A stretch of 64,000 nucleotides of DNA from positions 372,001 through 436,000 of the forward strand of contig NZ_JANJOU010000001.1 in NCBI RefSeq assembly GCF_024594815.1, read 5' to 3'. The stretch comes from Roseomonas populi. Its GTDB lineage: Bacteria > Pseudomonadota > Alphaproteobacteria > Acetobacterales > Acetobacteraceae. Positions 1 to 64,000 of this stretch are shown here, one piece after another. The stretch's first letter is position 1, and each line of letters opens with the position of its first letter. Both the position numbers and the translations under genes were made by a program. Below the pieces are notes generated by a model. That model ran no database searches. It was not told the DNA's origin and saw nothing but the letters and a program-made list of their open reading frames with translations.

Positions 1-528
1 CAGTTCGCCGGCGAGATGTGGCGCGGCCCCCGCGGAGGATGAGGCGAAGGAGAGCTCGCCCGGGCGTGCCTTGGCGTAGGCGATCAGCTCCGCGACGCTC
101 CTGACGGGAAGCTTCGGCGTGACGACCAGGATGAGAGGCACCGCCGCGATGTTCGTGACCGGCGTGAAGTCGGCCAGGGCGTCAACCGGCATGGACCGCT
201 GGAAGTGCGGCACGGTGGCGTGGGCGGAGGCATTGACCAGGAAGGTCGTGCCGTCCGGCGCGGAGCGCGCGACATCGACCATCCCGATCACGCCCGAGCC
301 GCCGGGCTTGTTCTCGACGACGATCGTCCTGCCGAGGGTGGAGCCAGCCCCGGCCGCGACCACCCGCGCCAGGATGTCCGTCGGCCCGCCGGGCGGGTAG
401 GGCGTGACGAAGCGGATGGTGCGCCCGCCCCCTTGCGCGCGGGCGCTGCGCACGGCCGCCGCACCGGCCATCGCCATCCCGAGGGCGACGCGGCGGCTGA
501 CCGACCGTGTCTCTGCCGCTGATCTCAT
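1..528 (-). CDS. Bug/TctC-family periplasmic solute receptor, C-terminus beyond the window
   Basis: Extracytoplasmic binding receptor of the tripartite tricarboxylate transporter type; these bind carboxylates in the periplasm. The first 176 codons are visible. They begin with a twin-arginine-like leader (SRRVALGMAMAGAAA), then the family motifs PYPPGGPTDILAR and VVENKPGGSGVIG. The ATG at 528 follows GAGGAG with good spacing. No TctA or TctB membrane genes are seen, as is usual for orphan Bug proteins. It is the last visible gene of the minus-strand carboxylase cluster, so it probably captures the acid that the cluster degrades. The ligand cannot be read from sequence. Confidence 0.9.
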   Translation of the reverse strand, partial: MRSAAETRSVSRRVALGMAMAGAAAVRSARAQGGGRTIRFVTPYPPGGPTDILARVVAAGAGSTLGRTIVVENKPGGSGVIGMVDVARSAPDGTTFLVNASAHATVPHFQRSMPVDALADFTPVTNIAAVPLILVVTPKLPVRSVAELIAYAKARPGELSFASSSAGAAPHLAGEL

Positions 529-592
529 CGAACGCTCCTCCTGTTCTGTTCGTTGGTGCCACGGGGCGAGCCGGGCGGCACATCCCGGCCCC

Positions 593-1813
593 TTACCCTG
601 GCGCGACGCCGCCTTCGTGCTGATGGGCCGTGCCGCAGGCCATGAGCCGGTCGATCTCCTCGCCGGGAAGGCCGGCTTCGAGGAGGACCGCCCGGGTATC
701 GTAACCGACCGGCGATGCCGCCCGTCCCGCCTCCGCGGGCGCGCCGTCGTGCAGCACGGTCGGCCGCAGGCTGCGCACCCGCCCCTCCGTCGGGTGCTCG
801 ACATCGCGGAACAGGCCGACGGCGTTGAGGTGCGGGTCCTCCAGCAGGCTCTCGAGGGAGTGGCACGGCATCGCCGGCACGTCCGCCGCCGCGAACAGTT
901 CCAGCAGCTCCGCCGTGCGGCGCTCCTCCACCAGCCTGCCGCGCTCCGCGTACCAGTGGCGCACGTGGCGGACGCGGCTGGCCACGGAGACGAAGCGGGG
1001 GTCGTCGGCCAGGTCCGGCCGCCCGAGCACCGTGAAGAAGGCGCGGACCTGGGCGTCCGTGTTGGCCGTCAGGCTGATCCAGCCGTCGGCGGTCCGCATC
1101 GGCCGGTTGTTCGGGTCCAGCAGCCGGACGTCGCCCGGGGCGCCGATGGGCGGGGAGAAGCTCTGCGCGCCGAGATGTTCCGCCAGCACGAAGGCGGCCA
1201 TGGTCTCGTGCATCGGGACCTCGATGGCGCTGCCCTCCCCTGCCCGCTCCCGCTCGAAGAGGGCGGACATGACGGCGCCGGCGGCGATCTCGCCCACGAG
1301 GTGGTCGCAGAGGAGAAGGGGGACGTAGGACGGAGCTCCGTCCCGCCTCTCGAACAGCCCGCCGATACCGGCCGCGCCCTGCACGACGCTGTCATAGGCG
1401 GGCTTGCCCTCATAGGGGCCACCGGGGCCGAAGCCGGTGATGGTGCAATAGACCAGCCGGGGTAGCCGGGCGCGGAGCCGCGCCGCGTCCAGCCCGAGCC
1501 GCCGCAGCGCCTCCGGCCGCATGTTGGTGACGAGCACGTCGCACCCGGCCGCGATCGCGAGCAGGGCATCGCGCCCCGCTTCCGCCTTCAGGTCCAGGCA
1601 GACGGTGCGCTTCTTCCGGTTGAGGTGGAGGTAGCACCCGCCGTGCTGCCCCGTGGGCGAGCGGCCGCCGAGGGAGCGCAGCAGGTCGCCGCCGCGCATC
1701 TCCACCTTGATCACCTCGGCGCCGTAATCGGCCAGCCGCTGCGTGCAGGCCGGCCCGACGACGACGGTGGTCAGGTCGAGGACCCTGATGCCGCGCAGGG
1801 GGGTATTCGACAT
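593..1813 (-). CDS. CaiB/BaiF-type (family III) CoA transferase
   Basis: 406-residue family III CoA transferase that moves CoA between carboxylic acids in the cytoplasm. Recognisable features are the N-terminal block GIRVLDLTTVVVGPACTQ, the segment ADYGAEVIKVE, and GGCYLHLNRKKRTVCLDLK, typical of the interlocked-dimer fold. The start at 1813 (MSNTPLRG) puts the gene 7 bases after the lyase stop; an upstream in-frame start would overlap that gene. It lies in an operon with a lyase, hydratase and carboxylase, which suggests it activates the imported acid. Substrate and CoA donor are unknown. Confidence 0.9.
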   Translation of the reverse strand: MSNTPLRGIRVLDLTTVVVGPACTQRLADYGAEVIKVEMRGGDLLRSLGGRSPTGQHGGCYLHLNRKKRTVCLDLKAEAGRDALLAIAAGCDVLVTNMRPEALRRLGLDAARLRARLPRLVYCTITGFGPGGPYEGKPAYDSVVQGAAGIGGLFERRDGAPSYVPLLLCDHLVGEIAAGAVMSALFERERAGEGSAIEVPMHETMAAFVLAEHLGAQSFSPPIGAPGDVRLLDPNNRPMRTADGWISLTANTDAQVRAFFTVLGRPDLADDPRFVSVASRVRHVRHWYAERGRLVEERRTAELLELFAAADVPAMPCHSLESLLEDPHLNAVGLFRDVEHPTEGRVRSLRPTVLHDGAPAEAGRAASPVGYDTRAVLLEAGLPGEEIDRLMACGTAHQHEGGVAPG

Positions 1814-1820
1814 GGGTGGG

Positions 1821-2798
1821 CTATCCCGCTGCCGCGCCGACCGCATCGGCGGTGGCGCCGGGGATCAGCGGGTTGAGCCCGGTCCGGGTGACGCGGCCGA
1901 GGAGCGGCCTGCCCAGCGCCTCCTCGCAATCCGTGGCTGTCGCGACCAGGCGTCCGAGGTCGATGCCGGTCCGGATCCCCATGGACTCGAACAGGTTCAC
2001 TAGGTCCTCGGTGCAGACATTGCCGGTGTAGCCGCCGCCGTACGAGACCTTGCTGGGATGCCCGCCGACGCCGCCGAAGGAGGAGTCGAACCACCGCACC
2101 CCGGCCCCGCAGGCCGCCGCGCAGTTCAGCAGGCCGGTGCCGCGGGAATCGTGGAAGTGCGCGATGAGACAGGCCTCAGGGAAGGTATCCCCGATGCGCC
2201 GCACCATGGTCTCCACCGTCCGGGGCGTCGCCATGCCCGTGGTGTCGCCCAGAGCGATGCGGGTGATGCCGTTCTCCAGGAAGGCGCCGACGTCGCGCAG
2301 CACGGAGTCCGGATCGACGGGGCCCTCGAAGGGGCAGCCGAAGGCGACGGAGATCGTGCCGATGGTGCGGAAGGCATCCCCCGCCTCCCGCGCCATCTCC
2401 GCCACGTTCTGCCACTGCGCGGCGCGGTCCCGGTTCAGGTTCCGGCGGGAATGGGATTCGGAGGCGGAGACGAGGAAGCTCACCTCGTTCGCGCCGAAGC
2501 CCAGCACGTGGTCGGCCAGGGCGCGCTCCACGGCACGGGGGTTCGCGCAGGAGGCCTTGTAGAAGACGCCATCCCGCCGAGGCAGCGCGCGCAGGACCTC
2601 GCTGGCGTCGGCGAACTGCGGCACGACCTTCGGGTTCGAGTAGGAGGTCGCCTCCACCCGCGGGAAGCCGATGGCGGCGAAGCCGTCGATCAGGCGCACC
2701 TTCTCGGCCGCGGCGATCTCCTGCGTCTCGTGCTGCAGGCCGTCTCGGGCGAAGCACTCGCAGATGACGACGTCGGCCATGGGAGAGGTGCTGCTCAT
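1821..2798 (-). CDS. HMG-CoA lyase-like DRE-TIM metallolyase lacking the usual active-site cysteine
   Basis: 325-residue TIM-barrel lyase of the hydroxymethylglutaryl-CoA lyase family, expected to cleave a 3-hydroxy-3-methyl acyl-CoA to acetyl-CoA plus a keto acid. Substrate-binding CFARDGLQHE and the metal-ligand block IAHFHDSRGTGLLN are intact, and EATSYSNPKVVPQ matches the family. The glycine-rich loop that normally reads GCPYA reads GGHPSKVSYGGGYTGN, so the catalytic cysteine is replaced by histidine. It follows the hydratase by 10 bases in the same operon (liuE position). The altered loop means a different substrate or mechanism is possible. Confidence 0.85.
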   Translation of the reverse strand: MSSTSPMADVVICECFARDGLQHETQEIAAAEKVRLIDGFAAIGFPRVEATSYSNPKVVPQFADASEVLRALPRRDGVFYKASCANPRAVERALADHVLGFGANEVSFLVSASESHSRRNLNRDRAAQWQNVAEMAREAGDAFRTIGTISVAFGCPFEGPVDPDSVLRDVGAFLENGITRIALGDTTGMATPRTVETMVRRIGDTFPEACLIAHFHDSRGTGLLNCAAACGAGVRWFDSSFGGVGGHPSKVSYGGGYTGNVCTEDLVNLFESMGIRTGIDLGRLVATATDCEEALGRPLLGRVTRTGLNPLIPGATADAVGAAAG

Positions 2799-2808
2799 CG
2801 CCGGCTCC

Positions 2809-3546
2809 TCACGCCCCTGCCGCCCGCTTCGGGAAGCTGCGCATGGCCAGGTTCAGGTCCCGCCCGGCCGCCAGCGCCTGATCGAAAGGCAGTTCGGAGG
2901 CCTTGTAGAAAAGCTCCTTGGTGGCCTGCATCGCCATGGGCGACCAGCCGGCCAGCAGTTCCGCCACTTCCACCGCCCGCGCCAGGACCTGCTCGGCGGG
3001 CACGACGTCGTGGGCGAGGCCCAGCTCCGCGGCCGCCTTCCCGTTGAGGATGCGGCCGGTCGCGACCAGCCCGAAAGCAGCCTTCGGCCCGACCTGGCGC
3101 ACGAGGTTCGCCATCACGATGGCCGCGACGATGCCGTGCCGCAGTTCGGGGTAGCCCAGCCGCGCGTCCCCGGCGATCACCATCAGGTCGGCCGCCAGCG
3201 CCAGCCCCGCCCCGCCGCCGAGGGCATTTCCCTGCACGGCGGAGACGACCGGCTTGCGGACCTCGCGGAAGACGCCGTGCAGCTCCGCCGTCAGGTCCGC
3301 CCGGCGCGCCGCCACGGCGTCCCGGTTCTCCGAGAGGGCGGCGAATTCCCGCGTGTCGGCACCCGCGCAGAAGGAGGGGCCGGCCCCGGCCAGGACGACG
3401 GCGTGGCAGACATCGTCCGCGGCGGCGGCGCGCAGCTCCTCCAGCAGCCGGGTGGTGAGGGCCGTGTCGAGGGCGTTGTGCTTCCCTGGCCGGTTCATTG
3501 TCAGGACGCGCACGGACGCCCTGCTCTCGACGAGGAGTTCCGTCAT
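2809..3546 (-). CDS. enoyl-CoA hydratase/isomerase (LiuC/AtuE-like position)
   Basis: 245-residue crotonase. Oxyanion-hole elements are visible as AGPSFCAGADTREF and QGNALGGGAGLALAADL, and the catalytic-loop region as LGYPELRHGIVAA. In this operon context it would hydrate the carboxylated enoyl-CoA, such as 3-methylglutaconyl-CoA, before lyase cleavage. The ATG at 3546 overlaps the biotin-carboxylase stop (ATGA), so the two are translationally coupled. Paralogous to the crotonase at 13965 but clearly divergent. Substrate is inferred from neighbours only. Confidence 0.88.
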   Translation of the reverse strand: MTELLVESRASVRVLTMNRPGKHNALDTALTTRLLEELRAAAADDVCHAVVLAGAGPSFCAGADTREFAALSENRDAVAARRADLTAELHGVFREVRKPVVSAVQGNALGGGAGLALAADLMVIAGDARLGYPELRHGIVAAIVMANLVRQVGPKAAFGLVATGRILNGKAAAELGLAHDVVPAEQVLARAVEVAELLAGWSPMAMQATKELFYKASELPFDQALAAGRDLNLAMRSFPKRAAGA

Positions 3547-5468
3547 GCCACCTTCTCCTCCGGGGTGATCTCGACGAGGACCTGCCCGGTGGAGACCATC
3601 TGGCCCGGCGAGACCAGGATGCGCGCCACGGTCCCGGCCACCGGCGCGGCGTGCGCCATCTCCATCTTCATCGCCTCCACGGTGCAGATCTTGCTGCCCG
3701 CCGGAACGGCCTCGCCGGGCTGCACGAGGATCGAGGCGAGCCGGCCGCTCATCGCGGCGCGCAGCTTTCCATCCGCCCCGGCATCGCCGCCCTTGCCCGA
3801 ACCTGCGTAGGTGACGTCGGTGAAGGTGGCCGCCCTTCCCTCGAACTGCACGTGAACGCGATCCCCGTCCGCCTGCGCCACGGCCCGCCGGTCCACACCG
3901 TCCAGGCGGAAGCGGATCTCGTCCCCGGTGCGGCCGGTGACGAGAAGCTCGGCTCCGGTGGCCATCACCCGGCCGCCCTCCACCTCGGCCTCGTGCGTCG
4001 TCCCGTTCTCGTCCAGCAGCCGGAGTGTCGCGGGCCGGCCGGCCCCGCCCTGCCCGGGCGGGCAGAGCGCGGCGGCGGCGAGCGCGGCCTGGAGCGGGTC
4101 CACCCGGAACTCCCGCGGGATCAGCGCGTCCCTGTGCTGGTCCAGGAATCCCGTGCCCACGCCGCCCGCGGCGAAAGCCGGGTGCTCCAGGCAGCGGATC
4201 AGGGTCTCGCGGTTCGTGCGGATGCCGAAGACCACCGTCTCCCGCAGGGCGCGGAGCAGCTTCCTGCGCGCGTCCTCCCGGTTCCGGCCGCCCGCGATCA
4301 GCTTCGCGAACATGGAATCGTAGAAGGGCGCGACCTCGTAGTCCGTGTGCACGGCGTGGTCCGTGCGGATGTGGTCCGGGGCGCGCCACAGCGCGATCCG
4401 GCCGCTCTGCGGCAGGAAGTCGCGCAGCTCGTCCTCGGCGCAGAGCCGCACCTCGATGGCGTGGCCGGAGAGGGACACGTCCTCCTGCCGCAGCGACAGC
4501 GGCTCCCCCATGGCGACGCGCAGCTGCCACTCCACGAGGTCGAGGCCCGTGATGGCCTCGGTCACGGGGTGCTCCACCTGCAGGCGGGTGTTCATCTCCA
4601 TGAAGTAGAACTCGCCGCTCCGGTCGAGCAGGAACTCGAAGGTTCCCACGCCCTCGTAGCCGATGCTGATCGCGGCGGAGACGGCGGCGCGCCCCATGCG
4701 GTCCCGCAGCGCGGGATCGAGGCCGGGCGCGGGCGCCTCCTCGATCAGCTTCTGGTGGCGGCGCTGGACGGAGCAGTCCCGTTCCCCGAGGTGGATGCCG
4801 TTGCCATGGCGGTCCACCAGCACCTGGATCTCGACATGGCGGGGATCGACGACGACGCGCTCCACCAGCATCCGGTCGCTGCCGAAAGCGCCCATTGCCT
4901 CGGCGCGAGCGGAGCGGAGCAGTTCGCCGAAGGTGGACGGGTCGGAGACGATCCGCATGCCGCGCCCGCCGCCGCCGGCGGTGGCCTTCACGATGACCGG
5001 GTAGCCGATGGCCTCCGCCTCGGCGGCGAGGCGGGCTTCCTCCTGGTCCTCTCCGTCATAGCCGGGCACGCAGGGAAGCCCGGCCGCGCGCATCACGCGC
5101 TTCGCCTCGGCCTTGTCACCCATGGCCGTGATGGCGCCCGGCGGTGGCCCGACGAAGACCAGGCCCGCATCCAGGCAGGCCCGCGCGAAGTCTGCGTTCT
5201 CTGAGAGGAAACCGTAGCCGGGATGCACGGCATCGGCGCCGGCCGCGCGTGCAGCCGCGATGATTGCGGGGATGTTCAGGTAGGATTCCGCCGGCGCGGC
5301 GCCCCCCACCCGCACCGCCCGATCCGCCATGCGGACATGCGGCGCATTGGCGTCCGCGTCCGAGTAGATGGCGACGCAATCGAGCCCGAGGGCGCGCGCG
5401 GTCCGCATGATGCGCAGCGCGATCTCGCCGCGATTGGCGACGAGGAGGGTCCTGATCCCGGCTTTCAC
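3543..5468 (-). CDS. acyl-CoA carboxylase alpha subunit (biotin carboxylase plus BCCP; methylcrotonyl-CoA type)
   Basis: 641-residue ATP-dependent biotin carboxylase. The N-terminal domain starts TLLVANRGEIALRIMRTARALG. The ATP-grasp region contains KATAGGGGRGMR, EMNTRLQVEHPVTE follows, then a middle domain and a C-terminal biotinyl domain with VEAMKMEM (biotin lysine about residue 601). Architecture and size fit 3-methylcrotonyl-CoA or geranyl-CoA carboxylase alpha. The start is a GTG at 5468 preceded by GGGGAGGA; an upstream extension would run into the carboxyltransferase gene. It follows that gene by 20 bases and forms the two-subunit enzyme with it. Confidence 0.92.
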   Translation of the reverse strand: MKAGIRTLLVANRGEIALRIMRTARALGLDCVAIYSDADANAPHVRMADRAVRVGGAAPAESYLNIPAIIAAARAAGADAVHPGYGFLSENADFARACLDAGLVFVGPPPGAITAMGDKAEAKRVMRAAGLPCVPGYDGEDQEEARLAAEAEAIGYPVIVKATAGGGGRGMRIVSDPSTFGELLRSARAEAMGAFGSDRMLVERVVVDPRHVEIQVLVDRHGNGIHLGERDCSVQRRHQKLIEEAPAPGLDPALRDRMGRAAVSAAISIGYEGVGTFEFLLDRSGEFYFMEMNTRLQVEHPVTEAITGLDLVEWQLRVAMGEPLSLRQEDVSLSGHAIEVRLCAEDELRDFLPQSGRIALWRAPDHIRTDHAVHTDYEVAPFYDSMFAKLIAGGRNREDARRKLLRALRETVVFGIRTNRETLIRCLEHPAFAAGGVGTGFLDQHRDALIPREFRVDPLQAALAAAALCPPGQGGAGRPATLRLLDENGTTHEAEVEGGRVMATGAELLVTGRTGDEIRFRLDGVDRRAVAQADGDRVHVQFEGRAATFTDVTYAGSGKGGDAGADGKLRAAMSGRLASILVQPGEAVPAGSKICTVEAMKMEMAHAAPVAGTVARILVSPGQMVSTGQVLVEITPEEKVA

Positions 5469-5488
5469 GTCCGTATATCCTCCCCGCG

Positions 5489-7114
5489 TCACGGCCGCGC
5501 CACGCCGAACTGCATCGGCGCGACCCCCCGGGCCGCGGCGTCGCGGCACAGGTCGAGCGTCAGGGCGAGCACGTCGCGGGTCTCGCGCGGGTCGATCACC
5601 CCGTCGTCCAGGACGTGGGCGCTCGTCGTGAAGACATCCATCTGCCGCTCGAAGTTCTCCCGCACCTTGCGGGAGAGCTCGGCCAGCTTCTCCTCGTCGG
5701 CGCTGCCGCCCCGGCGCAGCATCGCCGCGCGGTTCACGTCCACCATGGTCCCGGCCGCCTGCTCCGCGCCCATAACCGCGGTTCTCGCGTTCGGCCAGGA
5801 GAAGAGGAAGCGCGGGTGGAAGCCGCGCCCGCACATGGCATAGTTGCCCGCCCCGAAGGAGGCGCCGCAGAGCACGGTGATCTGCGGGACGGAGGCGTTG
5901 GTGATCGCCTGGATCATCTTCGATCCGTGCTTGATGCTCCCGCCCTCTTCGAAGGCGCGGCCGACCATGAAGCCCGTGATGTTGTTCAGGTAGATCAGCG
6001 GGGTCTGCGACTGGCAGCAGGCCTGGATGAAGTGCGTCGCCTTCGCCGCGCCGGCCGGCTCGATCGGGCCGTTGTTGGTGATGATGCCGACGGGGTGGCC
6101 CTTGATGGAGGCGTGGCCGCAGACCGTGGCGGAGCCGTAGAGGGCACCGAAATCGAGGAATTCCGACCCGTCCGCGATGCGCGCCACCACCTCCCGCATG
6201 TCCACGGGGGTGCGGTGGTCCTCCGGCATGATGCCGAGCAGTTCCTCCCGGTCGTAGAGCGGCTCGCTGTAGCGCGGCTCCGGCCGCGGGGGCAGGTGCC
6301 GCGCCCAGCCAAGGGAGGCGACGACGTCGCGCGCCGTGCGGATGGCGTCGCGGTCGTCCTCCGCCAGGTAGTCGGCGAGGCCGGAGACGGTGGCGTGCAT
6401 CTCCGCTCCGCCCAGCTCCTCATCCGTCGCGATCTCGCCGGTGGCCGCCTTCAGCAGGGCGGGCCCGGCGAGGAAGGCGCGCGAGCGGCCGCGCACCATG
6501 ATGATGTAGTCGGACAGCCCGGTCTGGTAGGCGCCGCCCGCGGTGGAGGCGCCATGGGTCACGGTGACCACCGGAAGGCCCGCCGCCGATAGCCGCGCCA
6601 GGTTGCGGAACTTCTCGCCGCCCCCGACGAAGGTCTCGACGCGGTAGTTCATCAGGTTGGCGCCCGCGCTCTCGACGAGCTGCACGAAGGGCAGGCGGTT
6701 CTCCAGCGCGATCTCCTGCACCCGCAGCAGCTTCTCCAGGCCCTTCGGCTGGAAGGCGCCCGCATCGATGCCGGAATCGGAGACGCAGACCATGCAGCGC
6801 GTGCCGGAGACGGTGCCGATGCCGGCGATCAGCCCGCCGCCCGCGATCATGCGCCCGTCCGAGCGCGCGCGGCCCATGCCGTAGCCGGCGAGGGAGCAGA
6901 GCTCGAGGAAGGGCTCGCCCCGGTCCAGCAGCAGGGCGAGGCGCTGCGCCGGGAGCATCTGTCCCCGCTCCTCGAACCGCTTCCTGGACGCGTTGGAGGC
7001 CTCCCGCGTGGTGGCCTCGATCGCCCGGACCTTGCCGAGCTTCTCCGCCATGGAGGCCCGGTTCCGCTGGAACTCCTCGCTCCCCGTCCCCAGGGAGCTC
7101 TCGATCTTGGACAC
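5489..7114 (-). CDS. acyl-CoA carboxylase beta subunit (carboxyltransferase; methylcrotonyl-CoA type)
   Basis: 541-residue carboxyltransferase that transfers the carboxyl from biotin to an acyl-CoA. It shows the crotonase-like double domain: FVQLVESAGANLMNYRVE and VTVTHGASTAGGAYQTGLSD in the N-half, IIMVRGRSRAFLAGPALLK, then NNITGFMVGRAFEEGG and SFGAGNYAMCGRGFHPRFLF in the C-half. The last block is typical of methylcrotonyl/geranyl-CoA carboxylases. It is the first gene of the minus-strand operon, divergent from an IclR regulator across 166 bases. Leucine or acyclic-isoprenoid type chemistry is likely; the exact acyl-CoA is open. Confidence 0.92.
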   Translation of the reverse strand: MSKIESSLGTGSEEFQRNRASMAEKLGKVRAIEATTREASNASRKRFEERGQMLPAQRLALLLDRGEPFLELCSLAGYGMGRARSDGRMIAGGGLIAGIGTVSGTRCMVCVSDSGIDAGAFQPKGLEKLLRVQEIALENRLPFVQLVESAGANLMNYRVETFVGGGEKFRNLARLSAAGLPVVTVTHGASTAGGAYQTGLSDYIIMVRGRSRAFLAGPALLKAATGEIATDEELGGAEMHATVSGLADYLAEDDRDAIRTARDVVASLGWARHLPPRPEPRYSEPLYDREELLGIMPEDHRTPVDMREVVARIADGSEFLDFGALYGSATVCGHASIKGHPVGIITNNGPIEPAGAAKATHFIQACCQSQTPLIYLNNITGFMVGRAFEEGGSIKHGSKMIQAITNASVPQITVLCGASFGAGNYAMCGRGFHPRFLFSWPNARTAVMGAEQAAGTMVDVNRAAMLRRGGSADEEKLAELSRKVRENFERQMDVFTTSAHVLDDGVIDPRETRDVLALTLDLCRDAAARGVAPMQFGVARP

Positions 7115-7148
7115 GCTGGCAGCCTTCTATGTCTGACCCAGGACAGTC

Positions 7149-7176
7149 CCAGCAGTTTTGCTGGATGAAAGTTCAT
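7149..7176. promoter_or_regulatory. inverted repeats in the carboxylase-operon/IclR divergent promoter
   Basis: Two perfect inverted repeats sit side by side between the divergent start codons: CCAGCA-GTTT-TGCTGG (7149-7164) and ATGAA-AG-TTCAT (7165-7176). The AGATGAAAGT core recurs just before the IclR start (about 7262). IclR regulators commonly bind palindromes in the shared promoter of their target operon, so these are candidate operators. No convincing -10/-35 pair was assigned. Confidence 0.45.
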
Positions 7177-7280
7177 TCTACGTCGACACTCTAATATCGG
7201 CCGATGAAGCTCGGCAATCCCGCTTGTCATTGAGAACACTCGCAAGGTAGAAAGTTGCAACAGATGAAAGTCAAAATGGG

Positions 7281-8060
7281 ATGCGGGCAAAGGACGGGGT
7301 CGGGGCCATCGAGAAGGCGTGCCGGGTGCTCAAGGCCATGTCCGACGGCCGCAACACGCGCCTGACCGAGATCTCGGCGCATTGTGGGCTGGACAAGGCC
7401 ACCGCGCTGCGGGTGCTGGAGATCCTGGCGAGGGAGGGGCTGGTGGTCCGGGACCTCGCCAGCAAGCGCTACGCCCTCGGCCCGGAGGTGGCGCGGATCG
7501 CGAGGGGCGTGGGCGAGCCGGTCGATTGGTCCGCCGTGGTGCGGCCCAGCCTGCAGAGACTGGCCGGGCAGTTCGAGGACACCGCCCTCGCCTCGGTGGT
7601 GAGCGGCCTGGAGATGGTGTGCGTCGACCTGCAGGTCGGCCAGTACCCGTTGCGGGCGCAGTTCCAGGAGGTCGGGAGCCGGCGGACGCTCGGCGTCGGC
7701 TCCAGCGGCATGTCGGTCCTCGCCGCGATGCCCTTGCCGGAGAGGTCGGCCACCCTGCGGCAGATCGAGCGGCGCCTATCGCAGTATCCCGCCATCACCC
7801 CGGCGCTGATCGAGGAGACGATCGGGCGCGCCGAGGGGCGTGGCTATGCCGTGCTGGTGGATGCGGTCGTGGTGAGGATGGGCGGCATCGCCGCCGTCGT
7901 GCGCGCACCGGGTGGCCGGCCCATCGGGGCGCTCAGCGTCGCCGCCCTCGCCGAGCGTATCCTCGACCGCGAGGCCGCGCTGGCGGCAGCGGTGATGAGG
8001 GAGGCGGCGGAGGTGGAGGCGCGCCTGGCCGCCATGGCGCCGGCGGACTTCGTCTGGTGA
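7281..8060 (+). CDS. IclR-family transcriptional regulator (divergent from carboxylase operon)
   Basis: 259-residue regulator. The N-terminal winged helix-turn-helix covers about residues 8-65 (TRLTEISAHCGLDKATALRV), followed by the IclR effector domain (LGVGSSGMSVLAAMPLPER). No better start is in frame, and the ribosome site is weak. Divergence from the carboxylase operon across 166 bases suggests it controls that operon in response to a pathway acid or CoA ester. It ends against the remnant of a short-chain dehydrogenase. Confidence 0.88.
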   Translation: MRAKDGVGAIEKACRVLKAMSDGRNTRLTEISAHCGLDKATALRVLEILAREGLVVRDLASKRYALGPEVARIARGVGEPVDWSAVVRPSLQRLAGQFEDTALASVVSGLEMVCVDLQVGQYPLRAQFQEVGSRRTLGVGSSGMSVLAAMPLPERSATLRQIERRLSQYPAITPALIEETIGRAEGRGYAVLVDAVVVRMGGIAAVVRAPGGRPIGALSVAALAERILDREAALAAAVMREAAEVEARLAAMAPADFVW

Positions 8061-8084
8061 GCGGCGCGCCGCCCGCCGGCCCGG

Positions 8085-8583
8085 GCTGGGGACGCCAGAG
8101 CCCGGCGCCACGGCGTTCACCCGGATCCTGCGGGCCGCCAGCATCGCCGCCTGGCTGCCGGCGTAGTTGATCAGGAGCGTCTTCACCGCCGAGTAGGCCG
8201 GCGTGCGCGTCGAGGTCCTCATGCCCGAGATCGAGGCGACGTTGACGATTGACCCCTCCCCTGAGGATTCAAGGAAGGGGATGGCGGCATGACTGGCACG
8301 GACCGTCCCGAGGACGTCCACAGAGAGGCCCGCGACCCAGCCAGCCTCGTCATTCTTCACACCAAAGCCGGAGGCGTTGTTAACGAGGACGTCGATCCCG
8401 CCGAGCGCCTCCACGGCGGCATCGGCGAGGTCGCAGGCCATGGCGTGCGCCGCCACTCCGCGTGCGGCGATCTCGCCCCATGTCTCCTCCAGCGAGGCAG
8501 CGTTCCGCGCGCAGACCGAGACGGCCGAGCCGGCCTCCGCGAAGGCCAGCGCGGCGATGCCGCCCTCGCGGAGCCGCCGCCGT
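8085..8583 (-). pseudogene. short-chain dehydrogenase/reductase remnant, truncated at both ends
   Basis: On the minus strand a clear SDR core can be read: EGGIAALAFAEAGSAV (end of the cofactor motif), GGIDVLVNNASGFG, GSIVNVASISGMR, the catalytic YSAVK, and RIRVNAVAPGS. The reading frame enters directly after the stop of the neighbouring IclR gene, so the start codon and TGxxxGIG loop are missing. The similarity stops at VNAVAPGS, where the frame runs into the other IclR gene antisense. About 60-80 C-terminal residues are missing. The remnant is thus wedged between two regulators and is not expected to give an active enzyme. Confidence 0.8.
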
Positions 8584-9374
8584 CAGGCCCGGCCGCGCGA
8601 CCGCGCGAGGGCGACTGAGACCTCCCCCGCCGCGCCCTGCAGCACGGGAAGCAGGCGCCGCACGACCTCGTCCCGCTCCGTCGCCTCGTTGAGGTACATC
8701 AGGTTCAGCGCGGCAACGGCCACCCCGTCGAGCAACACGGGCACGCCGATCGCGCTCGCCAGGCCGCCGTACTCGCGCGCGGCGTAGGCGTCGTCCATGG
8801 TGGCGAAGCCGGCCTCGCGCACGACGCGCAGGAAGCGCTCAGCACGCGGCGGGTCGCGCGCCGGCTCGTTCCAGGGATCGGGCGAGGCGGCGGCCAGCGC
8901 CAGGGCGCGCTCGCGCTCCGCCGGCCCGCAGAAGGCGAGGAAGGCGCGGCCGAGCGACGTGGCCAGGATGGGTGCCCGGTAGCCGGGGCGGCGCCCGAAA
9001 AGGAGCCGCCCCTCGACGCGGCTGGTATGGGCGACGACCATCGCGTCCCCGTCGAAGACCGCGACATCCGAAGGCCAGCCGACGCTCCGCCGCAACGCCT
9101 CCATCACCGGGGTGGCGGCGATGCCCACCTCCCGGTGCGCCGCGTAGCCGGCACTGAGTTCGAGCGTGCGGCCGGTCGGCACGTAGACGGCCCGGTCCCG
9201 CTGCCGGATCACCAGCCCGGCATGGATCAGCGTCTCCAGCATCCGCACCACCGCCGGCTGGTTGAGGCCGGTGAGGTGGTGGATGTCCTTCACCGTGGCG
9301 CCATCCAGCCGGTTCACCGCGCGAAGTACCTCCAGGCCGCGCAGCAGGGCCGTGACGGGTTCATAGGACGGCAT
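8583..9374 (-). CDS. IclR-family transcriptional regulator (divergent from second catabolic cluster)
   Basis: 263-residue regulator with an N-terminal winged helix (GATVKDIHHLTGLNQPAVVR) and a C-terminal effector domain (APILATSLGRAFLAFCGPAER). It resembles MhpR/PcaR-type activators more than the IclR at 7281. It is divergent from the CoA-transferase/dehydrogenase operon, and the 137-base gap contains three phased TGAAA/TTTCA half-sites. Its stop codon abuts the truncated SDR remnant, which marks a rearrangement endpoint. Confidence 0.88.
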   Translation of the reverse strand: MPSYEPVTALLRGLEVLRAVNRLDGATVKDIHHLTGLNQPAVVRMLETLIHAGLVIRQRDRAVYVPTGRTLELSAGYAAHREVGIAATPVMEALRRSVGWPSDVAVFDGDAMVVAHTSRVEGRLLFGRRPGYRAPILATSLGRAFLAFCGPAERERALALAAASPDPWNEPARDPPRAERFLRVVREAGFATMDDAYAAREYGGLASAIGVPVLLDGVAVAALNLMYLNEATERDEVVRRLLPVLQGAAGEVSVALARSRGRA

Positions 9375-9441
9375 TTGCGGATCTCTCGAACGGCAACGAA
9401 TCCCTGTTTCCCGGCCCGGGATCCTGCTGCTAGGCTAGTCC

Positions 9442-9466
9442 TGAAACTCTATTTCATCAAGTGAAA
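9442..9466. promoter_or_regulatory. phased TGAAA/TTTCA operator array
   Basis: Three half-sites lie at exactly 10-base spacing: TGAAA (9442-9446), TTTCA (9452-9456), TGAAA (9462-9466). They form two overlapping TGAAA-N5-TTTCA type palindromes on one face of the helix. The layout resembles the E. coli IclR operator (TGGAA-N5-TTCCA). The array lies 45 bases before the CoA-transferase ATG, in the gap shared with the divergent IclR gene. IclR binding is inferred. Confidence 0.6.
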
Positions 9467-9511
9467 CTGACGTGGCGGCCTGCATTCTGGCCGCCGGGAG
9501 GAAGAGCCCGA

Positions 9512-10834
9512 ATGGGCCATTCAGCGAAGCTCGGCGCCGGCGAGGATGATGCGCGCGACGCAGACCTGCTGCCCGGGCCCCTGGCCGGGCTGAAGGTGCT
9601 CGACCTCTCCCGCGTCCTGGCGGCCCCCTGGGCAACGCAGATCCTGGGCGACCTGGGGGCCGAGGTGCTGAAGGTGGAGCAGCCCGGCAAGGGCGACGAC
9701 ACCCGCCTCTGGGGCCCGCCCTTCCTGGAGGACGGGTCGGCGCGGCCCGACGCGGCCTATTACCTCTGCGCCAACCGGAACAAGCGGTCCCTGGCGATCG
9801 ACTTCGCGCGGCCCGAGGGCGCGGCGCTGGTCCAGCGGCTGGCCGAGGGGGCCGACATCCTCGTCGAGAACTACCGCGTGGGCGGGCTTGCGAAGTACGG
9901 CCTGGATGCGCCGGCCCTGCTGCGACGGAACCCGCGCCTGATCTATCTCTCCATCACCGGCTTCGGACAGACCGGCCCCTACGCGGCGCGCGGCGGCTAC
10001 GACTTCCTGGTCCAGGGCATGAGCGGGCTGATGAGCGTCACGGGCCGCCCAGGGGGCGAGCCGGGCGAAGGGCCGGTGAAGGTCGGGCTTCCCGTCAGCG
10101 ACCTCTTCACCGGCCTCTACGGGACCACCGCCATCCTGGCCGCGCTGAACCACCGCCACCGCACCGGGGAAGGGCAGCACATCGACTGCGCCCTGCTCGA
10201 CAGCCAGGTGGCGCTGCTGGTGAACCAGGCGATGAACTACCTGGTGGGCGGCGAGGTGCCGCAGCGGCTGGGCAACGCGCATCCGAACGTGGTGCCCTAC
10301 CGGGACTTCGCCTGCACCGACGACTACGTCCTCGTCACCTGCGGCAGCGACGGGCAGTTCCGTGCCCTCTGCGTCCTGCTCGGGCGCGACGACCTCGCGG
10401 CCGACCCGCGCTTCGCCACCAATCCCGGCCGGCTGCGCGACCGGCGCGTGCTGGAGGTGGAGCTGGCCCGGTCCATCGCGCCCTGGCGCGCGGCCGAACT
10501 TCTCGCCGCCATGGCGGAGGCCGGCGTTCCGGGCGGGCCGATCAACACCATCGACCAGATCCTGGCGGACCCACAGATCGCCGCGCGGGAGATGCTGCGC
10601 CGGATGCGGCGGGAGGACGGGACGGAGATGGAGGTGATCGCCTATCCCGCCCGCCTGTCCCGCAGCCCGGCCTCCTACCGCCTCGCGCCGCCGCGCCTGG
10701 GGCAGGACACGCGCGCCGTGCTGGCGGCGGAGCTGGGGCTGGACGAGCAGGCCATCGAGGCGCTGTGCGCCGCCGGCGTGATCGCCACGGCCGGGCCCGC
10801 CCGGCAGGACCGGGAAGCGGAGAGGACAGCATGA
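9512..10834 (+). CDS. CaiB/BaiF-type CoA transferase, first gene of second catabolic operon
   Basis: 440-residue family III CoA transferase: GLKVLDLSRVLAAPWATQ, LGDLGAEVLKVEQPGKGDDTR, NRNKRSLAIDF, and the glycine-rich stretch GGYDFLVQGMSGLM. The ATG at 9512 has GGGAGGA 10 bases upstream; an earlier GTG at 9461 lies inside the operator array and is unlikely. The gene overlaps the Bug receptor by ATGA. It probably activates an imported acid for oxidation by the dehydrogenases downstream. Confidence 0.92.
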   Translation: MGHSAKLGAGEDDARDADLLPGPLAGLKVLDLSRVLAAPWATQILGDLGAEVLKVEQPGKGDDTRLWGPPFLEDGSARPDAAYYLCANRNKRSLAIDFARPEGAALVQRLAEGADILVENYRVGGLAKYGLDAPALLRRNPRLIYLSITGFGQTGPYAARGGYDFLVQGMSGLMSVTGRPGGEPGEGPVKVGLPVSDLFTGLYGTTAILAALNHRHRTGEGQHIDCALLDSQVALLVNQAMNYLVGGEVPQRLGNAHPNVVPYRDFACTDDYVLVTCGSDGQFRALCVLLGRDDLAADPRFATNPGRLRDRRVLEVELARSIAPWRAAELLAAMAEAGVPGGPINTIDQILADPQIAAREMLRRMRREDGTEMEVIAYPARLSRSPASYRLAPPRLGQDTRAVLAAELGLDEQAIEALCAAGVIATAGPARQDREAERTA

Positions 10835-11808
10835 CCCACCCCCATCGCCGCACCCTGCTGGCGGGCCTCGCCGCCCTGGCGGCCGCGCCCGCCGCGCGGG
10901 CCCAGCCGGCCCCCTGGCCCGCGCGGCCGATCCGGCTGGTGGTGCCCTTCCCGCCGGGCGGGCCGACGGACATCGTGGCGCGCGTGCTGGCGGAGCGCAT
11001 GTCGCGCAGCCTGGGCCAGCCCATCCCCGTGGAGAACCGGCCGGGCGCCAACGGCAACATCGGGAACGAGGCCGTGGCGAAGGCGGAGCCGGACGGCCAC
11101 ACGGTGCTCTACAACACCTCCTCCATCGCGCTCAGCCCCGCGCTCTACACCCGCCTTCCCTACGACGCGATGCGCGACCTGGCGCCGGTGGTGCAGACCG
11201 CGACCATCCCCCTCGTGCTGGCCGTGAATCCCTCCCTGCCCGTGCAGGACGTGCGCGGCTTCGTGGAGTACCTGCGCGCGCGGCCGGGGAAGCTCTCCTA
11301 CGGCTCCGCGGGGAATGGCAACGTCACGCATCTCGGCGCCTTCCTGCTGCTGCAGTCGCAGGGGTTGGAGGCGGTGCATGTCGGCTACCGCGGCAGTGCC
11401 CCCGCGCTGGTGGACGCCGCGGCGGGGCAGGTACAGTTCCTGACGGACACGGTGAACTCCGCCCTCCCCCTGATCCGCGAGGGCCGGCTGCGCGCACTGG
11501 CCGTGACCAGCCCGAAGCGCCTGGCGCCGCTGCCTGACGTGCCAACGGTGGCCGAGACGCTGATCCCCGGCTTCGAGGTGGGCGCCTGGCAGGGCATGAT
11601 GGTGCCCGCGCGCACCCCGCCCGCGATCGTGGAGCGGCTGAACGCCGCGGCGATGGGCGCCCTGGCCGATCCGGAGGTGCGGGCGAAGCTGGCCGAGCAG
11701 GGCACGGAGCCGCTGGGCTCCACCCCCGAGGATTACGGCCGCATCCTGCGCGAGGAGACCGCGCGCTGGGGCCGCGTGATCGCGGAGAGCGGCGTGAGGC
11801 TGGATTAG
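10831..11808 (+). CDS. Bug/TctC-family periplasmic solute receptor
   Basis: 325-residue receptor with an N-terminal export leader (RRTLLAGLAALAAAPAARA). Family motifs are VPFPPGGPTDIVARVLAE, ENRPGANGNIGNEAVAK, GSAGNGNVTHLGAFLL and DVPTVAETLIPGFEVG. It is translationally coupled to the CoA transferase before it (ATGA at 10831). Full length and intact, unlike the copy cut by the window start. No membrane subunits are present, so uptake would depend on a TctAB pair elsewhere. Confidence 0.92.
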   Translation: MTHPHRRTLLAGLAALAAAPAARAQPAPWPARPIRLVVPFPPGGPTDIVARVLAERMSRSLGQPIPVENRPGANGNIGNEAVAKAEPDGHTVLYNTSSIALSPALYTRLPYDAMRDLAPVVQTATIPLVLAVNPSLPVQDVRGFVEYLRARPGKLSYGSAGNGNVTHLGAFLLLQSQGLEAVHVGYRGSAPALVDAAAGQVQFLTDTVNSALPLIREGRLRALAVTSPKRLAPLPDVPTVAETLIPGFEVGAWQGMMVPARTPPAIVERLNAAAMGALADPEVRAKLAEQGTEPLGSTPEDYGRILREETARWGRVIAESGVRLD

Positions 11809-11812
11809 CTGC

Positions 11813-12970
11813 ATGATCGGAGCCCTCCCCCTCGCCGCCATCCCGCCGGAGGACGAGGCGCTGCGCCCGGAGATCCGCGCTTTCCTGCGGGACGCGGTGG
11901 CCGATATCCCGCCCGAGCGCCGGGCCCGCTCCTGGATGGGCTTCAACCCGGAGTTCAGCCGGAAGCTGGCCGGGCGCGGCTGGCTGGGCCTGACCTTCCC
12001 CAGGGAGTATGGCGGCGCCGGGCGCGGGGCCTTCGCGCGCTACGTGCTGGTGGAGGAACTGCTGGCCGCGGGCGCGCCGGTCTCCGCACACTGGATCGCG
12101 GACCGGCAGAGTGGGCCGCTGATCCAGCGCTTCGGGACGGAGGCGCAGCGCCGCTTCTACCTGCCGCGCATCTGCCGGGCGGAGGCCTTCTTCTGCATCG
12201 GCATGAGCGAGCCCAACACGGGCTCGGACCTCGCCAGCGTGACCACCCGCGCGGTGCGCGAGGGCGATGGCTGGCGGCTGAACGGCGCGAAGATCTGGAC
12301 CACCAACGCCCAGCACTCCCACTACATGATCGCCCTGGTGCGGACGGGCGGCACGGCGGCGGACCGGCACAAGGGCCTTTCCCAGATCATCGTGGACCTG
12401 CACGCGCCCGGCGTGCGGATCAGCCCGATCCGCGACCTGGCGGGGGACGCGCACTTCTCCGAGGTGGTGTTCGAGGACGTGTTCCTGCCCCTAGACGCGC
12501 TGATTGGGGAAGAGGGTTCCGGCTGGGCACAGGTGAACGCCGAACTGGCCTTCGAGCGCAGCGGGCCGGAGCGCGTGCTCTCCTCCGCCGTGCTGCTGGA
12601 CGAGTGGGCGCGCTGGCTGCGCGAGGCCAGTGGGGTCGGGAATGCGAGCGAGGCGGCGGAGGCGCTGCTGGGCCGCCTGCTGGCGCACCTGGCCGTGCTG
12701 CGCGCCATGTCCGTCGCCGTAACGGGGCGGCTGATGGAGGGCGAGAGCCCGGTGGTGGAGGCGGCGCTGGTGAAGGACCTCGGCACCGAGTTCGAGCAGC
12801 TGATCCCGGTGGTGGTTGCGGACATCCTGGCGCGGCCGGGCCCCGTCCCGCCCGGGCCGCTGATGCGGACGCTGGCCTATACGGCGGCCATGGCGCCTTC
12901 CTTCTCGCTTCGCGGCGGCACGCGGGAGATCCTGCGCGGCATGATCGCGCGCGGGATGGGGCTGCGCTGA
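11813..12970 (+). CDS. acyl-CoA dehydrogenase
   Basis: 385-residue flavoprotein of the acyl-CoA dehydrogenase fold. Visible motifs are GLTFPREYGGAGRGAFARY, the FAD-binding AFFCIGMSEPNTGSDLASV, WRLNGAKIWTTNAQHSHYM, and the C-terminal SFSLRGGTREILRGMIARG. The start is 5 bases after the receptor stop. The stop overlaps the next start (TGATG), so it is probably co-translated with the short dehydrogenase and the two may form a hetero-oligomer. The acyl substrate is not deducible. Confidence 0.9.
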   Translation: MIGALPLAAIPPEDEALRPEIRAFLRDAVADIPPERRARSWMGFNPEFSRKLAGRGWLGLTFPREYGGAGRGAFARYVLVEELLAAGAPVSAHWIADRQSGPLIQRFGTEAQRRFYLPRICRAEAFFCIGMSEPNTGSDLASVTTRAVREGDGWRLNGAKIWTTNAQHSHYMIALVRTGGTAADRHKGLSQIIVDLHAPGVRISPIRDLAGDAHFSEVVFEDVFLPLDALIGEEGSGWAQVNAELAFERSGPERVLSSAVLLDEWARWLREASGVGNASEAAEALLGRLLAHLAVLRAMSVAVTGRLMEGESPVVEAALVKDLGTEFEQLIPVVVADILARPGPVPPGPLMRTLAYTAAMAPSFSLRGGTREILRGMIARGMGLR

Positions 12971-13968
12971 TGGACAGCCTGCTGGTCCGCTCCGCGGAGG
13001 AGCTGTTCTCCCGCCACGCCGACCCCACAGCGGTGCGCGCCATCCGCGCGGGCGGCTCGCCCGAGGTGCTGTGGGGGGAACTGGAGCGAGCCGGCTTCCC
13101 CGATGCACTCGTGCCAGAGGACGCTGGCGGGGCCGGCCTGCGGGCCGCCGAGGTCCTGCCCGTGCTGATGGCGGCAGGGCGCTTCGCCGTGCCGCTACCG
13201 CTGGGCGAGACGATGCTTGCCCGCGCTGCCCTCGCCGCGGCGGGGGAGGAGGTCCCGCCCGGCGCGATCCTCCTCGGTGAGCCGCTCGGCGGCGGGGCGC
13301 GGGTGCCCGCCATCGGCGCGGCCGACTGGGTGCTGCTGCCCGGGGATAACGGGGCGCTGTTGCTGCCAATGGCGAAGGCGGCGGAGGACGAGGGCGCTGG
13401 CTCCCCCTTCGGCCGCGTCCTGCGCTGGCCCGGCGGCGCGGGGCGGCGCCTGGCCGTCCCGGACCTGTTCCCCGCCGGCGCCTGGGCGGAGGTGGCCGCC
13501 ATGGCCGGAGCCATGGAGCGGATCCTGGAGAGCACGGTGCGCCACGCCGGGGAGCGCCAGCAGTTCGGCCGCCCCGTGGCCGCCTTCCAGGCTGTGCAGC
13601 AGCAGATCAGCGTGATGACGGAGGATGTGTTCGCCGCGCGCATGGCGGCGCAGCTCGCCTCGGTGCCCGATGGGGATGGGGTCGCCGGGTTGAACCCCCT
13701 GCGGGTCGCCGCCGCGAAGCTGCGCACGGGAGAAGCCGCAGTGCGGGTCTCCGCCATCGCCCACGCCGTGCACGGCGCCATGGGCATCACTGAGGAGCTG
13801 GACCTGCACCTCCTGACGGAGCGGCTGCGGACGGGCCGGGTGCGCTTCGGCGGAGAGGCGCACTGGGGCGGCTGGCTCGGCCGCCGCTTCCTGGCCGGCG
13901 ACGAGACGGAAACCCTGGCCTTCGTGCGCGCGCATCTGGGCCCTTCAGCGCCGGAGGCAACGGCATGA
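12970..13968 (+). CDS. short acyl-CoA dehydrogenase-like protein (second subunit)
   Basis: 332-residue, shortened and divergent member of the acyl-CoA dehydrogenase family. The N-terminal helix domain (ELERAGFPDALVPEDAGGAG) and the C-terminal four-helix bundle (HAGERQQFGRPVAAFQ, VHGAMGITEELDLHL) are recognisable. The middle FAD-binding region is degenerate. Such short partners often pair with a full-length dehydrogenase to give one active heterodimer. Coupled to the gene before by TGATG and to the hydratase after by ATGA. Confidence 0.85.
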   Translation: MDSLLVRSAEELFSRHADPTAVRAIRAGGSPEVLWGELERAGFPDALVPEDAGGAGLRAAEVLPVLMAAGRFAVPLPLGETMLARAALAAAGEEVPPGAILLGEPLGGGARVPAIGAADWVLLPGDNGALLLPMAKAAEDEGAGSPFGRVLRWPGGAGRRLAVPDLFPAGAWAEVAAMAGAMERILESTVRHAGERQQFGRPVAAFQAVQQQISVMTEDVFAARMAAQLASVPDGDGVAGLNPLRVAAAKLRTGEAAVRVSAIAHAVHGAMGITEELDLHLLTERLRTGRVRFGGEAHWGGWLGRRFLAGDETETLAFVRAHLGPSAPEATA

Positions 13969-14759
13969 GCGACTTCCTGATCTTCGAGCGCGAGGGGCCC
14001 GTCGTTACCCTCACCATGAACGCGCCCGAGCGGCGCAACGCACTGGGCATCGAGGGCGAGACGACGGAGGCCTTTACCGAGGCGTGCCGGCGCATCGCGG
14101 CCGAGGCCGATGTGCGCGCGGTGATCCTGACGGGGGCGGGAACGGCCTTCTCGGCGGGCGGCGACCTGAAGTCCATGCGGGAACGCTTCGGCATGCCACC
14201 CGCCGAGATCCGCGAGAGCTATCGCCGGGGTATCCAGCGCATCCCACTGGCGCTCTACGAGCTGGACGTTCCGACGATCGCCGCGGTGAACGGCCCGGCG
14301 ATCGGCGCGGGGCTGGACCTGGCCTGCATGTGCGACATCCGCATCGGCGCCGAGAGCTCCCTCTACGCCGAGAGCTTCGTCAGCGTGGGCATCGTGCCCG
14401 GCGATGGTGGCGCCTGGCTGCTGCCGCGCGCCGTGGGGCAGTCCAAGGCGGCGGAGATGGCCTTCACGGGGGACCGGCTGGACGCGCGGGCGGCGCTGGA
14501 ATGCGGGCTGATCTCCCGCGTGGTGCCGGATGGCGCGCTGATGGACGCGGCCCGGGAGCTGGCCGGCCGCATCGCCCGCAACCCACCCCAGGTGCTCCGC
14601 ATGACGAAGCGGCTGCTGCGCGAGGGACAGCATATGCGGCTCTCCTCCCTGCTCGAGATGTCGGCGGCCTTTCAGGCGCTGGCGCATACGACGCGGGACC
14701 ATAGGGAGGCGGTGGAGGCCTGGTTCGACAAGCGCAGGCCGGACTTCGAAGGCCGGTAG
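13965..14759 (+). CDS. enoyl-CoA hydratase/isomerase
   Basis: 264-residue crotonase with oxyanion-hole segments TGAGTAFSAGGDLKSM and NGPAIGAGLDLACMCDIR and the active-site region SFVSVGIVPGDGGAWLLPRA, which carries GDGG in place of the catalytic glutamate pair of classical hydratases. This points to a hydratase or isomerase variant. Last gene of the plus-strand operon, ATGA-coupled to the dehydrogenase. It would act on the enoyl-CoA made by the upstream dehydrogenases. Confidence 0.88.
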   Translation: MSDFLIFEREGPVVTLTMNAPERRNALGIEGETTEAFTEACRRIAAEADVRAVILTGAGTAFSAGGDLKSMRERFGMPPAEIRESYRRGIQRIPLALYELDVPTIAAVNGPAIGAGLDLACMCDIRIGAESSLYAESFVSVGIVPGDGGAWLLPRAVGQSKAAEMAFTGDRLDARAALECGLISRVVPDGALMDAARELAGRIARNPPQVLRMTKRLLREGQHMRLSSLLEMSAAFQALAHTTRDHREAVEAWFDKRRPDFEGR

Positions 14760-14934
14760 CCGATCACGTTCCTCCGCGCCTGCCGGGCGAGTGACGCCGG
14801 ACGGCGCCGAACCCGGCGGCCTCTCGCGGCAGGAGATCGCGCGGCGTTTCGCCGGTGTGCCGCGGGTGGCCGCCGGTGGTTTCGGGTACGCCGCCCTGGA
14901 AGCCGGCTGTATCCGGCAACATATAGCGGCTGCA

Positions 14935-14951
14935 CGGGAGCATCGCTCCCG
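14935..14951 (+). other. hairpin just upstream of msrB
   Basis: CGGGAG-CATCG-CTCCCG is a perfect 6-bp stem ending two bases before the first possible msrB ATG (14953). It contains the GGAG that would serve that start. If the 14953 start were used, the stem would hide its ribosome site; the 14968 start has its own GGAG outside the stem. Confidence 0.4.
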
Positions 14952-14967
14952 CATGGAGCCGACCGTC

Positions 14968-15447
14968 ATGCCGACCAGGCGCCTTGTCCTGTCCTGCACC
15001 GCCGCCCTGGCGCTGCCCGCCCTCGGCGCCAGCCGGCCCGCGCGGGCCGAGCGCTTTGCCGTGAATTACGGGGACGCCGAATGGCGCCGCCGCCTCACCC
15101 CGGCGCAGTACACGGTGCTGCGGCAGAGCGGGACCGAGCCGCCCTTCTCCAGCCCGCTGAACGACGAGCACCGCCGCGGCACCTTCGCCTGCGCGGGCTG
15201 CGGGCAGGATCTCTTCTCCTCCACGGCGAAGTTCGACAGCGGCACGGGCTGGCCGAGCTTCTGGACCGTGCTGGACGGCGCGGCGGACATTACCCGGGAC
15301 ACGAGCCACGGCATGGTCCGCGACGCCGTGCACTGCCACCGCTGCGGCGGACACCTCGGCCATGTCTTCGAGGACGGCCCGCGCCCGACCGGGCTGCGCT
15401 ACTGCATGAACGGCGTCGCCATGGCCTTCAGGCCGGCGCAGGCCTGA
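14968..15447 (+). CDS. msrB: peptide-methionine (R)-S-oxide reductase, exported form
   Basis: Reduces the R-sulfoxide of methionine in proteins. The 159-residue product starts with a Tat-like leader (TRRLVLSCTAALALPALG), so it likely acts in the periplasm. Zinc cysteines are Cys75/78 (FACAGCGQ) and Cys123/126 (HCHRCGGHLGH); the catalytic Cys146 is in RYCMNG. The start at 14968 is chosen for GGAG at 9 bases' spacing; ATG 14953 is an in-frame alternative. First gene of a three-gene methionine-sulfoxide repair cluster with msrA and a free methionine sulfoxide reductase. Confidence 0.93.
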   Translation: MPTRRLVLSCTAALALPALGASRPARAERFAVNYGDAEWRRRLTPAQYTVLRQSGTEPPFSSPLNDEHRRGTFACAGCGQDLFSSTAKFDSGTGWPSFWTVLDGAADITRDTSHGMVRDAVHCHRCGGHLGHVFEDGPRPTGLRYCMNGVAMAFRPAQA

Positions 15448-15470
15448 TCCCGGCGGTCCTGCTGACTTCG

Positions 15471-15498
15471 CCACCTCTGCGTGCCCACCTCTGCGTGC
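15471..15498. repeat. perfect 14-bp tandem duplication
   Basis: Two head-to-tail copies of CCACCTCTGCGTGC between msrB and msrA. It is non-coding, in the untranslated leader of msrA. A 14-bp tandem multiplication of unrelated sequence also occurs at 16938, so short slippage duplications seem frequent here. Confidence 0.85.
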
Positions 15499-15549
15499 CT
15501 GGGGCGCAGATCCGCCTCTTCGGTTCCAGCCCCATACGGGAACTCCGGT

Positions 15550-16248
15550 ATGCCCCGCGTTGATCGCCGCGCCCTCCTCGGCCTGAGCGCCGCGGCCACC
15601 CTCGGCGGTCTCGGACTGCTGGCCCGTTCCGGGGCCGCCGAAGAAGCCCGCGCCCTTCCCGCACCGGCCCTGGATCAGGCCGGGGGCACGGGCCGCGCAG
15701 TCTTCGCCGGCGGCTGTTTCTGGGGCGTGCAGGGTGTGTTCCAGCACACGGTCGGGGTGACCCGCGCCGTGTCCGGCTATGCCGGCGGTGACCGCGCCAG
15801 CGCCGACTACGAGACGGTCAGCACCGGCCGCACGGGCCACGCGGAGGCCGTGGAGGTCACCTTCGACCCCGCGCAGGTCACCTATGGCGCGCTGCTGCAG
15901 GTCTTCTTCTCCGTGGCGCACGATCCCACGCAGCTCAACCGCCAGGGGCCGGACAGGGGCACCCAGTACCGCTCCGCGATCTTCCCCGCCGATGCGGAGC
16001 AGGACCGGATCGCGCGCGCCTACATCGCCCAGCTCGACGCGGCGCGCGCCTTCCCCGCACCCATCGTGACGCGGATCGAGGCCGACAGGCCCTTCTTCCC
16101 GGCCGAGGCCTATCACCAGGACTACATGGCCCGGCACCCCAGCCAGCCCTACATCGTCATCAACGACCGTTCGAAGGTGGCGGCGCTCCAGCGCCTCCTG
16201 CCGCAACGCTACCGCGAGAGGCCCGTGCTGGTGGCCTCGGCGGGCTGA
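15550..16248 (+). CDS. msrA: peptide-methionine (S)-S-oxide reductase, exported form
   Basis: 232-residue enzyme that reduces the S-sulfoxide of protein-bound methionine. The catalytic motif GGCFWGVQGVF has Cys56; family blocks GYAGGDRASADYETVSTGRTGHAE and DPTQLNRQGPDRGTQYRS are abbreviated here only by position (about residues 75-140). A twin-arginine leader (VDRRALLGLSAAATLGGLG) predicts export to the periplasm. The ATG at 15550 follows CGGGAAC. With msrB before and the free methionine sulfoxide reductase after, both diastereomers and free methionine sulfoxide are covered. Confidence 0.94.
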   Translation: MPRVDRRALLGLSAAATLGGLGLLARSGAAEEARALPAPALDQAGGTGRAVFAGGCFWGVQGVFQHTVGVTRAVSGYAGGDRASADYETVSTGRTGHAEAVEVTFDPAQVTYGALLQVFFSVAHDPTQLNRQGPDRGTQYRSAIFPADAEQDRIARAYIAQLDAARAFPAPIVTRIEADRPFFPAEAYHQDYMARHPSQPYIVINDRSKVAALQRLLPQRYRERPVLVASAG

Positions 16249-16297
16249 CCGTGGCAGGGCGGGGCTGAATGAGCCCCAGGGCCTGCAGGGAGACGAC

Positions 16298-16795
16298 ATG
16301 TTCGCCGAAGCCCCGATCGAGACCACCGACAAGCCGGCCCTCTACGCCGAGCTGGGAGAGCAGCTCCGATCCCTCCTCGACGGAGAAACGGACGCCATCG
16401 CCAACGCCGCCAACACGGCGGCGCTGATCTTCCACGCCCTTCCCGACCTGAACTGGGCGGGTTTCTACTTCCTGCGGGAGAATGACGAGCTGGTGCTCGG
16501 CCCGTTCCAGGGGAAGCCGGCCTGCATCCGCATCCCCTCGGGGCGTGGCGTGTGCGGGGCGGCGGTGGCGCGCCGAGCCTCCGTGCTGGTGGAGGATGTG
16601 CACGCCTTCCCCGGCCACATTGCCTGCGATGCCGCCTCGCGCTCGGAACTGGTCGTGCCGCTGGTCGGGGAAGGCCGCATCCTCGGCGTCATCGACCTGG
16701 ACAGCCCGCTCATCTCCCGCTTCGACGCGGAGGACAGGGCCGGGCTGGAGAGGCTGGCGGCGATCTACGTGCGGGCCCTCGCGCCCGCTGGCTGA
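16298..16795 (+). CDS. msrC: free methionine-(R)-sulfoxide reductase (GAF domain, MsrC/YebR type)
   Basis: 165-residue single GAF-domain protein. The three cysteines diagnostic of free-methionine-R-sulfoxide reductases are present in their usual contexts: Cys76 (GKPACIRIP), Cys86 (GRGVCGAAV) and Cys110 (GHIACDAASRSE). It reduces free, not peptide-bound, Met-R-O in the cytoplasm and has no leader. It begins 49 bases after msrA with AGGGAG in front. The gene's 3' end overlaps the remnant of a TrmO-like gene on the other strand. Confidence 0.92.
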   Translation: MFAEAPIETTDKPALYAELGEQLRSLLDGETDAIANAANTAALIFHALPDLNWAGFYFLRENDELVLGPFQGKPACIRIPSGRGVCGAAVARRASVLVEDVHAFPGHIACDAASRSELVVPLVGEGRILGVIDLDSPLISRFDAEDRAGLERLAAIYVRALAPAG

Positions 16796-17050
16796 GCGGG
16801 GTCCTCGACCTCTTCGCCACCGGGTTGCCGGGGCGCTACTGGCGTGAAGCCGGAGCGGTTCGGCCTGAGGTCGATCAGCTGCGTCTCGTCCGGGCAGTCC
16901 AGCCCCTGGACGAGCAGCGCGTTCCCCTCCCGCCCGACCAGCCGGACGATGCCAGCCGGACGATGCCAGCCGGATGATGGAGGTGCCGATGGGGTTGGGC
17001 CGCACCGGCGAGCGGAGGGAGAACGCCCTCGCAGTGCGGCCGGGTGATCC
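16765..17050 (-). pseudogene. TrmO/TsaA-family (UPF0066) methyltransferase, frameshifted and 5'-truncated
   Basis: The minus strand encodes the family signature FSLRSPVRPNPIGTSIIRL in one frame, and VGREGNALLVQGLDCPDE then LIDLRPNRSGFTP in another. The break falls at three tandem copies of a 14-bp unit; deleting two copies (28 bp) restores one continuous frame reading SIIRLVGREG. The N-terminal part of the domain upstream of about 17050 is not recognisable. The family transfers a methyl group to modified A37 of tRNA. The stop at 16765 overlaps msrC convergently. Non-functional as it stands. Confidence 0.8.
16938..16979. repeat. 14-bp tandem triplication causing a frameshift
   Basis: Units CCAGCCGGACGATG (16938-16951), the same (16952-16965), and CCAGCCGGATGATG (16966-16979, one mismatch). 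The net insertion of 28 bp relative to one unit shifts the frame of the minus-strand TrmO-like gene. Because one copy gives a perfect family match, the other two are recent duplications. Confidence 0.9.
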
Positions 17051-17224
17051 CCGGCCGCCGCCCTCACAGCGGCCCTAGGTGGTTTGTGGGAGATCGGTCG
17101 CCTTTGAGTAAGGCGGCACCTACGGACTGATCGGCCCGACGCGACGCCGCTGGGCACTTGCCAATGGCCGGCTTGGACGGGAATGTTGCGCTCTGGTTAC
17201 TGCAAGAAAATCGGGAGGCAAACA

Positions 17225-17422
17225 GTGTCCGAGAACGCCGGTCGTACCGTCGAGCAGATGCTGGCCGAACTAGTCCACCACGCGCATGAACTGAGTGAGG
17301 CGCAGAGGCTCACCGCAGATCTCATGCGGTGCATCACCGAAACTGCGGAAGAGAAGGCCGCCGTGCCCGCGGAGTGGCGGCCAGGTGCCGTGGAGCATGA
17401 GATCCCGCTGGCTGCACACTAG
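17225..17422 (+). CDS. small protein, tandem paralogue A (unknown function)
   Basis: 65-residue acidic protein. The GTG at 17225 has a strong GGGAGG six bases upstream, which fixes the start; an upstream ATG lacks any site. The core GRTVEQMLAELVHHAHELSE closely matches the next small gene (GRTPEAMLAELVHHMAAMTK), so the two are tandem paralogues. The sequence suggests a single amphipathic helix. No family is recognised. The position in a decayed stretch beside tRNA-Glu allows a mobile-element origin, but nothing proves it. Confidence 0.65.
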   Translation: MSENAGRTVEQMLAELVHHAHELSEAQRLTADLMRCITETAEEKAAVPAEWRPGAVEHEIPLAAH

Positions 17423-17449
17423 CGCTCAAATATTGCATCGTCTTAACGG

Positions 17450-17623
17450 ATGTCGGACAAGGTCGGCTCCAAAGCTCTGGAGTCGCTTATGTCGCAGTTT
17501 GGTGGCCGTACTCCTGAGGCCATGCTCGCCGAGCTCGTTCATCACATGGCCGCGATGACGAAGGAGCAGAAGGACACGAACGCTCTCCTGCAACAGCTCA
17601 TCCAGAAGCTGGGTGGCAAGTAG
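17450..17623 (+). CDS. small protein, tandem paralogue B (unknown function)
   Basis: 57-residue protein beginning MSDKVGSKALESLMSQFGG, then the shared core GRTPEAMLAELVHHMAAMTK and a helical tail NALLQQLIQKLGGK. It follows paralogue A by 27 bases. The ribosome site is weak, so it may depend on the upstream gene. Conservation of the MLAELVHH core between two adjacent genes supports real coding. No cysteines, signal peptide or membrane segment. Function unknown. Confidence 0.65.
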   Translation: MSDKVGSKALESLMSQFGGRTPEAMLAELVHHMAAMTKEQKDTNALLQQLIQKLGGK

Positions 17624-17637
17624 AAGCCGGCTCGGGA

Positions 17638-17814
17638 TCACTCTGCGTCCTCGACGGCCGGCACCGCCGGGAGAGGCATCGGGTCGCCGGCGCGCATGAG
17701 ACGCCCGGCCGCAAGGTGGTGAATGGCCATGGCGGCCAGGGTCAGAGTGCTGACGGCGGCATGGGCGTGCGCGAGGCGGCGCCGCGCCGTCACCAGCGCC
17801 ATATCTCCTCTCAT
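17638..17814 (-). CDS. small hypothetical protein downstream of holin-like gene
   Basis: 58-residue ORF starting MRGDMALVTARRRL, with a weakly hydrophobic middle (VSTLTLAAMAIHHLAAG) and an acidic, proline-rich tail. Its ATG overlaps the stop of the preceding holin-like frame (ATGA), with GAGGAG just upstream, which is the main support for coding. It could be an accessory lysis protein of a phage remnant, but there is no recognisable domain. Confidence 0.4.
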   Translation of the reverse strand: MRGDMALVTARRRLAHAHAAVSTLTLAAMAIHHLAAGRLMRAGDPMPLPAVPAVEDAE

Positions 17815-18041
17815 GTCTCCTCCTCGTCCTCCTTGCTCATGGCGCCCCGCCGCGAGCGAATGGCGCCGTGGGCGGTGAGCAGCCCGGCGAGGCCGGCGAA
17901 GAACATGGAGCTGATGGCGACGATCTGCTCTGCGGTCAGGCCAAGCGTATCGGCGTCATGAACCTTCGCGAGAGGACGCCTGCGATCGTCGCGCATGCGA
18001 GCAGCATGGTGATGATCGGTGAGAACGGGTCCAGGCTCATC
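17811..18041 (-). pseudogene. small two-helix membrane protein, holin-like, frameshifted
   Basis: Frame one gives MSLDPFSPIITMLLACATIA followed by GVLSR and a quick stop. Frame two continues VHDADTLGLTAEQIVAISSM, FFAGLAGLLTAHGAI and the charged tail SKEDEEET. Joining them at CGAAGG (about 17975) by restoring one base gives one 75-residue protein with two membrane helices and a charged C-terminus, the layout of small phage holins. Either a one-base deletion inactivated it or the assembly has an error here. The family assignment is only by topology. Confidence 0.45.
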
Positions 18042-18175
18042 GCGCCCAAGCCGGCCGGCACCACGCTAGGGCCGTGAGGCACCGTCACCGTGCAATTGGA
18101 CCTGGTCGCCGTGGTGATGACCTGGGATGGCACGGAAGCAGGAGCAGCTGCTGGTCTCGTCGCGCGACCGGCCCG

Positions 18176-18477
18176 ATGGCGCTGAAGCTGGCGGGTGTTT
18201 TCAGCCAGGTCGGCCGCGCCCTGACCGGCCCCACCAACGACAAGAGCGACGGGAGCAACGCCCGGAGCGCCGACCGCGACCTGCTGGGGAGGAGAGCGCC
18301 GAGCGGCTGGAGAGGATCCTTGGTGGGGTCATCGACGCGGCCGAGGCGGTATGGAAGCAGACCCGCGCCACCGGGCTGACAGGACGCGCGCCCGGAAAGG
18401 CGAAGCGGGAGGCGCTGGAACCCGGTGTGGAATCTGGCAACCAGAAACAAAAAACGCGGCGCCGGAGCACCGCGTGA
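18176..18477 (+). pseudogene. small frameshifted gene next to tRNA-Glu, unknown
   Basis: The first frame reads MALKLAGVFSQVGRALTGPT to about 18285. The second frame reads GEESAERLERILGGVIDAAE, then AVWKQTRATGLTGRAP. The switch falls in the GGGG of CTGGGGAGG, where one missing G would restore continuity. The joined product is about 95-100 residues, amphipathic, with a basic C-terminus. It could be a holin/structural remnant of a phage, judged only from its neighbours. No confident family. Confidence 0.35.
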
Positions 18478-18505
18478 TCTGCTGACTTACCGAGAGAAAG
18501 CCGGA

Positions 18506-18581
18506 TGGCGTCCCCAAGGGGATTCGAACCCCTGTTACCGCCGTGAGAGGGCGGTGTCCTAGGCCTCTAGACGATGGGGAC
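18506..18581 (-). tRNA. tRNA-Glu (anticodon CTC)
   Basis: Read on the minus strand, the 7-bp acceptor GTCCCCA pairs with TGGGGAC. The anticodon stem CCGCC/GGCGG encloses CTCTCAC with anticodon CTC, and the T-arm contains GGTTCGAACCC. The 3' CCA is encoded. Total length is 76 bases. Small phage-like and decayed genes lie immediately beyond its 3' end, the usual side for integration into a tRNA, but no duplicated 3' segment was found. Confidence 0.96.
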
Positions 18582-18605
18582 GTGGGCCGTCGGTGGAGGC
18601 GGCTT

Positions 18606-18806
18606 CTATCCGCGATGCCCGGGGGGCGCAAGCGGGGTGGGGACGATTTCCGCGTTCTTTTTCGCGGCCGGGTGCCGGCCGCTCCGGCAGGCGTCCGAAC
18701 AGTGGCGAACCGCGTCCCAGTCCCGCGCCCATTTCCGGCGCCAGGAAAAGGGCCGGCCGCAGGTGGCGCAGGTTTTCTCCGGCAGATGCGGCTTGCGGTG
18801 CACCAC
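18606..18806 (-). CDS. DUF2256 zinc-ribbon-like small protein
   Basis: 66-residue protein with the DUF2256 pattern: HRKPHLPEKTCATCGRPFSW, then RKWARDWDAVRHCSDACRSG. The four cysteines (CATC and CSDAC) are likely metal ligands. The start is GTG at 18806 or 18803, just after the stop of the upstream small gene and behind GGAG. The family is often near photolyase/cryptochrome genes; a class II photolyase lies 6 kb away. Role unknown. Confidence 0.85.
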   Translation of the reverse strand: MVHRKPHLPEKTCATCGRPFSWRRKWARDWDAVRHCSDACRSGRHPAAKKNAEIVPTPLAPPGHRG

Positions 18807-18807
18807 C

Positions 18808-19098
18808 TCACTCCGCGACGCGGATCTCGCCCAGCACGGCGCCGCTGCGCGTGTCCAGGATCACCAGCCGCTCCCCGTCCGGGCGCTGGACCCACACGGC
18901 AAGGCGGCCTTCGGCCCCCGGCGCGACGCCGGCGATGCGCGTGCCGGGCGGCTGGCGCAGGGAGAGATCGGCGGCCGCGGCCACCGGCGCGGCGGGAACG
19001 GCCTTGCCGGCGCGCTGGATGATCATCACAACCAGCGTGACGGTGCCGCCGATGATCAGCACCCCCATGACAGCGACGAGTATCTTGAGCGCGCGCAA
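18808..19098 (-). CDS. small membrane-anchored protein of unknown function
   Basis: 96 residues if begun at TTG 19098, which has GGAGG five bases upstream; a GTG six bases further out lacks room for a site. One N-terminal membrane helix (ILVAVMGVLIIGGTVTLVVM) is followed by a mainly beta, probably periplasmic domain (AGVAPGAEGRLAVWVQRPDG, LVILDTRSGAVLGEIRV). It is one base ahead of the DUF2256 gene, so the two are an operon. Its 5' end faces the pseudouridine synthase gene. Confidence 0.7.
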   Translation of the reverse strand: MRALKILVAVMGVLIIGGTVTLVVMIIQRAGKAVPAAPVAAAADLSLRQPPGTRIAGVAPGAEGRLAVWVQRPDGERLVILDTRSGAVLGEIRVAE

Positions 19099-20095
19099 CG
19101 ACACCTCCGATGGCAAGCCGGGCGAAAACGGGCCCGGGGTCCTCTCCTTCACCGCCACCGCCGAGCAGGCGGGGGATCGGCTGGATCGGGCTTTCGCCGG
19201 CATGGGCGGTCTCTCCCGCTCCCGCGTCAAGGCGCTGGTGGAGGGCGGGCTTGCGGCGCGGGACGGGGCGGTGACGCGCGACCCCTCGGAATCGCTGCGG
19301 CCGGGGGCGGTCTACACGCTCTCCGTCCCGCCGCCCGAGGCCGCGACCCCCCTGCCCCAAGCCATGCACCTGACGATCCTCTACGAGGACCGGGACCTGA
19401 TCGTGCTCGACAAGCCGGCGGGGCTGGTGGTGCATCCCGCGCCCGGCAACCCGGACGGCACGCTGGTGAACGCCATCCTCGCCCATGCCGGGGAGGAGCT
19501 CTCGGGCATCGGGGGGGAAAAGCGGCCGGGCATCGTCCACCGGCTGGACAAGGACACGAGCGGGGTGATGGTGGTGGCCAAATCGGAGGCCGCCCACCAC
19601 GCCCTCTCCACCGCCTTCGCAGAGCGCGACCTGGAGCGGAGCTACCTGGCCCTGGCCTGGGGCGTCCCCTCCCCCTCCTCGGGGAGCGTGGAAGCCTCGA
19701 TCGGGCGCCACCCGGCGGACCGCAAGCGGATGGCGGTGGTCACGCGTGGGGGCAAGCACGCCCTCACCCACTACGCGACGGAGCGGGCCTGGGGGACGGC
19801 CTGCGCCCTGGTCCGCTGCCGGCTGGCCACCGGGCGCACCCACCAGATCAGGGTGCACATGGCGCATATCGGCCATCCGCTGGTGGGGGACCCGGTGTAC
19901 TGCCGCAGGGTGCCAGCCGTGTCGCGCAGCCTGCCGGAGGGGCCTAGGGAGGCGCTGCTGGCCTTCCCACGGCAGGCGCTGCACGCCCAATCCCTGGGCT
20001 TCCGGCATCCAGTGACGGGGGCGCCCCTGTCCTTCTCCTCGCCCCTGCCGCCGGACATGGCGGCCCTGGTGGAGGCCTTGGACACGGGTGCGTGA
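19067..20095 (+). CDS. RluA/RluD-family large-subunit rRNA pseudouridine synthase (start uncertain)
   Basis: Converts uridines of 23S rRNA to pseudouridine. An N-terminal S4 domain (AGDRLDRAFAGMGGLSRSRV) is followed by the catalytic domain: LDKPAGLVVHPAPGN, the active-site HRLDKDTSGVMVVAK, and GRTHQIRVHMAHIGHPLVGD. The C-terminus PLPPDMAALVEAL is typical. No well-placed start exists: in-frame ATG 19067 or TTG 19085 both overlap the 5' end of the divergent gene, and ATG 19202 would cut the S4 domain. The start given keeps the full S4 domain. Confidence 0.85.
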   Translation: MTATSILSARNDTSDGKPGENGPGVLSFTATAEQAGDRLDRAFAGMGGLSRSRVKALVEGGLAARDGAVTRDPSESLRPGAVYTLSVPPPEAATPLPQAMHLTILYEDRDLIVLDKPAGLVVHPAPGNPDGTLVNAILAHAGEELSGIGGEKRPGIVHRLDKDTSGVMVVAKSEAAHHALSTAFAERDLERSYLALAWGVPSPSSGSVEASIGRHPADRKRMAVVTRGGKHALTHYATERAWGTACALVRCRLATGRTHQIRVHMAHIGHPLVGDPVYCRRVPAVSRSLPEGPREALLAFPRQALHAQSLGFRHPVTGAPLSFSSPLPPDMAALVEALDTGA

Positions 20096-20128
20096 CACCC
20101 GACTTAACCCGACTTGCGCGGTCAGGTT

Positions 20129-20156
20129 TTGCTTGCGAACATCGCGCGAATAGATT
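20129..20156 (+). promoter_or_regulatory. candidate rpoH promoter
   Basis: TTGCTT (20129-20134) and TAGATT (20151-20156) separated by 16 bases, about 240 bases ahead of the rpoH start. The spacing fits a housekeeping promoter. The long leader that follows (20160-20393) has no gene and could carry translation control of rpoH, but I saw no defined structure. Confidence 0.4.
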
Positions 20157-20393
20157 ACAAGCAATTCAGCTTCAGCGTCCGGGTGCCACGAAAGGGTGCC
20201 GTAAGGTCGCCGGTCCATTCTCGCTTCGCGTCCGCGAAAACGGGCGGAAAACATCGGGGGTGGCAGGCGTTCTTCAGGGCTCAGGGCCCGGTGCGCGGAA
20301 GAGAGGTACGGATGTTCCGTGCCGACGACTTTGCCGTCCGCGCGCCCGCCACACCCGGGGGCTGCCCGGCCGGTCTAGGAGGCAGATGCTCTT

Positions 20394-21278
20394 ATGGCTT
20401 CCACTGCGATGATACCGATTGCCCCCGAGGGCAACCTCTCCCGCTATCTGCAGGAGATCCGCAAGTTTCCCATGCTGGCGCCGGACGAGGAGCTGAACCT
20501 CGCCAAGCGCTGGCGCGACAACCAGGACGAGGGCGCGGCGCACAAGCTCGTCACCTCCCACCTGCGGCTCGTCGCCAAGATCGCCATGGGCTACCGCGGC
20601 TACGGCCTGCCGGTGGGTGAGCTGATCAGCGAAGGCAACGTCGGCATGATGCAGGCGGTGAAGCGGTTCGACCCGGACCGCGGCTTCCGCCTGGCCACCT
20701 ACGCCATGTGGTGGATCCGCGCCGCGATCCAAGAGTACATCCTGCACTCCTGGTCGCTGGTGAAGATGGGCACCACCGCCGCGCAGAAGAAGCTGTTCTT
20801 CAACCTGCGCCGCCTGAAGGGCCAGATGGCCGCCCTCGAGGAGGGCGACCTGAAGCCGGAGCAGGTGGAGAAGATCGCCCGCGTGCTGCAGGTGCCGGAG
20901 CAGGACGTGGTGTCCATGAATCGCCGCCTGGCGAGCCCGGACAACAGCCTGAACGCCCCCATCCGCTCCGACAGCGAGGGCGAGTGGCAGGACTGGCTGG
21001 TGGACGACAGCGAGAGCCAGGAGGAGGAGCTCGCCGACCGGGAGGACATGACCAACCGGCGCGACCTGCTCAACTCCGCCCTGCAGTCCCTGAACGACCG
21101 GGAGCGCCACATCCTGATCGAGCGGCGGCTGAAGGACGAGCCGACGACGCTGGAGGAGCTCTCCCAGCAGTACAACATCTCGCGCGAGCGGGTGCGCCAG
21201 ATCGAGGTGCGCGCCTTCGAGAAGCTGCAGAAGAACATGAAGCGGCAGATCGTCGAGCGGCGCCTCGCAGTCGACTGA
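20394..21278 (+). CDS. rpoH: RNA polymerase sigma-32 (heat-shock) factor
   Basis: 294 residues. Region 2 contains LAKRWRDNQDEGAAHKLVTS, HLRLVAKIAMGYRGYGLPVG, the RpoH-type GLPVGELISEGNVGMMQAVK, and ATYAMWWIRAAIQEYILHSW. The RpoH box follows (WSLVKMGTTAAQKKLFFNLR). Region 4 ends ISRERVRQIEVRAFEKLQK. The start is set by AGGAGG nine or so bases upstream. It stands alone, preceded by a 298-base leader and followed by a strong hairpin. Directs transcription of chaperones and proteases. Confidence 0.97.
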   Translation: MASTAMIPIAPEGNLSRYLQEIRKFPMLAPDEELNLAKRWRDNQDEGAAHKLVTSHLRLVAKIAMGYRGYGLPVGELISEGNVGMMQAVKRFDPDRGFRLATYAMWWIRAAIQEYILHSWSLVKMGTTAAQKKLFFNLRRLKGQMAALEEGDLKPEQVEKIARVLQVPEQDVVSMNRRLASPDNSLNAPIRSDSEGEWQDWLVDDSESQEEELADREDMTNRRDLLNSALQSLNDRERHILIERRLKDEPTTLEELSQQYNISRERVRQIEVRAFEKLQKNMKRQIVERRLAVD

Positions 21279-21306
21279 TCGCGGCGGCTTCCAGGCCGGA
21301 ATGACG

Positions 21307-21336
21307 AAGGGGTGGCGGAGTGATCCGCCGCCCCTT
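21307..21336. terminator. hairpin between convergent rpoH and MFS genes
   Basis: AAGGGGTGGCGGA (21307-21319) and TCCGCCGCCCCTT (21324-21336) pair over 13 bp with one G-U, loop GTGA. It lies 28 bases past rpoH and 26 past the end of the convergent transporter gene, so it can stop transcription from both sides. Confidence 0.65.
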
Positions 21337-21362
21337 TCGCTTGTCCAGGTCCGCCCGCCGGC

Positions 21363-22529
21363 TCAGGCGGTGTCGGGCCGCCTGCGGCGGATGATGAGGA
21401 GCGGCCCGATCAGGCAGCCGATCGCCCCCGCCAGAAAGATGGCAGGGTAGCCGCCGATCCCGACGATCAGCCCCGCCAGCGGGCCGGAGAGGCCCACGGC
21501 GATGTCGAGGAAGGCGCTGAAGCTGGCGATGGCGAGGCCCCGGCTGGCCTCCGGCACGCGCCGGACCACCTCCACGCCGAGGGCGGGGTAGATGAGGGAG
21601 AAGCCTGCGCCCGTCAGCGTGGCGCCGAGCAGGGCCACCGTCACGTTCGGCGCCGTCCAGAGCAGCACCTGGCCCACCGCTTCCACCACTAGCGAGATGG
21701 CGGCCACCCGCGCCCCGCCGATCCGGTCCGGCATATGGGAGAAGAAGGCGCGGACGATGATGAAGCCGATGCCGAAGCCGGTGAGGGAGAGCCCCGCCCC
21801 CTCCCAGCCCTGGCTGGCGAAGTAGAGCGCGACGAAGCCGCTCAGCACGGCCTGCGGCGCGATGCCCAGGCAGAGCGCGAGGCCTTCCCGCCACACCAGC
21901 CCGATCATCCCGATGAAGGAGGCGCGCCCGCCGCGCTGGACCGGCGCGATGGAAGGCCGGGACAGGGCGATGACGAGCCCGACCAGCGGCAGGGCGGCGG
22001 TGGCCAGCGCCACTGCGACAAATCCGCCCTGCGCCATGAGGAAGAGCCCGACGGGGGCCCCGAGGCCGATCGCCACGAACATGGCGATGCCCTGCCAGGT
22101 CATCACCACCCCCGTCCGGCGCGGGCCGAGGGTGAGGATGCCCCAGGTCATGGCGCCGATGAGGAAGAGGCTCTCCGCCGGCCCCATGATCAGCCGCCCG
22201 GCGATGAGCACGGCGAGCGAGATCTGGGGATCTGGGATGTAGGCGGAGACGAGGTAGGTAAGGCCGGAGAGAACGGCCAGCGGCAGCCCTATCAGGGCGC
22301 CCCAGCGGGGTCCGCGCCGGTCGATCATGGAGCCCGCCCACTGGCGGGTGAGGATGGTGGCAAGGGATTGAATCCCCGCCACCCAGCCAGCGGTGACGAG
22401 GCTGAAGCCCAACTCGTTGTGAACGCGGAGGGAGAAGACCGGCAGCGGCATGGCAATAGCCAGGAAGCCGGTGAGCACGATGGTCACGAACGGCCAGAGC
22501 CGCCACGCGGAAACGGATTCGGATTGCAT
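21363..22529 (-). CDS. MFS transporter (YhhS/UPF0226-like)
   Basis: 388-residue inner-membrane protein with about 12 hydrophobic helices. The loop GSMIDRRGPRWGALIGLPLA is the MFS motif A region; TLGPRRTGVVMTWQGIAMF and FIIVRAFFSHMPDRIGGARV resemble the YhhS/UPF0226 group. ATG 22529 has GAGG ten bases upstream; a TTG two codons earlier is less likely. No substrate-linked neighbours. Probably a drug or metabolite exporter. Confidence 0.88.
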   Translation of the reverse strand: MQSESVSAWRLWPFVTIVLTGFLAIAMPLPVFSLRVHNELGFSLVTAGWVAGIQSLATILTRQWAGSMIDRRGPRWGALIGLPLAVLSGLTYLVSAYIPDPQISLAVLIAGRLIMGPAESLFLIGAMTWGILTLGPRRTGVVMTWQGIAMFVAIGLGAPVGLFLMAQGGFVAVALATAALPLVGLVIALSRPSIAPVQRGGRASFIGMIGLVWREGLALCLGIAPQAVLSGFVALYFASQGWEGAGLSLTGFGIGFIIVRAFFSHMPDRIGGARVAAISLVVEAVGQVLLWTAPNVTVALLGATLTGAGFSLIYPALGVEVVRRVPEASRGLAIASFSAFLDIAVGLSGPLAGLIVGIGGYPAIFLAGAIGCLIGPLLIIRRRRPDTA

Positions 22530-22606
22530 GGGCAATGCGCCTCAATCGGGGCCGGTGGCCCGGGGGGCGCGTTGGATGACGCTAACGCTTGCGGCCGGCG
22601 CGTGGG

Positions 22607-22638
22607 GCGCCGGGCGGGACCTTCTGCCCGCCCGGCGC
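22607..22638. terminator. perfect 12-bp hairpin after the oxidoreductase gene
   Basis: GCGCCGGGCGGG and CCCGCCCGGCGC with an 8-base loop, 32 bases past the stop of the minus-strand oxidoreductase and before the MFS start. There is no U-run, so it may be a Rho-aided terminator or an mRNA 3' stabiliser. Confidence 0.6.
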
Positions 22639-22669
22639 GCGGCCCGTCAAGCCGACCGCCCGCCGGGAA

Positions 22670-23953
22670 TCAGCCGGCCTGGGCCGGCTCCGGCCCGCGC
22701 GTGGGGCCGGGCGGCTTGGGCAGATCCACCGGGCGGCCTTCGGCGGCGGAGCGGTAGATGGCGGCCATCAGCGCCTGGTCGTGGGCGCCCTCCTCGCCGG
22801 GGGTGTGGGGCTGCCGGTTCTCCTTCACGCACATGGCGAAGTGGTCCAGCTCCAGCGCGAACTGGTTCTTCGGCTCGATGCGCTTCTGCTCCCGCACGGC
22901 CACCCCGCCTTCCCGGCGCGACACGTACATCTGCTGACCGTGGTAGGAGAAGGCGTCCGGCATCTCCACCGTGCCCTTCTCGAAGTGCAGCGTCATGCTC
23001 TTGTCGTTGAAGCTGTCGTAGGAGGAAAGGCAGTTGGCGATCACGCCGGAGGGGAAGCGGAGCATGAAGGAGACGCTCTCCTCGATCTCCTTCCAGCGCT
23101 GGTCGCCGGGCGGGGAATAGATGCGCGCGAAGACGTCGTTCGGCTCCTCGCCCGTGATGTAGCGCGTGGCGTTGAGGCAGTAGAGGCCGATGTCGGGCAG
23201 CGCGCCGCCGCCTGCCAGGGCGCGGTCGAAGCGCCACTGGTCCACCGTGCCGGAGGACTGCACGTTCGTCGCCTCGATGGAGCGCAGCTTGCCCAGTTCC
23301 CCGCTGCGGGCAATGCGGATGGCCTCGCGGTTGAAGGGCTCGTACTGGCAGCGATAGGCGATCATCAGCCGCACCCGCGCCCGCGCGCAGGCCGCCACCA
23401 TCGCGGCCGCGTCCTCCGGCGAGGTCGCCATCGGCTTCTCGCAGAGCACGTGCTTGCCGATGCCCGCGCTGCGCTCCGTGTACTCGCGGTGCATGGCGTT
23501 GGGCAGGCCGATATAGACGGCCTGCACCGCCGGGTTGTCGCGCAGCTTCTCCAGATCCTGGTAGGAGTGGACCGCGCTCTCGGGGATGCCGTAGCGGCGG
23601 GCCACGGCGCGGCCCTTCTCCGGACTGCCCGTCACCAGCGCGACGGGGCGGGCCATCTTCGCCTCGCCGAAGGCGGGCAGCGTCTCCTCCACGCTGATGC
23701 GGCCGAGGCCGATGATGGCGTAGCCCACGCGCTCGCCGGGCGGCAGCGGATTGGGGGCGGGCGGGGGCGGCGGCTCGGCCTCGCCGCGCCAGTTGGGAAA
23801 GCGCACGCGGCCGTCCTGCACGCCGCCGAGATCGGTCTCGGTGGGCGCCGGGTAGCCGGGTGCGCCGGCAGCGCCGAGCGCGAGGCCGGCGGCGGTCAGC
23901 CCGCCCGCGCGCAGCAGGCCGCGGCGGCTGGCGCCTTCGGAATCCTTGGCCAT
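22670..23953 (-). CDS. Gfo/Idh/MocA-family oxidoreductase with Tat leader
   Basis: 427 residues. The twin-arginine leader ASRRGLLRAGGLTAAGLALG is followed by a proline-rich linker. A Rossmann domain follows (YAIIGLGRISVEETLPAFGE), then the family motif CEKPMATSPEDAAAM and a C-terminal domain GGGALPDIGLYCLNATRYIT. This resembles periplasmic glucose-fructose oxidoreductase with tightly held NADP. ATG 23953 has GGAG at good spacing. Likely a sugar dehydrogenase in the periplasm. Confidence 0.88.
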   Translation of the reverse strand: MAKDSEGASRRGLLRAGGLTAAGLALGAAGAPGYPAPTETDLGGVQDGRVRFPNWRGEAEPPPPPAPNPLPPGERVGYAIIGLGRISVEETLPAFGEAKMARPVALVTGSPEKGRAVARRYGIPESAVHSYQDLEKLRDNPAVQAVYIGLPNAMHREYTERSAGIGKHVLCEKPMATSPEDAAAMVAACARARVRLMIAYRCQYEPFNREAIRIARSGELGKLRSIEATNVQSSGTVDQWRFDRALAGGGALPDIGLYCLNATRYITGEEPNDVFARIYSPPGDQRWKEIEESVSFMLRFPSGVIANCLSSYDSFNDKSMTLHFEKGTVEMPDAFSYHGQQMYVSRREGGVAVREQKRIEPKNQFALELDHFAMCVKENRQPHTPGEEGAHDQALMAAIYRSAAEGRPVDLPKPPGPTRGPEPAQAG

Positions 23954-24104
23954 GTCATTCTCCGGCTCTGTCGGGGTCGCACCGGGGAACGCCCGCCGGG
24001 CGGGGCCCGTTGCCCATTGGCGGCGTCCATGCCGCCCATTCCCGATGACGATTGGGCGCGCGGTGCCGGAGGCGCCAGATTGGCGGGGACGAGGGAGCCC
24101 GCCC

Positions 24105-24614
24105 ATGCCCGACACCAGTCCCGCCTCGATGCAGCAGCCTGTTGTCGCGCCCACCGGGCTGCGGATCGGGCACACGCACCTGAAAGTCTCCAACCTGGAG
24201 CGCGGCCTGGCCTTCTGGCGCGACGTGATCGGGCTGGAGGAGACCTGCCGTTATCCCGGTGCCGTCTTCCTCTCGGCGGGCGGCTACCACCACCACATCG
24301 CGCTCAATACGTGGGAGAGCGAGAACGGGCCGCCCCCGGCCCCGGGCACCACGGGGCTGTTCCATGTCGCGCTGCTCTATCCAGACCGCGCGTCGCTCGC
24401 GCGTGCGGTGAAGGCGGTGCTGGCGGCGGGGATCAGGCTCGACGGCGCCTCGGACCACGGCGTGTCAGAGGCGATCTACCTGCGCGACCCGGACGGGAAC
24501 GGGGTGGAACTCTACGTGGACCGGCCGGCGGCGGAGTGGCCGCGGCACCCGGACGGGACGCTGGCGATGTTCACGCGACGGCTGGATCTCGCGGCGCTGC
24601 TGGCGGCGGGCTGA
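24105..24614 (+). CDS. VOC-family (glyoxalase/extradiol dioxygenase-like) protein
   Basis: 169 residues. Metal-site strands are seen as IGHTHLKVSNLERGLAFWRD, LFHVALLYPDRASLARAVKA and the C-terminal LRDPDGNGVELYVDRPAAEW. The H, H and E ligands of a catechol-2,3-dioxygenase-like VOC fold are in place. The start follows GAGGGAG. Divergent from the Tat oxidoreductase and 32 bases ahead of the photolyase gene, perhaps co-transcribed with it. Substrate unknown. Confidence 0.85.
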   Translation: MPDTSPASMQQPVVAPTGLRIGHTHLKVSNLERGLAFWRDVIGLEETCRYPGAVFLSAGGYHHHIALNTWESENGPPPAPGTTGLFHVALLYPDRASLARAVKAVLAAGIRLDGASDHGVSEAIYLRDPDGNGVELYVDRPAAEWPRHPDGTLAMFTRRLDLAALLAAG

Positions 24615-24646
24615 CAAAGCAGCGCCCGCCCCTACATGGCCGGGCG

Positions 24647-26020
24647 ATGATCCAGCCCAGCCGCATCGAAACGATCAAGGACGCGCCGGAGAACCCGGAC
24701 GGCCGCTACGTCCTCTACTGGATGGGGCTGTCCCAGCGCGCGCGCTTCAACCCCGTGCTGGAGCACGCGGTGGACCTGGCGAATGAGCGCGGCCTGCCCG
24801 TTCTCGTCTGCTACGGCATCGCCGAGGGCTTCCCCGAAGTGAACGCCCGCCACTGGGCATTCCTGCTGGAGGGGATGGCGGAGGTCGGGCCCGCGCTGGA
24901 GAAGCGGGGGATCGGCTACGTCGCGCGCAGGGCCCCGCCGGTGGAAACGGCGCTTGAGATGGCGAGGGACGCCGCGCTGGTGGTCTGCGACCGGAGCGAG
25001 CTGCGCCCTCCCCTCGCCTTCCAGGCGGATTTCGCGGCGCGCTGCCCCTGGCGCGTGGTGCGGGTGGAGGGGGACGTGGTGGTGCCGGTGGGCACCGCCT
25101 CGCCGAAGCACGAGATCGGGGCGCGCACGCTGCGGCCGCGCATCGGGCGGCTGCTGGACGAGTACCTGGTGCCGATGAAGGAGCGGCGGGTGCGGCGGAA
25201 GATGGAGGCGGTGCCGGAGAGCACGCTCGATCTGTCCGACGTGCCGCGGCTCGTCGCCGGGCTGCGCGCGGACCAGTCGGTGCGGCCGGTGCGGCGCTTC
25301 CGGGGTGGTACGGCGGAGGCGGAGCGGCGGCTGAAGCGCTACCTCGCTGGCCCCTTCGCGGAATACGGCACGAATCGCGGCCGCCCGGAGGCGGGCGCGG
25401 CGTCCCACATGAGTCCCTACCTGCATTTCGGCCAGATCTCGCCCGTGGCAATCGGGCTGGCGGTGCGGGAATCGCCCGTGGGCGGGCCGGAGGACCGGCA
25501 ATCCTACCTGGAGGAGCTGATCGTCCGGCGGGAGCTGGCGATGAACCACCTGCGCTACGAGCCGCGCTACGACAGCTACGAGGCCGCCCCGGCCTGGGCG
25601 CGCAAGACGCTGGACGCGCACCGGGGCGATCCGCGGCCCTTCCTCTACACCGCCGCGCAGTTCGAGGCGGGCGAGACCCATGACCGCTACTGGAACGCGG
25701 CCATGAAGGAGATGCGCGAGACCGGCTACATGCACAACCACATGCGCATGTACTGGGGTAAGAAGATCCTGGAATGGTCCGCCTCTCCGGAAGAGGCTTT
25801 CGAAACGACGCTGCGGCTGAACAACCGCTACTTCATCGACGGGCGGGACGCGAATTCCTTCACCAACGTCACCTGGCTCTTCGGCCTGCATGACCGGCCC
25901 TGGGGGCCTCGTCCGGTTTATGGCAACGTGCGCTCGCTCGGCGCCGCGACGCTGAAGAAGTTCGACGCGGACGCCTATGTGCGGACGGTGGACGAGCTGG
26001 CGGCGGCGGAGGCGGGCTGA
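24647..26020 (+). CDS. phr: class II CPD photolyase
   Basis: 457-residue FAD enzyme that splits cyclobutane pyrimidine dimers using light. Class II hallmarks are the early GRYVLYWMGLSQRARFNPVL, SYLEELIVRRELAMNHLRYE, and the C-terminal MHNHMRMYWGKKILEWSASP followed by NNRYFIDGRDANSF and GLHDRPWGPRPVYGNVRS. The start is ATG 24647; a short overlapping ATG upstream is out of frame. It closes a short plus-strand unit with the VOC gene and is followed by a gene remnant and a strong hairpin. Confidence 0.93.
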   Translation: MIQPSRIETIKDAPENPDGRYVLYWMGLSQRARFNPVLEHAVDLANERGLPVLVCYGIAEGFPEVNARHWAFLLEGMAEVGPALEKRGIGYVARRAPPVETALEMARDAALVVCDRSELRPPLAFQADFAARCPWRVVRVEGDVVVPVGTASPKHEIGARTLRPRIGRLLDEYLVPMKERRVRRKMEAVPESTLDLSDVPRLVAGLRADQSVRPVRRFRGGTAEAERRLKRYLAGPFAEYGTNRGRPEAGAASHMSPYLHFGQISPVAIGLAVRESPVGGPEDRQSYLEELIVRRELAMNHLRYEPRYDSYEAAPAWARKTLDAHRGDPRPFLYTAAQFEAGETHDRYWNAAMKEMRETGYMHNHMRMYWGKKILEWSASPEEAFETTLRLNNRYFIDGRDANSFTNVTWLFGLHDRPWGPRPVYGNVRSLGAATLKKFDADAYVRTVDELAAAEAG

Positions 26021-26041
26021 GGGTCCGCCCTCTTCCCGCTC

Positions 26042-26161
26042 TCAGAGCATCCGCAGGTTTTTCGGCGGCAGGAACTCGTCGGTGGAGGCCTGCTCCGGCG
26101 TGGGCAGCTTGAAGGTATCCACCGTCGCGTCGATCTGCCGCTTCAGCCGCGCCGGTTTCAC
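26042..26161 (-). pseudogene. 39-codon C-terminal fragment of a lost gene
   Basis: On the minus strand GTG 26161 begins KPARLKRQIDATVDTFKLPT and ends DEFLPPKNLRML with a TGA. A TAG lies directly upstream in frame, so this is not the tail of a longer open frame here. Composition and the soluble, basic-then-acidic pattern resemble the C-terminus of a periplasmic ABC receptor. That assignment is a guess. Most likely a gene remnant. Confidence 0.4.
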
Positions 26162-26236
26162 CTAGGAGGGGCCGTTCTGGCGCAACTGCCCGGCGATCAG
26201 CGTTCGGTCGGTTGATCGGTCCCGTCCTGCCCCTGA

Positions 26237-26276
26237 TCCCATCACGATCGGCGCTCGCGGCCGGATCGTGATGGGA
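26237..26276. terminator. perfect 13-bp inverted repeat between convergent genes
   Basis: TCCCATCACGATC (26237-26249) and GATCGTGATGGGA (26264-26276) around a 14-base GC-rich loop. It lies between photolyase (+) and the two-repeat secreted protein (-), which converge. It is less GC-rich than other hairpins here. Bidirectional terminator is the simplest reading; a protein-binding site is possible. Confidence 0.6.
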
Positions 26277-26299
26277 CGGCTAGAAACGGGCCGGGTGCC

Positions 26300-26965
26300 T
26301 CAGCCCCGGTCGGGGAAGGTCACGTCGGTGACGCTGCAGAGGTCCACGCCGTGCACCTCCTCGGCGGAGCGGTTCTCGTACTCCACCCGGACATCGTAGT
26401 TGCACTCGCCGGCCGGCAGGCGGATGGCGAAGCGGCCGCCGGGCGGAACGGTGGAGTTGCCCAGCCGGTCCTCGCCCCAGTTGCTGTCGGAGCCCGGGGA
26501 GGCGCGCAGCACCTGGATCGTCTTGTTGGTGCGGTTCACGAGGTTGAAGGAGGGGTTGCCGGAACGCCCGGGCTGGGCGGCGCCGCCGCGCTTGCCGTCC
26601 GCGCTGCGCCCCCCGCCCTGGCCCTGCTGGCCGAAAACCACTTCGTTCGTGCGGCAGGTGTCGATGCCGCGCCGCTCCTCGGAGCGCCCGCCCTGATAGA
26701 CCACGCGGACATCATTGGTGCACTGGCCGGCGGGCAGGCGCACGGCGAAGCTGCCGCCATCGGCCAGCACGTCGTTCCCCAGCAAGTCCCGCCCCCAGGT
26801 GTTCTGCTGGGCGGAGGAGGCGAAGAGCTGCTCGATGACCTGGCCGGAGCGGTTGACGACGTTGAAGCTCGGATTTCCCCGCGATTGGGCGAGGGCCTGC
26901 CCGGAGAGACCAGCGATAAAGGCAAGAGCAAGGGCGCCCTGGCGAGGGATCGTCAACCGCGTCAC
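26300..26965 (-). CDS. secreted protein made of two internal repeats
   Basis: 221 residues with a cleavable Sec signal peptide (ALALAFIAGLSGQALAQ). Two homologous units of about 80 residues follow, separated by a glycine-rich linker: GNPSFNVVNRSGQVIEQLFA... and GNPSFNLVNRTNKTIQVLRA..., each with RLPAGxCxxDVRVxYxxxR, a xGxDxC ending and two conserved cysteines. The pairs probably form one disulfide per unit. No catalytic motif is seen. A periplasmic or surface binding role is possible. Confidence 0.8.
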   Translation of the reverse strand: MTRLTIPRQGALALAFIAGLSGQALAQSRGNPSFNVVNRSGQVIEQLFASSAQQNTWGRDLLGNDVLADGGSFAVRLPAGQCTNDVRVVYQGGRSEERRGIDTCRTNEVVFGQQGQGGGRSADGKRGGAAQPGRSGNPSFNLVNRTNKTIQVLRASPGSDSNWGEDRLGNSTVPPGGRFAIRLPAGECNYDVRVEYENRSAEEVHGVDLCSVTDVTFPDRG

Positions 26966-27041
26966 GTCTGTTGTTCCTCCGTAGGATTCGGAGGCGGAGA
27001 TTGGCCGCGCCGCCGCATCTGCAACAGACAGTAATGCGTGA

Positions 27042-28232
27042 TCAGGCGCCCGCGCGCATCCGGCCGGGGTTGAGGCGCCCCGAGGGGTCCAGCGCCGCCT
27101 TCACCCGCGCCGCGATGGCGGCCAGCGGCGGTGGTTCGGGCGGGAGGACGGCAACGGCGGCGCGCAGCGGGTCCGGGGCGCGGAACAGGGTGAAGGTGCC
27201 GCGGGCGGCCCCCGCCGCAGCGGCCACGGCCTCGTGCGCCGCCTCCGTGGCGGGGCCGGCGGCCCAGACCAGTCCGCCGCCCCAGTCCAGCAGGCAGCGG
27301 GCGCCGAATGCCCCGCGCAGCGCCCGCACGGCCGCCGGCGCGGCCGAGGGGCGGAGGGAGAGGCGCCACACCGCCTCCGCCTCACCCGGGGACAGGGGCT
27401 CTGCCTCGCGGACGGCGCGCCACAGGTCGCGGGACGCCTCGCCCTCCAGCACGCGCCCGCCGGGCAGGGCCGCGCGCAAGCGGCCCATGCGGTACTCCAC
27501 CGAGGCCTCCACATCTTCCAGCCGCAGCAGGGCGACGGGGCCGGACAGGCCCGCCGCCGCGCTGCCGGCGGGCAGCATCGCCGCGCCGGTGATGCCGTAG
27601 GGGCTGGTGAGGCCGGCCGAGAGGGTGGCGATGCCCGCCGCCTCGTCCTCCACCGGGACGGCCAGGGTGGCGGTGCGCCCGGCGGCGGGGCCAAGCTTCA
27701 GCGTCACCTCCGTGATGACGCCGAGCGTGCCGTGGCTGCCCGCGAGCAGCTTGCACAGGTCCAGCCCGGTGACGTTCTTGTGTACCCGGCCGCCGGAGCG
27801 AAGCACCTCCCCCGCGCCGTTGACGAAGCGGATGCCCAGCACCGCGTCGCGCAGCGCGAAGCCGGTAATGCGGCGGGGGCCGGAAAGATTGGCGGCGACC
27901 AGGCCGCCGATCGTCGGCGGCGGGGCATCCGGCACGCCCATCAGGGCGCGCAGGTCGGGCGGCTCCGGCACGAGGATCTGGTTCTTCTCGGCCAGGGCGG
28001 CCTCGATCTCCGGCAGCGTCGTGCCGGCGCGGGCGGAGAGGACCATCTCCTGCGGGCGGTAGAGGGTGATGCCCGTCAGGTTGCGGGTGGAGAGGGTGCG
28101 GGATGCCTGGACCGGGCGCAGCATCCCCCGCTTGGTGCCGTTGCCCTCCACCGCCAGCGGAGCGGCGGCGTTACGGAGGGCAGTGGCGATCCCCTCCTCC
28201 GTGGCGGGGGCGAGGTCGAGGACGGCGCTCAT
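27042..28232 (-). CDS. glcE: glycolate oxidase subunit GlcE (FAD-binding)
   Basis: 396 residues with one FAD-binding PCMH domain. Visible blocks are LVEGNGTKRG-like GNGTKRGMLRPVQASRTLST, YRPQEMVLSARAGTTLPEIE, IGGLVAANLSGPRRITGFAL and GGRVHKNVTGLDLCKLLAGS. GlcE is the second flavoprotein subunit of glycolate dehydrogenase, which converts glycolate to glyoxylate. Its ATG overlaps the glcD stop (ATGA at 28229-28232). The usual third gene, glcF, is absent downstream. Confidence 0.93.
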   Translation of the reverse strand: MSAVLDLAPATEEGIATALRNAAAPLAVEGNGTKRGMLRPVQASRTLSTRNLTGITLYRPQEMVLSARAGTTLPEIEAALAEKNQILVPEPPDLRALMGVPDAPPPTIGGLVAANLSGPRRITGFALRDAVLGIRFVNGAGEVLRSGGRVHKNVTGLDLCKLLAGSHGTLGVITEVTLKLGPAAGRTATLAVPVEDEAAGIATLSAGLTSPYGITGAAMLPAGSAAAGLSGPVALLRLEDVEASVEYRMGRLRAALPGGRVLEGEASRDLWRAVREAEPLSPGEAEAVWRLSLRPSAAPAAVRALRGAFGARCLLDWGGGLVWAAGPATEAAHEAVAAAAGAARGTFTLFRAPDPLRAAVAVLPPEPPPLAAIAARVKAALDPSGRLNPGRMRAGA

Positions 28233-29677
28233 TCAGCGGCGACGGTCAGGGCCTGGTTGCCCTCCAGCGGGAAGACCTTGGCGGGGTTCAGCAGCCAGTC
28301 CGGGTCGAAGGCCGATTTCACGCGGCGCTGCTGGGCGAGTTCGGGGGCGGTGAACTGCACGGTCATCAGGTCGCGCTTCTCCACGCCCACGCCGTGCTCG
28401 CCCGTCAGGCAGCCGCCCACCTCCACGCAGAGCTTGAGGATGTCGGCGCCGAAGGCCTCGGCCTTGCGGAAGCTCTCGGGGTCGTTGGCGTCGAACATGA
28501 TGAGGGGGTGCAGGTTGCCGTCGCCGGCGTGGAAGACGTTGGCGACGCCCAGGCCGTACTCCTCGCTCATCTCCCCGATCCGGCGCAGAACATGGGGCAA
28601 CTCGCCGGTGGGGATGGTGCCGTCCATGCAGAGGTAGTCGGGCGAGATGCGGCCCACGGCCCCGAAGGCGCCCTTGCGGCCCTTCCAGATCGCCGTCGAT
28701 TCCTCCGCGCTGGTGGCGACGCGCATGGAGATGGGATCGAAGCGCGCGCAGATGTTGCGGATGGCCTCCAGCAGCGCGTCCTGCTCCTCAGCGCTGCCCT
28801 CCACCTCGATGATCAGCATCGCCTCCGCGTCCAGCGGGTAGCCAGCATGGGCGAAAGCCTCGCAGGCGTGGATGCAGGGACGGTCCATGAATTCCAGCGC
28901 CACGGGGATGACGCCGCTGGCCATGATGGCGTCAACGGCCGCGCCCGCCACCTCCGTGCTGCGGAAGGCGGCGAGCATGGCGCGCTGGCCCTCCGCCGCG
29001 CGCAGGATGCGGACCGTGACCTCGGTGACGATGCCGATCTGGCCCTCGCTGCCGGTGATCAGGCCCAGCCAGTCGTAGCCGGCAGAATCCAGGTGGCCGC
29101 CGCCGATCTCCAGCACATCGCCATCGATGGTGACGATCTTCACGCCGAGCAGGTTGTTGGCCGTCACGCCGTACTTCAGGCAGTGCGCGCCGCCCGAGTT
29201 CATCATCACGTTGCCGCCGATCATGCAGGCGAGCTGGGAGGAGGGATCGGGCGCGTAGAAGAAGCCCTGCCCTTCCACGGCCTTGGTGATGCCGAGATTG
29301 GTGACACCGGCCTCCACCACCGCCAGCCGGTCCTCGAAGGAGACCTCCAGGATGCGGTTCATCCGCATCATCCCGACCACCACCGCGTCCGCCAGCGGCA
29401 GCGCGCCGCCGGAGAGGCTGGTGCCGGCACCGCGGGGCACCACGCGCACGCCGTTGTCCCGGCAGAAGCGCAGTACGGCGGCGACCTGTTCGGTGGATGT
29501 GGGCAGCACGACCGCCAGGGGCATCTGGCGGTAGGCGGAGAGGCCGTCCGTCTCATAGGGGCGCAGGCGCAGGGGCTCGGTGATCACGCCGTCTCCCGGA
29601 ACCAGGGCGCGCAGCCCGGCCAGGATTTCGTTGCGGCGGCCCAGCACCTCCGGCTTGGGCAGGGGCAGGGCGATCAT
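28229..29677 (-). CDS. glcD: glycolate oxidase subunit GlcD
   Basis: 482 residues; FAD-linked oxidase. Motifs: LPTSTEQVAAVLRFCRDNGV, VVPRGAGTSLSGGALPLADA, YAPDPSSQLACMIGGNVMMN, and the C-terminal NVFHAGDGNLHPLIMFDAND with GEHGVGVEKRDLM. These fit GlcD or D-lactate dehydrogenase of the same family; coupling to glcE favours GlcD. ATG 29677 has AAGGAA seven bases upstream; longer in-frame starts overlap the opposing VOC gene. Confidence 0.93.
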   Translation of the reverse strand: MIALPLPKPEVLGRRNEILAGLRALVPGDGVITEPLRLRPYETDGLSAYRQMPLAVVLPTSTEQVAAVLRFCRDNGVRVVPRGAGTSLSGGALPLADAVVVGMMRMNRILEVSFEDRLAVVEAGVTNLGITKAVEGQGFFYAPDPSSQLACMIGGNVMMNSGGAHCLKYGVTANNLLGVKIVTIDGDVLEIGGGHLDSAGYDWLGLITGSEGQIGIVTEVTVRILRAAEGQRAMLAAFRSTEVAGAAVDAIMASGVIPVALEFMDRPCIHACEAFAHAGYPLDAEAMLIIEVEGSAEEQDALLEAIRNICARFDPISMRVATSAEESTAIWKGRKGAFGAVGRISPDYLCMDGTIPTGELPHVLRRIGEMSEEYGLGVANVFHAGDGNLHPLIMFDANDPESFRKAEAFGADILKLCVEVGGCLTGEHGVGVEKRDLMTVQFTAPELAQQRRVKSAFDPDWLLNPAKVFPLEGNQALTVAAE

Positions 29678-29816
29678 GCGGGCGTTCCTTCGGTGCTTGG
29701 AAACCAGATTGGGATCGCGGCGGGGCCGGGGCAAGCCGAACCGGGGTGCCGGCGTGCCGTTACGGGGGGCGTGCCGGCCTCGGAGGGGCTGGCGGCAGGA
29801 GGGGCGGAGCCAGAGG

Positions 29817-30195
29817 ATGATCCACCACGTCTCGTTCGGCACGAACGACATCGCCCGCGCCCGGGCCTTCTACGACCCGGTGCTGGGCGCGATCGGGCTG
29901 CGCCTGATCAAGCAGGACGACGCCGGGGCACATTACGGAACGGGGGACATCCTGTTCAGCCTCGTCCTGCCGGTGGACGTGCGGCCCGCAGGGCCGGGCA
30001 ATGGCGCGCATGTCGCCTTCGCGGCGGGCACGCGGGCGATGGTACGGGATTTTCACCGTGCGGCGCTGGCGGGGGGGAGGCACGGAGGACGGTCCCCCGG
30101 GCCTGCGGCCGAGCTACAACGCGAACTACTACGGCGCCTTCGTCCGGGACCCGGACGGCAACAAGATCGAGGCGGTGACCCACTCGGCGGAATAG
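29817..30195 (+). pseudogene. VOC/glyoxalase-like gene with a frameshift in a G-run
   Basis: The first frame gives MIHHVSFGTNDIARARAFYD, GDILFSLVLPVDVRPAGPG and FHRAALAGG. The second gives GTEDGPPGLRPSYNANYYGA then FVRDPDGNKIEAVTHSAE. They meet at a run of seven G (about 30070-30077); six G would give one 125-residue VOC protein of normal length. Either a recent slippage mutation or a sequencing error. Intact form: metalloenzyme of the lactoylglutathione-lyase type. Confidence 0.8.
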
Positions 30196-30247
30196 CCCCG
30201 CCGGGCTCGCCTAGCCGCGGCGGGACGAATCCCGCCGCGCCGCAACC

Positions 30248-30373
30248 TCAGCCCTGGCGGGCCTTCAGGCGCGGGTTCTTCTTGTTCAGCACGTAAAGGC
30301 GGCCGCGGCGGCGCACCAGCACGCAGTTCTTGTCACGCGTCTTCGCGGTCTTGAGGGAGTTACGGATCTTCAT
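30248..30373 (-). CDS. rpmJ: 50S ribosomal protein L36
   Basis: 41 residues: [41 protein letters not shown]. This is bL36 of the zinc-free type common in alphaproteobacteria (only one cysteine, no CxxC). It is a structural component of the large ribosomal subunit. Stand-alone gene, as usual in this class. Confidence 0.95.
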
Positions 30374-30549
30374 CTGTCAGCCTGGCCACACGTCGAGGGG
30401 CGGGGCGACGTGAGCCGTCCCCCGGGGAGAGGGCGCGGTATATGGGTACCGGGGCGCCGGGTCAACCGCGGAGGCGGCAAACCATGTCGCAGGGGTGACG
30501 TTCGGTTTACTATCGCACTGCAACATGTCCCTGCCGAGGGAGCCGCCCC

Positions 30550-30648
30550 ATGATCAAGCGCCTGCGCCGCGCCCTGCGCCGCCTTTTCACCCGTTCCGCC
30601 TACCGGCCGGAAAGGCGGTATATGCGTGGGAACCGCGCCGCGGGCTGA
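30550..30648 (+). CDS. possible arginine-rich 32-residue peptide
   Basis: MIKRLRRALRRLFTRSAYRP followed by ERRYMRGNRAAG, ten or more arginines, preceded by GGGAG at suitable distance. It lies 59 bases before the small membrane protein gene and could be a leader or a basic peptide. Arginine-rich short frames arise easily in this GC-rich DNA, so coding is uncertain. Confidence 0.3.
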   Translation: MIKRLRRALRRLFTRSAYRPERRYMRGNRAAG

Positions 30649-30707
30649 TCCTCCCGGGCGATCTCCGGGGGAAGGTCGGGGCCGCGGCCGACGAGGAAAT
30701 GCCGCCC

Positions 30708-31037
30708 ATGCCCGATCCGGCCCCGCCCGAGGACCTGAAGGTCGCGCGCCAGATCCTGCCCAGCGCGGGCACGATGATCGGCATCTGCACAACCCTGGTG
30801 GGCCTGGTGAAGCTCCTGGAGAGCCAGGTAGGGGGCGACAGCCGGGCGGATGAAGTAGGCGGGCTGGTCAGCGTGATCTTCCTGGCCAGCGTCATCCTCT
30901 CCTACTCGGCGATCCGCCTGGTCCAGATGCGTCCCCGCCTCAGCCATTGGCTCGAGCGAATGGCGGACCTGCTCTTCGTCCTTGGGCTGCTGGGGATCGC
31001 CGGGCTGACCCTCCTCTTCGCCTACGATCAGCTCTGA
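30708..31037 (+). CDS. small three-helix inner-membrane protein
   Basis: 109 residues. Three hydrophobic helices: MIGICTTLVGLVKLLE, GLVSVIFLASVILSYSAIRL, and MADLLFVLGLLGIAGLTLLF. The start at 30708 has GAGGAA nine bases upstream, favoured over ATG 30699. No family name assigned with confidence. Its 3' end overlaps the opposing YegD-like gene by 10 bases. Confidence 0.75.
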   Translation: MPDPAPPEDLKVARQILPSAGTMIGICTTLVGLVKLLESQVGGDSRADEVGGLVSVIFLASVILSYSAIRLVQMRPRLSHWLERMADLLFVLGLLGIAGLTLLFAYDQL

Positions 31038-32296
31038 TCCCGGCCCATCAGCGCCAGCCCTTCGGCCACCGAGACGAACTCGCCGCCGCCGAAGATCCGC
31101 TCCTCCCCGAAGCGCCGGGCAAAGAGGGCGCGGACGGCCGGGACCAGGGAGGTGCCGCCGGTGAGGAAGACCCGGTCCACCCCGTCCGGGCCGATCCCGG
31201 CATCGGCCAGGGCGGCGTCCACCGCGGCCTCCATGCGGGCGAGGTCGGGGGCGATCCAGGCCTCGAACTCGGCCCGGGCGATCGGGGCCTCGATGGTGAA
31301 GTCCTCGTGCTGGAAGTGCAGGACCGTCTCCTCGGCCGAGGAGAGGGCGGCCTTGGCGGAGGAGACGGCGCGGTAGAGGGCGTAGCCCGCCTCGTCCTCA
31401 ATCAACTGGACCAGCCTGTGCAGGCGCTCCGGGTGGTCGGCGGTGCGGGCCACCTCGGCGATCTCGCGCAGGGTCTTCGGGCCGCGCATGAGGGGCAGCT
31501 GGTGCCAGCGGGCGAAGCTGGCGTACCAGGCCGGGGGCACGGGCAGCGGCTTGCCCATGATCCGGTACTCGTCCCCCTTGCCCAGGCGGGGGGAGACAAC
31601 GCGGTCGATGATCCGGGTGTCGAAGGCATCCCCCGCCAGGCCCACGCCGGCATGGCCCAGCGCCCTCACCCGGGCCGGCGGCCGGGATACGCCAAGCGGC
31701 GACCCGGGGTCGAAGCGCATGACGGAGAAGTCGCTCGTGCCGCCGCCGAAGTCGCCCACCAGCACGGTGGAGGGGCGGTCGATCCCGGCGGCGAAGCGCT
31801 GGCCTGCGGCGGCGGGCTCCAGCGCCACCTCCACCGCGGGCAGGCCGGCGGCAGCGAAGGCGGCACGCAGGCGCGTCTCGCCGAAATCGTCGTCCGCCCT
31901 GTCTCCCACGAAGCGGACGGGGCGGCCCACCACCACCCGCGCGCCCTCCATCGTCGCGGCGAAGGGGGCCAGCAGCTCGCGCAGGAAGAGGGCGACCAGC
32001 GATTCCAGCGTGAAGCGGCGGCCGAAGATCCGGGTCTCCGTGAAGCTGTGCTGGGCCAGGTAGCTCTTCATGGACATGACGAGGCGGGAGGCGAGCGGCT
32101 CCTCCAGATAGGCCTCGATCCCCGCGGGCCCGGCGGCGTGGCGCATGGCGCCGCCCCGGGGGTCCGACCAGAAGCAGAGGACGGAGCGGAAGACCTCGCC
32201 GGTGTCGCGGGCCAGGGTCTCCGCCGTGCCGTCCGGACGCAGGGCGGTGACGACGCTGTTGGTGGTGCCGAAATCGATGCCGATGACGGGCTGCAT
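31028..32296 (-). CDS. yegD: Hsp70-family YegD-like chaperone
   Basis: 422 residues, an actin-like ATPase domain without the long DnaK substrate domain. Phosphate motifs: VIGIDFGTTNSVVTALRPDG, VLVGDFGGGTSDFSVMRFDP and the adenosine motif DRVFLTGGTSLVPAVRALFA. ATG 32296 has GGGGAA upstream. Stand-alone gene. Family members are putative chaperones of unproven client range. Confidence 0.9.
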   Translation of the reverse strand: MQPVIGIDFGTTNSVVTALRPDGTAETLARDTGEVFRSVLCFWSDPRGGAMRHAAGPAGIEAYLEEPLASRLVMSMKSYLAQHSFTETRIFGRRFTLESLVALFLRELLAPFAATMEGARVVVGRPVRFVGDRADDDFGETRLRAAFAAAGLPAVEVALEPAAAGQRFAAGIDRPSTVLVGDFGGGTSDFSVMRFDPGSPLGVSRPPARVRALGHAGVGLAGDAFDTRIIDRVVSPRLGKGDEYRIMGKPLPVPPAWYASFARWHQLPLMRGPKTLREIAEVARTADHPERLHRLVQLIEDEAGYALYRAVSSAKAALSSAEETVLHFQHEDFTIEAPIARAEFEAWIAPDLARMEAAVDAALADAGIGPDGVDRVFLTGGTSLVPAVRALFARRFGEERIFGGGEFVSVAEGLALMGRDQS

Positions 32297-32385
32297 GCGC
32301 CGTTCCCCGCGAAAAGGGGGCGGGTTCAACCCTGCCCGGGGCGCGCTGGCAAGCCCCCCGCCGGTGACGTGTTCAGGTCACCGCC

Positions 32386-33216
32386 TCAGGTCACCAGGGA
32401 GTAGATCATCCGGACCGCCGTGATGCCCAGGAACACGGCGAAGGCCCGCTTCAGCGCCAGCGGCGGGATGGTGTGGGCGAGGTGCACGCCCCAGGGGGTG
32501 GCGAGCATGGAGGTGGGCACGATCAGCAGGCACCCGATAAGGTTGACGTAGCCCAGGCTGAAGGGCGGGAGCAGCGGGTTGCCCCAGCCAGCGTAGATGA
32601 AGCCGATGGCGGCCGGGATGGAGATGACGATCCCGAAGGCGGAGGCCGTGGCCACGGCCGAGCGGATGGGCGTGCCGAAGAGGTTGAGCAGCGGCACGCC
32701 GACGGTGCCGCCGCCGATGCCCATCATGGCGGAGATGCCGCCGATGAAGACCCCGAGGATCTGGCGGAGGATCCCCGTGGGGAAGGTCTCGCGCAGCCGG
32801 GAATCGACGCCGGTGAAGCCCATGTTGAGCGCGACCAGCAGCGCGATGACGGCGAAGACGGCCGTGAGCGTGGAGCCCCGGACCCAGATGGCGATCACCG
32901 TGCCGATCAGCACGCCCACGACGAGGGAGGGGATCATCGCCTTCAGCAGCGGCACGTCCATGGCGCCGCGGGCGTGGTGCTTGCGGGCGGACTGGATGGA
33001 GGTGGGGATGATGGTGGCGAGCGAGGTGCCCACCGCCAGCTTCATCTGCACCGCCTCCGGGATGGAGAGGAAGGGGAAGACGTTGAACAGCACGGGGACG
33101 ATGACGATCCCCCCGCCGACCCCGAGCAGCCCAGCCAGAGTGCCGGAGACGAGCCCCGTGGCCGCCATGACAGCCGCCAGGGCGGCGATCCAGACGGGGT
33201 CCTGCATGTGGTCCAT
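32386..33216 (-). CDS. TauE/SafE-family membrane permease, copy 1
   Basis: 276 residues, about eight membrane helices. Two inverted family repeats show GLLGVGGGIVIVPVLFNVFP and GGISAMMGIGGGTVGVPLLN. The family exports sulfite, sulfoacetate or related organosulfonates. ATG 33216 has AGGAA six bases ahead; ATG 33273 would add a 19-residue hydrophilic start. Divergent from a second, distantly related TauE/SafE gene at 33313. Confidence 0.85.
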   Translation of the reverse strand: MDHMQDPVWIAALAAVMAATGLVSGTLAGLLGVGGGIVIVPVLFNVFPFLSIPEAVQMKLAVGTSLATIIPTSIQSARKHHARGAMDVPLLKAMIPSLVVGVLIGTVIAIWVRGSTLTAVFAVIALLVALNMGFTGVDSRLRETFPTGILRQILGVFIGGISAMMGIGGGTVGVPLLNLFGTPIRSAVATASAFGIVISIPAAIGFIYAGWGNPLLPPFSLGYVNLIGCLLIVPTSMLATPWGVHLAHTIPPLALKRAFAVFLGITAVRMIYSLVT

Positions 33217-33312
33217 GGGCATTTCCTGCGGCACGTAGTCGGTGAATGGGCTGTAGGCCGGAACGGGCGGCATGTCAGCGGGGGGCGCTGGTGCGCGGGC
33301 GCCCCGCGGCGC

Positions 33313-34086
33313 ATGGTTCGGCCCGTGCCACTCATCACCGACCCCTGGTTCTACGCCCTGGCCATCCCGGCCTTCCTGCTGAACGGGATCAGCAAGGGGG
33401 GGTTCGCCTCCGGGGCGGGCAACGTCTCGGTGCCGTTGATGGCCACCATCGTGCCGGCGCCGCAGGCGGTGGGGATCGCCCTGCCCGTGCTCTGCGTGAT
33501 GGACGTGGCAGGGCTGCGCGCCTGGTGGGGGCGCTGGAGCGGGCGGGAGATGAGGGCGATCCTGCCGGCGGGGCTGCTGGGGATCGCCATCGGCTCCCTC
33601 ACCTTCGGCCTCTTCACGGCGCAGGCGATCAGCCTGTTGCTGGGGGTTCTGACGCTGGCCTTCCTGGCGCGCGGCATCCTGCAGCGCCTGCGGGGCGCGC
33701 TGCCGCCCCCTGCCCCGCCGAGCACGCCCAGGGCCTGGCTCTTCGGCGCGGCCTCCGGCTTCACCAGCACCCTGGCGCATCAGGGCGGGCCGCCGCTGGC
33801 CATGTATCTCTACCCGTTGAGGCTGGACCGGCAGGTGCTGGCGGCCACCACCACGGTGTTCTTCGGGGTGATGAACTACGTGAAGCTGGTGCCGTATATC
33901 GGCCTGGGGCTGCTGGACTGGAGCAACATCCTGACCAGCCTCGTCCTGGTCCCCTTCGCGCCCATCGGGGTGCATCTGGGCATATGGCTGCAGAAGCGGA
34001 TCAGCGACCGCACCTTCTACAACGTGGTGTATGTGCTGCTGGCGGTCAGCGGCACGAAGCTGATCTGGGACGGCCTGGGCGGCTGA
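33313..34086 (+). CDS. TauE/SafE-family membrane permease, copy 2
   Basis: 257 residues, about eight helices. Motifs: FLLNGISKGGFASGAGNVSV and GAASGFTSTLAHQGGPPLAM, the second-repeat signature of the family. It is not a recent duplicate of copy 1: the glycine-rich loops and helix lengths differ. Starts 97 bases from the opposing gene, so the two may share a control region. Its stop codon lies at the edge of a 27-bp repeat array. Confidence 0.85.
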   Translation: MVRPVPLITDPWFYALAIPAFLLNGISKGGFASGAGNVSVPLMATIVPAPQAVGIALPVLCVMDVAGLRAWWGRWSGREMRAILPAGLLGIAIGSLTFGLFTAQAISLLLGVLTLAFLARGILQRLRGALPPPAPPSTPRAWLFGAASGFTSTLAHQGGPPLAMYLYPLRLDRQVLAATTTVFFGVMNYVKLVPYIGLGLLDWSNILTSLVLVPFAPIGVHLGIWLQKRISDRTFYNVVYVLLAVSGTKLIWDGLGG

Positions 34087-34095
34087 GGCGGCTTC

Positions 34096-34257
34096 GGCGG
34101 CTGCGCCGCCGGCTGGCGTCCTGGCGGCTGCGCCGCTGGCTGGGGTTCTGGCGGCTGCGCCGCCGACTGGGATTCTGGCGGCTGCGCCGCCGGGTGTGGT
34201 TTTGGCGGCTGTGCCGCCAGCTGTGATTTTGGCGGCTGTGCCGCCGGGCAGAGGGCA
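34096..34257. repeat. six 27-bp tandem repeats, each a hairpin
   Basis: Units begin at 34096, 34123, 34150, 34177, 34204 and 34231. Each opens with GGCGGC-TGY-GCCGCC, a 6-bp palindromic stem, then a 12-base variable linker such as GGCTGGGGTTCT. Units 5 and 6 carry TGT in the loop, others TGC; unit 2 has one G-U. The array fills the gap between a permease gene and a racemase gene. No gene on either strand is credible here. Confidence 0.85.
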
Positions 34258-34262
34258 ATGCG

Positions 34263-34982
34263 ATGACGGATCGGGTGCTGGGCGTGCTGGGGGGCATGGG
34301 GCCGCTGGCGAGCGCGGAGTTCATGCGCCAGCTCACTCTCCTGACGCCGGCGGAGCGGGACCAGGACCATATCCCGGCGATCCTCTGGTCCGACCCGCGC
34401 GTGCCGGACCGCACCGCCGCCCGCCAGGGGCGCGGGCCGGACCCTCTGCCCGCCCTCGTCCGCGGGATCAGGGGCCTGGAGGCGGCGGGGTGCGGCGCCA
34501 TCGCGATCCCTTGCAACACCGCCCATGGCTGGATCGACGGGATGCGGGCGGCCACCCGCCTACCCATCCTGCACATCGTGGAGGCGGCGGCGGAGGCGCT
34601 GCGCCGCCAGGGCATCGGGCCCGGACCGGTTGGGGTGATGGGTACGGCGGGGACGCTGGCCATGGGGCTGTACCAGCAGGGGCTGGAGGGGGATGGCTGG
34701 CATGTCTCCGTGCCGACCGAGGAGGAGATGGCGCGGCTGGTGACGCCGGGCATCGCGCTGGTGAAGGCGAACCGGGTGGCAGACTCCTACGCCCCGCTGG
34801 CCGAGGCGGCGCGGGCCCTGGCGGCGCGCGGCGCGCGGGCGGTGGTGCTGGGCTGCACGGAGATCCCGCTCGGCGTCGCCGCCGGCCCTGCCCTGCCCTT
34901 CCCCGTGGTGGACACGATAGAGGCGCTGGCCCTGGCGGCGATCCGCTGGGCGAAGCCGGAGGCCGCGCGCGCGGCGGCCTGA
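34263..34982 (+). CDS. aspartate/glutamate racemase family protein
   Basis: 239 residues. The cofactor-free racemase fold is shown by VLGVLGGMGPLASAEFMRQL, the first catalytic cysteine in AIAIPCNTAHGW, and the second in AVVLGCTEIPLG. Both cysteines are present, so it should be active; substrate is probably aspartate or a related amino acid. The ATG comes 5 bases after the 27-bp hairpin array, and the last unit supplies GAGGG as ribosome site. Confidence 0.9.
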   Translation: MTDRVLGVLGGMGPLASAEFMRQLTLLTPAERDQDHIPAILWSDPRVPDRTAARQGRGPDPLPALVRGIRGLEAAGCGAIAIPCNTAHGWIDGMRAATRLPILHIVEAAAEALRRQGIGPGPVGVMGTAGTLAMGLYQQGLEGDGWHVSVPTEEEMARLVTPGIALVKANRVADSYAPLAEAARALAARGARAVVLGCTEIPLGVAAGPALPFPVVDTIEALALAAIRWAKPEAARAAA

Positions 34983-35057
34983 ACTGCCCCGTTCTTGCAT
35001 TCCGGTGGCAGGATGAACCGGCCGCACGGGCGCGGCCCAGGAGCAGAGGACACCGCG

Positions 35058-36644
35058 ATGAGCACCACACGCCGCAGCCTTCTCGCCTCGGGGGCCGCGA
35101 TCGGCGCGGCCGGGATGCCCTGGATCGGCCCGGCCCGCGCGCAGGCGGCGGCGCCGCTGCGCTTCATCCCCTCCACGCCGCTGCCCTCGCTCGATCCCAT
35201 CGTGGCGACGAGCTACGTGATCCGGAACCACGGCTACCTCATCTACGACACGCTCTTCGCGACGGACGAGAACTTCCAGATCCGCCCGCAGATGGTGCAG
35301 CACTGGGAGGGTGCGCAGGATGGGCTGAAGTGGACCTTCCAGCTGCGCGACGGGCTGATGTTCCACGACAACACGCCGGTGCGCGCGGGGGACTGCATCG
35401 CCTCCATCAAGCGGTGGTCGGCGCGCGACGCCTTCGGGCAGACCTTCGCCACCTTCGTGGACTGCTACGATGCGGTGGATGCCCGCACCTTCGCGGTGCG
35501 GCTGAAGCGCCCCTTCCCGCAGATCACGGCGGCGCTGGGCAAGCTCTCCTCCAACGTGCCCTTCATCATGCCCGAGCGCGTGGCGGCCACGGACCCGGCG
35601 CGCAACATCACGGAGGCGATCGGCTCTGGCCCCTGGCGCTTCCAGACCGGGCAATGGATCCCCGGGCAGAACGCGATCTACGAGCGCTTCGCCGCCTACA
35701 AGCCGCGCGAGGAGGCGCCCAGCTGGGCCGCGGGCGGGAAGGTGGCGAAGATCGACCGGATCGAGTGGCTGGCGCTGACCGAGCCCTCCGCTGCCGTCGG
35801 GGCGCTGATCCAGGGCGAGGTGGACTGGTACGAGCAGCCGCCGGTGGACCTGCTGCCCGTGCTGAAGCGGGACCGCAACATCACCATCCAGAACGTGCCG
35901 CTCGGCCTGGCGCTGCTGATGCGCTTCAACCACCTGCAGCCGCCCTTCAACAACCCGAAGGTGCGGCAGGCCGTGATGATGGCCATGAAGCAGGAGGACT
36001 ACATGCAGGCGGTGGTCGGCAGCCCCGACTACTACGCCGAGGCGAAGACCTTCTTCACGCCTGGCTCACCCATGTCCACCGGCGCGGGCGGGGCGGAGGC
36101 GATCCGGGGCGACCTGAACCGCGGCAAGGCGCTGCTGCGCGAGGCAGGCTATAACAACGAGAAGGTCGTGCTGCTGGCCCCGGCCGACCAGCCCATCGCC
36201 TATAATCAATCCCTGGTGACGCAGGAGCTGCTGAAGAACCTCGGGATGAACGTGGAGCTCGTCTCCACGGACTGGGCGAGCTTCATCGGGCGGCGCGCGA
36301 ATCGTGGCGCGCCGGATGCGGGCGGGTGGTCCGTGTTCCACACACTCTGGTCGGGGGCGGACACGCTGAACCCCGCGCTGCACCCGCTGATCCGCGCCAA
36401 TGGCGCCGCCGCCTGGTTCGGCTGGCCGGAGGACCGGGAGTTGGAGTCGCTGCGCGACGAGTGGATCGCCAGCGACGACACCAATACGCAGAAGACGCTG
36501 GCCGCCCGGATCGAGCGCCGCGCCTTTGAGGTGGTGCCCTATGCCCCGGCGGGGAAGGTGGAGCAGCCCATGGCCTACCGGAAGAGCCTGACGGGGATGG
36601 TACTCTCCCCCGTGCAGTTCTTCTGGAACATGGAGAAGAAGTAG
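35058..36644 (+). CDS. ABC transporter periplasmic receptor, peptide/opine type (orphan)
   Basis: 528 residues of the SBP_bac_5 family. Tat-type leader (TTRRSLLASGAAIGAAGMPW), then WTFQLRDGLMFHDNTPVRAG, GSGPWRFQTGQWIPGQNAIY and NNPKVRQAVMMAMKQEDYMQ. These bind peptides, opines or related solutes in the periplasm. No permease or ATPase genes adjoin it. It converges on aceA across a 40-base hairpin. Confidence 0.9.
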   Translation: MSTTRRSLLASGAAIGAAGMPWIGPARAQAAAPLRFIPSTPLPSLDPIVATSYVIRNHGYLIYDTLFATDENFQIRPQMVQHWEGAQDGLKWTFQLRDGLMFHDNTPVRAGDCIASIKRWSARDAFGQTFATFVDCYDAVDARTFAVRLKRPFPQITAALGKLSSNVPFIMPERVAATDPARNITEAIGSGPWRFQTGQWIPGQNAIYERFAAYKPREEAPSWAAGGKVAKIDRIEWLALTEPSAAVGALIQGEVDWYEQPPVDLLPVLKRDRNITIQNVPLGLALLMRFNHLQPPFNNPKVRQAVMMAMKQEDYMQAVVGSPDYYAEAKTFFTPGSPMSTGAGGAEAIRGDLNRGKALLREAGYNNEKVVLLAPADQPIAYNQSLVTQELLKNLGMNVELVSTDWASFIGRRANRGAPDAGGWSVFHTLWSGADTLNPALHPLIRANGAAAWFGWPEDRELESLRDEWIASDDTNTQKTLAARIERRAFEVVPYAPAGKVEQPMAYRKSLTGMVLSPVQFFWNMEKK

Positions 36645-36652
36645 GGGGTGGC

Positions 36653-36677
36653 GGGGGCCGCCATCGCGGCGGCCCCC
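36653..36677. terminator. perfect 10-bp hairpin between receptor gene and aceA
   Basis: GGGGGCCGCC (36653-36662), loop ATCGC, GGCGGCCCCC (36668-36677), in the 40-base space between two convergent stops. No U-tract follows on either strand. Likely a bidirectional terminator. Confidence 0.65.
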
Positions 36678-36684
36678 TGCCCTC

Positions 36685-38097
36685 TCACTTGGCGGTGGCG
36701 GGCTGGTTGCGCTCGCTACAGGCCCAGCCATGGCTGTGGACCAGGCCGTCATCGTGGTCCACCGGCTCTCCGCCGATGCGCGGCGTGGGGCCGTGGTCCT
36801 CGTGGAACTGCGCGGCCTCGGTGGAGTGGGCCAGCGCCGTGGTGGAGGAGCGGCCGCCGCTGGCCGCCGTCGCCACCGCGTCGAAGTAGCCCACGCCGAC
36901 CTCGCGCTGATGGCGCGTGGCGGTGTAGCCGTCCGGCTCCGAGGCGAACTCGGCCTGCTGCAGCTCCGAGTAGGCGGCCATGCCGCGCTCCCGGTAGCCC
37001 TTGGCCAGGGTGAACATGGAGTGGTTCAGGCTGTGGAAGCCGGCCAGGGTGATGAACTGGAACTTGTAGCCCATGGCCGCGATCTCGCGCTGGAACTTGG
37101 CCGCGGCGGCCTCGCCCATCTTGCGCTTCCAGTTGAAGCTCGGGGAGCAGTTGTAGGCCAGCAGCTTGCCCGGGAACTCGCGGTGGATGGCCTCGGCGAA
37201 GCGGCGGGCGTCGTCGAGGTCCGGGTCGCTGGTCTCCCACCACAGCAGGTCGGCATAGGGCGCGTAGGCCAGGCCGCGGGCGATGGCGTAGTCCTTCCCG
37301 CAGCCCGGGCGGATGCGGAAGAAGCCTTCCGGCGTGCGCTCCCCGCTGATGAAGGGGTGGTCGCGCTCGTCCACGTCGCTGGTGAGGAGTTGGGCGCTCT
37401 CCGCATCCGTCCGGCAGAGCAGGATCGTGGAGACACCCTCTACATCCGCGGCCAGGCGCGCCGCGTTCAGTGTGCGTATGTGCTGGGAGATCGGCACCAG
37501 CACCTTGCCGCCGAGATGGCCACACTTCTTCTCCGAGGCCAGCTGGTCCTCGAAGTGCACGCCAGCCGCGCCCGCCTCGATCATCGCGCGCATCAGCTCA
37601 TAGGCGTTGAGCGGGCCGCCGAAGCCGGCCTCAGCATCCGCGATGATCGGCGCCATCCAGTGGGTGTCGTCGCCGCCTTCCTGCGTCGCGATCTGGTCGG
37701 CGCGGCGGAGCGAGGCGTTGATGCGGCGGATGACCTTCGGCACGGAGTCCACAGGGTAGAGCGACTGGTCCGGGTACATTTCGCCGGCCGAGTTCGCGTC
37801 CGCCGCCACCTGCCAGCCGGAGAGGTAGATGGCCTTCAGCCCGGCCTTCACCTGCTGCAGCGCCTGGTTGCCCGTCAGCGCGCCGAGGGTGGGCACGAAA
37901 GGCTCCGTGTGCAGCAGGTGCCACAGGCGCTGCGCGCCCATCTCCGCAAGCGTGTGCCGGATGCGGAAGGAACCTGAGAGGCGCGCGACGTCCTCCGGCG
38001 TGTAGTCGCGGCGGATGCCGTCGAAACGACCGGGGCCGGCGGGGTAGCCGCTGCCGGAACCATCGGGGGAATAGTTGGGGCTCGTCGTCGGGTGCAT
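36685..38097 (-). CDS. aceA: isocitrate lyase
   Basis: 470 residues. Cleaves isocitrate to glyoxylate and succinate in the glyoxylate bypass, allowing growth on acetyl-CoA-yielding compounds. The catalytic motif is in [11 protein letters not shown] (Cys192). Other blocks: [40 protein letters not shown], and [15 protein letters not shown] 38097 has AGGAGG six bases upstream. Divergent from an ScfR-like regulator. It fits the acetyl-CoA produced by the catabolic clusters at the window start. Confidence 0.96.
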
Positions 38098-38227
38098 CGC
38101 GTGTCCTCCTGCGATGAGTGAATGATTGACAAATAGCGCCCGAAAGCGAGGGATGTTCGACGTGCATTCCTGCAAACCCGTGGTGTGTTTGACAGGATCG
38201 GCGTGAAAATTGTGAAGGTTGTAAATC

Positions 38228-39631
38228 ATGGCGCGTCCCATGATTGGCCGCGTGGTGCGGCGGCTGCGGAAGGAGAAGGGGCTGACGCAGGCCTCGCTCG
38301 CGCTGCGCCTGGGCATCTCCGCGAGCTACATGAACCTGATCGAGGCGGATCAACGGACGATCACCGCGAGCCTCGTCTTCAAGCTGGCGGATGCGTTGGG
38401 CGTCGATCTCGCCGTGCTCTCGGGCCAGGCCGAAGGGCGGCTGGAGGCAGGGCTGCAGGAGGTGTTCCGCGACCCGCTGCTGGGCGCGGAATCCGTGCCG
38501 GAGGAACAGGTGGCGGCGCTGGCCGCGGCGCCCGATGCGGCGCGCGCCGTGCTGGCGCTTTGGCGCGCCTGGCGAGTGGCGCGCGAGGATTCGGCGGGGC
38601 TCGCCCTTCCCTCCGGCCGCCGAATCCTGCTGCCAACCGAGGAGGCGCGCGACGCTTTCCACGATGCCGCCAACCACTTCCCGCTGCTGGAGGAGACGGC
38701 GGAGGCACTGCGCGCGACGATGGAGGAGCCCTCTCCGCAAGGGCTGGACCACGCGTTGGCGCAGCGGCTGCGCGCGCATCACGGGCTGTCCGTCACGGTC
38801 GGCGTGCTGCCGGGCGCGGCGCTGCGCCGCTACGACGCCGCGGCGGCGCAGCTGTTGCTGAGCGAGTCCCTGCCGCGCGAGAGCCGCAGCTTCCACCTCG
38901 CTTTCACCCTCGGGCTGCTGGAGGCGCGGGACGCGGTGGATCGGGTGATCGCGGCGATCGGCCCGTCATCCGAGGAGGCGGGATCGCTGCTGCGGATCGG
39001 GCTGCTGAACTACGTGGCGGCGGCCGTGATGATGCCCTACGCACCCTTCCAGTCAGCCGCGCGGGCGCTGCGGCACGACGTGGCGGCGCTGTCGGCCCGC
39101 TTCGCCGTTTCCTTCGAGCAGGCCTGCCACCGGCTCTCCACCTTGCAGCGGGAGGGGGCGCGGGGCCTGCCCTTCTTCTTCCTGCGCGTGGACCCGGCGG
39201 GCAATGTTTCCAAGCGCTTCTCGGCGGCGGGCTTTCCCTTCGCGCGCGGCGGCGGGTCATGCCCGCGCTGGATCCCGCACGCCGCCTTCGCCACGCCGGG
39301 GCGCGTGGTGGTGCAGGTGGCGGAGCTGCCGGACGGCGCCGCCTTCCTCTGCTTCGCGCGCACGGTGGAGCACGCGGCGGTGCGCTGGGGGGAACCGGCG
39401 CCGGTGCATGTGGTGGCGATGGGCTGCGAGCTCGGGCGGGCTGAGGAGGTCTGCTACGCGGACGGGATTGACCTGGACTCGGCGCGGGTCGGGATCGGGC
39501 TCTCCTGCCGGCTCTGCGACCGGGTGGATTGCCGCTCCCGCGCCTTTCCGCCGCTGGAGCACCGGCTGCTGCTGGACCCTGCCTCCGCCGGCGCCCCTTA
39601 CCGGTTCAGCCCGGCCCCTTCAGCCCGGTGA
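38228..39631 (+). CDS. XRE-family ScfR/RamB-like regulator of short-chain acyl metabolism
   Basis: 467 residues. An N-terminal helix-turn-helix ([20 protein letters not shown]) is followed by a long effector region with an IrrE/ImmA-like central part. A C-terminal cysteine cluster domain ends in [20 protein letters not shown]. Such proteins sense short-chain acyl-CoAs and control the glyoxylate bypass. Location opposite aceA, across 130 bases, supports that role. Its 3' end overlaps the guanidinium exporter gene by 12 bases. Confidence 0.9.
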
Positions 39632-39940
39632 AGCCAGCTTCAGCCCCACCAGCCCGGCCAGGATGAGGGCGGCGCTGGCGATCCGAAGCGGCGTCGCAGC
39701 CTCCCCCAGCACGGCGATGCCGAGGACGAAAGCGCCGAGCGCCCCGATTCCCGTCCAGATGGCATAGGCGGTGCCGAGGGGCAGGCTCCGCATGGCGAGC
39801 GCGAGGAGGCCGACGCTCGCGGCCATGCCGGCGAGGGTGATGACGCTCCAGAGGGGGCGCGTGAAGCCGTGGGATGCCTTCATCCCATAGGCCCAGAGAA
39901 CTTCGAGAAGACCGGCGAGGATCAGGTACAGCCAAGCCAT
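39620..39940 (-). CDS. gdx: SMR-family guanidinium exporter (Gdx/SugE type)
   Basis: 106 residues, four membrane helices. It works as an antiparallel dimer exchanging protons for guanidinium. The conserved glutamate is in LAGLLEVLWAYGMK (Glu13). The Gdx-type signature GTAYAIWTGIGALG is present. The guanidine-II riboswitch 22 bases upstream of its ATG independently identifies the substrate. AGGGG precedes the start. It overlaps the regulator gene at its 3' end. Confidence 0.93.
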   Translation of the reverse strand: MAWLYLILAGLLEVLWAYGMKASHGFTRPLWSVITLAGMAASVGLLALAMRSLPLGTAYAIWTGIGALGAFVLGIAVLGEAATPLRIASAALILAGLVGLKLASPG

Positions 39941-39961
39941 GGCGAGGCCCCTTCCGATGGG

Positions 39962-40012
39962 GCCGGGCCGTCCCGGCGTTGGTCAGATAGCGCCGCAGGT
40001 CGTCCCGCGGCG
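39962..40012 (-). promoter_or_regulatory. guanidine-II (mini-ykkC) riboswitch
   Basis: On the minus strand two hairpins carry the diagnostic ACGR loops. Hairpin 1 (40012-39991) has a 9-bp stem CGCCGCGGG/CCTGCGGCG with one G-U and loop ACGA (40003-40000). Hairpin 2 (39977-39962) has a 6-bp stem GCCGGG/CCCGGC and loop ACGG (39971-39968). A 12-base linker separates them, and the ribosome site of gdx follows within 15 bases. This layout is the mini-ykkC motif, in which guanidinium stabilises the loops and exposes translation. Confidence 0.88.
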
Positions 40013-40043
40013 GCTCCGGCGCATCAGCCCGCGCCGGATGGTG

Positions 40044-40283
40044 TCAGTCGCAGTCGCAGCCCGGAGTGGGGCCGGGATCGACGCGGACGATGTGGTGGTC
40101 GATCCACTCCGCGACAAGGCGGCGCGCCTCGGCCACCGAAGCCTCGGGGTGGTGGATGCGATACAGCGAGGTGCAGGCACCGAAGGCGCTGTAATCGTTC
40201 GTGCCGACGTCGCGCAGCTCACGATAGGCCGTGACGACGGCCCGCTCGCAGTTGCGGGCGATGTAGCTGTAGTCGTGCCCCAT
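40044..40283 (-). CDS. 79-residue protein of unknown function upstream of the guanidine riboswitch
   Basis: MGHDYSYIARNCERAVVTAY, then AYRELRDVGTNDYSAFGACT, and a C-terminal PGPTPGCDCD. Mostly helical; four cysteines, two at the very end. The start is set at ATG 40283; a ribosome site is weak. A strong sigma-70 promoter lies 60 bases upstream (40346-40374), and the riboswitch and exporter gene lie just downstream on the same strand. A role linked to guanidine is possible but unproven. Confidence 0.6.
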   Translation of the reverse strand: MGHDYSYIARNCERAVVTAYRELRDVGTNDYSAFGACTSLYRIHHPEASVAEARRLVAEWIDHHIVRVDPGPTPGCDCD

Positions 40284-40345
40284 CCGATCCGATCCCGTTC
40301 CCCGTGTTGCGATGTTGTTGAGAATAACTCGCAACACCTGGTCGT

Positions 40346-40374
40346 GTTATACCGATAGCTGAACAAGCGTTCAA
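40346..40374 (-). promoter_or_regulatory. sigma-70-type promoter of the small gene/riboswitch unit
   Basis: Minus strand: TTGAAC (40374-40369), 17-base spacer, TATAAC (40351-40346). A palindrome CTGAACA-N10-TGTTCAG (40359-40382) overlaps the -35 box and may be an operator. This is among the closest consensus matches in the window. Confidence 0.65.
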
Positions 40375-40388
40375 GTGTTCAGTGGTAA

Positions 40389-40411
40389 CCGGGCGGCAAA
40401 ACGCCGCCCGG
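40389..40411. terminator. 9-bp hairpin after tartrate/malate dehydrogenase gene
   Basis: CCGGGCGGC, loop AAAAC, GCCGCCCGG, 12 bases beyond the stop of the minus-strand dehydrogenase and before the promoter of the next minus-strand unit. Separates the two transcription units; no U-run. Confidence 0.55.
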
Positions 40412-40422
40412 CCGGAATGAGG

Positions 40423-41493
40423 CTATCCCCGCCCGACCACCTCGGCCAGAGCCTTTCCGACCTCCAGCGTGCCGGCATTGCCGCCCAGGTCCCGCGTGCG
40501 CGGGCCGCCCTCGGAGAGGAGGGACTCGATGGCGTCCGTCACGGCGGCGGCGGCCTCGTGCTCGCCCAGGTGCTCCAGCATCAGCGCGCCGGACCAGATC
40601 TGCGCGATGGGGTTGGCAACGCCCTTCCCCGCGATGTCGGGCGCCGAGCCGTGGACCGGCTCGAACATGGAGGGGTGCTTGCGCTCCGGGTTGATGTTGG
40701 CGCTCGGGGCGATGCCGATGGAGCCCGCCACCGCGGGGCCAAGGTCGGACAGGATGTCGCCGAAGAGGTTGGAGGCCACCACCACGTCGAACCAGTCGGG
40801 GTGCTGCACGAAGTGGGCACAGAGGATGTCGATGTGGAACTGGTCCGTGCTGATCTCCGGGTAGGCCTTCGCCATCTCGGCGAATCGCTCGTCCCAGTAC
40901 GGCATGGTGAAGGTGATGCCGTTGGACTTGGTGGCGGAGGTCAGCTTCTTGCGCGGGCGCTTCATCGCCAGCTCGAAGGCGTACTTCATCACGCGGTCGC
41001 AGCCCGTGCGGGTGAAGACGCTCTCCTGCGTCACGAACTCGCGCTCTGTCCCCCGGAACATGCGGCCGCCGGAGGAGGAGTATTCACCCTCCGTGTTCTC
41101 CCGCACCACGACGAAGTCGATCTCCGCCGGCGTGCGGTTGGCGAGCGGGGAGCGCACGCCCGGCATCAGGCGGCAGGGGCGCAGCGAGATGTACTGGTCG
41201 AAGTCCCGCCGCATGGGGATCAGCAGACCCCAGAGGGAGACGTTGTCCGGCACGCCCGGCCAGCCCACGGCGCCGAGGAAGACGGCATCGGATTGGCGGA
41301 GCTGGTCCAGCCCGTCATCCGGCATCATCTTGCCGGTCTTCGCGTAGGTCTCGCAGGACCAGTCGTAGTGGGTCAGCTCCAGCTCGAAGCCAAAGCGGCG
41401 GGCGGCGGCGTCCAGCACGCGCAGCCCCTCCGGCGTGGTTTCCTTGCCGATCCCGTCCCCCGGGACCACCGCGATGCGGTGCTTGCGCGCCAT
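40423..41493 (-). CDS. tartrate/D-malate dehydrogenase (isopropylmalate dehydrogenase family)
   Basis: 356 residues, NAD-dependent beta-hydroxyacid oxidative decarboxylase. Motifs: IAVVPGDGIGKETTPEGLRV, FVVVRENTEGEYSSSGGRMF, VVVASNLFGDILSDLGPAVA, and the NAD site PVHGSAPDIAGKGVANPIAQ. The sequence is of the tartrate dehydrogenase (TTUDH) group rather than LeuB. ATG 41493 has GGGGAAC seven bases ahead. It is alone, divergent from NDH-2. Confidence 0.9.
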   Translation of the reverse strand: MARKHRIAVVPGDGIGKETTPEGLRVLDAAARRFGFELELTHYDWSCETYAKTGKMMPDDGLDQLRQSDAVFLGAVGWPGVPDNVSLWGLLIPMRRDFDQYISLRPCRLMPGVRSPLANRTPAEIDFVVVRENTEGEYSSSGGRMFRGTEREFVTQESVFTRTGCDRVMKYAFELAMKRPRKKLTSATKSNGITFTMPYWDERFAEMAKAYPEISTDQFHIDILCAHFVQHPDWFDVVVASNLFGDILSDLGPAVAGSIGIAPSANINPERKHPSMFEPVHGSAPDIAGKGVANPIAQIWSGALMLEHLGEHEAAAAVTDAIESLLSEGGPRTRDLGGNAGTLEVGKALAEVVGRG

Positions 41494-41610
41494 AATCGTT
41501 CCCCTATCCCTCGGCCCCGGTTTGGTGCCCCGCAACCGATCGGGCGGCAAGCCCCTTCAACCCGGTAGCGCCCCGGAAGACACCAGGGCGGCGCGACAGG
41601 AGGCCTTCGG

Positions 41611-42897
41611 ATGGCGGGACCGCACCGGCTGGTGGTGGTGGGCGCGGGGGCGGGCGGGCTGGACCTGGCCACGCGGCTCGCGCGGCGCCGCGTGCCGGGG
41701 CTGGCGGTGACGCTGGTGGACCGCGCCTCCTCCCATGTCTGGAAGCCCCGGCTGCACCAGGTGGCGGCGGGCACGCTGGACACGGCGCAGGACGAGATTA
41801 CCTACCTGGACCACGCGGCGCGGCTGGGGATGGCCTTCCGCCCGGGCCTGCTGCGGGGGATCGACCGAGCGGCGCGCCGGATCACCCTCGGTACGGTGCA
41901 GGACGAGGCCGGGCGGGACGAGGTGACGGCCGAGGTGCCCTACGACACGCTGGTGCTGGCGATCGGCAGCACGGCCGACGACTTCGGCACCCCGGGCGTG
42001 CGGGAGCACGCGGTGTTCATCGACAGCCGGGAGCAGGCCGAGGCCTTCCGGGTGGAGCTGCGCCGTGCCGTGGTGCGGGCGCTGGACGATCCGGCGGTGC
42101 GGGAGGTCTCCATCGTCATCGTCGGCGGCGGGGCCACCGGCACGGAGCTGGCGGCGGAGTTGCACCAGGCTTTGGACCTGGCCTCAGGCTACGGGGTGCC
42201 GGACCTGCGGGACCGGCTGCGGGTGACGCTGGTGGAGATGGCGCCGCGCATCCTCTCCGCCTTGCCGGAAAAGGTGTCCACCGCCGCCACCGCCGTGCTG
42301 CGCAACCTCGGCGTGACGGTGCTGACCGAGGCGGCGGTGGCATCGGTGGACGAGGCAGGCGTGACCCTGAAGGACGGTCGGCGGGTCGAGGCCTCTATCC
42401 AAGTCTGGGCCGCGGGCGTCCGCGCCCCCGCCATCACCCGGGCGCTGGACGGGCTGGAGCTGGACCGCGCCGGGCGGATCCGCGTGGGCGAGGACATGGT
42501 GAGCCTGACGGACCCCGCGATCCTTGCCCTGGGCGACTGCGCCGCGCTGATTCCGGCCGGGGGAGAGAAGCCCTTGCCCGCCACCGCCCAGGTGGCCCAC
42601 CAGCAGGCCCGGCACCTGGCGCGGCACCTGCCCGCTCGGCTCTCCGGCACGCCGCTGCCGCCTTTCCGCTACGTGCCGCGCGGCTCCCTTGTCTCCTTGG
42701 GGGACTACGATGCCTTCGGCAGCCTCGGGCGGCTAGGCATCCTGAAGGGCGCCTTCATCGAGGGATGGCTGGCCCAGCTGAGCTACACGATGCTCTACCG
42801 GCAGTTCCAGCTGGTGGTGCATGGATGGCGGGCGCCGCTGGTCTGGCTCGCGGGGGCGCTACGGTCGCTCGCGCGGCCCTCGGTGCGGCTGGATTGA
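41611..42897 (+). CDS. ndh: type II NADH dehydrogenase
   Basis: 428 residues, single-subunit flavoprotein passing electrons from NADH to quinone without proton pumping. The N-terminal FAD fold is LVVVGAGAGGLDLATRLARR, the NAD fold VSIVIVGGGATGTELAAELH, and the second FAD contact PAILALGDCAALI. A C-terminal amphipathic region (LAQLSYTMLYRQFQLVVHGW) anchors it to the membrane. Start defined by ATG with GGAGG upstream. Confidence 0.92.
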   Translation: MAGPHRLVVVGAGAGGLDLATRLARRRVPGLAVTLVDRASSHVWKPRLHQVAAGTLDTAQDEITYLDHAARLGMAFRPGLLRGIDRAARRITLGTVQDEAGRDEVTAEVPYDTLVLAIGSTADDFGTPGVREHAVFIDSREQAEAFRVELRRAVVRALDDPAVREVSIVIVGGGATGTELAAELHQALDLASGYGVPDLRDRLRVTLVEMAPRILSALPEKVSTAATAVLRNLGVTVLTEAAVASVDEAGVTLKDGRRVEASIQVWAAGVRAPAITRALDGLELDRAGRIRVGEDMVSLTDPAILALGDCAALIPAGGEKPLPATAQVAHQQARHLARHLPARLSGTPLPPFRYVPRGSLVSLGDYDAFGSLGRLGILKGAFIEGWLAQLSYTMLYRQFQLVVHGWRAPLVWLAGALRSLARPSVRLD

Positions 42898-42970
42898 GGA
42901 CCTCAGCGCGAGCCGCTTGGCCACGCCTGCCCGGCCGGGCAAAAGGCGGTTCCGTCACCGAGGAACCCGC

Positions 42971-43567
42971 ATGAAGGCGGCCTTTGCCCTGATTTCCGCG
43001 CTCGCCCTGTTCCCGGGGGCGGAGGCGCGTGCCCAGGCCCCCTCGCCCCTGCCGGAGCAGCCCTCGATGGCGCCGTCGCGGGACGTGGCCGTGACCTACC
43101 GCATCACCGGCGCCGGGCCGGGAACGGCGGAGATGCGGGTGGCGTGGACGGCCTCCGGCCTTTCCCGGATGGAACCGCCGGGCGCGCCGGGCTGGATCCT
43201 GGTGGAGCGGAACCCGCCGCGCGCGACCATGGTGGTGGATTCCGAGCGCAGCTTCATGGAGTTGCCGGCCGAGATGGCCGCGGGAATGCGGCTGGACCCG
43301 CCGCCCGGCGCGGCCCTGACCAAGGGCCGGGAGGACCGGGTGGCGGGCGAGTCCTGCACCCAATGGGCCGGGCCACGCCGGACGGTGATCTGCGTGACGG
43401 CGGAGGGGGTGCTGCTGCGCTCCGTCTCGGCCCTGCCCGGCGGCGGGGAGAACCGGATGGAGGCCACCTCTGTCCGCTACGGCGCACAGGACCCGGCGCG
43501 CTTCCGCGTGCCGGCGGGCTACCGGCGCAAGCAGGCGCCCGGGCCGCTGGTCCCGCAGCGGCGGTAG
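42971..43567 (+). CDS. secreted DUF4412-like protein, paralogue A
   Basis: 198 residues with a Sec signal peptide (AAFALISALALFPGAEARAQ). Shared with the gene at 48086: SRDVAVTYR, EPPGAPGWIL, and the end block MEATSVRYGAQDPARFRVP. The structure looks like a beta-barrel/lipocalin-type periplasmic domain. Two central cysteines (ESCTQW and TVICVT) could form a disulfide. Function unknown. GAGGAA precedes the ATG. Confidence 0.8.
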   Translation: MKAAFALISALALFPGAEARAQAPSPLPEQPSMAPSRDVAVTYRITGAGPGTAEMRVAWTASGLSRMEPPGAPGWILVERNPPRATMVVDSERSFMELPAEMAAGMRLDPPPGAALTKGREDRVAGESCTQWAGPRRTVICVTAEGVLLRSVSALPGGGENRMEATSVRYGAQDPARFRVPAGYRRKQAPGPLVPQRR

Positions 43568-43573
43568 GGCGCC

Positions 43574-44596
43574 TCAGCCCGCCAGGAAACGGTCCCGGAT
43601 GACCGCTGCCACGCGCCCGCTCTCGTCCAGCGGGGCGCGGGGCGGGGCGTTCGGGAAGGCCGCGAAGGGCGCGGCCTGGCCGGCGGCGAAGAGGCTCTCG
43701 CGCAGGGCCATGTGGCGCGGCGCGTCGGGCGGGGTGCCGGCGACGAAGACGGGCGCGGATGTCGCCAGTGCCTCCGACAGCATGGAGACGGAATCGCCCG
43801 TCACCACCACCGCATCGGCAAGGGCGAGGAAGGCCGCGTAGGGGTTCGGGCCCTCCTGCCCCCATCGGTGCAGCAGGCCCGGCACGCCCGACAGGCGCGC
43901 GGCCACTGCCTCGGCCGCCGCAGCGCCGGTGCGGCGGCTGGTGGTGGCGAGCACGCTGCCGGCACCTGGGACCACCCGGCCGATGATCGCGGCCGCCTCG
44001 GCCGGGTCCATCCCCTCCCCCCGCACGGCGCCGCCCAGCAGCACGGCCACGCGCGGGCGGGGCAGCGCGGCGAGGTCCGGGCGGGATTCCCGCGCCGCCG
44101 CGAGCGCGGCGGGGGAGATGCGGTGGGTGGCGCCGAGGATTGGCAGGATGTTCGGGGCGGGCGCGGGGTGGTCGTGCCGGCCGATCACCAGCAGGTCGAA
44201 ATCCGCCGCCGCCGCGCCCGGCCGCATGCAGTGGACCGTCCGCGCCCCCTGCCGCCGCAGCCAGCGGGAGACGGGGGCGGAGCGGCGCCCCGCGGCGATC
44301 ACGAGCGACGGCCATTCCGGCACGATCCGGGGCGTGGTGCCCGGCGGCACGCGGGACCAGGGGCCTTCCAGCGCCGCCCGCCGCAGCCCTTCCCGCGCGC
44401 GCGCCGTGAGACCGAGGAGGCCCGGCCAGGGTAGCGGCAGCCGCGCCAGCGGGCCCCATTCCAGCGGGACGGCGCGGAAGGGCCGGTCCAGCCGCTCCGC
44501 GATGCCCAGCGCCTGCGCCGCCGTGCCGGCGCGCGGGTCGGCGAGGACCCAGATCCCCCCTTCCCCGCTCACCCCTGCCGTGCCCGTTCTGCGCAT
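43574..44596 (-). CDS. ELM1/GtrOC1-family protein (DUF1022, mitochondrial-fission-type)
   Basis: 340 residues with a glycosyltransferase-like two-domain fold. Blocks: GGIWVLADPRAGTAAQALGI near the start, PRVAVLLGGAVRGEGMD, VLATTSRRTGAAAAEAVAAR, and VVTGDSVSMLSEALATSAPV. The family occurs in alphaproteobacteria and in plant mitochondria (ELM1). The bacterial role may be in envelope polysaccharide. Convergent with paralogue A by 6 bases and divergent from pyrE. Confidence 0.88.
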   Translation of the reverse strand: MRRTGTAGVSGEGGIWVLADPRAGTAAQALGIAERLDRPFRAVPLEWGPLARLPLPWPGLLGLTARAREGLRRAALEGPWSRVPPGTTPRIVPEWPSLVIAAGRRSAPVSRWLRRQGARTVHCMRPGAAAADFDLLVIGRHDHPAPAPNILPILGATHRISPAALAAARESRPDLAALPRPRVAVLLGGAVRGEGMDPAEAAAIIGRVVPGAGSVLATTSRRTGAAAAEAVAARLSGVPGLLHRWGQEGPNPYAAFLALADAVVVTGDSVSMLSEALATSAPVFVAGTPPDAPRHMALRESLFAAGQAAPFAAFPNAPPRAPLDESGRVAAVIRDRFLAG

Positions 44597-44668
44597 GGAC
44601 GCCGCCGGGCCGTGCCGCTAGGGATCGCCGGATTTACGCCGCCGCCGACCGGGACAGGAGATATCGAC

Positions 44669-45394
44669 ATGGCCATGCAGCACGCCTCCGAGTGGGACCG
44701 CGACGCGGCGCTCACCACCGCCCGCATCCTCCTGGAGATCAAGGCCGTCAACTTCCGGCCGGAGGAGCCCTACACCTTCACCTCCGGCTGGAAGAGCCCG
44801 GTCTATATCGATTGCCGCCGGATCATCTTCTTCCCGCGCGCCCGCCGCGTGATCTGCGACCTGGCGGCGGAGAAGATCGGCCGGCACATCGGCTACGAGG
44901 CGATCGAGGCCGTGGTGGGCGGCGAGACGGCGGGCATTCCCTTCGCCGCCTGGATCGCGGACCGGCTGATGGCGCCCATGGCCTATGTGCGGAAGAAGCC
45001 CAAGGGCTTCGGGCGCAACGCGCAGATCGAGGGCGACGTGCCGGAGGGCAAGCGCACCGTGCTGGTGGAGGATCTGACGACCGACGGCGGTTCCAAGATC
45101 CGCTTCACTCAGGCGCTGCGCGACGCCGGCGCCATCTGCGACGACACCTTCGTGGTGTTCTTCTACGGCGTCTTCCCCGGCGCCTTCGACACGATGAAGG
45201 CGATGAACCTCAACCTGCACCACCTCTGCACCTGGTGGGACGTGCTGGAGGTGTGCCGCGAGCGCCCCTACTTCTCCGAGGAGGCGCTGCGTGAGGTGCG
45301 GCGCTTCCTGGAAGACCCGATGAGCTGGTCCAAGGCCCGCGGCGGCATCGGCAGCGCCGAGGAGGCGGTGGCGAAGGGCATCACGGCGGGCTGA
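44669..45394 (+). CDS. pyrE: orotate phosphoribosyltransferase
   Basis: 241 residues. Makes OMP from orotate and PRPP in pyrimidine synthesis. The PRPP-binding motif TVLVEDLTTDGGSKI is clear; the N-terminal FTSGWKSPVYIDCRRIIFFP and the flexible loop RKKPKGFGRNAQIEGDV are as expected. ATG 44669 has GGAG eight bases upstream. Single gene. Confidence 0.96.
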   Translation: MAMQHASEWDRDAALTTARILLEIKAVNFRPEEPYTFTSGWKSPVYIDCRRIIFFPRARRVICDLAAEKIGRHIGYEAIEAVVGGETAGIPFAAWIADRLMAPMAYVRKKPKGFGRNAQIEGDVPEGKRTVLVEDLTTDGGSKIRFTQALRDAGAICDDTFVVFFYGVFPGAFDTMKAMNLNLHHLCTWWDVLEVCRERPYFSEEALREVRRFLEDPMSWSKARGGIGSAEEAVAKGITAG

Positions 45395-45492
45395 GCGCCA
45401 CTTCCGTCCGGGATCGACATGATCGATAAGGACCGGGGTGGGTCCGGCGACGCAGCCCAAGGCTGACGGCGCCGGCCAGGGGAGGCCTGGAG

Positions 45493-47946
45493 ATGGCGAG
45501 TTGGAAGCGGATGGTCGGAACGGATGGTTCCGACCTTCCAGGCGACGTTGGTGCCGGGATGTCCGGCGAGATGCTCCTTCCCTTTTCCGGTCCCGGGCCG
45601 CTCCACTCCCAGATCACTCCCCAGTTCGCCCTTCCCCCGATCTTCCCTGGGATTTCGCTTGGCATGGCCCCGGTCGAGCTGGTTGAGGGCCGGTCCGATC
45701 CGGAGCCGGTCGCACTTCCTGGGGGGCAGGACAGCGCGGACGACGCTCCCTCCACCGCTGCCGCCTTCGCGGAGAGGAGCGGAGCGCAGGACGTGACCAT
45801 CTGCTCCTGCACGCAGATCTATGTTCCCCCGCCCGTCGTTCTGCCTGTGGCCCGGGAGATCGGCCCGGTGGACGCGAACGGCGTGCTGCGGCCGAGCGGC
45901 GGCGGCACCATCGCGGACCCGAACTTCCGGGGCATCACCGGCGCCGCGGTCCTCTCCCTCGCGACGGGCGCCTGGACGGTCGATCTCGGCACGGAGGCGA
46001 CGCAGGCCTCGGCGCGGCCCGGGGACGGGTTCTTCCGCATCCAGGCGGAGGGGACCCGCACGACCTCCCTCAGCGTCGTGTCGGACCCGGACCTCATGAC
46101 GACCCGGACCTGGGTGCTCGGCTCCACGGGGAATGACCGGATCGAATCAGGCTCGACCGCCGATCGGCTGGAGGGCGGGGCGGGGAGCGACACGCTGCGG
46201 GGCGGGGCGGGCGACGATAGCTTCGTCTTCCGCCCGGGGCAGCTGGGCGGGGATGCGGAGGTGGATGGCGGCATTGGGTGGGACACGCTGCGCCTGCTCG
46301 GCGGAGAAGGGATCGCTTCCGGCGACTTCGCGCGGATCCGCGACATCGAGGCGATCAGCGTCGCGCGGACCGACGGGAATGCGGTGTACGATCTGACGGG
46401 CGCCGGCGCGGCCTTCACCGGTGGCAGGGTTTGGATGGTCCTGAACGCCGAGGACACCGGCACGCATGTGGTCCGCGGGCCCGACGATGCCGAGGCCTTC
46501 ACCTTCAAGGGCGGGGCCGGTGTGGATCACGTGATGCTCGGCCCAGGCAGGAATGTGGTGACCGGAGGCGGCGGCGCCGACATCTACAACTTCGACCACG
46601 TGGTGGCTCGCCCGCTTGGCGATGCCGTGGTCATCACCGACTTCGCCGATGGCGAAGACCGGATCGAGATCACGGCCGGCGCGAGAGGCTGGAATGCGAC
46701 AGTGGGCACGCTGCTGGCCTATGTCCAGGAATCGCCCGACGGACTCCAGCTAAACGCCAAGGGCTATAGCCAACAGATCCTCCTCAAGGGGATCACCGCA
46801 TCGCAACTGTGGATCGACGACTTCGTCACCCCATGGGCCGCCCCCGCCGGCACGGCTCCTTCCCAGGACTGGCACGTGGACAGCGGGACGGCCCCCTCCA
46901 TGCACGGCGGCAGCGGGACGGACCGGCTGGTCGTGACCATGCAGCCCGGCGATGTCCTAACCGACAGCTTCTTCGAATCGCTGGACGGGTTCGACGCGCT
47001 CGTCCTTGCTGGGACAGGTGGTGCGGGCGGACAACAGAGCGTGGTCATGGGGCCGAATGCCTCACACGCCTTCGGAACCTCGCGGCCGATCTCCGTGACG
47101 GCGGATCCGGACACCGCTCTTTCCCTCGATTACCGGGACCTCCCGAACGGCGGGACGATCGATCTCCATGGAAGCAATCTGGACGACGTCATCGTGGCCG
47201 GGTGGGGCCCTGACATCATCGATGGAGGACTGGGCAACGATACCATCGATGGCGGGGGCGGCTTCGACCTGATGCGCGGCGGCGATGGCGATGACACCTT
47301 CATCATCAACGCGGGCCATGTTGGTTCCGGCATCAGCAGCAACAGCAGCATCGGCTACTTGCTGCTGGATGGCGGGGCCGGGTGGGACACGTTGCAGTTC
47401 AACACCTCGGTTATGGATCCGATTTTCGGGATGAGGGGGATCAGGAACATCGAAGAGATCCGGATTGCTCCGACCCCCTCGAGATCGACCTATCATTTTC
47501 CCGCCTTCGATTTGTTCGGCGCGCCGACCTTCACGGACAACAAGGTCTTCATCAACGCGCACGATGCCGGAAGCTCGGGTGTCGATATCTCCTCCTCGGC
47601 CCTAAACGAGAATACCAGCGCGACCGTCATCGGTTCGGCGGGCGATGACGTGCTGGATCTGTTCTATTCCAACGCAACCATGACCGGCGGAGCAGGAGCT
47701 GACAGCTTCCGGCTCAGCTCCCATCGCGGATTGCTCACCATCACGGATTTCGAGAACGGTGTGGACCATCTGATGCGCCCCGCCGGGGCGTATGGCTGGA
47801 CCTCGTCCACGTTCCAATCCATCGTCGATGGCGCCCGGGATACCCCCGATGGCCTTCTTATCGGCCTCGCCGGAGAGGCCAATACGCTCCTCGTCGGCAT
47901 GAACCGGGCTCAGTTCGATTTCAGTGACTTCGTACTCTATCTCTAG
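45493..47946 (+). CDS. RTX-type calcium-binding protein
   Basis: 817 residues, acidic, no N-terminal signal. Three zones of nonapeptide-like repeats: RLEGGAGSDTLRGGAGDDSF (about residue 225), DGGLGNDTIDGGGGFDLMRG plus GGDGDDTFI (about 580), and VIGSAGDDVLDLFYSNATMT plus GGAGADSF (about 720). Each is followed by a beta-rich domain ending ITDFADGEDRIEI or ITDFENGVDHLM. Such proteins leave by a type I system, whose genes are not in the window. An odd CSC sits near residue 103. Start supported by GGAGG. Confidence 0.85.
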   Translation: MASWKRMVGTDGSDLPGDVGAGMSGEMLLPFSGPGPLHSQITPQFALPPIFPGISLGMAPVELVEGRSDPEPVALPGGQDSADDAPSTAAAFAERSGAQDVTICSCTQIYVPPPVVLPVAREIGPVDANGVLRPSGGGTIADPNFRGITGAAVLSLATGAWTVDLGTEATQASARPGDGFFRIQAEGTRTTSLSVVSDPDLMTTRTWVLGSTGNDRIESGSTADRLEGGAGSDTLRGGAGDDSFVFRPGQLGGDAEVDGGIGWDTLRLLGGEGIASGDFARIRDIEAISVARTDGNAVYDLTGAGAAFTGGRVWMVLNAEDTGTHVVRGPDDAEAFTFKGGAGVDHVMLGPGRNVVTGGGGADIYNFDHVVARPLGDAVVITDFADGEDRIEITAGARGWNATVGTLLAYVQESPDGLQLNAKGYSQQILLKGITASQLWIDDFVTPWAAPAGTAPSQDWHVDSGTAPSMHGGSGTDRLVVTMQPGDVLTDSFFESLDGFDALVLAGTGGAGGQQSVVMGPNASHAFGTSRPISVTADPDTALSLDYRDLPNGGTIDLHGSNLDDVIVAGWGPDIIDGGLGNDTIDGGGGFDLMRGGDGDDTFIINAGHVGSGISSNSSIGYLLLDGGAGWDTLQFNTSVMDPIFGMRGIRNIEEIRIAPTPSRSTYHFPAFDLFGAPTFTDNKVFINAHDAGSSGVDISSSALNENTSATVIGSAGDDVLDLFYSNATMTGGAGADSFRLSSHRGLLTITDFENGVDHLMRPAGAYGWTSSTFQSIVDGARDTPDGLLIGLAGEANTLLVGMNRAQFDFSDFVLYL

Positions 47947-48043
47947 AGCAGATCGCCATGGGGACAGCGTTGCCCTCAAGCGTGAACCCGCCCCCTGATC
48001 AGCAGGCAGGAGCGGCCGGAGTGAGCCGAAGCGAACGGATGCC

Positions 48044-48074
48044 GCTCCGAGCCCGGTAGCAGCGGGCTCGGAGC
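48044..48074. terminator. perfect 12-bp hairpin between convergent genes
   Basis: GCTCCGAGCCCG (48044-48055), loop GTAGCAG, CGGGCTCGGAGC (48063-48074). It separates the RTX gene (+) from paralogue B (-), 98 and 12 bases from their stops. No U-tract. Probable bidirectional terminator. Confidence 0.65.
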
Positions 48075-48085
48075 TTCCAGGTCCC

Positions 48086-48694
48086 TTACCTTGGCGGCTG
48101 GGTCCCCGGCGCCGCGGGCGCGCCGGGGGCGCCCTGCATCGTCTGGTAGCCCTGCGGCACCTGGAAGCGCGCGGGGTCCTGCGCCCCGTAGCGCACCTCC
48201 GTCGCTTCCATCCCGCCCTGCTGGCCGTTCGGGCCCTGGCCGGTGGCGCGCAGCGTCACGCCGTCCTCGGTCAGGCAGGCCACGCCCTGGCCCTGCGGGC
48301 CGCTCGCCGCCCATTCCGTGCAGGTGAGCCCGGCGATGGTGGCGGTACCCCGGCGCTCGAAGCGCACCCCCTCCGGCACGGGCTGCGTGATGACGCGCAC
48401 CATGTCCGGCGGCATGGGCATGAGCATGCGCTGCTGATCGATCACCATGAGACCCGTGCCCGCCTTGCGGTCCAGCAGGATCCAACCGGGAGCACCGGGC
48501 GGCTCCACGCGCTGCCTGCCTTCCGCCACGGACCATGCCATGCGCAGCGGGCCCGGCGGCGCCCCGGCGCCGAGGGCCCGGTAGGTCACGGCCACGTCGC
48601 GCGTGGGCAGGGTGGCGGGCGGCGCCGTCTGGGCCGAGGCCGGCAGGGCGGGCAGGGCGAGGGCGGCGAGGACGACGAGCCTGGGCAGCGACAT
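48086..48694 (-). CDS. secreted DUF4412-like protein, paralogue B
   Basis: 202 residues with a Sec signal peptide (RLVVLAALALPALPASAQ). Paralogous to 42971: TRDVAVTYRALGAG, EPPGAPGWILLDRK, MEATEVRYGAQDPARFQVP. Two cysteines (GLTCTEW, GVACLTE) match those of paralogue A. The C-terminus is alanine/proline rich. ATG 48694 has GGAGGAA upstream. Divergent from the Nramp gene. Function unknown. Confidence 0.8.
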   Translation of the reverse strand: MSLPRLVVLAALALPALPASAQTAPPATLPTRDVAVTYRALGAGAPPGPLRMAWSVAEGRQRVEPPGAPGWILLDRKAGTGLMVIDQQRMLMPMPPDMVRVITQPVPEGVRFERRGTATIAGLTCTEWAASGPQGQGVACLTEDGVTLRATGQGPNGQQGGMEATEVRYGAQDPARFQVPQGYQTMQGAPGAPAAPGTQPPR

Positions 48695-48829
48695 GCAGAG
48701 TTCCTCCGTCGGGCCCGTTGTGAGCCGCGCGGGCACCGGCTGCCCAGGCACCGGCCGCGCACGATTGGGCGAGGAAGGTGCACACACATGCTTGCGGCAC
48801 TGCGGCAAACCATCCACATTCGTGCAAAG

Positions 48830-48877
48830 CATTGAAATTCAATGGGATACCTAGACAGGTCTCCACCTGAACAGGTG
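48830..48877. promoter_or_regulatory. two palindromes ahead of the Nramp gene
   Basis: CATTGAA-A-TTCAATG (48830-48844) has perfect 7-bp arms. CACCTG-AA-CAGGTG (48864-48877) is also perfect, with a further CAGGT at 48856. Both lie within 80 bases of the transporter ATG. They are candidate operators for a metal-sensing regulator (Fur/Mur or MntR type), inferred only from the target gene. Confidence 0.45.
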
Positions 48878-48907
48878 TTCATCCATGCCTTGTGACGAGG
48901 AAACCGG

Positions 48908-50245
48908 ATGTCGATGGCCCGACGCGAACTCCCCCTGGCCGGGCACACGCATGACAGCCGCAGCCTGCCGGAGGTGAACCGCAGCGTGGCCGTGCCAAAT
49001 GCCGGCGGCTGGCTGCGGCGGCTGCTGGCCTTCATCGGGCCGGGCTACCTCGTGGCGGTGGGCTACATGGACCCGGGCAACTGGGCCACGGCGCTCGCGG
49101 GTGGGTCGGCCTTTGGCTACACGCTGCTCACCGTCGCGCTGCTCTCCTCGCTGATGGCGATCCTGCTGCAGGCTCTCTGCGCGCGGATCGGCATCGCCAC
49201 GGGGCACGACCTGGCGCAGCTCTGCCGGGACCGCTTTCCGCGCTGGGTGGGCGTGCCGCTGTGGTTCCTGGCGGAGATCGCGATCTGCGCGACAGACCTG
49301 GCGGAACTGATCGGCACGGCCATCGCGCTCCAGCTCCTGTTCGGCATCCCGCTGATGGCGGGCGTGCTGCTGACGGCGCTGGATGCCTTCCTCATCCTCT
49401 GGCTGCAGAACAAGGGGATGCGCTGGCTGGAGGCTTTCATCATGGGGATGATCGCGCTCATCGCCGGGTGCTTCGTGGTGCAGGTGGCGCTGGCGGACCC
49501 GGTCTGGGGCGAGGTTCTGCGGGGCTACCTGCCCTCCACCTCGATCGTGACGAACCAGACGCAGCTCTACATCGCGCTCGGCATCCTCGGCGCCACGGTC
49601 ATGCCGCATAACCTCTACCTGCACACCGCCGTCATCCAGTCCCGCGACATCCGGCAGGACGAGGAGGGGAAGAAGGAGGCGATCCGCTTCGCCACCATCG
49701 ACAGCACGGTGGCGCTCGGCCTCGCGCTGCTCATCAACTCCTCCATCCTCATCCTCGCCGCCGCCGCCTTCCACGCGAACGGACAGACGGAGGTGGCGGA
49801 GATCCAGGACGCGCACCAGCTGCTGGCCCCGATCCTCGGCACGGCGGCGCCCTATCTCTTCGCCATCGCCCTGCTGGCCTGCGGGCTTAACTCCACCGTC
49901 ACGGCGACGCTGGCCGGGCAGGTGGTGATGGAGGGTTTCCTGCACATCCGCCTGAACCCGGTGGTGCGGCGCCTGTTGACGCGGCTGATCGCCATCATCC
50001 CCGCCGTGATCGTGACGGCGATGTACGGGGAGAGCGGGACGGCGCAGATGCTGGTGCTGTCCCAGGTCGTGCTCTCGCTCCAGCTACCCTTCGCGGTGAT
50101 CCCGCTCATGCTCTTCGCGGCGGATCGCAAGCGGTTGGGGGCGCTGGTGGCGCCGCGCTGGCAACTGGCGCTGGGCTGGGCCTCGGCGGCGCTGATCGTG
50201 GTGCTGAACGTGAAGCTGCTGGTGGACTTCATTCTCGGGGATTGA
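48908..50245 (+). CDS. mntH: Nramp-family Mn2+/Fe2+ transporter
   Basis: 445 residues, 11 helices. The metal-binding motif [20 protein letters not shown] in helix 1 and [19 protein letters not shown] in helix 6 are intact. Proton-coupled uptake of divalent metal. The cytoplasmic N-terminus is longer than usual (about 35 residues). Two palindromes upstream may bind a metal regulator. Start ATG follows a GAGGAAAC site. Confidence 0.95.
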
Positions 50246-50310
50246 GGGGGCTGGATGGCGCGGCCATCCGGGGCCAGCATCACGCGCCCGAGCAGCGGAG
50301 CCGACGCGCC

Positions 50311-51249
50311 ATGCCCATTCCTGTCCTCGTCCTGATCGAGCTGCTGCCGGAGCAGCAGGCGCGGCTGCGGGAGGCAGGGTTCGAGCTGCATCCCGCCCCC
50401 GGCGCGGCGGAACGGGAGCGGGTGGTGGCGGAACGGGGAGCGGGCTTCCGGGCCGTGCTGACCAACGGCTCCACCGGCCTCACCGCCGCCGAGATGGAGC
50501 GGATGCCGGCGCTGGAGATCGTCTGCGCGCAGGGCGCGGGCTTCGAGAGGATCGACGTGGCGGCCGCCCGGGCGCGCGGCCTCGTCGTCACCCACGGCCC
50601 TGGCACGAATGACAGCTCGGTGGCCGACCACGCCATGGCGCTGCTGCTGGCGGCCGCGCGGGGGATCGTGCGGGCGGATGCGGCGGTGCGGCGTGGGGAG
50701 TGGCCGCGGCTGACGCGGCCCGCGGTGTTCGGGAAGCGGCTGGGCATTCTCGGCCTCGGCCGGATCGGGGCGCAGATCGCGGAACGGGGCGCGGGCGGCT
50801 TCGGGATGGCAGTGGGATATTGCGGGCGGCAGAGGCAGGAGGGGGTGGAGCACGCCTACTTCCCTTCCCCCGCCGCGCTGGCGGCATGGTGCGACTTCCT
50901 GGTGATCGCCACGCCGGGCGGTGCGGGCACGCGGGGCCTTGTCGATGCCGCCGTGCTGGAGGCACTGGGGCCGGAAGGGTTCCTGGTCAACATCGCCCGC
51001 GGGACAGTGGTGGACACGGCGGCGCTGATCGCCGCGCTGCGGGCGGGGCGCATCGCGGGCGCCGCGCTGGACGTGGTGGAGGGGGAGCCGAAGCTGCCGG
51101 AAGGCTTGGCGGAGCTGGAGAACGTTACCCTGACCCCGCATGTGGCGGGCCGCTCGCCGGAGGCGGTGATGGCGACGATCGGGCTGGTGATCGAGAACCT
51201 GACGGCGCACTTCGCCGGCCGTCCCGTCCTGACCCCCGTGCCGGCCTGA
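50311..51249 (+). CDS. D-isomer 2-hydroxyacid dehydrogenase
   Basis: 312 residues. NAD(P)-binding LGILGLGRIGAQIAERGAGG, the substrate-site GPGTNDSSVADHAMALLLAA, the catalytic Arg in VNIARGTVVDTAALIAALR, Glu in LDVVEGEPKLP and His in LTPHVAGRSPEA. Reduces a keto acid such as glyoxylate or hydroxypyruvate; exact substrate open. ATG 50311 has GGAG 11 bases upstream. Followed by a DUF2252 gene after 11 bases. Confidence 0.92.
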   Translation: MPIPVLVLIELLPEQQARLREAGFELHPAPGAAERERVVAERGAGFRAVLTNGSTGLTAAEMERMPALEIVCAQGAGFERIDVAAARARGLVVTHGPGTNDSSVADHAMALLLAAARGIVRADAAVRRGEWPRLTRPAVFGKRLGILGLGRIGAQIAERGAGGFGMAVGYCGRQRQEGVEHAYFPSPAALAAWCDFLVIATPGGAGTRGLVDAAVLEALGPEGFLVNIARGTVVDTAALIAALRAGRIAGAALDVVEGEPKLPEGLAELENVTLTPHVAGRSPEAVMATIGLVIENLTAHFAGRPVLTPVPA

Positions 51250-51260
51250 GAGGACGCTCC

Positions 51261-52382
51261 ATGGACATCCTGGCATCGGTGGCCCGCTACGAGGACGACC
51301 TGCGGGCGGAGATGGGGCGGGAGGTGCTGCAGGAGGGGCTGGACGAGAAGCGCCGGAAGATGGCGGGCAAGGACCCCTTCCCCTTCCTCCGCGCCACCTA
51401 CTGGCGCTGGGCGGAGACGGTGCTGGACGTGGCGCCGGACCTTGCCCATGCCCCCGCCGTGCTGGCGGTGGGCGACATCCACCTTGAGAATTTCGGGACC
51501 TGGCGCGACGCGGACGGGCGCCTGGTCTGGGGCGTGAACGACTACGACGAGGCGGCGGCGATGCCCTACGCCCTGGACCTGCTGCGCCTGGCGACGAGCG
51601 GGCTGCTGGCGGGCGGAGAGCGCGGCGCCGCCGCGATCGCGCGGGACATCCTGGCCGGCTACGCCGCAGGGCTGGAGGCGCCCGGCGCGGCGGTGCTGGA
51701 CCGGGAGCGCCGCCCGCTGCGCGAGGCCGTCATGGTGCCGGAGGAGCACCGGGCCGATTTCTGGAAGGGGATGCGACAGAAGCGGGAGGCCTTCGAGGCG
51801 CGCCCGAAGCGGCAGCGCCCGACGATCTGGCCGCGCTACGAATCGGCTCTGCGCGCGGCCATGCCCCCTGGGGCCGAGCCCTCCCGCCTGTGGTACCGCA
51901 GCGCCGGGCTGGGCAGCCTCGGCCGCCCGCGCTGGGTCGCGGAGGCGGAATGGGCCGGCGACTGGGTCATCCGGGAGGCCAAGGGCGTCATCCCCTCCGC
52001 CTGGGGCCGCGCCCACGGGGGCGGGCACGCGATCCGGTGCATGGAGGTGGCGACGGGCCGCTTCCGCGCGCCCGATCCCTGGTACCGGGTGGCGAACGGC
52101 ATCGCGGCCCGGCGCCTCTCACCGAACAACCGCAAGATCGAGGCGGACAAGCTCTTCGCGCCCGGCGCCAAGGGGCTGCTCGGGCGGGACGTGCTGCTCG
52201 GCGCGCCGATGCTGCAGGCCATGGGGGCGGAAGTGGCGGCAATCCACCTGGGCAGCGAGGGCGTGCGGGACGCGATCCGCCGCCACATGAAGGCCCAGCG
52301 CAGCGGCTGGCTCGGCCGCCTGGCCACGGCGGCCGCGGCGATGGTGGAGGAGGAGCACCGGCAGTTCCGGCGCGCCCGCTAG
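51261..52382 (+). CDS. DUF2252-family protein
   Basis: 373 residues with a kinase-like pattern: VLAVGDIHLENFGTWRDADG, VWGVNDYDEAAAMPYALDLL (possible phosphotransfer aspartate) and IREAKGVIPSAWGRAHG. The family is uncharacterised; resemblance to aminoglycoside phosphotransferase folds is inference. Start ATG 51261 with AGAGGA nearby. In line with the 2-hydroxyacid dehydrogenase gene and ABC importer genes, perhaps one long operon. Confidence 0.85.
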   Translation: MDILASVARYEDDLRAEMGREVLQEGLDEKRRKMAGKDPFPFLRATYWRWAETVLDVAPDLAHAPAVLAVGDIHLENFGTWRDADGRLVWGVNDYDEAAAMPYALDLLRLATSGLLAGGERGAAAIARDILAGYAAGLEAPGAAVLDRERRPLREAVMVPEEHRADFWKGMRQKREAFEARPKRQRPTIWPRYESALRAAMPPGAEPSRLWYRSAGLGSLGRPRWVAEAEWAGDWVIREAKGVIPSAWGRAHGGGHAIRCMEVATGRFRAPDPWYRVANGIAARRLSPNNRKIEADKLFAPGAKGLLGRDVLLGAPMLQAMGAEVAAIHLGSEGVRDAIRRHMKAQRSGWLGRLATAAAAMVEEEHRQFRRAR

Positions 52383-52414
52383 CCCCTGGCGGGGAAGCCC
52401 TGCACAATCCCCCG

Positions 52415-54112
52415 ATGCAGACGCCCCCCGCTGCCCTTACCCGCCGCGCCGCGGTTCTCCTGGCCCTGACCGCCGGCGCCGCCTTCCCGGCCGAGGCCCA
52501 GACCCAGACCCAGACCCAGGCGCGCGATACGCTGACAGTCGGGATCGCCCAGGCTACCGGCACCTTCCACCCGAACATCGAGAGCATGCTGGCGAAGTCC
52601 TACATCCTGGGCTTCGCGCGCCGGCCGCTGACGGGCCACGGGCCGGACTGGAAGCCCGTCTGCTTCGCCTGCGAGGCCGTGCCGACGATCGAGAACGGCG
52701 GCGTGGTGCTGGAGACGACTCCGGACGGCAAGCCGGGGATGCGCGTGACCTGGCGGCTGCGGGAGGACGGGCGCTGGGGCGATGGCCGCCCCGTGACGGC
52801 GGAGGACATGCGCTTCGCCTGGGAGGCGGGGCGCGCCTTCGAGACGGGCTTCGGCGGCGCGGAGTTCTATCGCAGCGCCTACGAGTTCCAGTCCAGCGAT
52901 CCGCGCACGGTGACGCTGCGATTCGACAGGGTGAATTTCGAGGCGGGCAGCGCGGGCGGCTTCGAGCCCCTCCCCGCGCATATCGACCGCGCGATCTGGG
53001 AGGCGGACCGGCGCAACTACCGGTCCCGCACCGCCTACGACACGGACACCGCCAATCCCGGGCTGTGGAACGGCCCCTACCGCATCGCCGCCGTGCAGCC
53101 GGGCGCGGGGGTGACGCTGGAGCGGAACGCGGCCTGGGCGGGGCCGGCACCAGCCTTCCGGCGCATCAACGTTCGCGTGGTGGAGAACTCGGCGGCGCTG
53201 GAGGCGCAGCTCCTCGCGGGGCAGGTGGACATGATCTCTGGGGAGCTGGGGCTCTCCCTGGACCAGGCGATCGCGTTGGAGAAGCGGGCGCGCGGGCGCT
53301 TCCGCTTCGAGTACCGGCCGGGGCTGGTGTGGGAGCACCTGGACCTGCGGATGGACCAGCCGCCGCTCTCCGACCTGCGGGTGCGGCAGGCGCTGATGAT
53401 GGCGATCGACCGCGGGCGGATCGTGGGAAGCCTGTTCGAGAACCGCCAGCCCGTCGCCGCCACCGCCGTGCACCCCGACGACCCGATGGTGGACAAGTCC
53501 CTGGCACCCTGGCCTTTCGACCTGGCACGCGCGCAGGCGCTGCTGGAGGAGGCGGGGTGGAAGCCGGGGCCGGACGGCATCCGGCGCAACGCGGAAGGCG
53601 CGCGGCTCTCCGTGGACCTGCAGACCACGGCCGGGAACCGATCGCGCGAGACGGTGCTGCAGGTGATCCAGGGCATGTGGCGGGCGGCGGGGGTGGAGGC
53701 GCGCATCGGCAACCAGCCGCCGCGCGTGCTGTTCGGGGAGACGCTGTCGAAGCGCCAGTTCAACGGCGCCGTGCTCTTCGCCTGGATCAGCAGCCCGGAG
53801 AACGTGCCGCGCACGACGCTGCACTCGGACGAGATCCCGCGCGCGGACCGGAACTGGTCTGGCCAGAACTTTCCGGGCTACGCCAACCCGGAGATGGACG
53901 CGCTGCTGGAGGCGCTGCCGCAGGAGCTGGACGCGGAGAAGCGGCGGCCGCTCTGGGCGCGCCTGCAGGCGATGACGCATCGGGACCTGCCCGCCCTTCC
54001 CCTCTGGCACCGTGCGGAGCCGCATGTCCTGCCGCAATGGCTGGATGGCGTGCGGCCGACGGGGAACATGTCGCCCTCTTCCCTCTGGGTGACGGATTGG
54101 CGGGTGCGCTGA
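52415..54112 (+). CDS. ABC transporter periplasmic receptor (peptide type)
   Basis: 565 residues of SBP_bac_5. Leader ALTRRAAVLLALTAGAAFPA followed by AEAQTQTQTQAR, where a 6-base CAGACC repeat lengthens the cleavage region. Body blocks: WRLREDGRWGDGRPVTAEDM, NPGLWNGPYRIAAVQPGAGV, SDLRVRQALMMAIDRGRIVG. It binds peptides or similar solutes. One base separates it from the permease gene that follows. Confidence 0.92.
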   Translation: MQTPPAALTRRAAVLLALTAGAAFPAEAQTQTQTQARDTLTVGIAQATGTFHPNIESMLAKSYILGFARRPLTGHGPDWKPVCFACEAVPTIENGGVVLETTPDGKPGMRVTWRLREDGRWGDGRPVTAEDMRFAWEAGRAFETGFGGAEFYRSAYEFQSSDPRTVTLRFDRVNFEAGSAGGFEPLPAHIDRAIWEADRRNYRSRTAYDTDTANPGLWNGPYRIAAVQPGAGVTLERNAAWAGPAPAFRRINVRVVENSAALEAQLLAGQVDMISGELGLSLDQAIALEKRARGRFRFEYRPGLVWEHLDLRMDQPPLSDLRVRQALMMAIDRGRIVGSLFENRQPVAATAVHPDDPMVDKSLAPWPFDLARAQALLEEAGWKPGPDGIRRNAEGARLSVDLQTTAGNRSRETVLQVIQGMWRAAGVEARIGNQPPRVLFGETLSKRQFNGAVLFAWISSPENVPRTTLHSDEIPRADRNWSGQNFPGYANPEMDALLEALPQELDAEKRRPLWARLQAMTHRDLPALPLWHRAEPHVLPQWLDGVRPTGNMSPSSLWVTDWRVR

Positions 54113-54113
54113 C

Positions 54114-55052
54114 GTGCTGCGAATGATCGTCTGGCGGGTGCCGCAGATCGCGGCAACGCTCGTGATCCTCTCCCTCGTCGCCTACCTCGCCATCGGCGCC
54201 ATGCCGGGCGATCCGATCTCGCTCGCCATGATGGCCGATCCGCGGCTGGGGCCGGAGGACGTGGCGCGGATGCGCGCGCTGCACGGGCTGGACCAGCCGC
54301 TGCTGGCGCGCTGGTGGGCCTGGGCCGTTGGCGTGCTGCGCGGTGAGTTCGGGTATTCCCGCCTCTTCGCGCGGCCGGCGGCGGAGGTGCTATTGCCGGC
54401 TCTGCGGGGCAGCCTGGTGCTGCTGGGCACTGCACTGGCGCTGGCGGCGGGCATTGGCGTGGCCGCCGGGATGCTGGCGGCGCTGCGGCCGCGCTGGCGC
54501 GGGGCGGTGGACGCGCTGGCACTGGTTTCGCAGGCAGTGCCGGCCTTCTGGCTGGGGATACTTCTCATCATCCTCTTCGCCGTCACGCTGGGCTGGCTGC
54601 CGGCGGGCGGGGTGCCGGATTCCGGCGGCCTTGCGGAGGCGCTGCGCTTCCTCGTGCTGCCGGTCGCGACCCTCGCGGTCGCGCATCTCGCCGCCTATGC
54701 GCGGCACACGGCGGCGGCGATGGCGGATGTGCTGCGCGCGCCCTGGATCACCGCCGCCCGCGCGCGGGGGGCGCCGGAGGCGCGGATCGCGTTCCGCCAC
54801 GCCCTGCCGAACGCGGCCGTGCCGCTGCTCTCCATCCTGGCGCTTGATGCGGGCGGCCTGGTCTCGGGCGCGCTGATCACGGAGACGGTCTTCGCTCGGC
54901 CCGGCATGGGCAAGCTGCTGACGGATGCGGTGATGGGCAGCGACCAGAACCTCGCCCTGCTCGCGCTGCTTCTGGTGGCGGGGGTGACGATGCTGGCGAC
55001 ACTGGCGGCCGATCTGGCGCAGCGCGCGCTGGACCCGAGACTGGCGGCATGA
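54114..55052 (+). CDS. ABC transporter permease, DppB-like
   Basis: 312 residues, six helices. Typical start IVWRVPQIAATLVILSLVAY and AIGAMPGDPI. The EAA loop is ITAARARGAPEARIAFRHAL; VSGALITETVFARPGMGKLL follows. GTG 54114 is one base after the receptor stop; ATG 54123 is the alternative. Forms the channel with the DppC-like protein. Confidence 0.92.
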   Translation: MLRMIVWRVPQIAATLVILSLVAYLAIGAMPGDPISLAMMADPRLGPEDVARMRALHGLDQPLLARWWAWAVGVLRGEFGYSRLFARPAAEVLLPALRGSLVLLGTALALAAGIGVAAGMLAALRPRWRGAVDALALVSQAVPAFWLGILLIILFAVTLGWLPAGGVPDSGGLAEALRFLVLPVATLAVAHLAAYARHTAAAMADVLRAPWITAARARGAPEARIAFRHALPNAAVPLLSILALDAGGLVSGALITETVFARPGMGKLLTDAVMGSDQNLALLALLLVAGVTMLATLAADLAQRALDPRLAA

Positions 55053-55870
55053 CGCGGCTGCGCGCGGGGGTGGCGATCCTGCTGCTGCTGGTCCTGGCCG
55101 CGATCGCGGCGCCGGCTGTGGCGGCGTGGCTGGGGGTGGACCCGGAGGTGCCGGACATCCTGGCGCGTCAGGCGCCGCCCTCCATCGCGCACCCGCTGGG
55201 CACGGATGAGCTGGGGCGGGACATCCTCGTGCGGCTCCTCATCGGGGCGCGCGTCTCGCTGACCGTGGGTGCGGCCGCGGCGGTGGCCTCCACGGTGCTG
55301 GGGCTGGCGGCGGGGCTTCTGGCAGCTTGGCGCGGGGGCTGGGTGGATGCGCTGGTGATGCGGCTGGCGGACGGGCTTCTCGCCCTGCCCGCCCTGCCGC
55401 TGCTGGTGCTGCTCGCGGCGCTGGACCCCTCCGCCATCGGGCTGCCGCGCGGGGATGCCTCCGCCGACGTGGTGCGGATCGTGGGCATCCTCGCGCTGTT
55501 CGGCTGGGTGGGCGTCGCGCGGCTCACCCGCGCCGCCGCCATCTCCGTGCTGGCGCGGGACCATGTGCGGGCGGCGCGGGCGCTGGGCGTGGGCGAGGGG
55601 CGGCTGCTGCGCCGGCACGTGGTGCCCGCGCTGGCGGCGCCGCTGGCCGTCGCGGGATCCCTGGCGGTCGCGGGGGCGATCCTGGCGGAGAGCACCCTGT
55701 CCTTCCTCGGCCTGGGCATCCAGCCGCCGGCCGCGTCCTGGGGCAACATGCTGGCGAACGCGCAGGACCTGGTGTTCAGCGCGCCCATGGCGGCGCTGTG
55801 GCCGGGGCTGGCGATCGCCCTAGCGGTGGCGGGGGCGATGCTGGTGGCGGACGGGCTGCGGGAGGGCTGA
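55049..55870 (+). CDS. ABC transporter permease, DppC-like
   Basis: 273 residues, six helices, with HPLGTDELGRDILVRLLIGA and the EAA loop VRAARALGVGEGRLLRRHVV, then LAESTLSFLGLGIQPPAASW. ATGA overlap with the DppB-like gene. The normal DppD/DppF ATPase genes do not follow; the next gene is a convergent TetR regulator 10 bases away. Confidence 0.92.
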   Translation: MTRLRAGVAILLLLVLAAIAAPAVAAWLGVDPEVPDILARQAPPSIAHPLGTDELGRDILVRLLIGARVSLTVGAAAAVASTVLGLAAGLLAAWRGGWVDALVMRLADGLLALPALPLLVLLAALDPSAIGLPRGDASADVVRIVGILALFGWVGVARLTRAAAISVLARDHVRAARALGVGEGRLLRRHVVPALAAPLAVAGSLAVAGAILAESTLSFLGLGIQPPAASWGNMLANAQDLVFSAPMAALWPGLAIALAVAGAMLVADGLREG

Positions 55871-55879
55871 GGGCCGCCC

Positions 55880-56476
55880 TCACCCCCTCTCCCGCAGCAG
55901 GCCGGAAGCAAGGAAGCGGAAAGCCTCGATGGCCTTAACGAGGACGGCACGGGGATCGTCGGAGGCGGCAACCCAGAGCGCGGCGTTCAGCGCCGCGCCG
56001 TTGACGAGCCGGGCGGCGGCCTCGGCATCCACCGGCCGGACGGTTCTCTCCTCGATCAGCGCCTGGATCGTGGCCGTCGTCGTGCGGAGGCAGGCGTTCT
56101 GCCCCGGCCACTGAGCGGGATCGCCGAGGACAGCCGGGCCGTCGAGCAGCATGATGCGCTGGATCTCCGGCTCCAGCGCCATCTCGATATAGGCCACGCC
56201 TTCCTCGATGAAGCCCTGCCACGGGGTTTCCGCGCGGTCCCGCGCGGCGCGTGCGCCCTCCGCCATTTCCGCGTCAATCTCGTCGATCACGGCCCGCAGC
56301 AGGCCCTTCTTGTCGCCGAAGTTGTGGTAGAGCGCGCCCCGCGTCAGGCCCGCCTCCGCCGTCAGCTCGTCCATCGACGCGGCCGCGTAGCCTTTCTCCG
56401 CGAAGGCTTTCCGCGCCGCCCGGATGAGCTTGGCCCGGGTCTCCTCCATCATCTTCGCGCGCCGACCAGTGGCCAA
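55880..56476 (-). CDS. TetR-family regulator
   Basis: 198 residues. Helix-turn-helix in the N-terminus (KGYAAASMDELTAEAGLTRG, ALYHNFGDKKGLLRAVID). The C-terminal ligand domain contains LLDGPAVLGDPAQWPG, typical of AcrR-like repressors. Divergent from ridA across 141 bases that hold three CATACG-N3-CGTATG sites. Likely represses itself and ridA. Confidence 0.92.
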   Translation of the reverse strand: MATGRRAKMMEETRAKLIRAARKAFAEKGYAAASMDELTAEAGLTRGALYHNFGDKKGLLRAVIDEIDAEMAEGARAARDRAETPWQGFIEEGVAYIEMALEPEIQRIMLLDGPAVLGDPAQWPGQNACLRTTTATIQALIEERTVRPVDAEAAARLVNGAALNAALWVAASDDPRAVLVKAIEAFRFLASGLLRERG

Positions 56477-56494
56477 GATTGCACCTCAAAATTC

Positions 56495-56561
56495 GCATAC
56501 GCTACGTATGCCGGTTGACATACGCGGCGTATGTCCCGAGATATCCGCATACGGGGCGTAT
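56495..56561. promoter_or_regulatory. three TetR operators and ridA promoter
   Basis: GCATACG-CTA-CGTATGC (56495-56511), GACATACG-CGG-CGTATGTC (56517-56535), GCATACG-GGG-CGTAT (56547-56561). A promoter TTGACA (56515-56520), 17 bases, GAGATA (56538-56543) runs toward ridA. Site 2 covers its -35 and site 3 sits just past its -10, so binding would block transcription. The sites are perfect or nearly so. Confidence 0.85.
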
Positions 56562-56617
56562 ATGGAATGCCCCTGCGGCCGGCGCCAAGCTCCGGCCCTT
56601 CATAGCAGGAGAGACCC

Positions 56618-57016
56618 ATGAACAAGCGCGACGCGATCTTCCCGCCCGGCCGGCAGGCGCTCTACGAAAAGCACCGCTACTCGGCGGCTATCCGGTCCGG
56701 CGACTTGGTCTTCGTCTCGGGCCAGGTCGGGAGCCGCGAGGACGGTTCGCCCGAGCCGGACTTCGAGAAGCAGGTCCGGCTGGCCTTCGAGAGGCTGAAC
56801 GCCGTGCTGAAGGCCGCCGGCGGCAGCTTCGACGACGTGGTGGACGTGACCACCTTCCACACCGACCCGGAGAGGCAGTTCGAGACAGTGCTGGCCGTCA
56901 AGAACGAGGCGATCGGGCCGGCGCCCTACCCCGCCTGGACGGCGGTGGGCGTGACCTGGCTCGCGGGCTTCGACTTCGAGATCAAGGTGGTTGCCCGCAT
57001 CCCCGCCGCGGGCTGA
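56618..57016 (+). CDS. RidA/YjgF/UK114-family protein
   Basis: 132 residues. Typical blocks: RYSAAIRSGDLVFVSGQVGS, QVRLAFERLNAVLKAAGGSF, DDVVDVTTFHTDPER, and NEAIGPAPYPAWTAVGV. Members hydrolyse reactive enamines/imines; this one lacks the RidA arginine context IRxQxxxxxxN and may belong to a Rid2-7 type. Under the TetR operators, probably induced by a small molecule. Confidence 0.88.
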   Translation: MNKRDAIFPPGRQALYEKHRYSAAIRSGDLVFVSGQVGSREDGSPEPDFEKQVRLAFERLNAVLKAAGGSFDDVVDVTTFHTDPERQFETVLAVKNEAIGPAPYPAWTAVGVTWLAGFDFEIKVVARIPAAG

Positions 57017-57029
57017 ACCGGGCGCGCGG

Positions 57030-59003
57030 TCAGATCCCGACCACGCCCCCGTCCTTCTTCACGATGGCGATCACGGATGGCCGCGGCGGCATGCCCGGCT
57101 GGAAGTCCGGCCAGCGTGTGGAGGGGTTCTCGAAGGTGCTCTCCGCGTCCTCGCCGGGATGCTGGATGGCCAGGAAGACGGTGCGGTCGCCCGGGCCAAT
57201 CAGGGGGCCGCACACCTCAGCGCCCTGTGGCGCGGCGTAGAAGCGCCGCGTCAGCGCGCGGCCTTCCCCGTCCGTGTCGGCGGCGTAGAGGCCATCCGCC
57301 ACCTTCGCCGCATGGGGCGCGCCGTCCGTCGCGATCCAGATGCGGCCCTTGCTGTCGAAGGCGCAGTTGTCCGGGCAGGAGAGCCAGCCGGAATCCGGGC
57401 CGACGGCGCGGTGATAGGCTGCGCCGGCGCTCGTGCCGGGCTGGCCGGCCATCAAGAACACCTCCCAGCGCGCCGTGCGGGCGGCGTGGTCGCGGTTCCC
57501 CGGCGGGATGATCTCCAGCGCGTGGCCGTGGGCGTTGCTCGGGCGCGGGTTCGTCGCGTCCAGCCGGTCCGGGCGGCGGCTCGTGTTGTTGGTGAGCATG
57601 ACATAGACGCGGCCATTGACGGGGTTCGTCTCCACGTCCTCCGGCCGGTCCATCGGGGTCGCGCCGAGCAGGTCGGCGGCGCGGCGGGTTTCGATCACCA
57701 CGTCGCCCTGGCTGCGGAAGCCGTTCGCCTCGGTCAGCGGGCCCTCGCCATGCACCAGCGGCAGCCAGTCCAGCGTGCCGTCGTCGTGGAAGCGGGCGAC
57801 CATCAGCGTGCCGTCGTCCAGCAGGTCGCGGTTGGCGGCTGGGTCCTCGCGGTTCCAGGGGCGGGCGGTGACGAACTTGTAGACGTAGTCGAAGCGCTCG
57901 TCGTCGCCCATGTAGATCACCACGCGGCCGTCCGGCGCCACCGCGTGGGTGCAGCCCTCGTGCTTGAAGCGGCCGAGGGCGGTGCGCTTCACGGGTTGGG
58001 AGTTCGGGTCATAGGGGTCGAACTCCACCACCCAGCCGAAGCGGTTCGGCTCGTTCGGCTCGTTCGGCTCGTTGCCGACATCGAAGCGCGCCTCGTGGCG
58101 TAGCCAGGGGAACTGGGGATCGCGCACCAGGCCGTAGCGCTTGTAGGCGGCGGCCTGCGCGCCCGTGGCGACCGCATCCCCGCCGAAGTAGTAGTTGAAG
58201 TTCTCCTCGGCGATCAGGACCGTGCCCCAGGGCGTGTTGCCGCCGGCGCAGTTGTTCAGCGTGCCCAGCACGCGCGTGCCGGTGGGATCGTCCTTCGTAC
58301 GCAGCCGCTCATGGCCCGCAGCGGGGCCGCTGATGCGCATCGGCGTCTCCGCGGTGATGCGGCGGTTCATCTCGCCGCCCGCCACCGGCGCCCAGCGGCC
58401 GTCCTGGCGGCGGATCTCCACCACGCTGGCGCCGTGCGCCATGATCTGGGTGCGGACCTGCGCCGCCGTGGCCCGGGTGCGCGCGGCCTTCGCGTCGCCG
58501 AGCCCGGGGAACATCAGCTCGGGGTTGGTGTACTCGTGGTTCACCACCAGCAGCCCGTGCTCGCCGCCCCTGCTGCCCTTCGGCAGGGGGAAGAAGTCCA
58601 GGTAGTCGTTGTTGTAGCCGAACTGCAGGGCCTGGGCCTCGGCGGTCTGGTTCGCCGGGTCGAAGGCGGGGGCGCCGGGCAGGACCGGATCGCCCCAGCG
58701 CATCAGGGTCTGGATCTCGTAGCCCTCCGGCACCACGGAATCCGGGCTGTTGGAATGGGGCAGGCCGCGGAAGCCGAGGGTGGAGGCGCCCTCGGGCTGC
58801 GCGCCGGCCCCGGCGCGTGCCCGCGCAGGCAGGGTTGCGGGCAGCACACCGGCCGCGGCGGCGCCGAACAGCCCGCGCAGGGCCGTGCGGCGCGCCAGGC
58901 GGCGGCCGATTACGGAGCCGATGGGGTCGTCCGGCGCGGGATTGCTGCCGAGATCCTCCATGGCCTGCTGCGTCAGGGCAGGCCTGTCCACATTCACCGG
59001 CAC
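57030..59003 (-). CDS. PhoX-family phosphatase (DUF839), Tat-exported
   Basis: 657 residues, beta-propeller alkaline phosphatase that uses iron and calcium. Twin-arginine leader RLARRTALRGLFGAAAAGVL. Motifs: GLLVVNHEYTNPELMFPG, NNCAGGNTPWGTVLIAEENF and RFKHEGCTHAVAPDGRVVIY, GWLSCPDNCAFDSKGRIWIA. An EPN tripeptide is repeated three times at 58051-58078 by a 9-bp repeat. Releases phosphate from organic esters in the periplasm. Confidence 0.93.
   Translation of the reverse strand: MPVNVDRPALTQQAMEDLGSNPAPDDPIGSVIGRRLARRTALRGLFGAAAAGVLPATLPARARAGAGAQPEGASTLGFRGLPHSNSPDSVVPEGYEIQTLMRWGDPVLPGAPAFDPANQTAEAQALQFGYNNDYLDFFPLPKGSRGGEHGLLVVNHEYTNPELMFPGLGDAKAARTRATAAQVRTQIMAHGASVVEIRRQDGRWAPVAGGEMNRRITAETPMRISGPAAGHERLRTKDDPTGTRVLGTLNNCAGGNTPWGTVLIAEENFNYYFGGDAVATGAQAAAYKRYGLVRDPQFPWLRHEARFDVGNEPNEPNEPNRFGWVVEFDPYDPNSQPVKRTALGRFKHEGCTHAVAPDGRVVIYMGDDERFDYVYKFVTARPWNREDPAANRDLLDDGTLMVARFHDDGTLDWLPLVHGEGPLTEANGFRSQGDVVIETRRAADLLGATPMDRPEDVETNPVNGRVYVMLTNNTSRRPDRLDATNPRPSNAHGHALEIIPPGNRDHAARTARWEVFLMAGQPGTSAGAAYHRAVGPDSGWLSCPDNCAFDSKGRIWIATDGAPHAAKVADGLYAADTDGEGRALTRRFYAAPQGAEVCGPLIGPGDRTVFLAIQHPGEDAESTFENPSTRWPDFQPGMPPRPSVIAIVKKDGGVVGI
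58051..58078. repeat. 9-bp in-frame tandem repeat in the PhoX gene
   Basis: CGGTTCGGCTCGTTCGGCTCGTTC-type run, unit GTTCGGCTC three times. It encodes NEPNEPNEPN on the minus strand, where related proteins usually have fewer EPN units. In frame, so the protein stays intact; a potential slippage site. Confidence 0.7.
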
Positions 59004-59117
59004 CCCAGTCTTCCCCCAGTTTGATCCGCGCCCCTTAGACGGGCTCCCGGCAGGACGGGATGACAGATGGGTGTCGTTTCCGCGACACGAAACCCGCGGG
59101 CACGGCAGAGCGGCCGT

Positions 59118-59690
59118 TCAGCCCGGCAGGGCGGCCTGCCACTGGCGGATCGCCTCCACGGGGTAGAGCAGCATCAGCACGTTCAGGGTCAGGTTGTCCC
59201 GGATCACGGCCAGGGCCAGCAGCTCCATCCCCAGGCCGAGAAGCAGTGCCGCCCACCAGGGCAGCCGCGCCGCGATGAGAAAGCCCAGCAGCATGAAGCC
59301 GAGATCGGCCAGGGAGTTCACCACGCTGTCGCCGCTGTAGCCCAGCGCGGCCGTGGCCTCGCGGTAGCGGTCGATCACCATGGGGGTGTTCTCCGCCACC
59401 TCCCAGGCCGCCTCCAGCAGCGCGGCCATGACCGCCCGCGCCCCGAGGCCCGCGCGCGGCGCCAGCCAGCGGAAGAGCGCGTAGAAGAGCAGCCCGTGCA
59501 CGAGGTGGGAGAGCGAGTACCAGTCCGCGAGGTGCTGCGAGTTCTCCGCGCTGTTCACCGCCCCGTGCCAGAGCTTCACCGAGCCGCAGGCGCAGATCGG
59601 CACCCGCCCCATGGCTAGCAGGGTTGTGGCCAGGGCCAGCGCGATGGCGGCGAGGGCGAGGGCGGTCCGGGAGGAATGGGACAGGCGCAT
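59118..59690 (-). CDS. UPF0314/DUF2585 membrane protein
   Basis: 190 residues, about five helices. Family signature CACGSVKLWHGAVNSAENSQ then HLADWYSLSHLVHGLLFYAL, and ENTPMVIDRYREATAALGYS. Found mainly in alphaproteobacteria; unknown function. Stand-alone, divergent from the O-antigen-ligase-like gene. Confidence 0.9.
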   Translation of the reverse strand: MRLSHSSRTALALAAIALALATTLLAMGRVPICACGSVKLWHGAVNSAENSQHLADWYSLSHLVHGLLFYALFRWLAPRAGLGARAVMAALLEAAWEVAENTPMVIDRYREATAALGYSGDSVVNSLADLGFMLLGFLIAARLPWWAALLLGLGMELLALAVIRDNLTLNVLMLLYPVEAIRQWQAALPG

Positions 59691-59793
59691 CCCAGCGCCT
59701 TGCCACGACCGGGCCCGGAAGGCACGGGCTTGGCACGGCGGGCGGCGACGTTAGAAGCGGCGCAACAATCCCACTTTCCCTTCCGAGGCCCGC

Positions 59794-61026
59794 ATGGCGC
59801 CGCGCGCCGCCTCCCTCATCGGCCAGCCCCCTGCCCTGCGCGACCTGCGCGGGAGCGAGTACGACGACGGCCCCGGGCCGGGCGCCCTGTTCCGTGGCTC
59901 GCCCGGGCCCTGGTGGCGGTCCCCTACCCTGCCCCTCTGCGGCGCCGCCCTGGTGGCGCCGGGCCTGGCCGTGGTGGCCCCCTGGGTCCTGGCGCCGCTG
60001 CTCGCCCTCGCCGTGCTGCTGGCGCTGCCCGGCCAGTGGCGCGAGCAGCGGGCCTGGCCCTGGCCCCGCGCCGCCGCTCTGGCGCCCCTGGCGCTGGCGG
60101 GCTGGGGTGCCGCCTCCGCGCTGTGGGCGCCCGATCCTCTCCGTGCCCTGACGGGCGCGGGATACCTTGCCGCGGCCGCCCTGCTCGGGGGCGCCTGCGC
60201 CGTGATGGTGGAGGATGAGAGGCTGGGCGCCCGGCGGGGCCTGGCGGCCTGCGCCGCCATCGGCTTCGCGGGCGGGCTCGCCCTGATGCTGTCCGGCCCT
60301 GTGGCCGCGCCGGCGGCGCCCTACCTGGCCATCCTTCCGCCGCTGGCGCTGCGCCTGCGGGTGCCGGCGCCCTGGCGCTGGCTCCTCCTCGCCGCCGCGA
60401 CCGGGGGCGCGCTGCTGCTGCCAGGCGAGACCGCCCGCCTTGCCGCCCTGGCGGGCGGCGGGGCCGCGCTTCTCGCCGGGCTGGGCGGGCGGGTCGTCTC
60501 CTCCCTTCTCGCGCTTGTCCTGGCCGGCGCCATGCTCGCCTCTCCCGTGCTGCTGCCGCGGGCGATGCCGGACATCGCTGCCGGCGCGTCCCGGCCCGTG
60601 CTGCAGCGCCTGCTGGGCTGGGATTTCGCCCTGGAGCGGGCCGGGCGCGCACCCCTCGCCGGCTGGGGCATGGAGGCCAGCAGGAGCCTGCCGGGGGCCC
60701 ACGCCACGCCCTCGCCGGCGGCGATGGCGCGGATCGGCATTCCCGGAGAGGTGCAGGAACAGCTCCTCGCGGGCGGGGTGGAACGCATGCCGGACCGCCC
60801 TGGCAACGCCGCCCTGCAGGTCTTCCTCGAACTGGGCTGGATCGGGCTTGGCCTTGCCGCACTGGCCGTGCTGGCGCTGGGCTGGGGGGCCGCACCGGCC
60901 GGTACCGGCGTGCTGGCGGCCGCCGCCGTGGCCAGCCTCGGCATCGGTGCGTGGGAGCCCTGGTGGCTGGGGAGCCTGGCCTTCACGGGGGCGCTGGCGG
61001 CGGCGCTGTCCGTGCGGCGGGGCTGA
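59794..61026 (+). CDS. O-antigen ligase-like polytopic membrane protein
   Basis: 410 residues with ten or more helices. The Wzy_C-type segment is NAALQVFLELGWIGLGLAAL near residue 345, preceded by the long periplasmic loop LGWDFALERAGRAPLAGWGM. The usual histidine of the motif is missing (RPGN instead of HN). Assembly or attachment of surface polysaccharide is likely by family, but activity is doubtful without the histidine. Its stop lies in a 13-bp tandem duplication. Confidence 0.7.
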   Translation: MAPRAASLIGQPPALRDLRGSEYDDGPGPGALFRGSPGPWWRSPTLPLCGAALVAPGLAVVAPWVLAPLLALAVLLALPGQWREQRAWPWPRAAALAPLALAGWGAASALWAPDPLRALTGAGYLAAAALLGGACAVMVEDERLGARRGLAACAAIGFAGGLALMLSGPVAAPAAPYLAILPPLALRLRVPAPWRWLLLAAATGGALLLPGETARLAALAGGGAALLAGLGGRVVSSLLALVLAGAMLASPVLLPRAMPDIAAGASRPVLQRLLGWDFALERAGRAPLAGWGMEASRSLPGAHATPSPAAMARIGIPGEVQEQLLAGGVERMPDRPGNAALQVFLELGWIGLGLAALAVLALGWGAAPAGTGVLAAAAVASLGIGAWEPWWLGSLAFTGALAAALSVRRG

Positions 61027-61046
61027 GGGGCGGGGCTGAGGGGCGG
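61021..61046. repeat. 13-bp tandem duplication over a stop codon
   Basis: GGCTGAGGGGCGG twice (61021-61033, 61034-61046). The first copy carries the stop of the O-antigen-ligase-like gene. A recent slippage event like those at 15471 and 16938. Confidence 0.85.
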
Positions 61047-61144
61047 GACGGGCCCTGGCGTTCGTTCGCGTCCCGCAATGCTGTGGCTGCGGACGGCCCG
61101 GCGGGACTAGGCTTGGGCATCCACCCCCGCAGGGAACGCCCGCC

Positions 61145-61879
61145 ATGACAGCCGCAGCCAACCCGATCCCTCGCCGCAGCCTGCTCCTGGCGGGCGGAGC
61201 CGCTCTCCTGCTTTCCGGCCCCGGGGGAGCCCTGGCCCAGCCCGCGTCCCGGTCGCCCATCGGCATCATCGGCTCCGGGCGGCTGGGGGGTACGGTGGGG
61301 ACGCTCTGGGCCAAGGCGGGGCACCCTGTCCTCTTCTCCTCCCGCCATCCGGAGCGGCTGAAGGAGCTGGTGGAGGCCGCCGGGCCGAATGCGCGGGCCG
61401 GATTGCCGGCCGAGGCCGCCGCCTTCGGCGAGGCACTGCTCGTCGCCGTGCCCTACGGCGCCCTGCCGCAGGTCGGGCAGGAGCTGGGGCAGGCCCTGCG
61501 CGGCAAGGTCGTGCTGGATGCCTGCAACGCCGTCGTCGCGCGCGACGGCGCGGTCGGGCAGGCGGCGATCGAGCGCGGGATCGGCCTTGCCTCCGCGGAG
61601 CACCTGCCCGGGGCGCGCGTGGTGCGGGCCTTTAACACACTGGGCTCCCGCGTGCTGGCGGAGCAGGCGCACCGGGCGGGCGGGTTGGTCGCCATTCCCC
61701 TCGCCGGGGACGACGCGGCGGCGCTGGAGACCGCTTCCGCCCTGGTGCGCGACGCGGGGTTCGATCCCGTGGTCGTCGGGCCGCTCTCGCGCGCCACGGA
61801 TTTCGCCATGGGCGCGCGGGGCTACGGCCAGGTCGTGGCGGCGCCGGAACTGCGGCGGATCCTCGGCCTGACCGGCTGA
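61145..61879 (+). CDS. NADPH-dependent F420-reductase-like protein with Tat leader
   Basis: 244 residues. Leader IPRRSLLLAGGAALLLSGPG, then a Rossmann fold GIIGSGRLGGTVGTLWAKAG with FSSRHPERLKELVEAAG (phosphate-binding SSR suggests NADP). Middle blocks VLLVAVPYGALPQVG-like LLVAVPYGALPQVGQELGQA and VVRAFNTLGSRVLAEQA. F420 is not expected in this lineage, so the family name is structural only. Exported Rossmann enzymes are uncommon. Confidence 0.82.
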   Translation: MTAAANPIPRRSLLLAGGAALLLSGPGGALAQPASRSPIGIIGSGRLGGTVGTLWAKAGHPVLFSSRHPERLKELVEAAGPNARAGLPAEAAAFGEALLVAVPYGALPQVGQELGQALRGKVVLDACNAVVARDGAVGQAAIERGIGLASAEHLPGARVVRAFNTLGSRVLAEQAHRAGGLVAIPLAGDDAAALETASALVRDAGFDPVVVGPLSRATDFAMGARGYGQVVAAPELRRILGLTG

Positions 61880-61888
61880 TCCCGGCGG

Positions 61889-63085
61889 CTACGCCGCCAG
61901 GATGCGGCGCGCCCCTTCGGCCAGCACGCGCATTCCCAGCGCCAGGTCCTCGTCCTTCGTGTCCTCCGTCCAGTGGTGGCTGATGCCGTTGATGGAGGGC
62001 ACGAAGAGCATGGCGGCGGGCATGATGCGGGCCAGGTACTGCGCATCGTGCCCGGCGCCGGACGGCATGCGGAGCGACTTGCCGGGGGCAAGCGCCTCGG
62101 CGGCCGCCTCCAGTGCGTCCTGGAAGGCGGGGTCGCAGACGGCGGGGGTGGAGAGGGACATGGCCTCCAGAGTCGCCACCGTGCGCTCGCGCCGGTTGCT
62201 CTCGGTGACGCAGCGGCGCAGCACCTCCTCCAGCCGGCGCAGCACGTCGATGTCCACGTCCCGGTACTGGAACAGGATCTCGGCGCGGCCGGGGATGATG
62301 GACGGGGCGCCGGGGGAGAGGGCGATGCGCCCGGCGGTCCAGACCGTGCGCTCCGCGCAGTGGCGGGGGAACTCGGAATCGATCATGGCGAGGAGGCGCA
62401 CGGCGGCCATGCCGGCGTCGCGCCGCTCGTCCATGGTGGTGGTGCCGGCGTGGTTCTGCTGGCCCTCGATCACGATGCGCCACTGCCAGATGGCGACGAT
62501 GCCGGTGACGACGCCGATGCCAAGGTCGCGCTTCTCCAGCTGGCGGCCCTGCTCAATGTGCATCTCCAGGAAGCCGCGGTAGCGGGCGGCATCGGCGCGC
62601 AGGCGCGGGCGGCCCTCCAGCCCGGCCTCTCGCAGCGCCTCGCGCAGCGGCTTGTCGTGGTACTTGTTGGCCAGGCGGTCGATCTCCGCCTCCTCCAGCA
62701 GGCCGGTGAAGGAGCGGCTGCCGATGAAGCTGCCGTAGTGGCCTTCCTCGTCGGCGAAGACCGCGACGTCCACAGGCAGGCCGCTGGCCGCGAGGTGCAG
62801 CGCGGCCACGCAGCCAAGCGCGCCGTCCAGCCAGCCCGCCTCGTTCTGGCTCTCCAGGTGGCTGCCTGCCAGCAGGTACGGGCCGGGCCCCTTGCTGCGG
62901 CCGAGGATGTTGCCGACGCCGTCCATCTCGGCCTCCAGCCCCTCCTCCTTCAGGCGGGAGAGGAACCAGTGGCGTGCCTCCATGTCCTGGGGGGAGTAGG
63001 TGGGGCGGTGGACGCCGGTCTTGAACGCGCCGAACTCGCGCAGCCGCTTCAGGTCCGCCAGGAAGCGATCCGTGTCCACCTGCAT
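61889..63085 (-). CDS. M20-family Zn amidohydrolase (N-carbamoyl-L-amino-acid hydrolase/allantoate type)
   Basis: 398 residues. Metal ligands: AGSHLESQNEAGWLDGALGC, FADEEGHYGSFIGS, MHIEQGRQLEKRD and GAGHDAQYLARIMPAAMLFV, SINGISHHWTED. The HLE in place of HxD at the first site is a variation. Removes a carbamoyl or ureido group from an amino acid or allantoate. ATG 63085 has GGGAAC upstream. Convergent with the F420-reductase-like gene by 9 bases. Confidence 0.9.
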   Translation of the reverse strand: MQVDTDRFLADLKRLREFGAFKTGVHRPTYSPQDMEARHWFLSRLKEEGLEAEMDGVGNILGRSKGPGPYLLAGSHLESQNEAGWLDGALGCVAALHLAASGLPVDVAVFADEEGHYGSFIGSRSFTGLLEEAEIDRLANKYHDKPLREALREAGLEGRPRLRADAARYRGFLEMHIEQGRQLEKRDLGIGVVTGIVAIWQWRIVIEGQQNHAGTTTMDERRDAGMAAVRLLAMIDSEFPRHCAERTVWTAGRIALSPGAPSIIPGRAEILFQYRDVDIDVLRRLEEVLRRCVTESNRRERTVATLEAMSLSTPAVCDPAFQDALEAAAEALAPGKSLRMPSGAGHDAQYLARIMPAAMLFVPSINGISHHWTEDTKDEDLALGMRVLAEGARRILAA

Positions 63086-63164
63086 GCTCAGTTCCCGTCC
63101 TCTCAATTTACGGGCGCAGGTTAGGGCGGATCGGCCGCGCGCAGAACCGGCGCGCGGCGGGATT

Positions 63165-64000
63165 TCACGCCAGCCAGTCCGAAGCCGCCAGCGGGACACC
63201 ATCCACCGTCAGCTCCATCGCCTCGATGCCGGAGACGGAGAGGCCGAGGTGGAGGTCCGTATAGGCCGCGTCCTCGCCGTGCCCGCCGGCGATCCACCGC
63301 GCCAGTTCGGCGGCGGCCGCGCGGTTGGCGGGATCAACCCAGAAGCCGGACGCGAAGTCCAGCCGTAGCGTGTCGTGGCCCTCGCCGCCGATCAGGATAT
63401 CGGGCGCGGTGGCGCGGTCGGCGAAGGCGTGGATCAGCAGGTCGTCGCCCGTGCCGCCATACAGGATGTCCACCCCCGCCCCGCCATCGAGAATGTCGTC
63501 CCCCTCACCGCCGAGCAGCGTGTCGCGCCCGGCGCCGCCGCGAATCAGGTCGTCGCCTTCGCCGCCATCGGCGATGTCGTCGCCCTCGCCGAGGAGGATC
63601 AGGTCGTCCCCGGCGCCGCCGTCGACCCGGTCGTCACCCGCGCCGGAGGAGATGAGGTCCGGGCCGCCGCCGCCGAGGATGGTGTCGTTGCCGCGCCCCG
63701 TGTTGATCAGGTCGATGCCCGGCCCGCCATCGACAAGATTGCTCCCGTCCCCGGCCTGGATGGCGTCGTTGCCCTCGCCTCCGAGGATCGTGTCGTTCCC
63801 TGCCCCGCCGGTGATGGTGTCGTTCCCAGCGCCGCCGAGGAGGAGGTCGTTTCCGCCACGCCCGTTGATGAGGTCGTTCGCCGCCCCGCCAATCAGGGTG
63901 TCGTGGCCGCCGCCGCCGATGAGGACCAGCGGGGCGGGCGGCGCCGGTGCCGCCGGCGCAGCGGGGGCGGGAGCCGGGGATTCGTAATCCGGGGTGCCGG
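63165..64000 (-). CDS. RTX-type calcium-binding protein, C-terminal 278 codons only
   Basis: Open to the window edge on the minus strand. About 14 consecutive nonapeptides of type GGxGxDxLx, for example [20 protein letters not shown] and [20 protein letters not shown], bind calcium as a parallel beta-roll. They are preceded by an alanine/proline linker ([17 protein letters not shown]) and followed by a 90-residue C-terminal domain ending [10 protein letters not shown]. Secreted by a type I system. The repeat array is far more regular than in the RTX protein at 45493. Confidence 0.85.

What the first reader, a model, noticed from the sequence alone, without database searches (positions are those of the whole stretch)
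39620..40382. Guanidine-II riboswitch controlling a Gdx exporter, with an uncharacterised upstream gene
Two minus-strand hairpins with ACGA and ACGG loops, spaced 12 bases, stand just ahead of an SMR exporter with the Gdx signature GTAYAIWTGIGALG. ACGR loops in paired stems are the hallmark of mini-ykkC. Stem 1 is unusually long (9 bp). A consensus promoter and a 79-residue protein ending CDCD lie just upstream on the same strand, so that gene may belong to guanidine physiology; no such protein is known to me in that setting.
Basis: partly seen in the sequence, partly recalled or inferred. Interest (0 to 1): 0.75.

Follow-up and report, generated by a model that had tools for sequence, protein, structure and literature searches.

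The report
Guanidine-II riboswitch before gdx exporter
This is an ordinary guanidine-II riboswitch in front of a likely guanidinium exporter; the small gene before it is a widely conserved gene of this bacterial family with a predicted iron-response (Fur-type) site and no consistent link to guanidine.

Summary
Rfam's guanidine-II model matches 40011-39963 (minus) at 46.2 bits (cut-off 32); the next gene passes NCBIfam's SugE/Gdx model and resembles solved SMR protein 6wk5. Eight genus genomes, own included, have both ACGR hairpins, with compensatory changes in stem 1. New member of a known kind.

The suggested guanidine role of the 79-residue gene is not supported. It is in 55 of 60 same-family genomes but beside gdx in only 11, all one genus, and in 8 of 80 named loci. 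Three of the 11 pairs lack the riboswitch.

The gene has a Fur-type box upstream in 46 of 55 family genomes and 69 of 80 named loci (reversed-motif control 1 of 80). The motif was written from this gene family, so that is partly circular; but in the own genome it also precedes bfd, bfr-like, TonB receptor/FecCD, Rrf2-suf and nuoA genes. The gene probably belongs to the iron response; its biochemistry is unknown. Inferred: gdx shares its transcript and guanidine gates translation.

The parts
39620..39940 (-). gdx: SMR-family guanidinium exporter (by family model), 106 aa
   Evidence: NCBIfam NF008512 134.2 bits over cut-off 126; Pfam PF00893; PDB 6wk5 E 6.5e-29
39963..40011 (-). Guanidine-II (mini-ykkC) aptamer, hairpins P1 and P2
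   Evidence: Rfam RF01068 46.2 bits, cut-off 32; only match found in the genome; P1 covariation in 8 genus genomes
39991..40012 (-). P1 stem-loop, 9 pairs, ACGA loop at 40003-40000
   Evidence: sequence
39962..39977 (-). P2 stem-loop, 6 pairs, ACGG loop at 39971-39968
   Evidence: sequence
39946..39964 (-). Candidate Shine-Dalgarno sequestering hairpin GGCCCC (39964-39959) / GGGGCC (39951-39946); its 5' arm shares three bases with the 6-pair P2
   Evidence: overlap with P2 in 7 of 8 genus genomes; in the unconstrained minimum-energy fold of 6 of 8; release on P2 formation not shown
40015..40038 (-). GC-rich hairpin between the 79-aa stop codon and the riboswitch, no T run here
   Evidence: terminator scan found none
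40044..40283 (-). 79-residue protein gene of a family-wide, uncharacterised Cys/His protein
   Evidence: 55 of 60 family genomes; no Pfam or NCBIfam family; three-helix model, best mean pLDDT 85
40318..40334 (-). Predicted Fur-type iron box TTGCGAGTTATTCTCAA
40346..40374 (-). Predicted promoter of the 79-residue gene: TTGAAC (40374-40369), 17 bases, TATAAC (40351-40346)
   Evidence: sequence; recurs in genus genomes

Best explanation
A standard guanidine-II riboswitch sits between a 79-residue gene and gdx. Shown by sequence: the two ACGR hairpins, the Gdx-type gene, and a hairpin GGCCCC/GGGGCC over the ribosome-binding region of gdx that shares bases with P2, so the two cannot both form fully. 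Inferred: guanidinium stabilises the P1-P2 kissing pair, P2 wins over the sequestering hairpin, and gdx is translated. The upstream 79-residue gene is a core gene of this bacterial family with a Fur-type box just after its -10 element; inferred: it is repressed by iron-loaded Fur and made when iron is short. Its position before gdx is particular to one branch of the genus and most likely only lends gdx its promoter; it is not a guanidine gene. Its biochemical role (perhaps metal or Fe-S handling, from conserved Cys and His) is a guess.
For: Rfam match well over cut-off. Gdx model and solved relative. P1 pairs 4, 5, 7 and 8 change on both sides across 8 genus genomes. The sequestering hairpin overlaps the P2 3' arm in 7 of 8 of these, and in 10 of 15 leaders of a second gdx type with other letters, such as GGCAGC/GCUGCC and GGCCCU/AGGGCC. 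79-aa gene: 55 of 60 family genomes, against 11 of the same 60 with a guanidine-II match, 10 over the cut-off; beside gdx in 11 of 55 and 8 of 80 named loci. Box upstream in 46 of 55 and 69 of 80 (control 1 of 80). Of 13 other places of the motif in the own genome, 6 lie ahead of bfd, a bfr-like ferritin, TonB receptor/FecCD, Rrf2-SufB, an ExbB/TolQ-type gene and nuoA. The genome has two FUR-family genes, 116.7 and 49.4 bits. In Gluconacetobacter diazotrophicus predicted Fur boxes at tonB-exbB and nuoA-N are in print (PMC9368920, passages).
Against: Folding calculations do not show a clean release of the ribosome-binding site when the aptamer hairpins are forced: own leader 0.33 free to 0.30; it rises in 3 of 8 (one of these with only P1 forced) and does not in 5. 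The box motif was written from members of this gene family, so its match there is partly circular; of the 13 other places, 6 show no iron link. 9 of 55 family genomes and 11 of 80 named loci lack a box at 3 mismatches. One search used stricter filters that lose weak riboswitch matches. Co-transcription of the two genes is not shown, and a hairpin lies between them. No ligand or iron experiment was possible.
Confidence: 0.8

Rival explanations
1. The 79-residue protein works in guanidine physiology and forms a functional operon with gdx.
For: Adjacent and co-directional in 11 of 15 genus genomes, with a gap of only 22 bases in G007.
Against: No adjacent gdx in 44 of 55 family genomes, and no gdx signature within about 660 bases downstream in 72 of 80 named loci (three of these, L176, L178 and L182, hold less downstream DNA than that). 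G036 has the riboswitch but no 79-aa match; in G034 and G041 the two are on different contigs.
Confidence: 0.07
2. The inverted repeat upstream of the 79-residue gene is an RNA hairpin in its 5' leader, or an operator for another FUR-family protein, not a Fur box.
For: It lies downstream of the -10, so it is probably transcribed; in many named loci it starts only about 30 bases before the start codon. The genome has a second FUR-family protein (49.4 bits), and which of the two is Fur was not tested.
Against: The same motif stands upstream of bfd, bfr-like, TonB receptor/FecCD, suf and nuoA genes in the same genome, the reach expected of Fur; in Caulobacter bfd and nuo genes answer to Fur (PMC3751524, passages).
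Confidence: 0.15
3. The riboswitch is decaying in this genus and gdx is in effect constitutive.
For: 3 of 11 linked pairs lack both ACGR hairpins (G007, G001, G010); G009 has a mismatch in P2 and scores 30.9 bits, under the cut-off.
Against: 8 of 11 keep both loops, with compensatory stem changes; the window copy scores 46.2 bits.
Confidence: 0.05

Closest known systems
Guanidine-II riboswitch (mini-ykkC, Rfam RF01068)
   Same: Two G+C-rich hairpins with ACGR loops, short linker, ahead of an SMR exporter; candidate ribosome-binding-site control
   Different: Nothing essential; here it lies between two genes
Gdx guanidinium exporters (SugE type of the SMR family; PDB 6wk5; the name Gdx for that entry is recalled)
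   Same: Same length, full-length match, GTAYAIWTGIGALG signature
   Different: GMKAS where many relatives have GLKYT
Fur regulon of Acetobacteraceae (Gluconacetobacter diazotrophicus, PMC9368920)
   Same: Motif ahead of TonB-related and nuo genes, as reported there; bfd is Fur-controlled in Caulobacter (PMC3751524)
   Different: The 79-residue family was not seen in the passages read; the supplementary gene tables could not be consulted

Membership tests
Guanidine-II riboswitch (RF01068) | Covariance-model score over the gathering cut-off | tested here: met
   46.2 bits against 32
Guanidine-II riboswitch (RF01068) | Two stem-loops, both with ACGR tetraloops | tested here: met
   ACGA and ACGG
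Guanidine-II riboswitch (RF01068) | Stems conserved through compensatory change | tested here: met
   P1 pairs 4, 5, 7, 8 vary on both sides among 8 genus genomes; P2 is almost invariant and says nothing
Guanidine-II riboswitch (RF01068) | Ligand frees the ribosome-binding site | tested here: inconclusive
   P2 and the sequestering hairpin overlap, but folding ensembles show no clean release
Guanidine-II riboswitch (RF01068) | Binds guanidinium | not testable with these tools
   needs in-line probing or calorimetry
Gdx guanidinium exporter | NCBIfam SugE model over its curated cut-off | tested here: met
   134.2 against 126
Gdx guanidinium exporter | Transports guanidinium | not testable with these tools
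   needs a transport assay
Fur regulon (79-residue gene as a member) | Box at the promoter, shared with iron genes of the same genome | tested here: met
   motif derived partly from the gene family itself
Fur regulon (79-residue gene as a member) | FUR-family regulator present in the genome | tested here: met
   PF01475: 116.7 and 49.4 bits, cut-off 23.1
Fur regulon (79-residue gene as a member) | Expression answers to iron and Fur | not testable with these tools
   needs RNA measurement
Guanidine-associated gene (79-residue family) | Stands beside gdx or guanidine riboswitches across genomes | tested here: not met
   beside gdx in 11 of 55 family genomes and 8 of 80 named loci

The most novel reading that the evidence does not exclude
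The 79-residue family is an undescribed, nearly universal Cys/His three-helix protein of the Acetobacteraceae iron response, and in one Roseomonas/Pararoseomonas branch gdx has been captured on its Fur-controlled transcript, so that the exporter is made only when iron is short (transcription) and guanidine is present (translation).
Probability: 0.3. Interest if true: 0.5.

Novelty: new member of a known kind. Interest (0 to 1): 0.33.

Why it matters
The riboswitch adds one more example to a known class. The more useful result is a correction: the small upstream gene should not be studied as a guanidine gene but as a candidate for an uncharacterised iron-response protein found in almost every sampled member of its family. 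If so, it is a cheap target for an iron-limitation experiment in acetic acid bacteria.

Tried and rejected

Papers: PMC12186494, PMC9368920, PMC3751524 and PMC5486947 were seen as passages only; other titles only as search listings. I did not meet the 79-residue family in print; the searches bearing on this are 27, 28, 51, 75 and 76, in the held open-access library, and they were about Fur and iron, as the family has no name to search by. A 2006 paper on iron regulation in alphaproteobacteria, sought by its DOI from recall, is not held.

Full report
What is there. On the minus strand the window holds, in order, a gene of the tartrate/isopropylmalate dehydrogenase type (41493-40423), a predicted promoter, a 79-residue gene (40283-40044), a guanidine-II aptamer (40011-39963) and gdx (39940-39620). 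Rfam's guanidine-II model scores 46.2 bits against a cut-off of 32, and this is the only match found in the genome. The exporter passes the curated SugE model (134.2 against 126) and aligns over nearly its full length to the solved SMR protein 6wk5 (E 6.5e-29).

Is the riboswitch real and maintained? Among 100 genomes searched (own included), 14 have a guanidine-II match and 12 pass the cut-off; the 14 control genomes ring in 2 (with stricter filters that lose weak matches). Within the genus, 11 of 15 genomes have the 79-residue gene directly followed by gdx (coordinates). Of these 11, 8 keep both ACGR hairpins, own included. Across those 8, P1 pairs 4, 5, 7 and 8 change on both sides, while P2 hardly varies and so says nothing; G009 has a mismatch in P2. 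Three lack the pair of hairpins: G007 (a 22-base gap) and G001 and G010 (a different hairpin-rich leader). In the other four genus genomes the nearest SMR gene lies elsewhere; in one of them, G013, it has two ACGR hairpins with a long linker.

How it probably works. A hairpin GGCCCC (39964-39959)/GGGGCC (39951-39946) covers the purine run before the gdx start. Its 5' arm shares bases with the 3' arm of P2, so the two compete. A script found the same arrangement in 7 of 8 genus genomes and, with other letters (such as GGCAGC/GCUGCC and GGCCCU/AGGGCC), in 10 of 15 leaders of a second gdx type. The hairpin is in the unconstrained minimum-energy fold of 6 of 8 leaders. This fits the published view of guanidine-II as a translational switch that promotes initiation (PMC12186494, passages). 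But the energy models do not show a clean release: forcing the aptamer hairpins raised the free fraction of the site in 3 of 8 leaders, one of them with only P1 forced, and not in 5. So the direction of the switch rests on overlap, conservation and precedent.

The 79-residue gene. The protein matches no Pfam or NCBIfam family. It is present once in 55 of 60 same-family genomes, and in 4 of 40 others of the class only as distant relatives. A scan of named genomes found 396 relatives and kept the best 80 loci. By their titles these are mostly Roseomonas and related genera, Roseococcus, Acetobacter and unclassified Acetobacteraceae or Rhodospirillales, many of them metagenome bins, one labelled Terriglobia; that the genera belong to the Acetobacteraceae is recalled. 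The commonest upstream neighbour in 60 loci is the dehydrogenase gene (33 upstream ORFs form that cluster), while downstream neighbours vary; gdx was clustered downstream only in genus genomes. In the named set a gdx signature lies within about 660 bases downstream in 8 of 80 loci (3 of the 80 hold less downstream DNA). So the link to gdx is local to one branch, and the proposed role in guanidine physiology is not supported.

Its iron signal. A 17-base element, TTGCGAGTTATTCTCAA (40334-40318), lies 11 bases beyond the best -10 match in 14 of 15 genus genomes and 10 bases beyond in one. Allowing 3 mismatches to TTGMRARTNATTYKCAA, it is found within 200 bases upstream in 46 of 55 family genomes and in none of the 5 distant relatives, and in 69 of 80 named loci, against 1 of 80 for the reversed motif. 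I wrote the motif from members of this gene family, so these counts show conservation rather than identity. The more independent test is the rest of the genome. With 2 mismatches the motif has 14 distinct places (12 forward and 9 reverse hits; reversed control 0 and 1). Of the 13 others, 6 precede bfd, a bfr-like ferritin, a TonB receptor facing a FecCD permease gene, an Rrf2 regulator with SufB, an ExbB/TolQ-type gene (second ORF along) and nuoA; a seventh precedes an iron-sulfur molybdopterin enzyme; for the other six I saw no iron link. The genome has two FUR-family genes. In Gluconacetobacter, predicted Fur boxes at tonB-exbB and nuoA-N are in print (PMC9368920, passages), and bfd and nuo genes answer to Fur in Caulobacter (PMC3751524, passages). 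I conclude that the gene is probably iron-regulated.

What the protein may be. Across 19 diverse sequences C12, A19, R42, H45, P46 and E47 are invariant; across 41 closer ones C12, C37, C76, C78 and H44, H45, H63, H64 are invariant too. The best of five models is a three-helix bundle with mean pLDDT 85, low at both ends; the others fall to 65. No fold relative stood out. Metal or iron-sulfur handling is a guess from these residues.

Verdict. The riboswitch-gdx pair is a new member of a known kind. The upstream gene is the more interesting part, for iron and not for guanidine. The operon reading (one Fur-controlled transcript, guanidine-controlled translation of gdx) is plausible but not shown; a GC-rich hairpin without a T run lies between the genes.

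Noticed in passing
L207-L214, L059, L063, L205, L206, L215, L216, L219 (upstream of gdx-like genes): A second gdx type (MKQS or a near form where others have LKYT) has a leader with an invariant CCGGGACGRCCCGG hairpin, but in place of the usual ACGR first hairpin a conserved GRCCACGYYC or GACGACGTTC element, with a pyrimidine after ACG. 15 leaders were collected; two genes of that type, G046 and G510, lack it. Rfam gave no guanidine-II match for the 5 tested at E <= 0.5 and 16 bits for one tested alone. Possibly a variant guanidine-II aptamer.
   Followed up: partly
L065, L066, L067, L068: gdx leaders with two ACGR hairpins but long linkers, not matched by the 48-position Rfam model at E <= 0.5.
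   Followed up: partly
L050, L052, L053: Genus relatives with the 79-residue gene next to gdx but no ACGR hairpin pair between them: a 22-base gap, or a different hairpin-rich leader.
   Followed up: partly
40374-40360, minus strand: The -35 TTGAAC is half of an inverted repeat TTGAAC-N4-GTTCA, exact in 6 of the 11 gdx-linked genus genomes and in G037 and G057 of other genera, imperfect in others; possibly a second operator.
   Followed up: no
L115-L119; Azospirillum replicons: Distant relatives of the 79-residue protein outside the family lack the C-terminal CxC but have CxC near the N terminus; no box was found upstream of the 5 examined (5 to 7 mismatches).
   Followed up: partly
39620-39631: The 3' ends of gdx (minus) and of the convergent ScfR/RamB-like regulator gene 38228-39631 (plus) overlap by 12 bases; that regulator lies head to head with an isocitrate lyase gene.
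   Followed up: no
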